A stretch of 34,341 nucleotides of DNA from a virus. How positions within the stretch are numbered: position 1 is the stretch's first letter; each line of letters opens with the position of its first letter. The position numbers were made by a program, and so were the translations under genes. The stretch lies in the IMG/VR virus record IMGVR_UViG_3300047551_001337, positions 1 to 34,341 of that record; one strand, given 5' to 3'. Of the stretch, positions 1-34,341 are shown one piece after another. A model generated the notes under the pieces. That model did not search any database and had not been told where the DNA came from. It saw only the letters and a program-made list of their open reading frames with translations.

Positions 1-1359
1 CTGTATTTTTTCTTTTTCCGCTTGATACCATTTGTCCAGTTCAAGCGTTGACATACCCGCCGCACTCAATACCGCGTACCGTTGGTTATATTCCTGCTCT
101 AGGTTTCGGAGCGCAATTTGTGAAGACGAAAGAACACGGCGAAGGTTTTCTTCTTCTAACTGTCTGTTTAGGTTCTCTGCATCTTCGCGCAATTTTTGCC
201 GCTTAGCAAACGATTCCGCTGCCAGCCGGTCGATCTCTGCATAGTACTCCTTTTGCCTTTTTATTTCTTCATCTCTCTTTGTTTTGGCAGCATCGGATTC
301 CTGTTTGTCCATGGCCTGTAATGAAAGCATCAACCCGGCCCGCTGATTCTTCATTTCATCGATTCCGCTTTGCATGGTGGCAAGCGTTTCCTCCTGCTTT
401 TTCTTTGCGTCCGCCGGGTCAAACACAAGGCCCGCAATGCTACCGGCTACGTCTAGTTTCCAGTCCTTACCGATTAGCTTGCCAACCTTTGCGACACCGT
501 CTAAAATCAATTGTAAAGGAGCCGTTACAAATTTCAAAGCACCTTCCAAAATCCGCTTATTTCTTGCCTCCGCTTCAACTTGCCCTTTAAACACCTCCTT
601 TTGCTTGAGCATTTCCTGTTCACGCGCCGCAATAACAGCCTCCGTCTGCTTTATCTTCAGGTTAAGTATTTCCCTTTCAGACATTCCCGAAAGCTTCAAT
701 ACATTTTCCTGCTTGCTGATATTGGCTAACTTATTTTCTTCGGCATTTACGGTTTGCTTTGCAAGTTCCAAAGACTTCGCCGCCTCTGCATTATACCCAG
801 TAACGGCCCCTTTGATTTTATCCCAATAAGCAACGATCGCACCTAAGGCAATAACAAGTAAGCCGATACCCGTAGCACCTATGGCAGCTTTTAAGGCGTG
901 AAAGGCTTTAACCAGTTGCCCGCCTACAATAGCAGCCATCTGCTTTAGCCCGTCCTTAGCTTCCATAAGGGAATTAATGCCTTGCGTCATTGCCATAGCC
1001 CCTTGCACTTTTACCAGGGTCTTTTCTAGGTTTTCACTATCGACCCCGAAAGCGGCCATAGCCCCCGTCAAGGCGGAAAACGCACCTACGGCACCCTGCA
1101 CGCCCTGTGCTAAGGCGGCAAACTTCGCATCGGGGTTAAGCTTGTCAATTAGGGCCTGTTGATCGCCCATTGCGTCATTTAGTTCCGCTACTTTCCGGGC
1201 TGCTGCTATCGCTTGTGTTGATAGTTCACCGTATGTATCCGCCGCCGCTTTTAGTTCCTGCTTAGCTGCTTTAATTTCGCTTTTCCAGCTCTTAACAGAT
1301 TGGGTGGCCTGTCCGGTGTCAAATTGTATTTTACCGCCTAAAATGATTTCTTCTGCCAT
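1..1359 (-). CDS. Tail tape measure protein, N-terminal part (cut by window edge)
   Basis: The frame is open from the ATG at 1359 to base 1, 453 codons, with the C-terminus outside the window. A tape measure protein sets tail length and chaperones DNA ejection. Seen: an Ala/Lys/Gln-rich helical N-terminus, a hydrophobic stretch around residues 165-195 (an Ile/Gly/Leu/Val-rich run that would suit membrane insertion), then long charged coiled-coil sequence rich in Glu, Lys, Arg and Gln. It follows two tail proteins on the same strand, which fits. The start codon lies directly behind the U-tract of a perfect hairpin. The family is inferred from composition and context, not from a catalytic motif. 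Confidence 0.8.
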   Translation of the reverse strand, partial: MAEEIILGGKIQFDTGQATQSVKSWKSEIKAAKQELKAAADTYGELSTQAIAAARKVAELNDAMGDQQALIDKLNPDAKFAALAQGVQGAVGAFSALTGAMAAFGVDSENLEKTLVKVQGAMAMTQGINSLMEAKDGLKQMAAIVGGQLVKAFHALKAAIGATGIGLLVIALGAIVAYWDKIKGAVTGYNAEAAKSLELAKQTVNAEENKLANISKQENVLKLSGMSEREILNLKIKQTEAVIAAREQEMLKQKEVFKGQVEAEARNKRILEGALKFVTAPLQLILDGVAKVGKLIGKDWKLDVAGSIAGLVFDPADAKKKQEETLATMQSGIDEMKNQRAGLMLSLQAMDKQESDAAKTKRDEEIKRQKEYYAEIDRLAAESFAKRQKLREDAENLNRQLEEENLRRVLSSSQIALRNLEQEYNQRYAVLSAAGMSTLELDKWYQAEKEKIQ

Positions 1360-1363
1360 AAAA

Positions 1364-1388
1364 AAAGCGAAGGGGTTGCCTTCGCTTT
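1364..1388 (-). terminator. Hairpin terminator/attenuator before tape measure gene
   Basis: On the minus strand a perfect 10-bp stem (AAAGCGAAGG / CCTTCGCTTT) with a 5-nt loop is followed by a run of seven T that ends just before the ATG at 1359. It has the form of a Rho-independent terminator between the 691-aa tail gene and the tape measure gene. It may lower tape measure expression relative to upstream genes. Confidence 0.75.
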
Positions 1389-1415
1389 ATAGTGTACGGA
1401 TTGGGATAGTTGGCT

Positions 1416-3491
1416 TTAATATAGAGTATTTATGACCTTGAGAAGTTCAATTTTGCAAATATCCGGCTCCGTAGCATTGTAGTCCTCGATCTTTTTCAGC
1501 CGATAGGCCACACCGTCCACATACACATACTTGCTAAAATCTAATTCTGAAATATCCCTTTGCGTTAACCGAACATGGCAAGTAAGTAGCTTACTGTCTT
1601 TATCGGTTATCTCTGCCATGTACGGGCTCCAATAGACATTGAATTGATTTACATTCAATACCCCGGCTTGCAGGTTAAAAAACAATTCACGGGGTACGCC
1701 GAAATTCAAATCATTTGTTGGAATATCCGGATCGTCTAAGTGTCCGGCATACATATAATAGCCGGGGTTTGCAAGGGTTGCGTTATTGTTAAGTACCTGC
1801 CAGTTGTTTATCTCATCTATGTACTTCGTTTGCAAAATTCTAATCTTGCTGTCGATCTGTTCCTCTGTTGTTCCGTTGCGCTTAAAAATAGTGCTATAAA
1901 CTTTCTCTTGGTTTGCGTAACCAACTAAAGGCGTGCCACAAAAGATTAATTTAACTTCCTGCTTTGCCTTTGAAAATTGAAACTCACTATCGAAGATATA
2001 GCCGCCGTATGACTGATTATACCGCTTGCGATATTCTTCGCTGTAAAAATCATTATCCGTGTCATAGTTGAACTCATAATAGCGGGCGTTTAGTTCACTC
2101 ATGGGCGTGTAAACCATCGGCCTACTTCGGTCTACTTTATACGTCCAATCAACGGCGTTACTGCTATCCGTCGAATAAAAATCTACATATGGCGCAATAT
2201 GGAATAGTTTGTCGTTAAATCGATCTTCAACCATGTAAAGATTAAACAGCTTTAAAATGGAAGAAAGAAAATCCAATTGCAAATACCCCGAAGGCACAAT
2301 ATCCCTAATTACAATATCGTCCCCGTAATTGATCGGTACTAATTGGTTATTGTCGGACGTTGCCGTAAGGTTCATTTGCAATATCTTGACAAAATTAGTT
2401 GCCCCCGGCGGCATTTGAAAACCTACCTCAATCGCTATTGTGTCATTTTGGATAATTTCAAAAGGCAAACTTTCGAAAGTCAATAACGGTATATTTCCGG
2501 TTAAATCGGTAGTAAAAAGAATCTGTTGCTTTTCTACCCCGTTATGCATAAGGGAAACGTAAATACCAGCAACACTATCCCATTCAATACCTAACCTAAC
2601 TTGCACGCGAATATCCTGCACCCTTGTGCTTATGTATTCATATTCCCCCGTTGCAATAACGGGCGTAAACAAACCAAATCGACCCGTACCCCGGATATAT
2701 TCCGGGCCGGGCGTAAGTATGTCCAAAAAATTAACGGTAGGCAAAACAAGGGCGTTCGTGTCGATCAACACTTCCGTATTAATACCTACTACCTTTTTAT
2801 TGTTCGGAATAATTAACCTTTTAAACCTTTGCGTTTCGAAAAGATCGCAATTAAAAGAGTAGCCAGCATCGCGGAAAATTCGCCGGATATAGTCATAAAC
2901 ATAAAGGGCCGGTTTAAATGTCGGTTTAAATTGCCAGTCATGTTTATTAACTGAACCGGTGCCGTAATCAATTAAAGGATATAACACGCCCGTACCCGGT
3001 GCCGTCTGCCAGTTCGTCCAAGATTGGTCAACACTTGCCCACGTCCACGGTTTCAGATAGTCATCCGTTTCCCAACTCCAATCCAACTCATTTAGCTTCT
3101 TTGCGCCTACTATATTAACAAAGCCGGACAACTCACCAAACAAAGCTACCTCATATTCATAGCGTCCGTTATCTTCAATAACGCGAAGCAACCGAAGCAC
3201 ACCCTTAAGCACTTGCATACCATCGGCAAACACAATACAGTCCGCACCTTTTGCCGCGTTGTAATTGGCTCCAAAATTTGAAACTAAATCGCTATAATTA
3301 TTAGCCGATGAGGGCATGAACGCCGTGCCAAACGCTTTATTATTGCGGGCTGTGCCGGGTAAAATAAGGGTCTTGCTGAAAGACGTTGACCGCTCCCCCG
3401 GCTCTCGAATATCGTCGACGGCATAAGTGATCAACGTGCTAAAACCCTTATCAACGTCAAGAGGTTGCCCCTCCATGTATAGTTCAATCAT
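1416..3491 (-). CDS. Large tail/baseplate-type protein, 691 aa
   Basis: Large beta-rich protein just upstream of the tape measure gene. The start ATG overlaps the stop of the 394-aa gene as ATGA. It has no signal peptide or membrane segment. Its N-terminus (GERSTSFSKTLILPGT, residues 32-47) and its many aromatic residues resemble a large tail protein family common in Bacteroidetes siphophages, but that is recognition by resemblance only. Position suggests a tail or baseplate role. No enzymatic motif was seen. Confidence 0.65.
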   Translation of the reverse strand: MIELYMEGQPLDVDKGFSTLITYAVDDIREPGERSTSFSKTLILPGTARNNKAFGTAFMPSSANNYSDLVSNFGANYNAAKGADCIVFADGMQVLKGVLRLLRVIEDNGRYEYEVALFGELSGFVNIVGAKKLNELDWSWETDDYLKPWTWASVDQSWTNWQTAPGTGVLYPLIDYGTGSVNKHDWQFKPTFKPALYVYDYIRRIFRDAGYSFNCDLFETQRFKRLIIPNNKKVVGINTEVLIDTNALVLPTVNFLDILTPGPEYIRGTGRFGLFTPVIATGEYEYISTRVQDIRVQVRLGIEWDSVAGIYVSLMHNGVEKQQILFTTDLTGNIPLLTFESLPFEIIQNDTIAIEVGFQMPPGATNFVKILQMNLTATSDNNQLVPINYGDDIVIRDIVPSGYLQLDFLSSILKLFNLYMVEDRFNDKLFHIAPYVDFYSTDSSNAVDWTYKVDRSRPMVYTPMSELNARYYEFNYDTDNDFYSEEYRKRYNQSYGGYIFDSEFQFSKAKQEVKLIFCGTPLVGYANQEKVYSTIFKRNGTTEEQIDSKIRILQTKYIDEINNWQVLNNNATLANPGYYMYAGHLDDPDIPTNDLNFGVPRELFFNLQAGVLNVNQFNVYWSPYMAEITDKDSKLLTCHVRLTQRDISELDFSKYVYVDGVAYRLKKIEDYNATEPDICKIELLKVINTLY

Positions 3492-4672
3492 TTGTATTGT
3501 GCATTTAGGGTCATGCCAAATTCAAGGTCAAGGGACAGCGAAGTAAAGCGGTCGTTTACATATTTGCGCTCCTCATAGTTGGTATTCGTAATCGTCACGG
3601 GGTACATGTAACCATCTTTTTCCAAATACACTTCCGGGCTAACTACCAGTTGCCGTAACCATGTGTACTCCGCATCCGTCAATAGGTCGGTAGTTACTCG
3701 CAATTTTTCCCGGTAGTTTGTGGCATAGGTAGGCTGCGGGTTATTTACTACATTGTTTTCAGAGAATACTAAAGACGTTACCCCCATTTTAGTAACGACT
3801 TCGTAGTTCTTTTGGCTGTATGTTTTGCGGGTAATATCTTCCGTCTTTCGCGAAAGTTTTCTGAAAGGAACCGTTTCATAGCCACCGTATTGATTGAAAA
3901 AATGGATTAGGTAGGGCGTATGTATTTTTTCGCATACCAATTCAAAAAAATATACTTTATTGTTTACTCCTACAAATTGCAAAGAATACCCCCAATGGGT
4001 TGCAGGGTTAATATCATTGCCATCCCAATAAGCGTTAATGACCGAAGGGGCACAATTAAAAACAACCATTTCAGGCGTTCCTAATCCTAAAATAATACTT
4101 TCGTCCGTAATTACGGACATATCTTTTTTATAGACTTTTAATTTTACTGTGGTATCAAATAAATCAAAGTTGAAAAACGGGATAAAAAAGCGCGGGTCTT
4201 CAAACCTAACCTTAGATAAAGTAGGCCGATCGGATGCGACATTATTTTGATATGCGTTAATTACGGGTGTGCCGTTTACAGGCTGACCCGTGTAGGTATT
4301 GTAATAAATAGCCGTTTGATCGGTTATATTGGGGTAAACAGTATATCCGTACTCTTCGCCCGCTTTTACTGTCACAGATAACAAAAACGCCCCATCGCTA
4401 ATGTTCATCGCCTGAAAGTCATTCAGCGGCGAAAGCTGGCAGCTAATGTAGTTTCGAATGACCGGGCTAATATCGAATATCCCTAGCTTATCCGTAGGCC
4501 GTGGAACTGTTTTCAGCCGTTGCACTAAATTCCCGTCGATATAAATATCAAGCACGTATTTAAAATTCGGATACGTTAAAGGCGTGTCTGCCTTGCTGCT
4601 GTCTATTACCCAAATGATCGGGTTATGTATAGATGAATTAGCTTCAGTTAATGCCGTTAGAACAAAGCTCAT
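3488..4672 (-). CDS. Tail structural protein, 394 aa
   Basis: Soluble beta-rich protein translationally coupled by ATGA overlaps to the gp10-like gene upstream and the 691-aa gene downstream. The N-terminus (SSIHNPIIWVIDSS, residues 13-26) followed by a domain with IYIDGNLVQRLK resembles a minor tail protein that accompanies the 691-aa protein in Bacteroidetes phages. The C-terminal third (TYATNYREKLRVTTDLLTDA) looks like a conserved assembly domain. The function is inferred from position between HK97 gp10-like and tape measure genes. Confidence 0.6.
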   Translation of the reverse strand: MSFVLTALTEANSSIHNPIIWVIDSSKADTPLTYPNFKYVLDIYIDGNLVQRLKTVPRPTDKLGIFDISPVIRNYISCQLSPLNDFQAMNISDGAFLLSVTVKAGEEYGYTVYPNITDQTAIYYNTYTGQPVNGTPVINAYQNNVASDRPTLSKVRFEDPRFFIPFFNFDLFDTTVKLKVYKKDMSVITDESIILGLGTPEMVVFNCAPSVINAYWDGNDINPATHWGYSLQFVGVNNKVYFFELVCEKIHTPYLIHFFNQYGGYETVPFRKLSRKTEDITRKTYSQKNYEVVTKMGVTSLVFSENNVVNNPQPTYATNYREKLRVTTDLLTDAEYTWLRQLVVSPEVYLEKDGYMYPVTITNTNYEERKYVNDRFTSLSLDLEFGMTLNAQYK

Positions 4673-5316
4673 TTTGTTACAATTTCAATAATGTTAGTTT
4701 TTAATGCCTTTCCCAATTCCTGCCGTATTCGTTTGCGCATTTCGTCGGCCGTATTTGTCCAAAAGTAGGAGGGCGAAGTACCTACCTGCTTTATCTTATT
4801 TGCCATAGCGTAGGCCGCCGAAGTTGTAGCGTCCCGCATGGATGCCCGCCGCTGATCTCTCAGCGAAGCCTGTCGGGAACTGTTTTCACGCGCCCTACCT
4901 TTCAGCCCCTCTCTTAGCATCCAATCCCGGATGGCCAGCATCATTTTTTGTCCGGCTGGAGTGCGTTTGAATTGATACGGTGAGTTCGGTGCCTTGTTCG
5001 CTTCTTTCCATCCCTTTACACCTTTGTCAACGAATTGATAGTAGCTATTTAATTTGATCTCTACAAGGTAAGTTTTCCCGAATACTTGCACCTTTGAGGC
5101 GACGATCGAATCCGAAAGATTGCCCGTCGATACCCGTTGGGATGCGTCTAAGTTTGTCCGGGCTAGTTCTATCCACTCGAAAGCCAAACGCGCTAAAGCA
5201 TCCTCGACGGAAGAAAGGCTTAGCACTTCGCTCATCCCGGCGCGTTCATTCCCTACTAGATCGAGAAAACCACTAGTAACGGCCTCTGTTGCCCCCTGTG
5301 ATATGCTTCTTCGCAT
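4669..5316 (-). CDS. HK97 gp10-like / minor tail morphogenesis protein
   Basis: 215 aa. The N-terminal half carries a typical gp10-like pattern: a helix (VEDALARLAFEWIELARTNL), then STGNLSDSIVASKVQVFG and YYQFVDKGVKGW, reminiscent of proteins at the head-tail joint or early tail assembly. The C-terminus is highly basic and helical, ending KALKTNIIEIVTK. The start at 5316 overlaps the 263-aa gene by 44 nt; internal ATGs would remove conserved-looking sequence. The residue pattern and position before the tail genes support the call. Confidence 0.6.
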   Translation of the reverse strand: MRRSISQGATEAVTSGFLDLVGNERAGMSEVLSLSSVEDALARLAFEWIELARTNLDASQRVSTGNLSDSIVASKVQVFGKTYLVEIKLNSYYQFVDKGVKGWKEANKAPNSPYQFKRTPAGQKMMLAIRDWMLREGLKGRARENSSRQASLRDQRRASMRDATTSAAYAMANKIKQVGTSPSYFWTNTADEMRKRIRQELGKALKTNIIEIVTK

Positions 5317-6064
5317 CTGCTGCTAACTTTTCGTTTTTCGCTTTGATAAAATCTAAATAGCTAAAAGCTTGAGCCGTTGACATATTCCACACCTCTTCCG
5401 GGTCGATACCTCTTTCCTCCGCAATTAGCTTCGCATTGTACTGCCATCCATACCTATCATGGAAAGGGTCGATATTTTCCAGCATCTCCCTTGCTTCTTC
5501 TTCGGTTTCAGGCAAGTAAAGCAGCCCTTTCCACCGTGCATGAAAGCGGGCAATCGATACCATGAACGATACCACATACACATAAAGTTTGAGAAACGGC
5601 GCATCCAGCAGCATATTAGCCCGCCTTTCATGTTCACGGCCCCAATCTTCACCGGATGGATTAGGGCGCAATCTAAACCAATCAAACGGCTGTAAAATCG
5701 AAGCCCCCAATAAGTGCAAACGTTCAATAGGAACGGCCCCTATTTCGTCTGATTTTAAAAAGGTCATAGCTTCGCAATACTGTCCGAAGCGCATCCGGCC
5801 AATGTCGAAAATGGGAATAAATCGACGGCCATTGATCTTTAAACTTGCCCGCGGTTCCACTTTTGGGATCGACAGCATAAAGGGGTACACTTTCGCTGCC
5901 AGCTTACTAAATTTTTTAGTTGGCATGTTATCGACCTGCGAAAGGGTCTTATTGTGCAAAAGGGCCACTAAGGACACGAGCTTATCAACTTCGTCCTCAG
6001 GCCCCTGCAAAATAGCAGAAATGTGCTGATATTGCCTTACTGTTAATGTCCGCCAATTGAGCAT
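5273..6064 (-). CDS. Putative tail assembly chaperone-like protein, 263 aa
   Basis: The N-terminus WRTLTVRQYQHISAIL and the C-terminus (DPEEVWNMSTAQAFSYLDFI) resemble phage tail assembly chaperone-type proteins, in which a C-terminal helix pair follows 'eevw-M-eaf'. The middle holds a hydrophobic helix (LYVYVVSFMVSIARF, about residues 160-174). It lies between terminase and the gp10-like gene, not directly upstream of tape measure where chaperones usually sit, so the assignment is tentative. It could simply be a conserved Bacteroidetes phage protein of unknown role. Confidence 0.4.
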   Translation of the reverse strand: MLNWRTLTVRQYQHISAILQGPEDEVDKLVSLVALLHNKTLSQVDNMPTKKFSKLAAKVYPFMLSIPKVEPRASLKINGRRFIPIFDIGRMRFGQYCEAMTFLKSDEIGAVPIERLHLLGASILQPFDWFRLRPNPSGEDWGREHERRANMLLDAPFLKLYVYVVSFMVSIARFHARWKGLLYLPETEEEAREMLENIDPFHDRYGWQYNAKLIAEERGIDPEEVWNMSTAQAFSYLDFIKAKNEKLAADAKKHITGGNRGRY

Positions 6065-6096
6065 AAATTATAGTGTGCTCTTTGGCGGGTTTGGCT

Positions 6097-6324
6097 TTAT
6101 TGCACCCCAATCCCAAAGGCGCGGCTTTCGTCCGTAGCCGCTATAAGGGTTTCAATCGTTGCCGGGAGTTCCGAGATATTGGAAAACTCATTCACGTGAA
6201 AAAAGTATGTGTGCCATGAATTAGAGCTGTAAAAGGTAAGGCACAGCCCATCGACTGACATTAGCCACCACTCGCCGCCCCTAGGCAATAGCTTAGCTAC
6301 ATCCGATAAGCTCAAGTCATTCAC
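6097..6324 (-). CDS. Small hypothetical protein, 75 aa, GTG start
   Basis: Begins with GTG at 6324, whose G is also the last base of the terminase TAG stop (1-nt overlap), indicating translational coupling. No ATG is available in frame near the start. The protein is soluble, with an aromatic centre (EWWLMSVDGLCLTFY) and no recognised domain. Its position between large terminase and tail genes is the only clue to function. Confidence 0.6.
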   Translation of the reverse strand: MNDLSLSDVAKLLPRGGEWWLMSVDGLCLTFYSSNSWHTYFFHVNEFSNISELPATIETLIAATDESRAFGIGVQ

Positions 6325-7496
6325 TAGATATAACTGTAAGTGCCGCTATATTTTCCCACTTTCCGGTAAAGATCGTAAGCCATTGCTAAAGCGCACACGC
6401 AGTCATCATGCAGCCCCGGCGGAGCGGTGTACCTTACCCCTGTCCGCGTGTACTCATATTCAAAATTCTCCAGTTCGGTTACAATTGGCCCCGCCGGAAA
6501 TGTCACCTCCCTTTTTTGGATAGCCACAGCCAGCCCCTCCATTATTTGCTGCTTGCTTTGAGCCGTGAACTTAAACAGTTCCACCGGGCGAAGGCGGGCA
6601 ATATCTTCCCCGATCGGGTCACCTACACCAGTCGAATCTATCGCAATAGAAACAGCGGGCAAATCCAATATCTTACGGGTGGTGCTTCGCCAATCCATCT
6701 GAAACCGATCAAAATGGCAAACGGAGCCGTTTTTATCAAGGCCGATAATTACAGTAAAGTCAAAGGACTTCGCTAAGTCCACCCCAAAACAAACGGCGGG
6801 TAAATTGGAAAGCGGGTATGTGCATTGTTGGATATACGCATGCCCGAACGGGTTGGCAACGTTGTCGTTAAATTCTGCTAGATATTCCTGACTAAACGCC
6901 AATTCTGGAAGATCATGCCGCGCATCTTCAATCTCTTCCGGGTCAATGTACGGGTTAGTGCTTGTGGGCATCTGCCATGCCGCCCATCGTGCATCGTCGT
7001 TCGCCTTGTTGAAAAAGCGGAAAAAATCATTCTTCCCCTTTGGCGTTGACATAAACCAGCCGTCCCCCTTTAAATCGGTTAGGGTCGGACGGATAGCCTC
7101 ATTCCAACGTTTTAATAGGTCTTTGGTAAATGCAGCCTCATCGACAATAACCCGTTTGTATTTCCGCGAACGGCCGGCCAATTCATTCTCCAGCGTCCAA
7201 AACTCTATCCGCCCCCCGGTAATTAGTTCTATAAACTGATGCTCATTCTTTCGGGCAATTAACGGACTTAATGCCGTTACGCATTCGGTATAGGTGCCGT
7301 CTAATAGCTTGTAGGTAGGCGTAAAATATCCCGCCGGATAACCACCTAGGGCCATCTCTGCCAGCAGATTAACGGCTAGGGCTGACTTGCCAAATCGGCG
7401 ACCACAGCACAAAACATTAAAGCGGCGTGCCTCATTTAGCACCCGCTCCTGTCCCGCATGGGGTCTGTTAAGTGTTATGTTAATTTCCCTGCTCAC
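6324..7496 (-). CDS. terL: Terminase large subunit
   Basis: 390 aa. ATPase/nuclease motor that packages DNA into the prohead. Walker A CGRRFGKS at residues 31-38; Walker B VIVDE at 116-120, followed by the coupling motif around MSTPKG (149-154). RNase H-like nuclease residues: D240 in FGVDLAKS, D287 in IAIDSTG, and D364/D365 in LHDDCVCA. The start is GTG at 7496. The preceding coiled-coil gene overlaps it by 17 nt and the small terminase lies just upstream. Length is slightly short for the family but all motifs are present. Confidence 0.95.
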   Translation of the reverse strand: MSREINITLNRPHAGQERVLNEARRFNVLCCGRRFGKSALAVNLLAEMALGGYPAGYFTPTYKLLDGTYTECVTALSPLIARKNEHQFIELITGGRIEFWTLENELAGRSRKYKRVIVDEAAFTKDLLKRWNEAIRPTLTDLKGDGWFMSTPKGKNDFFRFFNKANDDARWAAWQMPTSTNPYIDPEEIEDARHDLPELAFSQEYLAEFNDNVANPFGHAYIQQCTYPLSNLPAVCFGVDLAKSFDFTVIIGLDKNGSVCHFDRFQMDWRSTTRKILDLPAVSIAIDSTGVGDPIGEDIARLRPVELFKFTAQSKQQIMEGLAVAIQKREVTFPAGPIVTELENFEYEYTRTGVRYTAPPGLHDDCVCALAMAYDLYRKVGKYSGTYSYI

Positions 7497-7677
7497 CTGA
7501 AACTTGATCTACCCACTCTTGCAGTTCGGCTACTTTTTTTGTAGAATAATTAATTCTTTCTTCAATATCTGCAAGCTCTTCCTTTGCTTTTAACAGATTC
7601 TTTATCATTTGTTTATGAAATTGTATCTGCTCTTTTATAGTGTTAATTGCCTCAATTGGAACTTTTGTTTTTTTCAT
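7480..7677 (-). CDS. Small coiled-coil protein between terminase subunits
   Basis: 65 aa from the ATG at 7677, chosen because it carries the AAAACACATG leader seen on many genes of this phage; an upstream in-frame ATG at 7698 would add seven residues and overlap the small terminase gene. The whole protein is heptad-like and charged (KEQIQFHKQMIKNLLKAKEE), consistent with a dimeric coiled coil. It sits between small and large terminase and overlaps terL by 17 nt, so a packaging accessory role is possible but unproven. Confidence 0.6.
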   Translation of the reverse strand: MKKTKVPIEAINTIKEQIQFHKQMIKNLLKAKEELADIEERINYSTKKVAELQEWVDQVSGEQGN

Positions 7678-7687
7678 GTGTTTTGTT

Positions 7688-8119
7688 TTATTCGTCATTA
7701 GGCTTCGGTTTGTCTGAATAGCTTACCACAACCTTAACCTCTTTGCTTCCAGTTTCTTCAGTCTGCTCTTTCAGGTTGTTAAGGCGTTGCGTAATGGACG
7801 GGTTGTAAATGCCAGCCATGCCGCCTTCGATCTGATCGGCTTGCCTTTCTTCGATTATACGCGAACAGATACTACGATACTCTTCGTAGGCGTTGTCCGG
7901 ATTAGTAAAGTAATGGTGAACAGTAACTTTAAATTTTTCGGCGCAAAAGCTTAAAAACCGTTGGTGAGTTAGGGGTCTTTCTTTCAGCCGATACACTTCC
8001 TGTCCATCTTTCCCTACAAAATCATGCACTTTGATCGGGTTATCTTTTACCCATTTTTTGTATGCCTCCCAATACTCCCAAAGCTTTTCGGGTGATTCAA
8101 TGTATTTTCTCTTTCCCAT
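7688..8119 (-). CDS. Terminase small subunit-like protein (gp3 packaging family)
   Basis: 143 aa. The N-terminal region (SPEKLWEYWEAYKKWV, then PLTHQRFLSFCAEKFKV) matches the helix-turn-helix organisation of gp3-like DNA-packaging proteins that recognise viral DNA. The C-terminus has a short coiled coil (NPSITQRLNNLKEQ) and an acidic tail. The order small terminase, coiled-coil protein, large terminase supports the call. Confidence 0.75.
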   Translation of the reverse strand: MGKRKYIESPEKLWEYWEAYKKWVKDNPIKVHDFVGKDGQEVYRLKERPLTHQRFLSFCAEKFKVTVHHYFTNPDNAYEEYRSICSRIIEERQADQIEGGMAGIYNPSITQRLNNLKEQTEETGSKEVKVVVSYSDKPKPNDE

Positions 8120-8122
8120 AGG

Positions 8123-8212
8123 TTACGTTTCTTCATCCGGGTTTAATGCGCTTCGCAAAATTAGTGCGGCTGCAAATAGTGCCGAAATACTACATATAAT
8201 TAGTTCTGCCAT
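8123..8212 (-). CDS. 29-aa membrane miniprotein
   Basis: Short ORF whose ATG at 8212 overlaps the stop of the preceding 110-aa gene (out-of-frame overlap of 13 nt) and which ends 3 nt before the small terminase start. The sequence begins MAELIICSISALFAAA and is one hydrophobic helix followed by a short polar tail (NPDEET). It exactly fills what would otherwise be a gap in a tightly packed operon, which is the main reason to accept it. Function unknown. Confidence 0.5.
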   Translation of the reverse strand: MAELIICSISALFAAALILRSALNPDEET

Positions 8213-8532
8213 TGTTTCGGTTTCCGTCCGCGCTTAGGTTTGTTTTCAGGCTCTGTTAACGGTTCTTCGGTTGGCTCAATAGCGTCTAAACAGTCCGGGA
8301 ACGGTAGTTCTTTCAAATTGTCAATGTGGTTAAAAAGTGGCAAAAGCAGGTCGTCGATAAAACAGACCGGGCAAAATAAATCTACTGCAATTCGCCTATC
8401 TATTTCGTCGCGGTAGATGCTTTCGAGTTGCCGCCGATCTTCAATAGATATGTGTGGGATAGTCTGAATTGCGCGGTATTCTTCGACTTTTTGTCGAAAC
8501 CGTTCGCAAAATGCAAGGTTTTCGGGTTTCAT
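8200..8532 (-). CDS. Hypothetical protein, 110 aa, with basic GRKPK tail
   Basis: The start is the ATG at 8532 that forms ATGA with the preceding membrane-protein stop; a longer in-frame reading would need a non-ATG start inside that gene. Features: a helical N-terminus, a Cys pair (CPVC, about residues 54-57), an acidic Pro/Glu stretch, then KPKRGRKPK, an AT-hook-like basic tail that could touch nucleic acid. No family was recognised. Confidence 0.6.
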   Translation of the reverse strand: MKPENLAFCERFRQKVEEYRAIQTIPHISIEDRRQLESIYRDEIDRRIAVDLFCPVCFIDDLLLPLFNHIDNLKELPFPDCLDAIEPTEEPLTEPENKPKRGRKPKQWQN

Positions 8533-8765
8533 TTTAGTAGTTTTTCGTTTAACATGATGCCGGTTATCATACCCCCTGCCATGATATACGGTATGTAAAT
8601 AAGGGGCAAACCGGATAAAATGGTTAGTGGTATGGTTAACCAGCCGGAAAGACACGGGACGCATCCAAACGGCTTTTTAGGCAGGTTTAGCCTATAATGC
8701 CATTGCAGGACATTTACAAGGGCAAAAGATAGGCAGGCGGATAATATCAGTATGGCTAGTGTCAT
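8529..8765 (-). CDS. Small membrane protein, 78 aa
   Basis: Two or three hydrophobic segments (residues 3-20, 45-60, 60-72) separated by a conserved-looking GCVPCLSGW motif (Cys-x-x-Cys). It is coupled by ATGA overlaps to the sigma-like gene upstream and the 110-aa gene downstream. Membrane proteins with a K-P-F-x-C-x-x-C motif are common orphans in Bacteroidetes phages; their role is unknown. Confidence 0.65.
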   Translation of the reverse strand: MTLAILILSACLSFALVNVLQWHYRLNLPKKPFGCVPCLSGWLTIPLTILSGLPLIYIPYIMAGGMITGIMLNEKLLK

Positions 8766-9295
8766 TCGTTCGGCGAAATTCGCATCATTTTTTTTATTAG
8801 TTCCCGGCCCTTATTTAGTCCGTCCTGAACCGTTGACCGTGGAAGGCCAATTTGGCGGGCTAGTTCCCGGTCGCTTTTGCACTTTGATCTAAGCTTTAAA
8901 AGCTCTGCATAGTACCAGTATAGGGCTTCCACACGTTCGCTGCAATCCATTGCCGCTAATTCGTAGGCTTCATCCGAAGTGAATGCGTAAGGCGTTCGGC
9001 CCCGGCTTAGCAGTTCGTCCGTTGATTCGATGCCACTTTGTAGGCCGTAGTGTTTGTGGAAGGCGTGCTTCGGGTTGTATCTGATGTTAAATACCATCCG
9101 GGCCACATAGTGCCTTAAACTGCCTCTTTCGTGAAGGTCTGCCAGCCATCCGGGCGACTTTCTTTCCCGGTTTAATAACTCCTCGAAAACATACTGCTTC
9201 GCGTCCTCCCGGATTGATGGCGGCAAATACTCCATCAGTTCGCACACTTCGCGCGAACAATATAGGTCAGTAATTATTTTTTCAAAGGTTAGCAA
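8762..9295 (-). CDS. Phage sigma factor-like regulator
   Basis: 177 aa, beginning at a TTG (no in-frame ATG before residue 22). The central LRHYVARMVFNIRYNP resembles a sigma-70 region-2-like motif in Bacteroidetes phage proteins. The C-terminal segment SDRELARQIGLPRSTVQDGLNKGRELIKK is a helix-turn-helix like region 4. Such proteins may redirect host RNA polymerase to phage promoters. It is clustered with a LuxR-type HTH protein and a triple-HTH protein just before the terminase/tail genes, so late-gene activation is a reasonable inference. Confidence 0.65.
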   Translation of the reverse strand: MLTFEKIITDLYCSREVCELMEYLPPSIREDAKQYVFEELLNRERKSPGWLADLHERGSLRHYVARMVFNIRYNPKHAFHKHYGLQSGIESTDELLSRGRTPYAFTSDEAYELAAMDCSERVEALYWYYAELLKLRSKCKSDRELARQIGLPRSTVQDGLNKGRELIKKMMRISPNE

Positions 9296-9326
9296 CGGTC
9301 GCGGCGTTGCGTAAAAATAAAACTAC

Positions 9327-9530
9327 TTATGCTTTATCGGGTGTCAATTTATTACTAACATATTCGCCAATTAGTTCGGCTACCGTTCTGCATCCGTTTG
9401 CACCCCTTGCCCGTAATAAGTGAGTGCAAATAGTGTTCGGTGACTTGTCTAGTTGTTTACTGATTTCTTTTTGTGTAAATCCCTCTGAAAGTAGTTCAAC
9501 TATTTGCTTTTGCGTTTTGCTTAGTTTCAT
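9327..9530 (-). CDS. LuxR-type HTH DNA-binding protein, 67 aa
   Basis: Almost the whole protein is a LuxR/GerE-like helix-turn-helix: LSKTQKQIVELLSEGFTQKE, then ISKQLDKSPNTICTHL and a C-terminal helix around TVAELIGEYV. It has no receiver or ligand domain, as is common for phage transcription regulators. The start ATG overlaps the previous stop as ATGA. Likely controls phage or host promoters. Confidence 0.8.
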   Translation of the reverse strand: MKLSKTQKQIVELLSEGFTQKEISKQLDKSPNTICTHLLRARGANGCRTVAELIGEYVSNKLTPDKA

Positions 9531-9742
9531 TTTAGTTTTTCATTTACTTTATCGTGTAATAAAATAGCCGCAATTGCTTTTGCGCTGTCCATAGTATTTG
9601 TCGAAAATCTATAGCTGCCATTTTCGTAAAGCCTGTATTTCCCTTCCCGGTAGTAAATACGGTAGCCATACTGATCGGACGTTTCGTTATTGCCTTTATC
9701 TTTCCATTTTTGCTGAAGTTCGTCCGGAATATCTATTGTCAT
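9527..9742 (-). CDS. Hypothetical protein, 71 aa
   Basis: Small soluble protein with a Tyr-rich beta core (YGYRIYYREGKYRLYENGSY) and a C-terminal helix (SAKAIAAILLHDKVNEKL). ATGA overlap with the LuxR-type gene downstream. No family recognised. Confidence 0.6.
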   Translation of the reverse strand: MTIDIPDELQQKWKDKGNNETSDQYGYRIYYREGKYRLYENGSYRFSTNTMDSAKAIAAILLHDKVNEKLK

Positions 9743-9785
9743 CCCTTTACCATTTTAATTTTTTTTCGTAAGCTGTCCAAACGGT

Positions 9786-10706
9786 TTAAGTAGTCCGCTT
9801 TTGCTTTTTCCGGGCATGTTCCTTTGGGATGCTTGCCGGGTCGATCTTACGGGTAGCATATACTTTTGGGGTGATCTTTGGCGGTTTAGTGTTAATAGTA
9901 ATTGGCCGCGGTTTATGTACCGTCACGGTAATTTTAGGGGCTTTCTCCGGTTTAGGTTGCTTTTCGGGCTTGGCCGCCTTAATAACCTTGCTCGGTTTGT
10001 TTGTCTTGCTTTTCGCGTTGTTCCACTTTACATACCAGTTTTCTAAATCAAAATTGAAATAGTCCCCGTCCTTCGGATAGGCGGCGGCGCATTGCGGCAC
10101 CGGCTTCCCCGCCTGCTCAAATAGGTAGTTAATGTACTTTTTCCTTAACCTCGATGAAAGAAAGATATACCGGCATAGGATTCCTTTTTTGTCGACAATA
10201 TCTTTAAAGTAGGGGTAGCTGTCCGCTCCCTTTGGGCGTTTCAGATTAGCCTTAATTTGTTCCGGTGTCCTCTTTAGACCCATTCGCATAAAGTACGAGC
10301 GTGCCGTTTCAGGGCCTACGCCTAATTGCTCTGCCATTTTTCGAAATGGCAAACCGGAATTTTCGCGGATCCAGTCCATCTGCTCCGGGGTCAGCTTTTT
10401 ACGTGCTTCTGCAAATTGTTCGCGGGTGCGGTTAAACCTCAACTTTCTGATCTTATTGCATAGGCTGTCTACTGTAATCCCTAATTTTTCTGCCAACTCT
10501 TTTCGGGGCGCGTCTAGGTTTTCAGATATTATCTTAATCTGTTCAGCTGTAAACCGCTTTTGCGGTTGCGTTAATCCCATGCGCCCTATTCGGTTATTTA
10601 ATCCGGCGTGCGAAATTCCTAGCTTTTTTGCCAGCTCTTTTCGGGGCATATCTAAGTTTTGCCGGACAAATTCAATCTCTTCGGGAGTTAGTTGTTTAAA
10701 GCTCAT
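9786..10706 (-). CDS. Triple helix-turn-helix DNA-binding protein
   Basis: 306 aa. Three internal repeats of about 40 residues (6-45, 52-91, 105-144), each with the pattern [LF]T-x-E-Q-I/M ... NLD-x-PRKELA-x-KLGI ... a recognition-helix-like segment and a closing RMGL/RKLRF. The third copy has diverged (SGLPFRKMAEQLGV). Residues 165-215 form a separate domain (FKDIVDKKGILCRYIFLSSR). The last 80 residues are Lys/Pro-rich and probably disordered. Its ATG has the ACACATG leader. Probably a multi-site DNA binder; target unknown. Confidence 0.7.
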   Translation of the reverse strand: MSFKQLTPEEIEFVRQNLDMPRKELAKKLGISHAGLNNRIGRMGLTQPQKRFTAEQIKIISENLDAPRKELAEKLGITVDSLCNKIRKLRFNRTREQFAEARKKLTPEQMDWIRENSGLPFRKMAEQLGVGPETARSYFMRMGLKRTPEQIKANLKRPKGADSYPYFKDIVDKKGILCRYIFLSSRLRKKYINYLFEQAGKPVPQCAAAYPKDGDYFNFDLENWYVKWNNAKSKTNKPSKVIKAAKPEKQPKPEKAPKITVTVHKPRPITINTKPPKITPKVYATRKIDPASIPKEHARKKQKRTT

Positions 10707-10717
10707 GTGTATTGTGT

Positions 10718-11038
10718 TTAAAGTTCAATTTCTAATTCTTCGCCGGTCAACGCGAAATAAATGTTTTGCAGCTCGTGAAGGTAGTTGATCTTTTTCAGCG
10801 CACTATATACATTGAACCCGTAGCCTTTAAATTTTACCTTTCCCAATATTTCAGGCGTTATCTCTATTGGTTCAATTGTTTTAATGTGCCTAGGGAAACG
10901 GTCGTTAATTGAGGATATATAGTACTCGTTATTTTCTCCGCTATCCTGTTCTAATCTGATAATTTCCCCTACTTGTTCGGGGCCTGTAAATGGGAACTTT
11001 ACCCAGTTACCTATCCTTAATTCATTTGCTTTTATCAT
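10718..11038 (-). CDS. Conserved Bacteroidetes phage protein, 106 aa
   Basis: Starts MIKANELRIGNWVKF and ends KKINYLHELQNIYFALTGEE, two blocks seen together in many Bacteroidetes phage and mobile-element proteins of unknown function. ACACATG leader at the ATG. This is the first phage-core gene after the accessory array, so it marks the array's downstream boundary. Confidence 0.7.
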   Translation of the reverse strand: MIKANELRIGNWVKFPFTGPEQVGEIIRLEQDSGENNEYYISSINDRFPRHIKTIEPIEITPEILGKVKFKGYGFNVYSALKKINYLHELQNIYFALTGEELEIEL

Positions 11039-11052
11039 GTGTATTTTATTTT

Positions 11053-11100
11053 ACTACCCGGTACTGCCGGGTGCTGGTTATGCGTAAAGCGGCGCGTTAC
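11053..11100 (-). repeat. attC-like half-site G / 50-bp direct repeat copy 1
   Basis: Follows the Gp88-family gene. On the plus strand it reads as a CCCGG/CCGGG hairpin, then GTTATGCG, then GCGTAAAGCGGCGCGTTA. The last block is shared with the repeats at 12126, 12871 and 14157. Only the gene-proximal half looks like an attC; the distal R box is replaced by the CCCGG hairpin and GTAGTAAAAT. It lies at the array/phage-core junction. Confidence 0.55.
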
Positions 11101-11109
11101 CTGCAAGCA

Positions 11110-11781
11110 CTACTGACCTCCATCAAATAAAGTTCCGTTAAAAAAACTTTTATTAAAATCTGCCATTGCACTTTTTTTAGATACTTTCATATTGTCAATT
11201 AATGCAAAGTTAATGTTTGGCTTTCTTGCCCAATCATCATTATTGTCAATAGGTCGTTCTTTTGGTACTAAAATTGGACTTGCATAAACCTTGACATTTT
11301 TGAGATTATGCTTTTCAATTAACTCGTCTTGCCTACCTCCATAACTTGCAGTCAATACTAAATTTTCGGGTATATCATTTATTCTATTTACCCAATATTG
11401 TAGCGATTTTGTATAGGCCCACATTTCAATTGTTGGGTTATCTTTTGCAAGTTGCACCCACATATCAAAGTATTGTTGGTTAAAAAAATCGCCAGCAGCG
11501 TGTATTCGTATTGCCTTACAATCTTTTGGTATTATTGGAACGCCACCATTTTTAACCAAATCAAAATTTTTCCACCTGTGTTCTCTTACAGCGGGGAACC
11601 TTTCAGGGCTTGCAGCGTAGCACCTATACTGCCCTTTTTTTACGTCAAATTTACCCGTTAATCTATCAACGGTTACTTTACATTCTAAGGCAAACGGACA
11701 GCTACTGCCTGTGGGTAAGTTCCATTCATACACAATTCCTGTGTAATATTTTTTGTTTTTAATAAATTTTCCTTTGCTCAT
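11110..11781 (-). CDS. Gp88-family protein (Gene product 88), cassette gene
   Basis: 223 aa from the ATG at 11781; a 10-residue extension would require a TTG start. Seen: PTGSSCPFALEC with C28 and C34, then YRCYAASPERFPAVR with C54, IRIHAAGDFFNQQYFD at 91-106 and WAYTKS. This pattern is characteristic of the Gp88 family found in phages and accessory regions. The clustered cysteines suggest metal or Fe-S binding, but the biochemical role is not established. AT-rich codon use and absence of the ACACATG leader set it apart from phage-core genes. An attC-like half-site follows the stop. Confidence 0.75.
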   Translation of the reverse strand: MSKGKFIKNKKYYTGIVYEWNLPTGSSCPFALECKVTVDRLTGKFDVKKGQYRCYAASPERFPAVREHRWKNFDLVKNGGVPIIPKDCKAIRIHAAGDFFNQQYFDMWVQLAKDNPTIEMWAYTKSLQYWVNRINDIPENLVLTASYGGRQDELIEKHNLKNVKVYASPILVPKERPIDNNDDWARKPNINFALIDNMKVSKKSAMADFNKSFFNGTLFDGGQ

Positions 11782-11841
11782 TTTAATAAAAGTTTTTTGT
11801 TTGTATTTCAAATTAAGTTCCTGCTGAAATTACCGTGCCAG

Positions 11842-11920
11842 CATGTAACGCGGGTTCGGCGCAATTTCCCCAATGCACAAGCCGACACTCAACCGCGCCA
11901 AGCCCGAAAACGTTGGGCGC
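11842..11920 (-). repeat. attC-like palindrome F
   Basis: On the minus strand GCCCAAC (fits R'' RYYYAAC) opens the element and GTTACAT closes it (R' GTTRRRY with one mismatch). The outer arms pair as AACG/CGTT and TTCGG/CCGAA, and inner GC-rich arms pair as GCGG..CGGC. About 77 nt, within the size range of integron attC sites. It follows the start-less 65-codon ORF and precedes the Gp88 unit. Confidence 0.6.
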
Positions 11921-11924
11921 AATA

Positions 11925-12122
11925 CTAAGACCGAACCGCATTTAATTCGTGTTTAGCCATTTCAAGACCTTTTACAACTGCTGACATTACCATATTTAAA
12001 TCTGTTCCGCTAAACACCTGCCATCCTCCTTGTTTGTTAAATATGGCTTGATTATCCTTAAAATCTTCCGTCAGGCATTTGACTATTTTCTTTTTTATTA
12101 AATTTCGTTCTTTGTTTGTTAT
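11925..12122 (-). pseudogene. 65-codon cassette ORF lacking a standard start
   Basis: An open frame of 65 codons plus stop between two attC-like elements. It runs from just after a TAA; the first codon in a plausible start position is ATA at 12122, followed by TNKERNLIKKKIVK, and no ATG/GTG/TTG appears before Met43. Its remainder (NKQGGWQVFSGTDLNMVM, then GLEMAKHELNAV) looks like real protein: a compact alpha/beta mini-domain. Either it uses ATA, or its ATG was lost by mutation. No family recognised. Confidence 0.45.
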
Positions 12123-12125
12123 TTT

Positions 12126-12174
12126 TTACTACCCGGTTCCGCCGGGTGCGGGTTTAGTAAAGCGGCGCGTTAGC
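12126..12174 (-). repeat. attC-like half-site E / 50-bp direct repeat copy 2
   Basis: Near copy of the repeat at 11053-11100, with the same TTACTACCCGG and TAAAGCGGCGCGTTA blocks and a three-base deletion in between. The TAA stop of the 53-aa gene is part of the terminal GCTAACGC box, an arrangement known from integron cassettes. Confidence 0.55.
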
Positions 12175-12331
12175 TGCTATTTTGCGACAACTCCGCAACC
12201 TTAGATTTTACCATTGGCCTTATGACTTCCACCCATTCGACACGGACACGAAAAGCAATTGTTTTGGTTTGGTAGTTTGCCTTTTTGCGACCTGAGCCGA
12301 CACGCTTCCCTCCTTTAGTATTTTGCTTCAT
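12170..12331 (-). CDS. 53-aa basic protein, possible ribbon-helix-helix type
   Basis: Begins at the ATG at 12331, inside the last codons of the 76-aa gene (17-nt overlap in another frame), and ends with a TAA inside the attC-like box. The N-terminus is Gly/Lys/Arg-rich (KGGKRVGSGRKKANY), then KTIAFRVRVEWVEVIRPMVK. A beta strand followed by an amphipathic helix is the layout of small ribbon-helix-helix DNA-binding antitoxin-like proteins; this is an inference from pattern only. Third gene of a three-gene cassette. Confidence 0.6.
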   Translation of the reverse strand: MKQNTKGGKRVGSGRKKANYQTKTIAFRVRVEWVEVIRPMVKSKVAELSQNSS

Positions 12332-12545
12332 TTACCCAATGGTTTAAATCGTTTTCATTACAGGTTGCACCGTGAGCCTTTGCAAACAAAATCATATCTT
12401 CAACGGTAAATCTTCCATCTTTTAATCTATCAAGTTTTATAGCCTGTTCAATCATTCTTAAAACTTTGTTTTCATTATATTGATTTAAACCACCATACCC
12501 GCCATCTGGCAGGTATTGGTATATTATGTCTTTGTTGCTTTTCAT
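12315..12545 (-). CDS. Cassette protein, 76 aa
   Basis: Soluble, begins MKSNKDIIYQYLPDGGYG and has two predicted helices (ENKVLRMIEQAIKL and TVEDMILFAKAHG). ATGA overlap with the preceding 44-aa gene and a 17-nt overlap with the following 53-aa gene. No family recognised. Its downstream neighbour may be a DNA-binding protein, so an addiction or regulatory set is possible but not shown. Confidence 0.6.
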   Translation of the reverse strand: MKSNKDIIYQYLPDGGYGGLNQYNENKVLRMIEQAIKLDRLKDGRFTVEDMILFAKAHGATCNENDLNHWVNEAKY

Positions 12546-12676
12546 AACTCAATTGTTACCCAGTCATTTTTTAAATAGTAATATTTGCATCCAAAAAATT
12601 CATCAGCTAAGACAAGCGATAAAGTTGATATTACTTCTTTTGTTTCTCCTGTTTTTGTGTTTTTGTAAGTGTACAT
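12542..12676 (-). CDS. 44-aa cassette protein
   Basis: Small gene starting at the ATG at 12676, 31 nt below the -7 element of a strong Bacteroidetes-type promoter, and ending with an ATGA overlap onto the 76-aa gene. The sequence begins MYTYKNTKTGETKEVIS and contains an aromatic patch (FGCKYYYLKNDW). The promoter and overlap make this a convincing gene despite its size. Function unknown. Confidence 0.65.
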   Translation of the reverse strand: MYTYKNTKTGETKEVISTLSLVLADEFFGCKYYYLKNDWVTIEL

Positions 12677-12706
12677 TTTGTTTTGTTTTAATTGTTAATG
12701 ATGGTA

Positions 12707-12737
12707 CAAATATATAACCTATTTTGATAACTGCAAA
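12707..12737 (-). promoter_or_regulatory. Bacteroidetes-type promoter inside the array
   Basis: On the minus strand TTTG (-33 box, 12737-12734) and TATATTTG (fits TAnnTTTG, 12714-12707) are separated by 19 nt, the expected spacing for Bacteroidetes sigma-A promoters. It would start a transcript just upstream of the 44-aa gene. It gives this three-gene cassette its own expression. Confidence 0.75.
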
Positions 12738-12800
12738 CTTTTTTCAAAGATATTTTAAAATTATTTTCTAAAGTGCTGAAAATCAGATGGAATAACAGCA

Positions 12801-12918
12801 GCTAACACGCAATTTGCAAAATAAAAGCCATCAAGTGTAGTGCTAAAATTGAATGGTAGTGCAAGGATTTTACTTCGCCGCCGGGTGCGGGTTATGCGTA
12901 AAGCGGTGCGTTAGTGGC
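12801..12918 (-). repeat. attC-like palindrome D, including 50-bp repeat copy 3
   Basis: On the minus strand it opens with CCACTAACGCA and closes with TGCGTGTTAGC; the terminal arms TAACGCA/TGCG(T)GTTA are complementary. About 118 nt. The plus-strand right part (12868-12912) matches the repeats at 11053 and 12126. It follows the 81-aa gene and is followed by the promoter of the next unit. Confidence 0.65.
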
Positions 12919-12923
12919 AAGTG

Positions 12924-13169
12924 CTACATTATCGTTCCTAATTGAGCTTTTAAACATTGTGTCATTAGAATTGAACTGTCATCACCTTCTAAAATGCAAC
13001 CATTACTTCTTTCTACTCTGCAAAATTGTAAGTCGAGTTTATATCGTTGGCTTCTCCAATCAAAGTAGATTGCATTTTCTTTATCCAAGTCAATGTTTTT
13101 CATTTGTTCAGGGTAAGGTAACGCCCTGTTTAAAAGTTCAATTCCTTTACCTTTCGTTGTTATTAGCAT
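12924..13169 (-). CDS. Cassette protein, 81 aa
   Basis: Soluble protein beginning MLITTKGKGIELLNR, with an aromatic beta region (NAIYFDWRSQRYKLDLQF) and the segment CRVERSNGCILEGDDSSIL. Single-gene unit flanked by attC-like palindromes on both sides, the stop lying 6 nt from one. It lacks the ACACATG leader of phage-core genes. No family recognised. Confidence 0.6.
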   Translation of the reverse strand: MLITTKGKGIELLNRALPYPEQMKNIDLDKENAIYFDWRSQRYKLDLQFCRVERSNGCILEGDDSSILMTQCLKAQLGTIM

Positions 13170-13191
13170 TTTCGTTTAATTTACCGCACCA

Positions 13192-13296
13192 GCCACTAAC
13201 AGCGGTTTGATGCTATTATTTTGCCTATTGAATTTATCTAGGCTTGAAATATCTGCAAGGCAAAATAACAGACATCAAGCCGCAAACCGTTATGCG
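13192..13296 (-). repeat. attC-like palindrome C (best-formed)
   Basis: On the minus strand GCATAAC opens and GTTAGTGGC closes. Arms: GCGG/CCGC, TTGATG/CATCAA, and a long inner pairing TTATTTTGCC/GGCAAAATAA with a 33-nt loop. A short unpaired spacer (GGTTT) lies between the outer core box and the inner stem, as in integron attC sites. It lies between the Mom-like gene and the 81-aa gene. Confidence 0.75.
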
Positions 13297-13304
13297 TAAT
13301 GTGG

Positions 13305-14087
13305 CTACTTTTCGTTTTCATTTGACAGTTCGGTGGAAGAAAAATTTAAAATAGCCCCACCCGCTTCAACTTTTTCAAATTTGTTAGGTTTTTCAATGTA
13401 ATGCTTTGGGTATGGCATTTCTTTTAACAAACAGTCTTTTATTCTTCTTTGATGAATAAAATAGATATATCTAAATTGCCTTAAACTTTCTTTTTTTAAC
13501 TCGTCTTTCCTTGCTCTTATTTTCTCATATAATGGTCTTTTATCAGCGTGATGGGTTAATGCTATTTTATGCACATATTCACCATCTAAGCTATAAAAAT
13601 CAGATGTATGTTCACCGTAATATCTAAAATTTGCCGCTTGATAAACTATGCCTAAACCACCACATCTTTCATCAGCAAAAGATTGTATCCATTGTATTTT
13701 TTTGTGTTTACCTTTTATGTATTTTATTGAGTAGCTTAGTGCCTTACTTTCAGTATTTCGCCCGGCTTTATCGTCAATCCACATTCTATTTAATTCTAAA
13801 TGCTCATATATGCCAGTATCTTTTACAATATTTTTTGCACTTGCTGGGTTCATTGCAAAACCATATTGTAGCGTTCCCAAAAGCTCCCCATTTATGTAAA
13901 TTCCTAAATAAATATAGGTAGTAGCAAATCCGGCTACTTTTTTACTGTAATGATTTTTAATTATCATATCATTTGAAATATGCTTATCCATTTCTTTTAC
14001 ATAAAATTCTGGTTCTCCAAATCCTATTATTTCTTTTGCCCCAAACATTGACAGTTGGTCGCTGTATATGTAATCTTTTTTTGCCAT
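13305..14087 (-). CDS. Mom-like putative DNA-modification protein (GNAT fold), cassette gene
   Basis: 260 aa. The order of blocks follows the phage Mom-like family: NHYSKKVAGFATTYIYLGIY, GELLGTLQYGFAMNP, LELNRMWIDDKAGRNTESK, then IQWIQSFADERCGGLGIVYQ and AANFRYYGEHTSDFYSLDG. Mom of phage Mu modifies adenine and protects DNA from restriction enzymes; relatives share an acetyltransferase-like fold. Whether this protein modifies DNA is an inference. The C-terminus is basic (RARKDELKKESLRQFRYIYF). AT-rich, no ACACATG leader, flanked by attC-like palindromes, so likely recently acquired. Confidence 0.65.
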   Translation of the reverse strand: MAKKDYIYSDQLSMFGAKEIIGFGEPEFYVKEMDKHISNDMIIKNHYSKKVAGFATTYIYLGIYINGELLGTLQYGFAMNPASAKNIVKDTGIYEHLELNRMWIDDKAGRNTESKALSYSIKYIKGKHKKIQWIQSFADERCGGLGIVYQAANFRYYGEHTSDFYSLDGEYVHKIALTHHADKRPLYEKIRARKDELKKESLRQFRYIYFIHQRRIKDCLLKEMPYPKHYIEKPNKFEKVEAGGAILNFSSTELSNENEK

Positions 14088-14156
14088 CGCTGCTATTTTA
14101 AATTTTTCTTTTCATGTTCAAATTTAAGTTTTGTGCTAATTAACCGCCACACATAC

Positions 14157-14195
14157 GCATAACACGGGTTTTGCGTAAAGCGGCGTGTTATAAGC
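14157..14195 (-). repeat. Short attC-like palindrome B
   Basis: 39 nt. The minus strand opens CTTATAACACG and closes CGTGTTATGCG, with a 17-nt centre containing GCTTTACGC, the block shared with the other repeats. The TAA stop of the methylase-like gene forms part of the opening box. Confidence 0.6.
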
Positions 14196-14833
14196 AAGCT
14201 GCTACGTTCCTGCTCCGAATGAAAGTTCCCCATTGTTCAGCCATAGCTTTTGCCACCCCGCTGAAAGTTTTTGAGCTTTCCTTTTGGCTAATGTTTACAA
14301 ATTGGTATTTCTGTCCTCGTTTCTTACCTCCTGTATTGCTCGGCAAATACGGCTTATAGTTGCTTTTAATATCAGTAGGCTTTAATAGTGGCAAATTTTT
14401 CAACCATAATAAAGTTCGCTTACTAAATTCGTGTCCATATTCGTAGGGCTGTATTGCTTGGCTTTGTTTTGGTAATCCTACTACTTTTAATGGTGTTGGA
14501 TTCTCAACCGCAATATATTCAATCGGTGCGTTTAGTAGTTCCAAAAACATAGCCTTCGCTTCCATTGCTTTTGCAAATCTATCTTGGCACAAATTACCTG
14601 CCGTTGGGTACATCCATCTTGCTCCAGCCCTACTCATATAAGTGCAAGGTGGGTGTGCAATCATCATATCATATTTGCCACTATAAGCCTCCTTTACCGC
14701 ATCTCCTACAATATGCCATTCAGGTTTACCGCCACTACATTCTTGTAATGTCGCAACTATAAGCCTCAAATCCTAATTCTCGGAAAGCTCTGCAAACTTC
14801 TTGGCTCTCCTCACAAGCTATTAATATTTTCAT
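14188..14833 (-). pseudogene. C5-methylase-like protein gene with a frameshift, cassette gene
   Basis: The ATG at 14833 opens a frame beginning MKILIACEESQEVCRAFREL and reaching SCDI, then stops at 14735-14737. The neighbouring frame continues with QECSGGKPEWHIVGDAVKEA to a TAA at 14188. Removing one A near 14745-14750 joins them into a 214-aa protein. The second frame has HPPCTYMS (like the catalytic Pro-Cys loop of C5-cytosine methylases) and VENPTPLK (like the ENV motif). The family is a short phage methylase-like group. The break may be a real mutation, a sequencing error, or recoding. A short attC-like element overlaps the stop. Confidence 0.7.
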
Positions 14834-14868
14834 TTCAATTTAAGTTTTTCGTTAATAATCCGCAGCCA

Positions 14869-14955
14869 GCTTATAACAGCGGTTTTGTGCAAGCCGCTTG
14901 ACCGCTCAATGCCAACGCTTCGCAGCCTGACACAAAGCCGCCAAACGCTATAAGT
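14869..14955 (-). repeat. attC-like palindrome A (upstream edge of array)
   Basis: The minus strand opens ACTTATAGCG and closes CGCTGTTATAAGC. Arms: CTTATA/TATAAG outside, GCGGCTTTGTG/CACAAAACCGC inside, with further short complementary blocks in the centre. 87 nt. It stands before the methylase-like gene and is the first element of the array in the direction of transcription. Confidence 0.7.
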
Positions 14956-15105
14956 AATAGCGCAGGTACATCTTCCGCAGCCAACCTACCTTTCAGGGGT
15001 GGCAGGCAATACCTAAGTGCGTTCTTCTCTTTCGAGTGCGCTACTACCTTTTAACATTAGCTAAAACACAATAGGCAGGCGCGGCGCAGCCTTTTAACTT
15101 TCAGC
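14956..15105. other. Non-coding stretch upstream of the array
   Basis: No convincing ORF (only a 13-codon frame). The sequence contains several short GC-rich inverted repeats, for example CCTGCC/GGTAGG around 14985-15010, and two AGTGCG direct repeats. It does not fold into an obvious tRNA and no known RNA was recognised. It may be the remains of an older cassette or a small structured RNA. Confidence 0.4.
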
Positions 15106-15177
15106 CTATTTTCGCCGTTTTCTAAACTTGCAAGTCATACCATTTAACCGATCGCGTTTAGCCCAATTATTTTTCAT
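15106..15177 (-). CDS. 23-aa basic mini-ORF
   Basis: Begins MKNNWAKRDRLNGMTC and ends KFRKRRK, strongly basic. Its leader repeats 27 nt of the leader and start codon of the neighbouring lipoprotein gene, including ACACATG. That repeat either means a genuine small gene or a duplicated leader attached to unrelated sequence. Confidence 0.35.
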   Translation of the reverse strand: MKNNWAKRDRLNGMTCKFRKRRK

Positions 15178-15196
15178 GTGTGCTTATTTTTTGTTT
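15170..15196 (-). repeat. 27-nt leader repeat, copy 1
   Basis: Identical to 15497-15523: an A-rich leader followed by GCACACATGAAAAA on the minus strand. In both copies the ATG starts an ORF (23-aa mini-ORF here, lipoprotein in copy 2). The pair suggests a local duplication upstream of the array. Confidence 0.7.
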
Positions 15197-15237
15197 TTAA
15201 CAATTTAATATACTTTGTTTTTAAAATTGAACAGCGA

Positions 15238-15504
15238 CTATTGTGCTAATACAAACTCAGTTATACCATCAATGTTAGAATTTGATAAATTAAGCGTTGT
15301 TACCTCCCTCATTCCTGTGCTATCTACTACATAAAATTTAAAGTTAGACCCCGACTTTCGATAAATCTTCGACTTCGGATAAACACGCTTAACATTATCT
15401 AGGCACTTTTTTTCGTCTAACGCATCATTGCAAGATGACAAAACAACCGTTGCCATTGCATACCCGACAATAGCGGTTATTGTGCTAATTTTTACTTTTT
15501 TCAT
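15238..15504 (-). CDS. Small lipoprotein, 88 aa
   Basis: N-terminal signal MKKVKISTITAIVGYAMATV followed by the lipobox LSSC with Cys25 as the lipid-attachment residue. The mature part (ALDEKKCLDNVKRVYPKSKI) is small and soluble with one further Cys. ACACATG start, overlapping the ninG-like gene by 20 nt. Phage lipoproteins of this sort sometimes block superinfection, but that is only a possibility here. Confidence 0.7.
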   Translation of the reverse strand: MKKVKISTITAIVGYAMATVVLSSCNDALDEKKCLDNVKRVYPKSKIYRKSGSNFKFYVVDSTGMREVTTLNLSNSNIDGITEFVLAQ

Positions 15505-15898
15505 GTGTGCTTATTTTTTGTTTGTAGTGTTCAATAATCTGTTCTAGCTCTTCGCGTGTCCATTTGTAGACTTTGTTTGCCATGTAGTCTGCTTCCAACC
15601 GGTTTACTTCGGCCTCTCCGATCTTTTTTATTAGGTTCAATCGGTAAGCTATCTGGTTCCCGTGTAAGTGGCAGTTACAGTAAGAACATTGTAAATGTAT
15701 GTTACTTTCTTTGAACCGCAAAAAAGAACTTTGATTTACCGCGATAAAGTGTCCCGCTTGATTGGCCTTGTCCGATCCGCACGATATACACGGCTTTCCC
15801 GCGTCCCGTAGTCGTATGTACTTATTACACAATTCCTGTGCCTTTGCTTTCAGCTTTGGGATCGGCACGACCTTAGTGGCTTTCTTTTTCATTTTCAT
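15485..15898 (-). CDS. ninG: NinG-like recombination protein
   Basis: 137 aa. The zinc-finger/HNH-like core CISCG (C37, C40) ... AGHF (H50) ... HLQCSYCNCHLHGN (H68, C71, C74, H77) is the lambda NinG (Rap) arrangement, a structure-specific endonuclease acting on recombination intermediates. The C-terminal helix region (YKWTREELEQIIEHYKQK) also fits. A second ATG at 15892 is possible. It sits after primase-helicase, as expected for recombination/replication genes. Confidence 0.85.
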   Translation of the reverse strand: MKMKKKATKVVPIPKLKAKAQELCNKYIRLRDAGKPCISCGSDKANQAGHFIAVNQSSFLRFKESNIHLQCSYCNCHLHGNQIAYRLNLIKKIGEAEVNRLEADYMANKVYKWTREELEQIIEHYKQKISTHEKSKN

Positions 15899-16169
15899 CG
15901 GTTTTTATCATTGCCTTTGCCAGCTCTAAAGCGCGGTCATAATTCGTTGTTGTAAATCCATTTACGCCCCATTCGAAAGCCGAAGGGTAAACCTCGCAGG
16001 CAGGGTCTTTCTCAAAATTCCCTTCATTATTTTTTTGCTTAATTCTTACAACCTCATAGCATTCCCTGACCCCGTCCAATATGACCTCATAAATTCTTAT
16101 TCTTCCCTCTTTGAAAAGCATCTTGTAAGTAAATCCGTTTTTTTCGAATTGTTCAGGAACCTTTTTCAT
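15873..16169 (-). CDS. Hypothetical protein, 98 aa
   Basis: Soluble, with an alternating beta pattern (GFTYKMLFKEGRIRIYEVIL, then CYEVVRIKQK) and a helix YDRALELAKAMIKT. The end overlaps the ninG-like gene by 26 nt. No family recognised. ATG at 16169. Confidence 0.65.
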   Translation of the reverse strand: MKKVPEQFEKNGFTYKMLFKEGRIRIYEVILDGVRECYEVVRIKQKNNEGNFEKDPACEVYPSAFEWGVNGFTTTNYDRALELAKAMIKTDENEKESH

Positions 16170-16245
16170 GTTTTTGAGTTTTTGATTTTAAGGCCGTTTT
16201 TAGGCCGTCTTTTTTATTTTTAATATCAACACATTACTAATGACA

Positions 16246-16281
16246 TTTAAGGCGAAATTTGAGCCTATAAATAGCCTTAAA
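16246..16281. repeat. Inverted repeat behind primase-helicase gene
   Basis: TTTAAGGC and GCCTTAAA separated by 20 nt; one arm overlaps the primase-helicase stop codon. There is no T-run on the minus strand, so an operator or processing site is as likely as a terminator. The same 100-nt gap holds a directly repeated ACGGCCT. Confidence 0.35.
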
Positions 16282-17953
16282 ACGGATCTGGAGCATTTGC
16301 CACATACTGACGCGTTTCAGGATTAAAGATAAACGAGGTATAACCAACCTTCCCGAGCCAGCTCCATTTTACCTTTTGGACATAGACAATGACCTCCCCG
16401 GTTTCAAAGTCGCGCCACACGCACAGCCCGTTGTGTGTTTTGTTAAAAAAGTGCGCCGAGCCGGAAATACTGTAAAGCGTCGGAACCTCGTATTTGCCTG
16501 TGCTTTTGTCCTTTTGAATTTTTGTCGGATGCGCAATTAGGAACACATGCAGGTTGTATTTCGTCAGGAAATTTATCAACTTGGTAAGCGTCTCGCTGAC
16601 ATACTGAGTCTCAGAATAGCCCGGCGGTATCTTGTGCTCCAAACAGTTCCACGGGTTAATAATCGCACCACGGATGCCATGCCTTAACACCAATTCCCGA
16701 AGCTTGTCGATTATTCCATCCATTGTAACCTCAACGGTGTTCACGTTGACAAAGTGAAAATGCCTGTCCACCATGATTACCGACCATTCAAACTCCGCTG
16801 TACTCATTCGATTATCCGGGTTTTTCCGAAAACCAAACGCCTTCCCGGCCAGCTTCTCCTGCAACTTTGTTACCGTAACCTGTGGCGGCTCCTCCATGCC
16901 AACTACACCCCAGGTCCACCCGTGCAACTTTGTGAGCTGACACATCACGTAATTCGTAAACTCATCCTTTCCGCTTCCGGGAATACCCGTTACCATTGTC
17001 AATTGACCGCCCCGAAAGGTTATCAACTGATCTAATCCGGCAATACCAGCGGCGTCTCCTTTCGGGTATCCGTTCAAAAAATAATCGCAGACGGTGTCGT
17101 ACATCTCATCCATCGTAACCACACCCTCCAGCGGCCACAATTGCGCCCCGTCGATCATGGACTTTACCGCGCCCGGCCCGTGCTTCATTAGCACCTCGTT
17201 CGCGTCTTTGCATCCTTCGGGATAAGCAACGGTATAGCACCGCTCTTTTCCCAATCGGCGGGCTAGCTCCTGCTTTAGTGCTTCTCCGGGTTCGTCATTG
17301 TCAACGCACAAAACGATTTTCTCCGCGCTCTCAAATGACTGCCAGCAATTGTCTAAGTACTCCAGCTTTTGGTTTCCCTTACTTGCACCGTTCGGAACAG
17401 ATACCACCGGGTAAACCTTCGCCTCATACAGGCTTAGAGCGTCTATTTCGCCTTCAACAATAACTACCGTCTTTTCGTTTTCGATCGCGGGCAGGTTGTA
17501 AAAAACTAACTCTGCATCCTTTGCCAGTTTAAACGACTTTTCCGGCCCCCGAAATTTTATGTTTACCAATTCCGCGCCCCGGTAGTAGTTGAAACAGATT
17601 ACGGGCACTTCTTTGCCGTGCTGTGGCATCCATTCGACCGCTTCGGTCACGTTGAACCGTAGTAGCGTGTTGTTGCTAATTCCACGGGATTCAAAAAAAG
17701 CCATCGCCTTTGCGCCTAACTTTTCCAACCTAGCCACGGGCTTAACGTACTCTTTTTTCGGCCCCGTCTTTGGGAGTGCTCCAGTCCAGCCGCAATTGTG
17801 GCAGTTCCACACGCCCTCCGAAACATTTACCGACAAATCTTTACTGTTTCGATTTTTTGGGCTACGGTTGTGCGGAGTGCATTGCGGGCAGATTGTCTTT
17901 ACGTTCCCGGTCGCCCCGTGTGGAACTTTTATCCCGTAATTGTGAAAACTCAT
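16277..17953 (-). CDS. Primase-helicase (T7 gp4 / Twinkle-like)
   Basis: 558 aa from the ATG at 17953 (ATGA overlap with the previous stop); a longer frame exists only inside the DUF4373 gene. N-terminal zinc ribbon CPQC (22-25) with CHNC (51-54), then a TOPRIM domain: IVEGEIDAL (E167) and VDNDEPG (218-224). C-terminal RecA-like helicase: Walker A GIPGSGKD (323-330), followed by a GxEEP block (VGMEEPPQVT). It would prime and unwind DNA for phage replication. Domain order and motifs are complete. Confidence 0.92.
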   Translation of the reverse strand: MSFHNYGIKVPHGATGNVKTICPQCTPHNRSPKNRNSKDLSVNVSEGVWNCHNCGWTGALPKTGPKKEYVKPVARLEKLGAKAMAFFESRGISNNTLLRFNVTEAVEWMPQHGKEVPVICFNYYRGAELVNIKFRGPEKSFKLAKDAELVFYNLPAIENEKTVVIVEGEIDALSLYEAKVYPVVSVPNGASKGNQKLEYLDNCWQSFESAEKIVLCVDNDEPGEALKQELARRLGKERCYTVAYPEGCKDANEVLMKHGPGAVKSMIDGAQLWPLEGVVTMDEMYDTVCDYFLNGYPKGDAAGIAGLDQLITFRGGQLTMVTGIPGSGKDEFTNYVMCQLTKLHGWTWGVVGMEEPPQVTVTKLQEKLAGKAFGFRKNPDNRMSTAEFEWSVIMVDRHFHFVNVNTVEVTMDGIIDKLRELVLRHGIRGAIINPWNCLEHKIPPGYSETQYVSETLTKLINFLTKYNLHVFLIAHPTKIQKDKSTGKYEVPTLYSISGSAHFFNKTHNGLCVWRDFETGEVIVYVQKVKWSWLGKVGYTSFIFNPETRQYVANAPDPF

Positions 17954-18642
17954 AAAATCATTCTTTTCGGCTGTGCCCGGTTTTCGTCCTTGAACCAAAC
18001 CCCGACCATTTTTTGTTTCCAGTTTTTTACCGGTTTCCCGTCACGGTCTTTCCATTCGTTCGCGTTGTAGTACTCCCATGCTTTTCGCCCTGCTGATTCC
18101 GAAAATCCTTTTTCAGTAAAAAAATTTGCCACTTCATCAATTGTGGGCGGTGTATATTTTCTTTCTTTTATTTCTTTTCTTTCTTTTATTTCTTTTTCTT
18201 TTCTTTCCTTTATAGCATTGCACGCTGCATTGCAGTCTGCATTACTGTCTGCAATGCAGTCTGCATTGCTAACTGCATTGCAGTCTGCATTGCTGTGTGC
18301 ATTGCTCCATCTGTTAAGGGCTTTACTCCTCGCCAAATTGGCTTTTTCTAATCTTTTCCCCATCCGCCTATTTACAGATTCAGACAAAAAATGCGTTTCG
18401 TTTGTTTCGAATAACCCGGATTTTTCAACGATATAACGTATCAGTTCTTCCGATACTTTTAACTCTTCCGCAATTAGGTCAAGGTCTGACAGTTCTATAC
18501 TTCCGCCTTCTTCGTAAAGCATCTCAATAAGGCACCAATAAGCACCGACCCCGGCCATGCCGTATTTCCGGCGTAATTTCAGTAACTTAATATCGTTCCG
18601 GGCGTTGTAATCGTGCGAAAAGTAGTTTGCTTCTTTTGCCAT
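17950..18642 (-). CDS. DUF4373 (Lin1244/Lin1753-like) replication-associated protein
   Basis: 230 aa. The N-terminus YFSHDYNARNDIKLLKLRRK and GVGAYWCLIEMLYEEGG is the DUF4373 signature, common in phage replication modules. Residues 114-143 are a repeat of SNADCNA-type units, then 145-162 are KERKE-type repeats, forming a low-complexity linker to a C-terminal domain (AWEYYNANEWKDRDGKPVKN). The following gene is the primase-helicase, so it probably serves replication initiation or helicase loading. Confidence 0.8.
   Translation of the reverse strand: MAKEANYFSHDYNARNDIKLLKLRRKYGMAGVGAYWCLIEMLYEEGGSIELSDLDLIAEELKVSEELIRYIVEKSGLFETNETHFLSESVNRRMGKRLEKANLARSKALNRWSNAHSNADCNAVSNADCIADSNADCNAACNAIKERKEKEIKERKEIKERKYTPPTIDEVANFFTEKGFSESAGRKAWEYYNANEWKDRDGKPVKNWKQKMVGVWFKDENRAQPKRMIL
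18157..18303 (-). repeat. Short tandem repeats within DUF4373 gene
   Basis: Repeated GCAGACTGCAAT-like units coding for Asn-Ala-Asp-Cys, followed by GAAAGAAAAGAAATA-like units coding for Lys/Glu/Arg. Both are prone to slippage and keep the reading frame, so the linker length could vary between relatives. Confidence 0.75.
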
Positions 18643-18656
18643 GTTTAAAATTTAAA

Positions 18657-18678
18657 GCCCACCGCCGAAGCGGCGGGC
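18657..18678 (-). terminator. GC-rich TTCG hairpin between 88-aa and DUF4373 genes
   Basis: The minus strand has GCCCGCCGC-TTCG-GCGGTGGGC with a 9-bp stem and stable TTCG loop, followed by TTTAAATTTT. It may be a weak terminator or an mRNA-processing structure; it lies immediately before the start of the DUF4373 gene. Confidence 0.55.
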
Positions 18679-18681
18679 CTG

Positions 18682-18948
18682 TTAATTAATGCCGTGTCGG
18701 CTGTTTTTTTCTATCCGATCTAGTAGCCGGGTTTGCGCTTTCTGCCATTCAACCTGTGGCAGCGGATGCCTGCAAACCGATTCCCGGTAGCTGTAATCCT
18801 CTGACAGATTGCCCGGCAAAAGCTGGTAAAATGTGCCGTCTTTTGTAAGCTGCTCCATTCTTACCATTCCAAAAGCGTCACGGGTTACGCGGTAGTAAAA
18901 TGTCAAACCGTCCGTGAAATAATCGGTAGTTGGCAAACATTCTAACAT
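18682..18948 (-). CDS. Hypothetical protein, 88 aa
   Basis: Soluble, begins MLECLPTTDYFTDGLTFYYR, with a C-terminal helix (VEWQKAQTRLLDRIEKN). The gene is followed by a hairpin. No family recognised. Confidence 0.6.
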   Translation of the reverse strand: MLECLPTTDYFTDGLTFYYRVTRDAFGMVRMEQLTKDGTFYQLLPGNLSEDYSYRESVCRHPLPQVEWQKAQTRLLDRIEKNSRHGIN

Positions 18949-18959
18949 TTCATTTGCTT

Positions 18960-19325
18960 TTAACTATTCCGAACAACTACGGGGTTATTCGTATATGTTC
19001 CCTTTAAAATTTGTTGCGCCGCCTCTTCCAGTTGGTTCCTTTGCTCTTGTGTCATTAAAATCATTGCATCCTGCACGGATTCAAAAGCTAAGGTTTCATA
19101 GGTTTTCACTTCGCGTTTAAAAATTTCCGCACTTTCCGGCGTCAAATCAGTAACCATGTTATCGGTCATCCATTCGCACCGGCGGACATAGTCTTTAAAA
19201 AACCGGCGTGACCGGGCCGATACTTTGTTATTTAGTGCAATACTTTCGAAATGATGTTTGGCGTTGGCAAGATTGTAGAATGCCTTTGCAAGGCTGTAAG
19301 TTTCTGTTTTTAATGGAATGCTCAT
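18960..19325 (-). CDS. Helical hypothetical protein, 121 aa
   Basis: Nearly all helical, with KAFYNLANAKHHFESIALNN, RRFFKDYVRRCEWM and EQRNQLEEAAQQIL. The start overlaps the previous stop. It lies among ERF-neighbourhood genes and could be a recombination accessory protein, but no motif shows it. Confidence 0.6.
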   Translation of the reverse strand: MSIPLKTETYSLAKAFYNLANAKHHFESIALNNKVSARSRRFFKDYVRRCEWMTDNMVTDLTPESAEIFKREVKTYETLAFESVQDAMILMTQEQRNQLEEAAQQILKGTYTNNPVVVRNS

Positions 19326-19600
19326 TTTTTTGTTTTTTGGTTAAAATAACTTTCAGGCTCATTCGGGTCAGGTATGTAAATGTGAAACTCTTCCGCGCCT
19401 ATTATTTGTATCTGTAATATGTACTCACTACGCTGGTCATCTGTTAGCTCCGCTGTCGATGGAATGCCGATCTTTTGCTTGCACCATTCGTGCACATCGC
19501 ATAGGCTTTTTATTCCCGATTCGCGCTCCATTAATAGCGGTAGTAGCATCGGATATACCACACCGCGTAGATACCTGTATTGCTTTGCTTTTCGTGTCAC
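19322..19600 (-). CDS. Hypothetical phage protein, 92 aa
   Basis: Begins MTRKAKQYRYLRGVVYPMLL, similar in style to small phage proteins with a K-x-x-Y-W/R-Y-L-R-x-V-V pattern often found next to recombination genes, then CDVHEWCKQKIGIPSTAELT. Coupled at both ends by 4-nt overlaps. No defined function. Confidence 0.6.
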   Translation of the reverse strand: MTRKAKQYRYLRGVVYPMLLPLLMERESGIKSLCDVHEWCKQKIGIPSTAELTDDQRSEYILQIQIIGAEEFHIYIPDPNEPESYFNQKTKK

Positions 19601-20061
19601 TTCGGTAGGGTTACGCGGTAAGTTGATTTACTTGTTTTCGCCGGGCCGATTAGCGTTTCCCCGGTTTCTTCATCGACTAGCATTTTCCCCGGTTCAATCC
19701 TTTGCAGCCGCTTTTCAAGTTCCTTTCGCGCTTCAATTGCCCGCTCTGCTTCGATATTTAGGCGCACCCATTCCGGGTTATTAGAATAGTCATAAGTAGT
19801 ACCGGCTTCCACTAGTTCAACCTTTGCCCCTGTGGCTGTTGTAATCTGCTTACCATGTGGCGCAATTTCAGCCCGCACCGCTTCGACATATTCCGGGCGC
19901 GCCTTCATCTCTTTGATTAAGTTTTCCATGCCCGCAATAGCTTCTGCAATTTGCAAGGCCCCGCCTTCGTCCATGATCTTATTAACTGCATCCGATACTA
20001 CACGGCTAATCTCTGTTTTTGTAAGGCCCGAAATAAACGGGGCTAGTGGTTTGTTTGTCAT
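19597..20061 (-). CDS. ERF-associated protein, 154 aa
   Basis: The start at the ATG at 20061 is preferred because it has the ACACATG leader; the next in-frame ATG upstream (20073) adds four residues. The centre (ARPEYVEAVRAEIAP, then EWVRLNIEAERAIEARKELE) is helical/coiled coil, and the C-terminus is KSTYRVTLPK. This type of protein often accompanies ERF in Bacteroidetes phages. Role unknown. Confidence 0.65.
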   Translation of the reverse strand: MTNKPLAPFISGLTKTEISRVVSDAVNKIMDEGGALQIAEAIAGMENLIKEMKARPEYVEAVRAEIAPHGKQITTATGAKVELVEAGTTYDYSNNPEWVRLNIEAERAIEARKELEKRLQRIEPGKMLVDEETGETLIGPAKTSKSTYRVTLPK

Positions 20062-20108
20062 GTGTACTGCCATATTTGAGGGTTAAAAAATGCTTCTACG
20101 TGTGCCCT

Positions 20109-20654
20109 TCAGTTGCCCGCCGCAATTAGCTTTTCTTCGGTTGATTTTGCAAGGCGGTACTTTGCTTTTATCTGTGCAATAGTAACTGTTTTTTCTGCAA
20201 TAGCTTTTAGTGCTTTTTCAAACGCTTCACTATTTTCATTTAGCCACGGTTTTTCAGGTTGTTTTTGCGGCGGTGTACTTGCCGCGTTCGCGTCGTCGTC
20301 GTCGTCGATATTAAGGGCAAGGATAGCTCCCAAAGCATAACGCCGCTGGTATGTCATAGCTGATCCCCGGCCCTGTGGGTCGTCCTTTACCGGCTTCATC
20401 TCATAGCTTGCCTCCAGCCATTCGCCGGAAACATGAATAAGGCGTGTCGTAAGTACGTTTTGGCCTTCGGGAAATTGAACAACTGAAAGGCCCGACTTTG
20501 TTAGTGGTTCCTGAATAGCTTCAAGTATATTGGATAGCGAAGCGTAACGGTTTTTAAAGTGCGGGTTTACGCTGTCCTTCGAAATTTTCCCAACCTCCCT
20601 GTGAAAAGCCACAAGGGCCGTACTGATCTCTTTGATTGTTTCGCTCGTTGTCAT
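20109..20654 (-). CDS. erf: ERF-family single-strand annealing protein
   Basis: 181 aa. The conserved ERF blocks are visible: NPHFKNRYASLSNILEAI at 30-47 and GSAMTYQRRYALGAILAL at 97-114, followed by an acidic linker DDDDD. ERF proteins promote annealing of complementary single strands during phage recombination. ACACATG start; the N-terminal coding region overlaps the 66-aa gene by about 100 nt. Confidence 0.9.
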   Translation of the reverse strand: MTTSETIKEISTALVAFHREVGKISKDSVNPHFKNRYASLSNILEAIQEPLTKSGLSVVQFPEGQNVLTTRLIHVSGEWLEASYEMKPVKDDPQGRGSAMTYQRRYALGAILALNIDDDDDANAASTPPQKQPEKPWLNENSEAFEKALKAIAEKTVTIAQIKAKYRLAKSTEEKLIAAGN

Positions 20655-20754
20655 GTGTTTTTGATTTTAAATAGAGTTCATAAAAGTAGTCTGCATCTTC
20701 GCCGATATTCTGATCTCTGATCTCATCGGCATAGTGTGTTTTTAGTTTGCCCAT
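20554..20754 (-). CDS. Small phage protein, 66 aa, overlapping erf
   Basis: The start at the ATG at 20754 (MGKLKTHYADEI) matches small phage proteins beginning M-G-x-L-K ... DEI ... DYFYELYL. The last third lies in another frame over the first 33 codons of erf and reads YGPCGFSQGGWENFEG. The upstream part is the only coding content between 20655 and 20755, which supports it. The long overlap is unusual. Confidence 0.5.
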   Translation of the reverse strand: MGKLKTHYADEIRDQNIGEDADYFYELYLKSKTHDNERNNQRDQYGPCGFSQGGWENFEGQRKPAL

Positions 20755-20755
20755 G

Positions 20756-20992
20756 TTAATTACGTTGAATAGATAGATCGCTGTATTTTTCACGAAAAAA
20801 TTCGGTTAACTCATCGCGGTAAGATTCGACATATTCTTTGATTGCCCGGTTTTGAATGCGCCCAAAACTAAACCTATCCCAAATAATCGGCCCTACTTCA
20901 ATATCAAATAGATCATCCATAGCGGTAAGGTTGCAATTTGCGTAAAGGTTTACTAATCCAACCTCTTCAATTTGTACGGTTATTTCTGTCAT
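20756..20992 (-). CDS. Hypothetical protein, 78 aa
   Basis: Soluble acidic protein beginning MTEITVQIEEVGLVNLYANC and with a helix AIKEYVESYRDELTEFFREK. It follows a strong terminator, so it may be expressed by read-through or its own promoter, which was not identified. No family recognised. Confidence 0.6.
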   Translation of the reverse strand: MTEITVQIEEVGLVNLYANCNLTAMDDLFDIEVGPIIWDRFSFGRIQNRAIKEYVESYRDELTEFFREKYSDLSIQRN

Positions 20993-21021
20993 TTTTTAAG
21001 GTTTTAAAGGGTTTTAAAAAA

Positions 21022-21041
21022 GCCCCCGGTAGACACCGGGC
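21022..21041 (-). terminator. Rho-independent terminator after 117-aa gene
   Basis: The minus strand has CCCGGTGTCTACCGGG followed by GGCTTTTTT. The stem is 6 bp, fully complementary, with a 4-nt loop and a six-T tract. It separates the 117-aa gene from the following early genes. Confidence 0.8.
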
Positions 21042-21048
21042 GCGTGTT

Positions 21049-21402
21049 CTACTGCTTATGAATACTGACATTTTCAAGACGTGCCGCCTCATTTATTAGC
21101 ATTTCAAATGCTTTCGGGGACAGGACTTTCTCGAGTCCTTCGGGGCATTCTTTTGCGTCTTTTTTTAATTCGTTCACCATTTGCCGGAATAGTTCATTTG
21201 TCGGGTCTTCTTCATGCCCGGTTATTAGCTTACGGTACGGACTTAAACGGATGCTATTTAGATCGCTTATTAGTAGCTGAAAGCATAGTTCCTTTTCCCA
21301 ATTAGACAAGCCGTGCGGGTCGATATTATCTAATGTTTTCCGGGCAAAAACGGCGGCCCAAAACAAAGCGGCTAATACGGCAAAGGTTAAAAAATGTTCC
21401 AT
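21049..21402 (-). CDS. Membrane-anchored hypothetical protein, 117 aa
   Basis: N-terminal hydrophobic segment (HFLTFAVLAALFWAAVFA, residues 3-20), then a soluble helical domain ending INEAARLENVSIHKQ. Probably anchored to the inner membrane with the C-terminal part in the cytoplasm. No family recognised. A terminator follows. Confidence 0.65.
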   Translation of the reverse strand: MEHFLTFAVLAALFWAAVFARKTLDNIDPHGLSNWEKELCFQLLISDLNSIRLSPYRKLITGHEEDPTNELFRQMVNELKKDAKECPEGLEKVLSPKAFEMLINEAARLENVSIHKQ

Positions 21403-21404
21403 TT

Positions 21405-21641
21405 TTAAAGGATTGAGGTTAAAGCGTTATATATAAGTTGATCTACCGTGCGTTTCCGGCGAACGCGGAAAACTGCTACCGTGTTCGGATTTTCCGGCCA
21501 TTCATTCGGATGGGAAAAGTTTACGTAAGTTTCAATCTCGTTATGCGCCGGGTAAGATACTTGCTTTAGATAGAGTTCTGTAAACCCGTAGCCCTCAAAC
21601 CATTCAGGCAATTGATGCTGTATGTGTGTAGTCGTATTCAT
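21405..21641 (-). CDS. Hypothetical protein, 78 aa
   Basis: Soluble protein with aromatic residues (LPEWFEGYGFTELYL) and a basic motif FRVRRKRTVDQL. It lies directly ahead of the membrane-anchored gene. No family recognised. Confidence 0.55.
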   Translation of the reverse strand: MNTTTHIQHQLPEWFEGYGFTELYLKQVSYPAHNEIETYVNFSHPNEWPENPNTVAVFRVRRKRTVDQLIYNALTSIL

Positions 21642-21676
21642 AGCGGTTACAATGTTAGTTGCTGTTTGGCATATTT

Positions 21677-21889
21677 TTATTTTTTCGCCGGAATTTTATT
21701 TTTGCAGCAAAGTTGCAAACCGTACCGGGGCAATATCGAAAGCAGCTTAGGTATGTGCTTTTCGGACAGTTGCCGCCCGGACTTTACATTACTTAGGGTC
21801 TTAAATGGTAGGCCCGCTTCGCGTTCTAGTCGAGGTAGTGAAAGGGCGGGTCGTTCGGTAATGAATTGCCTAAATTGTTCGGTAGTCAT
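21677..21889 (-). CDS. Small HTH-like protein, 70 aa
   Basis: The start at the ATG at 21889 forms ATGA with the stop of the 82-aa gene; the longer in-frame reading begins inside that gene. The pattern LSLPRLEREAGLPFKTLSNV followed by KSGRQLSEKHIPKL resembles a Cro/CI-like helix-turn-helix. Possibly an early regulator. It has two adjacent Cys near the C-terminus. Confidence 0.6.
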   Translation of the reverse strand: MTTEQFRQFITERPALSLPRLEREAGLPFKTLSNVKSGRQLSEKHIPKLLSILPRYGLQLCCKNKIPAKK

Positions 21890-22134
21890 AAAAATTCGAT
21901 TTTTTCGGCTTCGATATTTTTTCGGTCGAAAATAAACAGCACCAATGTTAACCGTGCTTGTTCCCATGCCTCATTTTGATCGGCCTCTAAAAAGTATTTA
22001 ATCAGATTAGTTTTTGTCACTAGGTCTGAAACTTCAAAAGTAATACCGTGTTTCCCTTCGTAGGTAATGCACACATGTACTTTCCCGTATGGGGCCGGAT
22101 AGATATTAATGCCGGTTACTTTTATTTTTTTCAT
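21886..22134 (-). CDS. Hypothetical protein, 82 aa
   Basis: Alternating beta pattern at the N-terminus (MKKIKVTGINIYPAPYGKVH) and a C-terminal helix. Coupled to the upstream Imm5-like gene by a 4-nt overlap. No family recognised. Confidence 0.6.
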   Translation of the reverse strand: MKKIKVTGINIYPAPYGKVHVCITYEGKHGITFEVSDLVTKTNLIKYFLEADQNEAWEQARLTLVLFIFDRKNIEAEKIEFL

Positions 22135-22796
22135 GATATGTATTTAAGGATTATTTCGGCTTGCTTTTCGCGGGCTGAATCGTAGGCAGCACTGGCATAA
22201 GCAGCGAAAACGGCGACATCGGCGGCATCGGCGGCGGCACGGGCAGCATAAGAGGCGGTAAGGGAAGCGGCATTGGCGGTGGCAAAGGCGGAATAGGCGG
22301 AGGCATAGTAAACGGCATCGGCGGAGGCATCGGCAGAAACATAAGCGGCATCGTAGGCGGCACGGGCTACGGCATCGGCGGAGGCATAAGCGGCGTCGGA
22401 AGCACGAATGGTACGGGCGGCATTGCCGGCGACATAGGCGGCACTAGCGGCGGCAAAAGCATCTTCTTTGCCAATAAGCCCATTCGCATAGTCGCGCGCT
22501 GCGTGAATAGCTTTGCGCGGGCGGTTATCGTTGGGGTACTGCTTTTCGTATATGTGCAATACTTGCTCTGCGAAGTCCGCAGCCATCAGCCGCCAAGTGC
22601 GGTCGTATTCCGAAGGGAAAGACCGGAAAGACCAAATACAATCCTGCACCCCGTTAATTCTAAGAATATCCCGAAGGTGTAAAGGCTCATTATCTGCCTC
22701 TGCCTTACCTAGTCCTGCCAATAGTTTTTCCCAGCCATCTTTGCAGGGGTTATGTGCTTTGATCTCGTTAAGTGTGGTTGTAAATGTTAGTGCCAT
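22131..22796 (-). CDS. Imm5-like putative immunity protein with Ala-rich repeats
   Basis: 221 aa. The N-terminus (TTTLNEIKAHNPCKDGWEKL, then LHLRDILRINGVQDCIWSFR) resembles the Imm5-like putative immunity family. Residues about 112-205 are a long run of Ala with Ser, Asp and Tyr at intervals (SADASADAVYYASAYSAFAT), consistent with an extended solenoid or coil. Members occur in phages and bacterial accessory regions and may neutralise a toxin; no partner toxin was identified here. ACACATG start. Confidence 0.65.
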   Translation of the reverse strand: MALTFTTTLNEIKAHNPCKDGWEKLLAGLGKAEADNEPLHLRDILRINGVQDCIWSFRSFPSEYDRTWRLMAADFAEQVLHIYEKQYPNDNRPRKAIHAARDYANGLIGKEDAFAAASAAYVAGNAARTIRASDAAYASADAVARAAYDAAYVSADASADAVYYASAYSAFATANAASLTASYAARAAADAADVAVFAAYASAAYDSAREKQAEIILKYIS

Positions 22797-22811
22797 GTGT
22801 TGGGGTTTTGT

Positions 22812-22827
22812 GGCCCCCGAAGGGGCC
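22812..22827 (-). terminator. GGCCCC-TTCG-GGGGCC hairpin
   Basis: Perfect 6-bp stem with TTCG loop between the 58-aa gene and the Imm5-like gene, followed by ACAAAACC (few T), so it may be a processing or stabilising hairpin. The identical 16-nt sequence occurs at 31676-31691 after the capsid gene. Confidence 0.55.
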
Positions 22828-22834
22828 GGGTTAG

Positions 22835-23011
22835 TTAATTAGTTAGTGCTTTGTTTGCAAACCAAAGCAAAAGCATTGCCTTGTTTTCGTTCCATTGTTC
22901 CGGTGTTATACCCAATTTTTCAGCATGTGCGGCACACATTTTTACAAATTCTTGATCGTTTACAAGATTCATTCTTTTTTGAAATTCCGCCTTAATTTGT
23001 GCTTGTGTCAT
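22835..23011 (-). CDS. Small early protein, 58 aa
   Basis: First gene after the early promoter; the start at the ATG at 23011 has the ACACATG leader (an upstream in-frame start would lie over the promoter). Helical, with QAQIKAEFQKRMNL and NENKAMLLLWFANKAL. Probably an early takeover protein, function unknown. Confidence 0.65.
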   Translation of the reverse strand: MTQAQIKAEFQKRMNLVNDQEFVKMCAAHAEKLGITPEQWNENKAMLLLWFANKALTN

Positions 23012-23032
23012 GTGTTTTGCGTTTTGATAAAT

Positions 23033-23065
23033 CAAAGATAACATAAGTTACCAAACGGAAACAAA
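23033..23065 (-). promoter_or_regulatory. Early promoter, Bacteroidetes type
   Basis: On the minus strand TTTG (23065-23062) and TATCTTTG (fits TAnnTTTG, 23040-23033), spaced by 21 nt, with AT-rich DNA upstream. It lies directly after the terminator of the structural/lysis operon and 22 nt before the first early gene. Confidence 0.7.
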
Positions 23066-23130
23066 TTTATTTTTGAAACATTGTTGCAAATGTTATTTAA
23101 GTAATTGATTTACACGGCAAAAAAATTTTA

Positions 23131-23159
23131 AAAAAAGCCCCGCCTAAATAGGCAGGGCG
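23131..23159 (-). terminator. Terminator of structural/lysis operon
   Basis: The minus strand has a stem GCCC-GCCT/AGGC-GGGC with one mismatch and an ATTT-containing loop, followed by seven T. It comes after the metallophosphoesterase gene and before the early promoter, marking the change of transcription unit. Confidence 0.8.
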
Positions 23160-23179
23160 TTCATACACACATGAGCAAA

Positions 23180-24046
23180 CTACTTAGTAATAATAGTATA
23201 CGACGGGTAAAGATAGTTAGATCGGTTCTTTTTCTTCATCAATTCTAATTGACATAAGATGCCGCCCATTGGTTTCGGTTGGCGCCCTCTTTCGATATGG
23301 AAGCCTCCCGCCGCGTCTGCAAACTCTTCTTTGTAACAACCTGTTCTAAGATTATAGACCGTCCGCGTTTCCGGCATGTTACTGCTTGCATTTGCATTAA
23401 ACCGCTCTGTTTGGGTCGGAAGCGCGTACATCTCATGTACGTGCCCCATCCAGATTGCGTCCGCGTTCTCTATATACATATTTGTCCTGCTGTGCTGCAA
23501 AATACCTTTCGTCATTTCCCCACCTCCACCAAATCCGTGGTTATAGTATATCCTATACGGCACATTCCCGTCATTCGCCTGAGCCAGTATATTAATCCAG
23601 CCCCGATACCCACCGCGCAACACGTTGACTTTATTCCGCTCATTAAAGCGCTCAACAAACCGCGTCAAAACATCCGTTTCACAGTTTTTCAATATCGCTG
23701 TTTCGTGATTCCCTTCGCCAACAAAAGCAAGAATATCCGCGTAAGGTGACAGTAGTTCTACGGTATCTTCAATAACGGCATCAATGTAGTTCGCTACGTT
23801 ATGTTCCGGGCGAATGTCTTTCTTCGATCTACGCGGGTCATATTTCCCCTGCATCAGACAAAATAAATCGCCGTTAACTAAAACTTTAGCCCCTTTGTCG
23901 CGGGCCTTTTTTAAGTGTGCAAAAAATAGTTCCCGGTCACACTTTGGGTTATCAATATGAACATCTGAACAAAGGAAAAAGCTAATAGGTTCGGATTTGC
24001 CGAACTTGAACTGATAGGTTAGGTTGTTGGTTTTTGCAGCTTGCAT
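23180..24046 (-). CDS. Calcineurin-like metallophosphoesterase
   Basis: 288 aa. All five metallophosphoesterase blocks are present: DVHID (D28, H30), NGDLF (D60), GEGNHE (N113, H114), YNHG (H170) and GHVH (H202, H204). Such phage enzymes act on nucleic acids, cyclic nucleotides or phosphoproteins; substrate unknown. It is translated right after the endolysin (1-nt gap) and precedes the main terminator. A role against cyclic-nucleotide defence signalling is possible but unproven. Confidence 0.9.
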   Translation of the reverse strand: MQAAKTNNLTYQFKFGKSEPISFFLCSDVHIDNPKCDRELFFAHLKKARDKGAKVLVNGDLFCLMQGKYDPRRSKKDIRPEHNVANYIDAVIEDTVELLSPYADILAFVGEGNHETAILKNCETDVLTRFVERFNERNKVNVLRGGYRGWINILAQANDGNVPYRIYYNHGFGGGGEMTKGILQHSRTNMYIENADAIWMGHVHEMYALPTQTERFNANASSNMPETRTVYNLRTGCYKEEFADAAGGFHIERGRQPKPMGGILCQLELMKKKNRSNYLYPSYTIITK

Positions 24047-24047
24047 G

Positions 24048-24527
24048 TTAAATGTTTGGGTATTGTCCGTTTTTGAGGCTCAACAGTTGATCGACGGTGT
24101 AGCCAAAAGTCTTTTGAAAATGTGGCATATCAGGAAACTTTTTCCAGTCGCCGCCCCACTCCCATCCGTGTTTTTTAAAGACATTAACGCACTCCATCCA
24201 ATCGGCCACACGGTCGCCGTCGAAGTCTTTTAACGTGTCCCAGCTTGCCTGCTTTCCGTCAATAATTAAAGCAATGTCAACGGCCATACCGTAATTATGG
24301 TACGACCGTCCAGCGCGTGCTCTAGTTACAATCTTTCCCGGCTTTGTCCTGCCCTGTGCAAACATTTCGTTTTGTTCCGCAAACGTCCGCAAAGTGTGCG
24401 TAAATCTACACATAGCCCTACCGGTTAGGGCTGCTGAAATATCCCGATAAATGGTCAAAGCTTCGGCCCTTAGTTTGGGGTGCAAAAGCTCTATTCTTTG
24501 TAGCGTAATTTGATCTAGGTTCGCCAT
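24048..24527 (-). CDS. Endolysin, M15-type peptidase
   Basis: 159 aa. The zinc site of the VanY/M15 family is visible: SYHNYGMAVDI (H77, D84) and MPHFQKTFG (H136). It would cleave peptidoglycan peptide cross-links at the end of infection. No signal peptide, so export depends on a holin, matching the two holin-like proteins upstream. Length typical of phage M15 endolysins. Confidence 0.92.
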   Translation of the reverse strand: MANLDQITLQRIELLHPKLRAEALTIYRDISAALTGRAMCRFTHTLRTFAEQNEMFAQGRTKPGKIVTRARAGRSYHNYGMAVDIALIIDGKQASWDTLKDFDGDRVADWMECVNVFKKHGWEWGGDWKKFPDMPHFQKTFGYTVDQLLSLKNGQYPNI

Positions 24528-24610
24528 GTTCTAAATTTTAAAGACCCATTCCGAAAGCGTCCCAACGGTGATACCTGTTAATTCAGGTCGGCATAAACCG
24601 GGTACATGAA

Positions 24611-25237
24611 TTATTTTATTTTAAACGCCGCTCCGATCTGATAGCTTTGGCCCCCATTGGGATTGAATAATACCGCTCCATTAAACAGCACCGGCCCTGC
24701 TGTTTTCCAATTGGCAGAAATGCCGATCGAATTGCCCGCCCGGTTGAACTGTGCCAGCGGCCCCCAATAGATTGCGCCGCGTTCTACATGTTTTGTATTT
24801 ACCACCGTTGGCAGCTTCCACGTCATTGATACGTTACGGGCAATAATCCTGCCGCCTGTGGTATCTTTAATTAGCACGGTTCCCGATACCCCGGCTGTAT
24901 CAAACTTAACACTATCGGAATAAACAAAAAACCGGCCCGGCAAAAGGTCGGTGTATAGTGTATCGTAAAGGGTAACGGTATCAATTACATGCTCTGTTAC
25001 ATTCTTTCCATCGCGGTAAACAGTTCGGTACTTGACACTTACGACCGTGTCCGGTTCCGGCCTAATCCATCCCGTACTATCTGAAACAGTCAGGTAAACA
25101 GTGTCGCGCTTAATTATTGTTCCTGATGGTTGATAAATTCCGATACCGTTGCACTTATTACACGTCACCAGCATCAAAAGGACAAGTACCAAAAGAATAC
25201 AGCCCACAAATGCAGGGCTATTGAATAGCTTCTTCAT
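24611..25237 (-). CDS. Membrane/lipoprotein next to endolysin (DUF6808-like, spanin candidate)
   Basis: 208 aa from the ATG at 25237. The N-terminus MKKLFNSPAFVGCILLVLVL ends in LVTC-NKC, either a signal anchor or a loose lipobox. The rest is beta-rich with repeats of DTV and DSV (RDTVYLTVSDSTGW), a pattern of proteins near phage lysis genes in Bacteroidetes; the C-terminus ends GAAFKIK, like an outer-membrane strand. Location between holins and endolysin suggests an envelope role such as a spanin. Confidence 0.55.
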   Translation of the reverse strand: MKKLFNSPAFVGCILLVLVLLMLVTCNKCNGIGIYQPSGTIIKRDTVYLTVSDSTGWIRPEPDTVVSVKYRTVYRDGKNVTEHVIDTVTLYDTLYTDLLPGRFFVYSDSVKFDTAGVSGTVLIKDTTGGRIIARNVSMTWKLPTVVNTKHVERGAIYWGPLAQFNRAGNSIGISANWKTAGPVLFNGAVLFNPNGGQSYQIGAAFKIK

Positions 25238-25454
25238 GTTTGTTAATTTCAATTAGTTTTTTTAAATACTGTTTTGCCTTGTAAAGGTCGGTAATTCCGT
25301 CTTTTTGTTTGTATCGCCAAAGGTATTTTACAACGGCATACATGTAGGCCGCTTCGGCTCCCTGCAATGGCTCAACAATTGATTCTATTACGTCAAAGCA
25401 TTCCAGCTTCAGCGGCCCCCGCGGGTCGTAATGGTTAGGCTTAACTTTGTCCAT
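25218..25454 (-). CDS. DUF3310 protein
   Basis: 78 aa from the ATG at 25454 (GTG nine bases upstream is also possible). The pattern KPNHYDPRG ... ECFDVIE ... YMYAVVKYLWRYKQKDGITD ... DLYKAKQYLKKLI is the DUF3310 family, found in nucleotide-metabolism and early modules of many phages. Here it overlaps the lysis genes on both sides, an odd location. Confidence 0.85.
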   Translation of the reverse strand: MDKVKPNHYDPRGPLKLECFDVIESIVEPLQGAEAAYMYAVVKYLWRYKQKDGITDLYKAKQYLKKLIEINKHEEAIQ

Positions 25455-25686
25455 CCGGTTCACGTTTTAATTTTTCGCCCTGTGAGTTTTGCAAAAGTTG
25501 GCGCAAAAGCATACCGATCGCTGCAATTAGAGCCACATGCCCGGCCTGTTTCAGTTCTGCAAGCGTTGGCAGTTCCCCACTTTCGATAGTGGCTAAAATA
25601 GCCGTTAAAAAGCCGCCTACCAAAGCAGCGGCAAAACCCTCTAATAAGTCCCTGTAATTAAGGCGAAAAAATTTAGATCGCTTCAT
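25441..25686 (-). CDS. Holin-like membrane protein 2
   Basis: 81 aa with two hydrophobic segments (LLEGFAAALVGGFLTAILAT and HVALIAAIGMLLRQLL) and a charged C-terminus (EKLKREPDGQS). ATGA overlap with the first holin-like gene. Topology and place ahead of the endolysin support a holin or antiholin. Confidence 0.65.
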   Translation of the reverse strand: MKRSKFFRLNYRDLLEGFAAALVGGFLTAILATIESGELPTLAELKQAGHVALIAAIGMLLRQLLQNSQGEKLKREPDGQS

Positions 25687-25910
25687 TTTCTTTTTTTAAA
25701 CTGTGAATAAATCCATTTGCAAAATTGTGTCACTACAAACCCTACTACCGCCGATAAGGCAGCAGTAATAAGGGCGGCAAGTAGTCGACCGTCAAAGTTC
25801 TCCCACGGGTTAGCCGGGTTCATCTGTAGTAGATATTTTATTGATCCTCCCGCGAAGGCAAAGCATGTGCCGACGATTGATGCAGTAGGTGTGTGATGAT
25901 GCTCTGCCAT
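25683..25910 (-). CDS. Holin-like membrane protein 1
   Basis: 75 aa with hydrophobic segments at residues 10-28 (TASIVGTCFAFAGGSIKYLL) and 44-64 (LLAALITAALSAVVGFVVTQ), ending in a basic tail YSQFKKRK. Begins MAEHHHTP, an unusual native His run. The class II-like two-helix topology and its place in the lysis module support holin. Confidence 0.65.
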   Translation of the reverse strand: MAEHHHTPTASIVGTCFAFAGGSIKYLLQMNPANPWENFDGRLLAALITAALSAVVGFVVTQFCKWIYSQFKKRK

Positions 25911-25911
25911 G

Positions 25912-26199
25912 TTATGAATTTTGAACCGTTAATGTAACACCGCAAAGGGTTAAACTCCCGCCGTCCAATTCTGCATTACAAGCAGCTACATTAATTTCAT
26001 TTATATAAGGCAAAACAAATTCATTGCCTGCCTGTATCGCGTCATGCAGGAACTGCACCCGATTGCGTAGCCACTGAATCATATTCTCATAATTATCCTC
26101 ATGGGCATGCGCTTGCATGGTATCGGGGAATGTTCCCAGCCCGAACACGTTATGAACTATCGGCAATTGAGCCTCAGTAAGTACTGGCAATATCTGCAT
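25912..26199 (-). CDS. Hypothetical protein, 95 aa, after fibre gene
   Basis: The ATG at 26199 is 1 nt past the fibre gene stop; a longer in-frame reading would overlap the fibre gene. Seen: MQILPVLTEAQLPIVHNVFG and a helical middle (NMIQWLRNRVQFLHDAI), with a C-terminal beta stretch SLTLCGVTLTVQNS. Could be a fibre chaperone by position. No family recognised. Confidence 0.6.
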   Translation of the reverse strand: MQILPVLTEAQLPIVHNVFGLGTFPDTMQAHAHEDNYENMIQWLRNRVQFLHDAIQAGNEFVLPYINEINVAACNAELDGGSLTLCGVTLTVQNS

Positions 26200-26200
26200 G

Positions 26201-27181
26201 TTAGTTGTTTGTGAGTTCAAGAGAAATTGCGCCAATGGCCCCGGATGAAGCACTTGCATTATTTTGAATCTGAACCGAAATAATGTCACCGGCGTTTACA
26301 TTTACTGTATTCACTAAGTTTGAAAACACCGCCGGTATCGAGCCTGCTGCAATTGTAATGACAAGGCTTGTATTGGCACCATTAACGCGCACGGTTACAA
26401 CGAGACTTCCGGTTGCCGGTTGCGTAGTAGTGATGCGTACGTATAGATTACGTAGCACACCGGCGCGGGTTACAACTATTGCGCGTGCCGCTTCATTCGT
26501 GCTGTTAGTAGTTGTCGTTCCGGGGTCGTAGAACACCGTCGAATTAGCACTTACACCGACAAGCCCCCCGCCACCTGTGAACATAGAAAGTGTCCGCTGT
26601 TCCTGATCGTAGCGGGGAACATTAATAACGCCCGTTGAACTGTTGTAAGTTGCTGCCCCGGTTGTGCCGGTGGTGGTCATAGATAGTGCCGACCTAGCCC
26701 CGGACGTTGTTACATAGCTTTGAGCAACCACACGGGCGAATGTACTGTCACCAATTTTACGGGCATAAGCGCGGGTACTAATTGTGGTAGTATCAATTCC
26801 AGTCAGGTAGTTGCCAATAGGTTGATATGTTGCCGCCGCTGTTGCACTCCTTAAGTACGGGCTAAGCATTAAAGCCGTATCGGAGTATTTTACCCGCGCA
26901 TCAATTCGTGAGGAAAGGGAAGAAGTATCGACACTTCCACCACCACCGGTAAGGCCTACCCATGAACTAGCCCGCTTAATGTAGATATTCCCATTAACGT
27001 AAGCAATAGACCGCTCTACCTTATTAGCTGTGGTATCCGTAGGTAAAGCCAAAGCATGCCGGAATAAAGCACGGTTATACTTCCAACCATAGTCAGCGGT
27101 TGTGTAATACTTAGTTGTATCATTTTGCCCCTTTGCAATAAGTGCAAGGGCAAGAAAAAAAACGGTTAAAAATTTTCTCAT
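26201..27181 (-). CDS. Fibre-like protein with N-terminal signal peptide
   Basis: 326 aa. The N-terminus MRKFLTVFFLALALIAKGQ is a good Sec signal, surprising for a virion protein. The body has fibre-like low-complexity sequence: DTSSLSSRIDARVKYSDTAL, YQPIGNYLTG and TGAATYNSSTGVINVPRYD. The C-terminal 110 residues form a beta-sandwich-like domain (SLVVTVRVNGANTSLVITI, VNAGDIISVQIQNN). Probably a receptor-binding or head/tail fibre. A 4-nt overlap couples it to the preceding gene. Confidence 0.65.
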   Translation of the reverse strand: MRKFLTVFFLALALIAKGQNDTTKYYTTADYGWKYNRALFRHALALPTDTTANKVERSIAYVNGNIYIKRASSWVGLTGGGGSVDTSSLSSRIDARVKYSDTALMLSPYLRSATAAATYQPIGNYLTGIDTTTISTRAYARKIGDSTFARVVAQSYVTTSGARSALSMTTTGTTGAATYNSSTGVINVPRYDQEQRTLSMFTGGGGLVGVSANSTVFYDPGTTTTNSTNEAARAIVVTRAGVLRNLYVRITTTQPATGSLVVTVRVNGANTSLVITIAAGSIPAVFSNLVNTVNVNAGDIISVQIQNNASASSGAIGAISLELTNN

Positions 27182-27423
27182 GATTTACGGTATATAATTT
27201 GAATTGGTTCGCCTTCGTTAATGTCATTACCAAACGTAAGTAATCCAGTTAAAACATCCGCCATGTATTGACCTGGCAACGGATTATTTACAGTTGGCAA
27301 GTGTATTTTGTCGCCCTTAATGACTAAAATTACAGTAGCCCCGATAAGTTCACTAATTGTGATACTCTGCCCTTCCGTCCCTTGCCCAATATATACATAA
27401 GGGAATGTTCTGTAATCCATCAT
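27178..27423 (-). CDS. Duplicated C-terminal domain protein, 81 aa
   Basis: The whole protein repeats the last 80 residues of the preceding 250-aa-frame product: both contain YGQGTEGQSIT or YIGQGTEGQSIT, then LVGAT/LIGAT and VKGDKIH, and end TGLLTFGNDINEGEPI-IIYRKS. Begins MMDYRTFPYVY, corresponding to KDYRTWPYVY in the parent. Tandem duplication followed by divergence is clear. Confidence 0.75.
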   Translation of the reverse strand: MMDYRTFPYVYIGQGTEGQSITISELIGATVILVIKGDKIHLPTVNNPLPGQYMADVLTGLLTFGNDINEGEPIQIIYRKS

Positions 27424-28157
27424 GACTTACGGTATATTATTAATATCGGTTCGCCTTCGTTAATATCATTTCCAAACGTAAGTAATCCCGTCGCGGTATC
27501 TAGTGTGTATTGTCCCGGTTCCGGCGGTACGCCTGTTAGCGTATGTATTTTGTCACCCTTTACCAATAACAATACAGTAGCCCCGACGAGTGAGGCAATA
27601 GTAATACTTTGACCCTCTGTTCCTTGCCCATAGTACACATAGGGCCATGTTCTGTAATCTTTATACTGTGGGTCGTATTGTATGCCATCCGGTTGATTCC
27701 CGACAAAATTGTAATCCGAAGGGACAGCGCAACGGTCAGCCGTATAAATTGTTGACACATCAAAAGACATAACAGCCGCCCCAACTTCATCAACAAACCG
27801 ATCTCTAAAGTATTGAATAGGCGCGGTCATTCTTACATCCCAATCCTGCCAGCCGTTGTAATGAAGCATCGCAAATAAGTCCTCGCATATCAACGCCAAA
27901 TCGCTCTGCACATCTTGTTCATTACCCGAAGCATTTGCAGCCACACTAACCAAATCGCATACGGTCAGCGAAACAGAATAAGTGTGCAACCGTTGGTCAC
28001 GGTCAATACTTGACCGCACCACATCCATAAAGACAGCCGGGTAATTAATATCCCCATTATCTAGCGCATTTACCACTTCGCCGTAATAAAAGTGGTGCAG
28101 TTGCCGGTGACTTAATACCAGTTGCTCTATTCTGCTGATTATCTGATTTAGTGTCAT
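27420..28157 (-). CDS. Putative head-tail completion / tail terminator protein with added C-terminal domain
   Basis: 245 aa from the ATG at 28157 (a TTG five codons upstream is the only longer option). The N-terminal 150 residues (NQIISRIEQLVLSHRQLHHF, YPAVFMDVVRSSIDRDQ, ALICEDLFAMLHYNGWQDW) look like a tail-terminator or neck protein. Residues about 155-245 form the separate domain that is duplicated in the next gene. Confidence 0.55.
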   Translation of the reverse strand: MTLNQIISRIEQLVLSHRQLHHFYYGEVVNALDNGDINYPAVFMDVVRSSIDRDQRLHTYSVSLTVCDLVSVAANASGNEQDVQSDLALICEDLFAMLHYNGWQDWDVRMTAPIQYFRDRFVDEVGAAVMSFDVSTIYTADRCAVPSDYNFVGNQPDGIQYDPQYKDYRTWPYVYYGQGTEGQSITIASLVGATVLLLVKGDKIHTLTGVPPEPGQYTLDTATGLLTFGNDINEGEPILIIYRKS

Positions 28158-28221
28158 TTTCTTTCTTTGCAAAGGCAGCTCTTAGCGCCGCCTCACTTTT
28201 TTTAGCTATGTTCTTTGGCAT
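28057..28221 (-). CDS. Possible 54-aa basic protein in overlap
   Basis: The ATG at 28221 lies 1 nt after the stop of the DUF6712 gene, then reads MPKNIAKKSEAALRAAFAKK. The second half overlaps the start of the next gene by about 100 nt in another frame. The first 18-20 codons are the only content of the gap. Low-complexity and basic; it may be real or an accident. Confidence 0.3.
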   Translation of the reverse strand: MPKNIAKKSEAALRAAFAKKENDTKSDNQQNRATGIKSPATAPLLLRRSGKCAR

Positions 28222-28222
28222 A

Positions 28223-28807
28223 TTAACGCGGGCCGTTTCCTTGATAGTATTCGCTGAATGGACGGGGCTTTTCGGGCATATCATCGCCTAAATAAATCGG
28301 TAGAGAAAATTCCGATCTTTCCGGCGCAATATCATCTATACCATTACCCCAATTTAAATACTCGGGAAAACGTTCCGGTGCCCATTGGCGGAGGTATCGA
28401 ATAGCTTTCATTTGATAGTGCTCGGCCCTGTTTTTATAGTGGTCCATTGCCGAAAACATATCCGACATCGTAGGCGCATTGGTATTTTCTGTTGTCTTTT
28501 GAACCATGCCCCTATTAGTTAATTGATAATTAACTGCAAGTGGAAGGGCTGCAATGGTAAACCATACCAAAGACGGCACTAAATAGTCATCTAGCAACTC
28601 TTTATAGTAGATATTTGCCGGGGACGAAATAGTGCCATCCCCTACAATTGCCAGCATTTTTTTGTACAATGCTGTCCCTAAAATCGGGGCAATGTATTGA
28701 TCTTGTGCCGCCTTAATTTCGGGAAATATAAACTTGTTATCCGTGTTGTCATGCAGGGCGGTGCGCTCCCTCAATACCTCCGGGGATATAAAAAGTACGG
28801 TACTCAT
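28223..28807 (-). CDS. DUF6712 family head-tail connector
   Basis: 194 aa. The start MSTVLFISPEVLRERTALHD, then NKFIFPEIKAAQDQYIAPIL and GTALYKKML, is the pattern of the DUF6712 family that follows the portal in Bacteroidetes phages and probably acts as a connector adaptor. The start overlaps the portal stop. Confidence 0.75.
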   Translation of the reverse strand: MSTVLFISPEVLRERTALHDNTDNKFIFPEIKAAQDQYIAPILGTALYKKMLAIVGDGTISSPANIYYKELLDDYLVPSLVWFTIAALPLAVNYQLTNRGMVQKTTENTNAPTMSDMFSAMDHYKNRAEHYQMKAIRYLRQWAPERFPEYLNWGNGIDDIAPERSEFSLPIYLGDDMPEKPRPFSEYYQGNGPR

Positions 28808-30672
28808 TAGCTTGTTTTTTTAACGACCAGATTCATTTTCCATACGTGCCGGCAATAGGGAGTTATTACGCCATTTCCCTGATTCCAAAATCCCCCGCGC
28901 CGATTCCATACGCTATACCCTACACGTTCCGAAATTGTTTCAATATCTTTCCGCGTATAAAGTCTGTTAAGCGTTACCATTTTTCGGCAAAATGGCCGCG
29001 TAGTCGGTAAGATAGCAGGCCCTTCAACCCCCGGCCCTTTTTCGTAAGAATACATGACTTTCACATCCGGTAGCTTAATAGTACGTGTAGGCGGTGTTTC
29101 CCGCGTTGGTTGTGTTCCGCGTGTTGGACTTTCGCCGCTTACTACTCCCTCCTGCTCCTCCGCGAAAGAAAGGCGCATCGCCATTTCCATCATGTCTATG
29201 TCGTATTCATTATCGGTCGAAAATGTTTCGGACCGCAATACCTCCCAGCCTTCGCCATCGGTTCCATGTTCGGCAAATAGTTGCGCTATCTGATCTTCAC
29301 TTAGCACCTCTTTAAATTCCTGCGGAGTTCCCAAAATGGTATTTATATCCTCATCGGACAAACCTAGCGAAGTCTTAAGCTCCCATGCAGCACGCTGTCG
29401 AGTGTATTCGCCCTTATTGAACTTACGGATAATCCTATCCATGTTAGCCCGTTGCCGACCGGTCAGGTTCTTCAGATGGTCATTTACTTCATTTGCCATG
29501 CTCTCAGGTGCACCGGGTGCAAGCGGATATTTTTCTAAGTCAACACCCAGCTTTTCGGCTATCCATTCTACGGGCATCGCTCCCAGTTGCCCCGAAAGGT
29601 CATAGCCAATCGGCTCTACGGGCTTAAGCTTAAACTTACACGGGATGCCTTTCAGCTTTGCAAACTTGTTTAATACCTCCTCAAATTGCGCCCGCTTATT
29701 GGCAACATAAGTGTTATTAAAAATCTCAAATGCGTTTCTTAGCTCCGTTGTGCCTCCCAATTGCCCCGCCTCTTTAACCCCGAACAAGATCGGCGAAGTA
29801 ATCTCATGCCCCGCGTAGATATTATCGCATATCAGATTATTAACGGCACTAAAATCTTCCTTAGTTAAGTCCGAAGCTCCCAGGTCTAAAATTTCCGGTT
29901 TTTTTGCCGGGTCATTATTGAAAGAAATAAAAATCTTTTTCCCATCGGCCCCGGTGTACTTGTCATGCAGCCTTTCTTCCAGTTTTCTTTTGGCCCGTTC
30001 GTCGGGTTCGCCATTAAAGAAAGAAAGCATTTTAGAGGCCGAAAATCCCGCCTTACTATTGGTGTAGGTGTGCTTGCCCATCTCACAGTCAGCACCAATC
30101 CAATTTAACGCCCCCATGTAGCCGGGTTCGGGATAGTACGGACATCCGGGCCTATACTCGTCGAAATAGTAAATAGCCGATTGCGCTTCATTCGAGCGCG
30201 GATTGAATGCAGGAAACTCTTTCGGCTTTTCCCGCCCATCTTTCCAGTCGTATTTAAAAAAGAATTTTTGAAGGTCAGCAGCCCGGCGCATTTTGGGCCA
30301 TTCCATGTGAAACACATCCGTAATACGCCCAATCCGATCAGTAATAACGTGCCAGTAAAAACCGCCAAATGTTTCGGTATCGTCTATGCTTTTCCGTAGC
30401 ACATCGCTCAAGGATTCGCCCCGGCTGTTGCAACTGCTTATCCATACTTCACCAACCGGGTTTGGTTGCTCCATTTCAATCCCACCACCAAAAATGTATT
30501 TAACCTTTCCATTAATGATGGCGTTATGTTTGGGGCTTTCCTTTCGGAACTTTAAAAGCTTTTCGGCCCAATCATCAGACAGCCCCAACGGTATGTAAGG
30601 CTTTGCGCCCACACGCCTATACTTTGGTGCTTCGACCTCTAAAAACTTTAATGCTATTGGTGTAAATTCCAT
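28807..30672 (-). CDS. Portal protein with extra C-terminal domain
   Basis: 621 aa. Portal features: PKHNAIINGKVKYIFGGG near the N-terminus, a crown/wing section (FEIFNNTYVANKRAQFEEVL) and GHEITSPILFGVKEAGQLGG. The last 80 residues (TTRPFCRKMVTLNRLY, then ETISERVGYSVWNRRGGF and TPYCRHVWKMNLVV) resemble the C-terminal part of Mu gpF-like minor head proteins, suggesting a fusion. A basic Pro/Thr linker (GTQPTRETPPTRT) joins the parts. Confidence 0.75.
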   Translation of the reverse strand: MEFTPIALKFLEVEAPKYRRVGAKPYIPLGLSDDWAEKLLKFRKESPKHNAIINGKVKYIFGGGIEMEQPNPVGEVWISSCNSRGESLSDVLRKSIDDTETFGGFYWHVITDRIGRITDVFHMEWPKMRRAADLQKFFFKYDWKDGREKPKEFPAFNPRSNEAQSAIYYFDEYRPGCPYYPEPGYMGALNWIGADCEMGKHTYTNSKAGFSASKMLSFFNGEPDERAKRKLEERLHDKYTGADGKKIFISFNNDPAKKPEILDLGASDLTKEDFSAVNNLICDNIYAGHEITSPILFGVKEAGQLGGTTELRNAFEIFNNTYVANKRAQFEEVLNKFAKLKGIPCKFKLKPVEPIGYDLSGQLGAMPVEWIAEKLGVDLEKYPLAPGAPESMANEVNDHLKNLTGRQRANMDRIIRKFNKGEYTRQRAAWELKTSLGLSDEDINTILGTPQEFKEVLSEDQIAQLFAEHGTDGEGWEVLRSETFSTDNEYDIDMMEMAMRLSFAEEQEGVVSGESPTRGTQPTRETPPTRTIKLPDVKVMYSYEKGPGVEGPAILPTTRPFCRKMVTLNRLYTRKDIETISERVGYSVWNRRGGFWNQGNGVITPYCRHVWKMNLVVKKTS

Positions 30673-31055
30673 TACGCGGGATTGTATGCGTTATAGTTTG
30701 TTTCGGGCGCGTATTCGACGTATGAAGTGCCGCCCGTGCTTAACACTTCACATATTCCCTGCTCAATCATATTCAGGCCGGTTTCATTTTCCGAAGTCCC
30801 TGCCTGTTCATATATCTTGTACACATATCTACCGGCTGTTTTCCCGGAAAAAAGACTAGCCGTATTGAATGTGTATTGATTATATCGCTGCTTTGCATCG
30901 CTTTCGTCATCCGAAGGCGTTACAACAACTGCAACACGCTCACCCGGCATTTCTCTTTCGAACACAAACAGATAGTTAGCATTTGGGATAGTAGTAAGCT
31001 CCGAAAGCGTTACTACTACTTTATTATTGTTTGCCGATTGATTTAAAAGGATCAT
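30672..31055 (-). CDS. Conserved phage head-region protein, 127 aa
   Basis: Beta-rich soluble protein (NKVVVTLSELTTIPNANYLF; AGRYVYKIYEQAG). The start follows a terminator-like hairpin and the stop overlaps the portal start by 1 nt. Similar small proteins lie beside the portal in other Bacteroidetes phages; possible decoration or completion protein. Confidence 0.55.
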   Translation of the reverse strand: MILLNQSANNNKVVVTLSELTTIPNANYLFVFEREMPGERVAVVVTPSDDESDAKQRYNQYTFNTASLFSGKTAGRYVYKIYEQAGTSENETGLNMIEQGICEVLSTGGTSYVEYAPETNYNAYNPA

Positions 31056-31098
31056 TTGTTTATAGTGTTTCCCTTTCTTGTTTTGGCCGGAAATAAAA

Positions 31099-31122
31099 CA
31101 GCCCTACCAATTGGCAGGGCTG
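31099..31122 (-). terminator. Terminator after putative tail tube gene
   Basis: The minus strand has a nearly perfect palindrome CAGCCCTGCC-AATTGGTAGG plus GCTG, followed by TTTTATTT. It would separate the highly expressed 172-aa gene from downstream portal genes. Confidence 0.75.
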
Positions 31123-31141
31123 CTTAGGTTGTAAGTTACCG

Positions 31142-31660
31142 TTATGCTCCCGGAGTAGTCAGGGTTGCAATTACAGCAGCTTGCACAGATTGGGCGGCGT
31201 AAGGCTCCATGCCTTCAAAATTCAATTCGTAGCCGTTCCGATCACCATAGGCCACACCTGATTTAGCGGTGTGCGAAGTCAGCATCATGCCACCGTTACG
31301 ACCGTAGCACCATGCGTTACCGTTTTTGTCTACCCATACCAAACAAAGGCGGTTTTTCGACAAAAGGGTAATTTCGTCGCGAACGGACTTAGCAAGCTTA
31401 TTCAAAATCATTTTGAACGTTTGCTTGTAGAAGTAGGTTCCGTTTTCTTCGGAGCCGGTACCCTCTTCCGTTGCGTCTGCTGTTTGTTTGGTAAGTTCGT
31501 ATTTGTAGAACTGCTTACCTTGGGTTTTTCCGATTGCGGAAATTGCGCCGCTAGTTTCCGTGAATGTAAGGGCATCGAGTTCGGCCACATACACTACGTC
31601 AACACCTCCTACGCTATCGCGGCAGTCTAGGTTATATCCTTGAGTTAATGCACAAGACAT
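31142..31660 (-). CDS. Putative major tail tube protein, 172 aa
   Basis: Starts MSCALTQGYNLDCRDSVGGV and has a YKYELTKQTADATEE ... ENGTYFYKQTFKMILNKLAK block, close in style to tail-tube-like proteins in Flavobacteria and Chitinophaga phages. Placement between hairpins directly behind the capsid gene suggests an abundant structural protein. Confidence 0.55.
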   Translation of the reverse strand: MSCALTQGYNLDCRDSVGGVDVVYVAELDALTFTETSGAISAIGKTQGKQFYKYELTKQTADATEEGTGSEENGTYFYKQTFKMILNKLAKSVRDEITLLSKNRLCLVWVDKNGNAWCYGRNGGMMLTSHTAKSGVAYGDRNGYELNFEGMEPYAAQSVQAAVIATLTTPGA

Positions 31661-31675
31661 AGTTATTTAAGTAAA

Positions 31676-31691
31676 GGCCCCCGAAGGGGCC
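31676..31691 (-). terminator. GGCCCC-TTCG-GGGGCC hairpin after capsid gene
   Basis: Perfect stem and TTCG loop followed by TTTACTT on the minus strand; identical to 22812-22827. Likely a partial terminator or 3'-end stabiliser for the capsid mRNA. Confidence 0.65.
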
Positions 31692-31706
31692 GGTTAACAA
31701 ATTGGA

Positions 31707-32912
31707 TTAAGCACCGAGGAACTGTACAACTTCGTGCGGGAAGTAAACCTGAACACCAGTTTTCCACTCAGCCATAAAGCGTACCTGATCAGCTTCCTTA
31801 GCGAAGAACAGTTCAAACTTGTATTCCTCTTCGTTCATATCGGTTCCGAGGGCCATGTTAGAAGAGCGCATTGCATAGATACGGTTAGTACCATTCAAAC
31901 CATGCACGGCGGTCAGCTTGTACATCGTTCCCGGGATCATGATTTCGCCAGCCTTTTGCTTATCGCTTTCAGCGGTATAGGCAAACAGATTAGCGTCAAT
32001 CAATGCGCCAATATAGGTTTCGTACACATCCCAGCCACAGAAGATACGAACGTCATCCTGTCCCTTCACGTCGGCGGGAATAGACTGCCAAACGCCCGTC
32101 ATAATGCTGCGAACATTCGAAGCAGTAATACCAGCGGATGCAAGGATCGGGGCAGAAATAAACTTAGAAGTTGCATGAACAACTACAAAAGCTGCACCGG
32201 AAACAGCGGCGGCGGCGTTGGCTGTCAGCGTCAAAGACGTGTCAGATGCTACCGAAGTAACGGTACCGATAAGCGTACTATTGTTATAGATACGGTCGCC
32301 GGCGGAAACTTCCAGCAGGAACTTCGTACCTACACCCGTAACCGTAGTGCTGTTGGTGGCTGAGGTAATAGTTCCCGTAGTCTTTTGAGCGTTGGCAGCA
32401 ACCGGCGAAGCAGTACTGGCTACATTCAGGCCAGCGGCATCAATGATCTTTACCAAACCGTCAAATTTATTAAGGTTCACGTTACCGCTACCGGTGTCAC
32501 CCTGCCATACGGCAATTTCCAGCTGCTTACCGATCTTAGCTACTTTCCGATCAGTGTACTTTTGCTCGAAGGGAAAAGTTTCAGGCTGTGATCCTTCGGA
32601 CATCAGCAGTTGTGTGTACTTAGTCTTAAGGTCTTTCGGGCACAAAGATTCATGTACCTTAATTGCACCAACGGTCAGCAGGCGGCGGGAAATAGCCGTA
32701 GTGCCGGATGCGTTAAAACCACAGCCACCGCCGGCCTGAAATACTGCATCGGTATCCAATTCATTCAGTTGGATAGAGGTGCTAACCTTTGTCAGTACGG
32801 TGCCCTCTTTGCGGATAATATCGAGGGTCTTAGGGGTAAAGAGGGTAGAGAGTACCAGCTCTTTTTCGTTTTCTTGCGTATAGGCCGCAAGTGCGTTCAG
32901 ATCAAATGCCAT
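31707..32912 (-). CDS. Major capsid protein with inserted beta domain
   Basis: 401 aa. Start MAFDLNALAAYTQENEKELV; a central WQGDTGSG motif; a P-domain-like segment (VRIFCGWDVYETYIGALIDA) and C-terminal VRFMAEWKTGVQVYFPHEVV typical of this HK97-fold capsid family. Residues about 177-246 (TTGTITSATNSTTVTGVGT, GDRIYN, IGTVTSVASDTSLTLT) form an inserted beta domain. Preceded by scaffold and protease, flanked by a hairpin. Confidence 0.85.
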   Translation of the reverse strand: MAFDLNALAAYTQENEKELVLSTLFTPKTLDIIRKEGTVLTKVSTSIQLNELDTDAVFQAGGGCGFNASGTTAISRRLLTVGAIKVHESLCPKDLKTKYTQLLMSEGSQPETFPFEQKYTDRKVAKIGKQLEIAVWQGDTGSGNVNLNKFDGLVKIIDAAGLNVASTASPVAANAQKTTGTITSATNSTTVTGVGTKFLLEVSAGDRIYNNSTLIGTVTSVASDTSLTLTANAAAAVSGAAFVVVHATSKFISAPILASAGITASNVRSIMTGVWQSIPADVKGQDDVRIFCGWDVYETYIGALIDANLFAYTAESDKQKAGEIMIPGTMYKLTAVHGLNGTNRIYAMRSSNMALGTDMNEEEYKFELFFAKEADQVRFMAEWKTGVQVYFPHEVVQFLGA

Positions 32913-32936
32913 TTTTAAAGGGTTTTTCTAGGTTGA

Positions 32937-33611
32937 TTAAATAAGTGAAGCAAGGGCGCGAATATCTTCGCGAATACCAACGATCGGTTCATCGGCGCGG
33001 AAATTGTCTTTTCCTTTCGCGGGGACGGGTTCGCCTACGGGCAATTCAGCAAGCTGCTCAACAAGGGCAAACAGTTGCTTATTAACGCCTTTCAGCTTTT
33101 CAATTTCAGCTTTTTGAGTGGCAAAAGTTTCCTTCCATGCGTTGATGGCTTCCTCTGCTTTTGCCTGCTGAATTTGATAGCCGAAACGATCCTCAAAAAG
33201 CACGGTGAGCATCTTGCCCATTACGTCACCGGGGATAGGCGAAGCGGCAAACTGCTCCAGATACTTTTGTACCTCTTTCGGCTTACCGAAGTCCGGCATC
33301 TTCTTTTTCATGTCCTCCGGCATTTCGGGGGCTTCGGGCGGTTCGGGACTTTCGACCTCCATTACCTTAGTAATAATCCCGTTTGCATCGGTGCTTACTA
33401 CTTCGCCGCTTGCCAGCGTGTGATCTCCAGCCGGGGCCGGGATACCAGCAATAGTTACCAATCCGCCTACTTCCAGCTTGTCGATTTCAATAGGCGTTCC
33501 ATCGGCAAGGGCATAAGCCGGAACCGGGGGAACCGGGGGGGCCGGGACTTCTTCAAACAGCATCCGCTTCACATCGGAAAGAGCCGCTTTTAGTTTTTCG
33601 ATTTTTGTCAT
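32937..33611 (-). CDS. Capsid scaffold-type protein, 224 aa
   Basis: Begins with a helix (TKIEKLKAALSDVKRMLFEE), then a Pro-rich linker, then ALADGTPIEIDKLEVGGLVT and PAGDHTLASGEVVSTDANG, a conserved motif in scaffold proteins of Bacteroidetes phages, then a long coiled coil (EAINAWKETFATQKAEIEKL). Lies between protease and capsid genes. Confidence 0.7.
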   Translation of the reverse strand: MTKIEKLKAALSDVKRMLFEEVPAPPVPPVPAYALADGTPIEIDKLEVGGLVTIAGIPAPAGDHTLASGEVVSTDANGIITKVMEVESPEPPEAPEMPEDMKKKMPDFGKPKEVQKYLEQFAASPIPGDVMGKMLTVLFEDRFGYQIQQAKAEEAINAWKETFATQKAEIEKLKGVNKQLFALVEQLAELPVGEPVPAKGKDNFRADEPIVGIREDIRALASLI

Positions 33612-33659
33612 AATAATTGTTTTCAGGGTATAGTGAATAAGGCCTAAAAAATGGCCGGT

Positions 33660-34247
33660 TTAATCGGCAAGGGATAGCATCAATGATTCAATTTGCGCCC
33701 ATATTTCAGCCTTACTAAGCTTTTGTTTTTTGTACTGAAATACCCCTTCCACACTAAAGCCCTTTACTTTCCCGGATTCAATCAATGCCCATGCTTCATC
33801 ATTGTTCACCTTCGCGGACATAAACCAACTGCCAGCCGGGGCATCTTCAAAGCCTGCCATCGGCTGAATGCCACGGGACGGATCAACGATAAAAGATTCA
33901 AACACCGTCACGCCTTCCAGCTTCAGCGAAGGGTCGTGCATTAGGTTAAAGTTTTGATTAAACCCTTTTTGGAAAAACTTTTGGGCAATCTGTTCAATTG
34001 TGGCCGCGTCGAATTGCACTAGATACTCCCCGTTTTCCGCGTCCCTCCGATAGATAGGCGTATCTGCCAACATCGCAGGACCTGAAATAATCCGGCGGGC
34101 CGTGTCCGTTGTAAACTGTAATCTTTTGTCATTAAAGGCTAAAAAGTTCTTTTCGATCGCGGGTTTGTCAACCAGCGCGACATAATCGACCTGCAATTCA
34201 GATTCAGGGTCGGGACTTATTACCATTTGATAAATCGGGAGGCTCAT
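33660..34247 (-). CDS. XkdF-like prohead protease
   Basis: 195 aa. Pattern VDYVALVDKPAIEKNFLAFN near the N-terminus, LMHDPSLKLEGVTVFESFIV in the middle and GSWFMSAKVNNDEAWALIES with KVKGFSVEGVF at the end: the XkdF-like putative serine protease family that precedes scaffold and capsid genes. It would cleave the scaffold during head maturation. Confidence 0.85.
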   Translation of the reverse strand: MSLPIYQMVISPDPESELQVDYVALVDKPAIEKNFLAFNDKRLQFTTDTARRIISGPAMLADTPIYRRDAENGEYLVQFDAATIEQIAQKFFQKGFNQNFNLMHDPSLKLEGVTVFESFIVDPSRGIQPMAGFEDAPAGSWFMSAKVNNDEAWALIESGKVKGFSVEGVFQYKKQKLSKAEIWAQIESLMLSLAD

Positions 34248-34259
34248 AGCTTATAGTAT

Positions 34260-34341
34260 TTAGGTTGTTGGTTTGGCCGGTTTATCCCAAACGAGCGGCA
34301 CGGTTAAGGCGTGTATTCCTTTCGGATGCACTACGAACATC
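34260..34341 (-). CDS. 3' end of an upstream gene (cut by window edge)
   Basis: Open frame from the right edge to a TAA at 34260. Visible residues include VHPKGIHALTVPLVWDKPAK. An ATG exists at 34340, but most likely this is the end of a longer head-region gene. No function can be assigned. Confidence 0.5.
   Translation of the reverse strand, partial: MFVVHPKGIHALTVPLVWDKPAKPTT

Follow-up and report, generated by a model that had tools for sequence, protein, structure and literature searches.

The window, meaning the whole stretch of 34,341 nt analysed here (IMG/VR record IMGVR_UViG_3300047551_001337), carries a cassette array on its minus strand, at positions 11,040-14,960. An array in this region had been predicted from the letters alone, and it is real: seven AAC...GTT elements (E1 to E7, at approximate coordinates) lie between minus-strand genes, namely a methyltransferase homologue, a Mom-family gene, a gene for an 81-aa protein, a two-ORF unit, a short ORF, and a GP88 gene, and, when GTT...AAC inverted pairs are sought across the whole 34 kb, the best of them mostly line up along this region, more than chance would give. 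The features below are all on the minus strand and are given in gene orientation.

The array begins with E7 (14,878-14,946), an attC-like hairpin that precedes the core of the DNA methyltransferase homologue (14,187-14,877; ends GTTATAAGCTGGCTG / GTTATAAGCAAGCTG), the ORF of which spans 14,188 to about 14,832 with a frameshift near 14,750. The upstream R'' box of E7 is degenerate (TATAGC in place of TAAC), and the same hairpin family precedes the methyltransferase cassettes of the sister phage (L001) and of contig L092. E6 (14,164-14,186), a short attC-like element with a circle-junction fold of z=-5.8, is followed by the core (13,289-14,163) of the Mom-family DNA-modification gene (13,305-14,087; PF25680, E=1e-63), which has matching ends (GTTATGCGTA). 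The strongest folder is the attC-like hairpin E5 (13,201-13,288), with z=-3.76 for its DNA fold in the array and z=-7.4 as a circle junction. It is followed by the core (12,910-13,200) of the 81-aa protein, which is without assigned function (gene 12,924-13,169; matching ends GTTAGTGGCTGGTGC / GTTAGTGGCAAGTGC). E4 (12,807-12,909) is a composite hairpin with an anchor-like left arm at its start and a weak fold (circle junction z=-0.8); after it comes the two-ORF core (12,169-12,806; ORFs 12,315-12,545 and 12,170-12,331). E3 (12,108-12,168) is a second copy of the array-end anchor, lies inside the array, shares 82-86% identity with both anchor 1 and the sister-phage anchor, and is followed by a degenerate unit (11,912-12,107), whose short ORF ends in TTGCGCCCAAC. 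Hairpin E2 (11,850-11,911) precedes the core (11,096-11,849) of the GP88-family gene (11,110-11,811; PF17338, E=1e-28; matching ends GTTACATGCTGGCAC / GTTACCTGCAAGCAC), which has relatives in the arrays of L235 and L236. E1 (11,040-11,095) is anchor 1, the fixed attI-like array end, which is conserved in the sister phage and directly adjoins a conserved phage gene (10,718-11,038). Five of the seven palindromes originally taken for attC-like elements are hairpin sites, while E1 and E3 are copies of the anchor.

Matching core ends and folding at proposed circle junctions

Each gene core has GTT at its start and AAC at its end, and these two ends match over 15 nt with a single fixed mismatch (G/A) at position 11, in 47/47 cores from nine sources. 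Boxes of the R''/R' type (YAAC...GTTR) enclose the hairpins, and the first four nucleotides at both ends are GTTA (43) or GTTG (4) in the 47 distinct cores. A core's own ends agree at 9.5 of 11 positions, compared with 4.3 for shuffled partners (maximum 5.4 in 10,000). As a chain detector with loose thresholds gave occasional false chains in shuffled DNA, the thresholds were raised and the position-11 rule was used in its place; this strand-asymmetric 15-nt rule found 171 cores in 268 loci, versus 5 in shuffled copies. Inverted 15-nt ends flanking each gene would also suit a small transposon with terminal inverted repeats, but this is very improbable, since no unit was seen to contain a transposase, end sequences change from one cassette to the next, and the units stand head to tail with hairpins between them, the hairpin moving with the gene.

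Folding of the elements into attC-like hairpins, which had also been predicted, is seen for E5 and for the modelled circle junctions, in which the two ends of a unit flank its own hairpin. Single elements in the array gave z=-3.8 for 13,190-13,299 (E5) and z=-1.6 for 14,862-14,960 (E7), most others being indistinguishable from shuffles, whereas the circle junctions reached a median z of -4.6 over 45 units (versus -1.3 in the array). Only some elements fold well alone, since a full stem forms only with the opposite end of the same cassette; a number of the window elements are poor folders. The extra bases (GTTT plus the fixed mismatches) sit in the arm adjoining the AAC breakpoint, whereas in integrons the extrahelical bases lie in the arm opposite the crossover box (PMC2727003). 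That palindromes separating co-directional genes are transcription terminators or attenuators of an operon, rather than recombination sites, is hardly credible: an Rfam search matched no family to the window elements, and so names no other identity for them, but the complementarity spans the gene, between its two ends, and whole units are gained or lost at the boxes, which refutes termination as the sole explanation.

Gain, loss and polarity of the units

Related arrays were found in phages of Flavobacteria-like hosts: in about 12 IMG/VR contigs, in the Polaribacter phage P12002L, and in isolated Baltic Flavobacterium phages. The array detector found none in the Cellulophaga phages phi19:1 and phi18:1; the anchor/left-arm pattern had two matches in genome contigs, both apparently due to chance and in coding DNA, and no plasmid match was obtained with the methyltransferase protein or with a 5-kb stretch of the lillamy array. 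The prediction that related phages gain, lose, and reorder units, with breakpoints at the boxes, was strongly confirmed by the sister phage and by 11 isolates. In the sister phage, whose backbone is 90-96% identical to that of the window, this site is occupied by another array; the one unit that the two arrays share (the two-ORF core, 100% identical over 471 bp) occupies another array position there, and the identity stops at AAC(G). Six phage contigs carry the same methyltransferase core, and its BLAST matches stop at or within about 12 nt of the end boxes. The 11 isolated Flavobacterium phages hold 27 core families in shuffled content, gained or lost as whole units, as in the exact loss of a single unit from snork6-1 to snork6-2. 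Distinct breakpoints in these isolates fall at the core-end AAC in 46/55 and 46/58 cases, for backgrounds of 2.2% and 3.4%, respectively; the few elsewhere include two at the GTT box.

Since the junctions share 5-12 nt (TAACGTT and similar), individual losses could have arisen by short-homology recombination. It is unlikely, though not negligibly so, that the whole pattern is phage mosaicism arising independently of any site-specific recombinase, through homologous or short-homology exchange driven by phage annealing proteins, NinG/Rap, or template switching at hairpins. DNA exchange is possible between co-isolated phages, and NinG occurs in 6/10 array phages, its gene lying near the array in the case of the window, but the other array phages lack it. 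Moreover, homologous exchange gives no account of unit ends that co-vary within a cassette and complete a hairpin only as a circle, or of different units placed beside one fixed non-hairpin anchor that has no evident similarity to them.

The polarity of the units is reversed relative to classical integrons. In 15/15 comparisons, the hairpin stays with the downstream gene: the upstream hairpin of a shared core is 0.91-1.00 identical (median 1.00, 15 pairs) despite different upstream neighbours, whereas the downstream hairpin is 0.49-0.70 identical wherever the downstream neighbour was identified and differs. Between diverged metagenomic phages, a shared core has different hairpins both before and after it. 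The same scripts, applied to Shewanella phage M16-3 as a classical control, gave the opposite result (core 0.99, upstream 0.47, downstream 0.99), its hairpins moving with the upstream gene. Some ORFs in the phage arrays start within the hairpin loop, and no hairpin follows the last gene, the array ending as AAC|anchor. A classical integron array is thus not supported: instead of a gene followed by its own attC, with crossover at the R' G^TT, the breakpoints lie, as read along the genes, on the AAC (R'') side, and the hairpin belongs to the gene downstream.

A CALIN in the ordinary sense, an integron array lacking an integrase, with attC sites and polarity of the classical kind and loaded by a host IntI, is quite unlikely for the same reasons. 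It would explain the AAC/GTT boxes, the hairpins, the attI-like end, and the stop codons in or beside R'', and it fits the integrase-less attC array, among CALINs in virulent phages, described for P12002L in 2023 by Qi et al., where, in the available text, the sites are integron attC sites with divergent directions, and IntI1 recombined one site of this phage and not another that was tested (PMC9892861). Nevertheless, the hairpin moves with the downstream gene, the breakpoints and the extra arm bases are on the AAC side, the last gene has no hairpin behind it, and the 15-nt ends with a fixed mismatch differ from the roughly 9 matching nt of the classical control. P12002L itself carries two arrays of the reverse-polarity kind, which resemble that of the window in being integrase-less and in their methyltransferase and Mom cargo. 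The reversed polarity, the end rule, the attI-like anchor, the natural gain and loss in isolates, and the wide family are absent from the available text of the 2023 account.

A possible phage-adapted exchange system

A fixed anchor, which is not a hairpin, closes the arrays; cassettes vary most next to it, and it therefore behaves like attI. The same anchor adjoins different cassettes in 11 phages that share distal ones, and anchor 1 adjoins a different last cassette in the sister phage. The window and P12002L each hold two anchor copies, and the genes point towards the anchor. Non-classical cassette insertion sites, named attG, receive insertions beside a short box in otherwise unrelated DNA. 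Insertion of this type could account for anchors that differ between phage lineages; the phage anchors differ in being stable array ends, duplicated in two phages.

As predicted, no integrase was found with the arrays. The integron integrase model TIGR02249 had no match in the window, nor did the tyrosine recombinase family PF00589 in the window, L001, L088, L092, and 11 further phage records, the positive controls being detected; an encoded IntI was found in none of these. As a universal recombinase, a serine recombinase (PF00239) was rejected because it is present in one record only (L098), and NinG because of its partial distribution. L270 was the only viral contig found to be related to the Shewanella IntI, and the stretch of it examined holds no such array.

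The reading that we hold to be likely is a phage-borne array of mobile cassettes with circular intermediates, an attI-like anchor, reversed polarity, a recombinase acting in trans, and anti-restriction cargo. In gene orientation, the mobile unit is [hairpin]-GTT-gene-AAC: the hairpin site lies on the 5' side of its gene and accompanies it when it moves, opposite to classical integrons. The recombination of one P12002L site by IntI1 (PMC9892861) also speaks for this reading. End complementarity and folding suggest that units move as circles, in which a unit's own ends, flanking its own hairpin, would form the complete folded site. Circles would insert at or beside the anchor, and units would be lost by recombination at the AAC boxes, where the breakpoints are observed and the chemistry is presumed. 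The orientation of the genes would fit phage transcription from upstream reading through the array. The likeliest recombinase would be a tyrosine recombinase of the integron-integrase type, supplied in trans by the host or a co-resident element, and the loading of the array by a host integrase, as first proposed, is plausible.

The array works like an integron cassette array, while departing from classical attC in its polarity, in the structure of its ends, and in the asymmetry of its hairpins. Both the M16-3 integron and the phage arrays have GTT/AAC boxes, hairpin sites, matching cassette ends, and one fixed insertion end. The classical integron has its hairpin after the gene, more symmetric spacers, and an encoded IntI, whereas the phage arrays have it before the gene, a 4-nt one-sided extra at the crossover box, and no IntI found. 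Xer-dif (pdif) modules are similar in that genes are flanked by inverted recombination sites and the recombinase is supplied by the host; nevertheless, they use inverted pairs of 28-bp XerC/XerD sites, in contrast to cassette-specific ends with hairpins between, and no dif-like site of 28 bp was noticed in the phage arrays. It is possible, at slightly less than even chances, that the arrays form a separate phage-adapted exchange system rather than a degenerate integron, with reverse-polarity folded sites, 15-nt cassette-specific ends, a strand-marking mismatch, hairpin-supplied start codons, an attI-like anchor, and a dedicated trans recombinase (possibly non-IntI), which would swap anti-restriction functions across Bacteroidota phages.

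DNA methyltransferases and Mom-type modification genes abound in the cargo, so the phage lineage can probably trade protection against host restriction through the array. In the Flavobacterium phages, lower plating on LMO6, by 3-4 log, accompanies lack of a methyltransferase (PMC7077304). The natural single-cassette differences of these phages, together with Flavobacterium sp. LMO6/LMO9, make this phage counterpart of the integron directly testable, and the 15-nt ends with the fixed G/A at position 11 provide a simple rule for finding the family in other genomes. The arrays show that cassette polarity is not universal, and they suggest a way for lytic phages to swap single cassettes and, with them, anti-restriction genes.

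Cassette structure of the array

The terminase, portal, primase and replication genes of the phage record (34,341 bases) lie on the minus strand, which also holds, at 11,040-14,960, the seven elements claimed in the original prediction. In gene direction, every array gene sits inside a core that starts with GTT and ends with AAC, the start matching the reverse complement of the same core's end. On the minus strand, the matching ends are GTTATAAGC for the methyltransferase core, GTTATGCGTA for the Mom core, GTTAGTGGC for that of an 81-aa protein, GTTAGCTGCT for a two-ORF unit, and GTTAC.TGC for GP88. These pairs are in the top rank of GTT...AAC pairs across the entire window, and such ends, paired across the gene, mark a cassette. 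The ORFs mostly end 1-30 nt ahead of the core end, in some cases with the stop codon within TAAC. Of 46 units, 16 have their longest ATG ORF beginning in the loop of the attC-like hairpin between cores and reading through the GTT box; judging from these frames, a gene start can apparently come from a recombination hairpin.

Several other features accompany the array. The first-unit methyltransferase homologue (14740-14770) is frameshifted, with its N-terminal part in one frame and the remainder in another, reflecting either a decayed gene or a sequencing error. TTAAATTTG-like sequences at several cassette starts (14100-14130 and 11800-11815) resemble the -7 box of Bacteroidota (TAnnTTTG), and certain units may thus carry a promoter of their own. 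Upstream of the array, the leader AAAAATAAGCACACATGAAAAA is repeated ahead of successive genes (15172-15196 and 15495-15530); it is common to the window and its sister phage, L001, where the array begins.

The window's methyltransferase cassette also occurs in the arrays of six phage contigs (L001, L088, L092, L096, L097, and L098), and the pairwise matches end at GTT/AAC boxes or within about a dozen nt; more arrays were found in L102, L146, L171, L174, L235, and L236. L092 (1-2378) has the same 79 bp at both contig ends and so assembles as a circle of cassettes, about 2.3 kb long. This may represent either a multi-cassette circle after excision or an artefact of assembly; its wrap-around differs from a clean cassette junction. 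Phage CALINs are already known, with Polaribacter phage P12002L among them. In addition, 46 GenBank/RefSeq records of Baltic Flavobacterium phage isolates were matched. In the 11 isolates examined, the arrays lie at one locus and hold roughly 6 to 13 units, with 27 core families in total, 10 of which are, by coordinates, annotated DNA methyltransferases.

Unit exchange, anchor and polarity

L001, a single IMG/VR contig, is 90-96% identical to the window over most of the backbone and carries an array of different content at the same site. The one common unit (471 bp, identical) occupies a different array position. At its 3' end, identity runs out at GCAGCTAAC(G). Its 5' junction (L001 12730-12760) falls inside an ORF, joining the unit to the start of a methyltransferase-like ORF away from any box. 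This junction is a separate deletion or fusion: arrays also undergo illegitimate recombination. Despite different last cassettes, both arrays terminate in the same non-hairpin, attI-like anchor (AAC|GCGCCGCTTTACGCATAA...), directly preceding the same conserved phage gene. A second copy lies within the window array (its third element), and the two arrays of P12002L end in copies of one anchor sequence (AACGGATAAAACAAGTTTTACC..., about 29190-29240 and 37200-37270); with two copies in each phage, the anchors themselves may duplicate or move. In the Flavobacterium phage arrays, cassette variation is greatest beside the anchor and distal cassettes are common to isolates, a concentration resembling that at an attI end.

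These isolates have 99-100% identical stretches in common. Phage snork6-2 is missing exactly one snork6-1 unit (join CTTGCTTATAAC|anchor), and tooticki and mumin show a one-unit difference, joined at GGTTAAC|GTTATC. Over all isolate pairs, there are 55 distinct 3' breakpoints, of which 46 fall 0-12 nt past the core-end AAC (background 2.2%), and 58 distinct 5' ones, of which 46 fall at -18 to +1 of it (background 3.4%). They were counted as distinct by sequence and are not fully independent because the phages are related. Whole units are gained and lost at the boxes as predicted, but mostly at AAC, with only two breakpoints at the expected GTT. Core c10 has different upstream hairpins in snork6-1 (L223) and mymlan6-1 (L219); here the break falls on the GTT box, a rare exchange at this other box.

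When the same core has different upstream neighbours, its upstream hairpin is 91-100% identical (15/15, median 1.00), whereas the downstream hairpin of cores with different downstream neighbours is at background level (0.49-0.70, omitting three comparisons in which an unidentified downstream unit proved identical, at 1.0; Mann-Whitney p=5e-7 with these three included). The unit, therefore, consists of a hairpin and its downstream gene, possibly because the hairpin supplies the gene start. The classical integron of Shewanella phage M16-3 served as a positive control, using the same method. The cassette present in both its arrays has identities of 0.99 for the core, 0.47 for the upstream hairpin and 0.99 for the downstream one. 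This is the classical pattern, which shows that the reversed polarity does not stem from the method. No description of it was found in a search of the open-access literature.

End rule, folding and recombinase search

Across 47 distinct cores, the start and the reverse-complemented end agree in 94-100% at positions 1-9, 85% at position 10, 94-98% at positions 12-14, and 77% at position 15. Position 11 never agrees (0 of 47), the start having G (45) or T (2) and the end A (47). Among the 11 positions tested, a core's own two ends match at 9.5; pairing with shuffled partners gives 4.3 (maximum 5.4 in 10,000). Applied to all 268 loci, this asymmetric rule finds 171 cores versus 5 in shuffles, and those within arrays are on the gene strand. 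Classical attC end matching can extend to 9-11 nt (PMC2727003); in M16-3, the ends match over about 9 nt, without the end rule.

The DNA fold of the circular-unit junction (own end, hairpin, own start) has a median z of -4.6, versus -1.3 for the same hairpins in array context. The left arm consensus is AAC-GTTT(C/T)-GCGGCTTTGCGAAGTGGC and the right (reverse complement) AAC-A-GCGGTTTTGCAAAATGGC. The asymmetry, about four extra bases plus recurrent mismatches, is on the breakpoint side, whereas classical attC sites carry their extrahelical bases in the opposite arm from the crossover (PMC2727003).

A profile search found no IntI in the window, and no PF00589 tyrosine recombinase turned up in the window, L001, L088, L092 or 11 additional records (several of the IMG/VR ones are possibly incomplete), so the array is integrase-less, as proposed. 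A serine recombinase occurs in one record only. A NinG/Rap-type Holliday-junction endonuclease gene lies near the window array (15485-15898), and NinG is present in 6 of 10 array phages. The most likely source of the recombinase is the host or some other element. In favour of this, PMC9892861 reports that IntI1 integrated one of two tested P12002L sites into attI1, with a frequency indistinguishable from that of the control. Exchange would involve a circular intermediate and a folded single-stranded site, with the enzyme acting in trans. The integron-like reading holds in that the phage array works like an integron cassette array; it fails for membership of the classical family, from which the array departs in integrase, polarity and arm asymmetry.

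Cargo and a possible anti-restriction role

The cargo comprises methyltransferases, Mom, and small proteins without known function. Plating on Flavobacterium strain LMO6 is 3-4 logs lower for some phages isolated on strain LMO9, lillamy9-1 and morran9-1 included, unless they were last grown on LMO6, and every LMO9 phage with reduced plating lacks one particular methyltransferase (PMC7077304). Unit c10, a methyltransferase, is absent from the array of lillamy9-1, a phage that morran9-1 matches over the 4.7 kb compared, and is carried by the LMO6-isolated snork, hemulen, mumin, mymlan and tooticki phages. Another LMO6 isolate, snusmum6-1, lacks c10 and carries a different methyltransferase unit, c17. 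Even so, unit c10 is a natural candidate for the plating-linked methyltransferase, and the array would act as a platform for exchanging anti-restriction functions.
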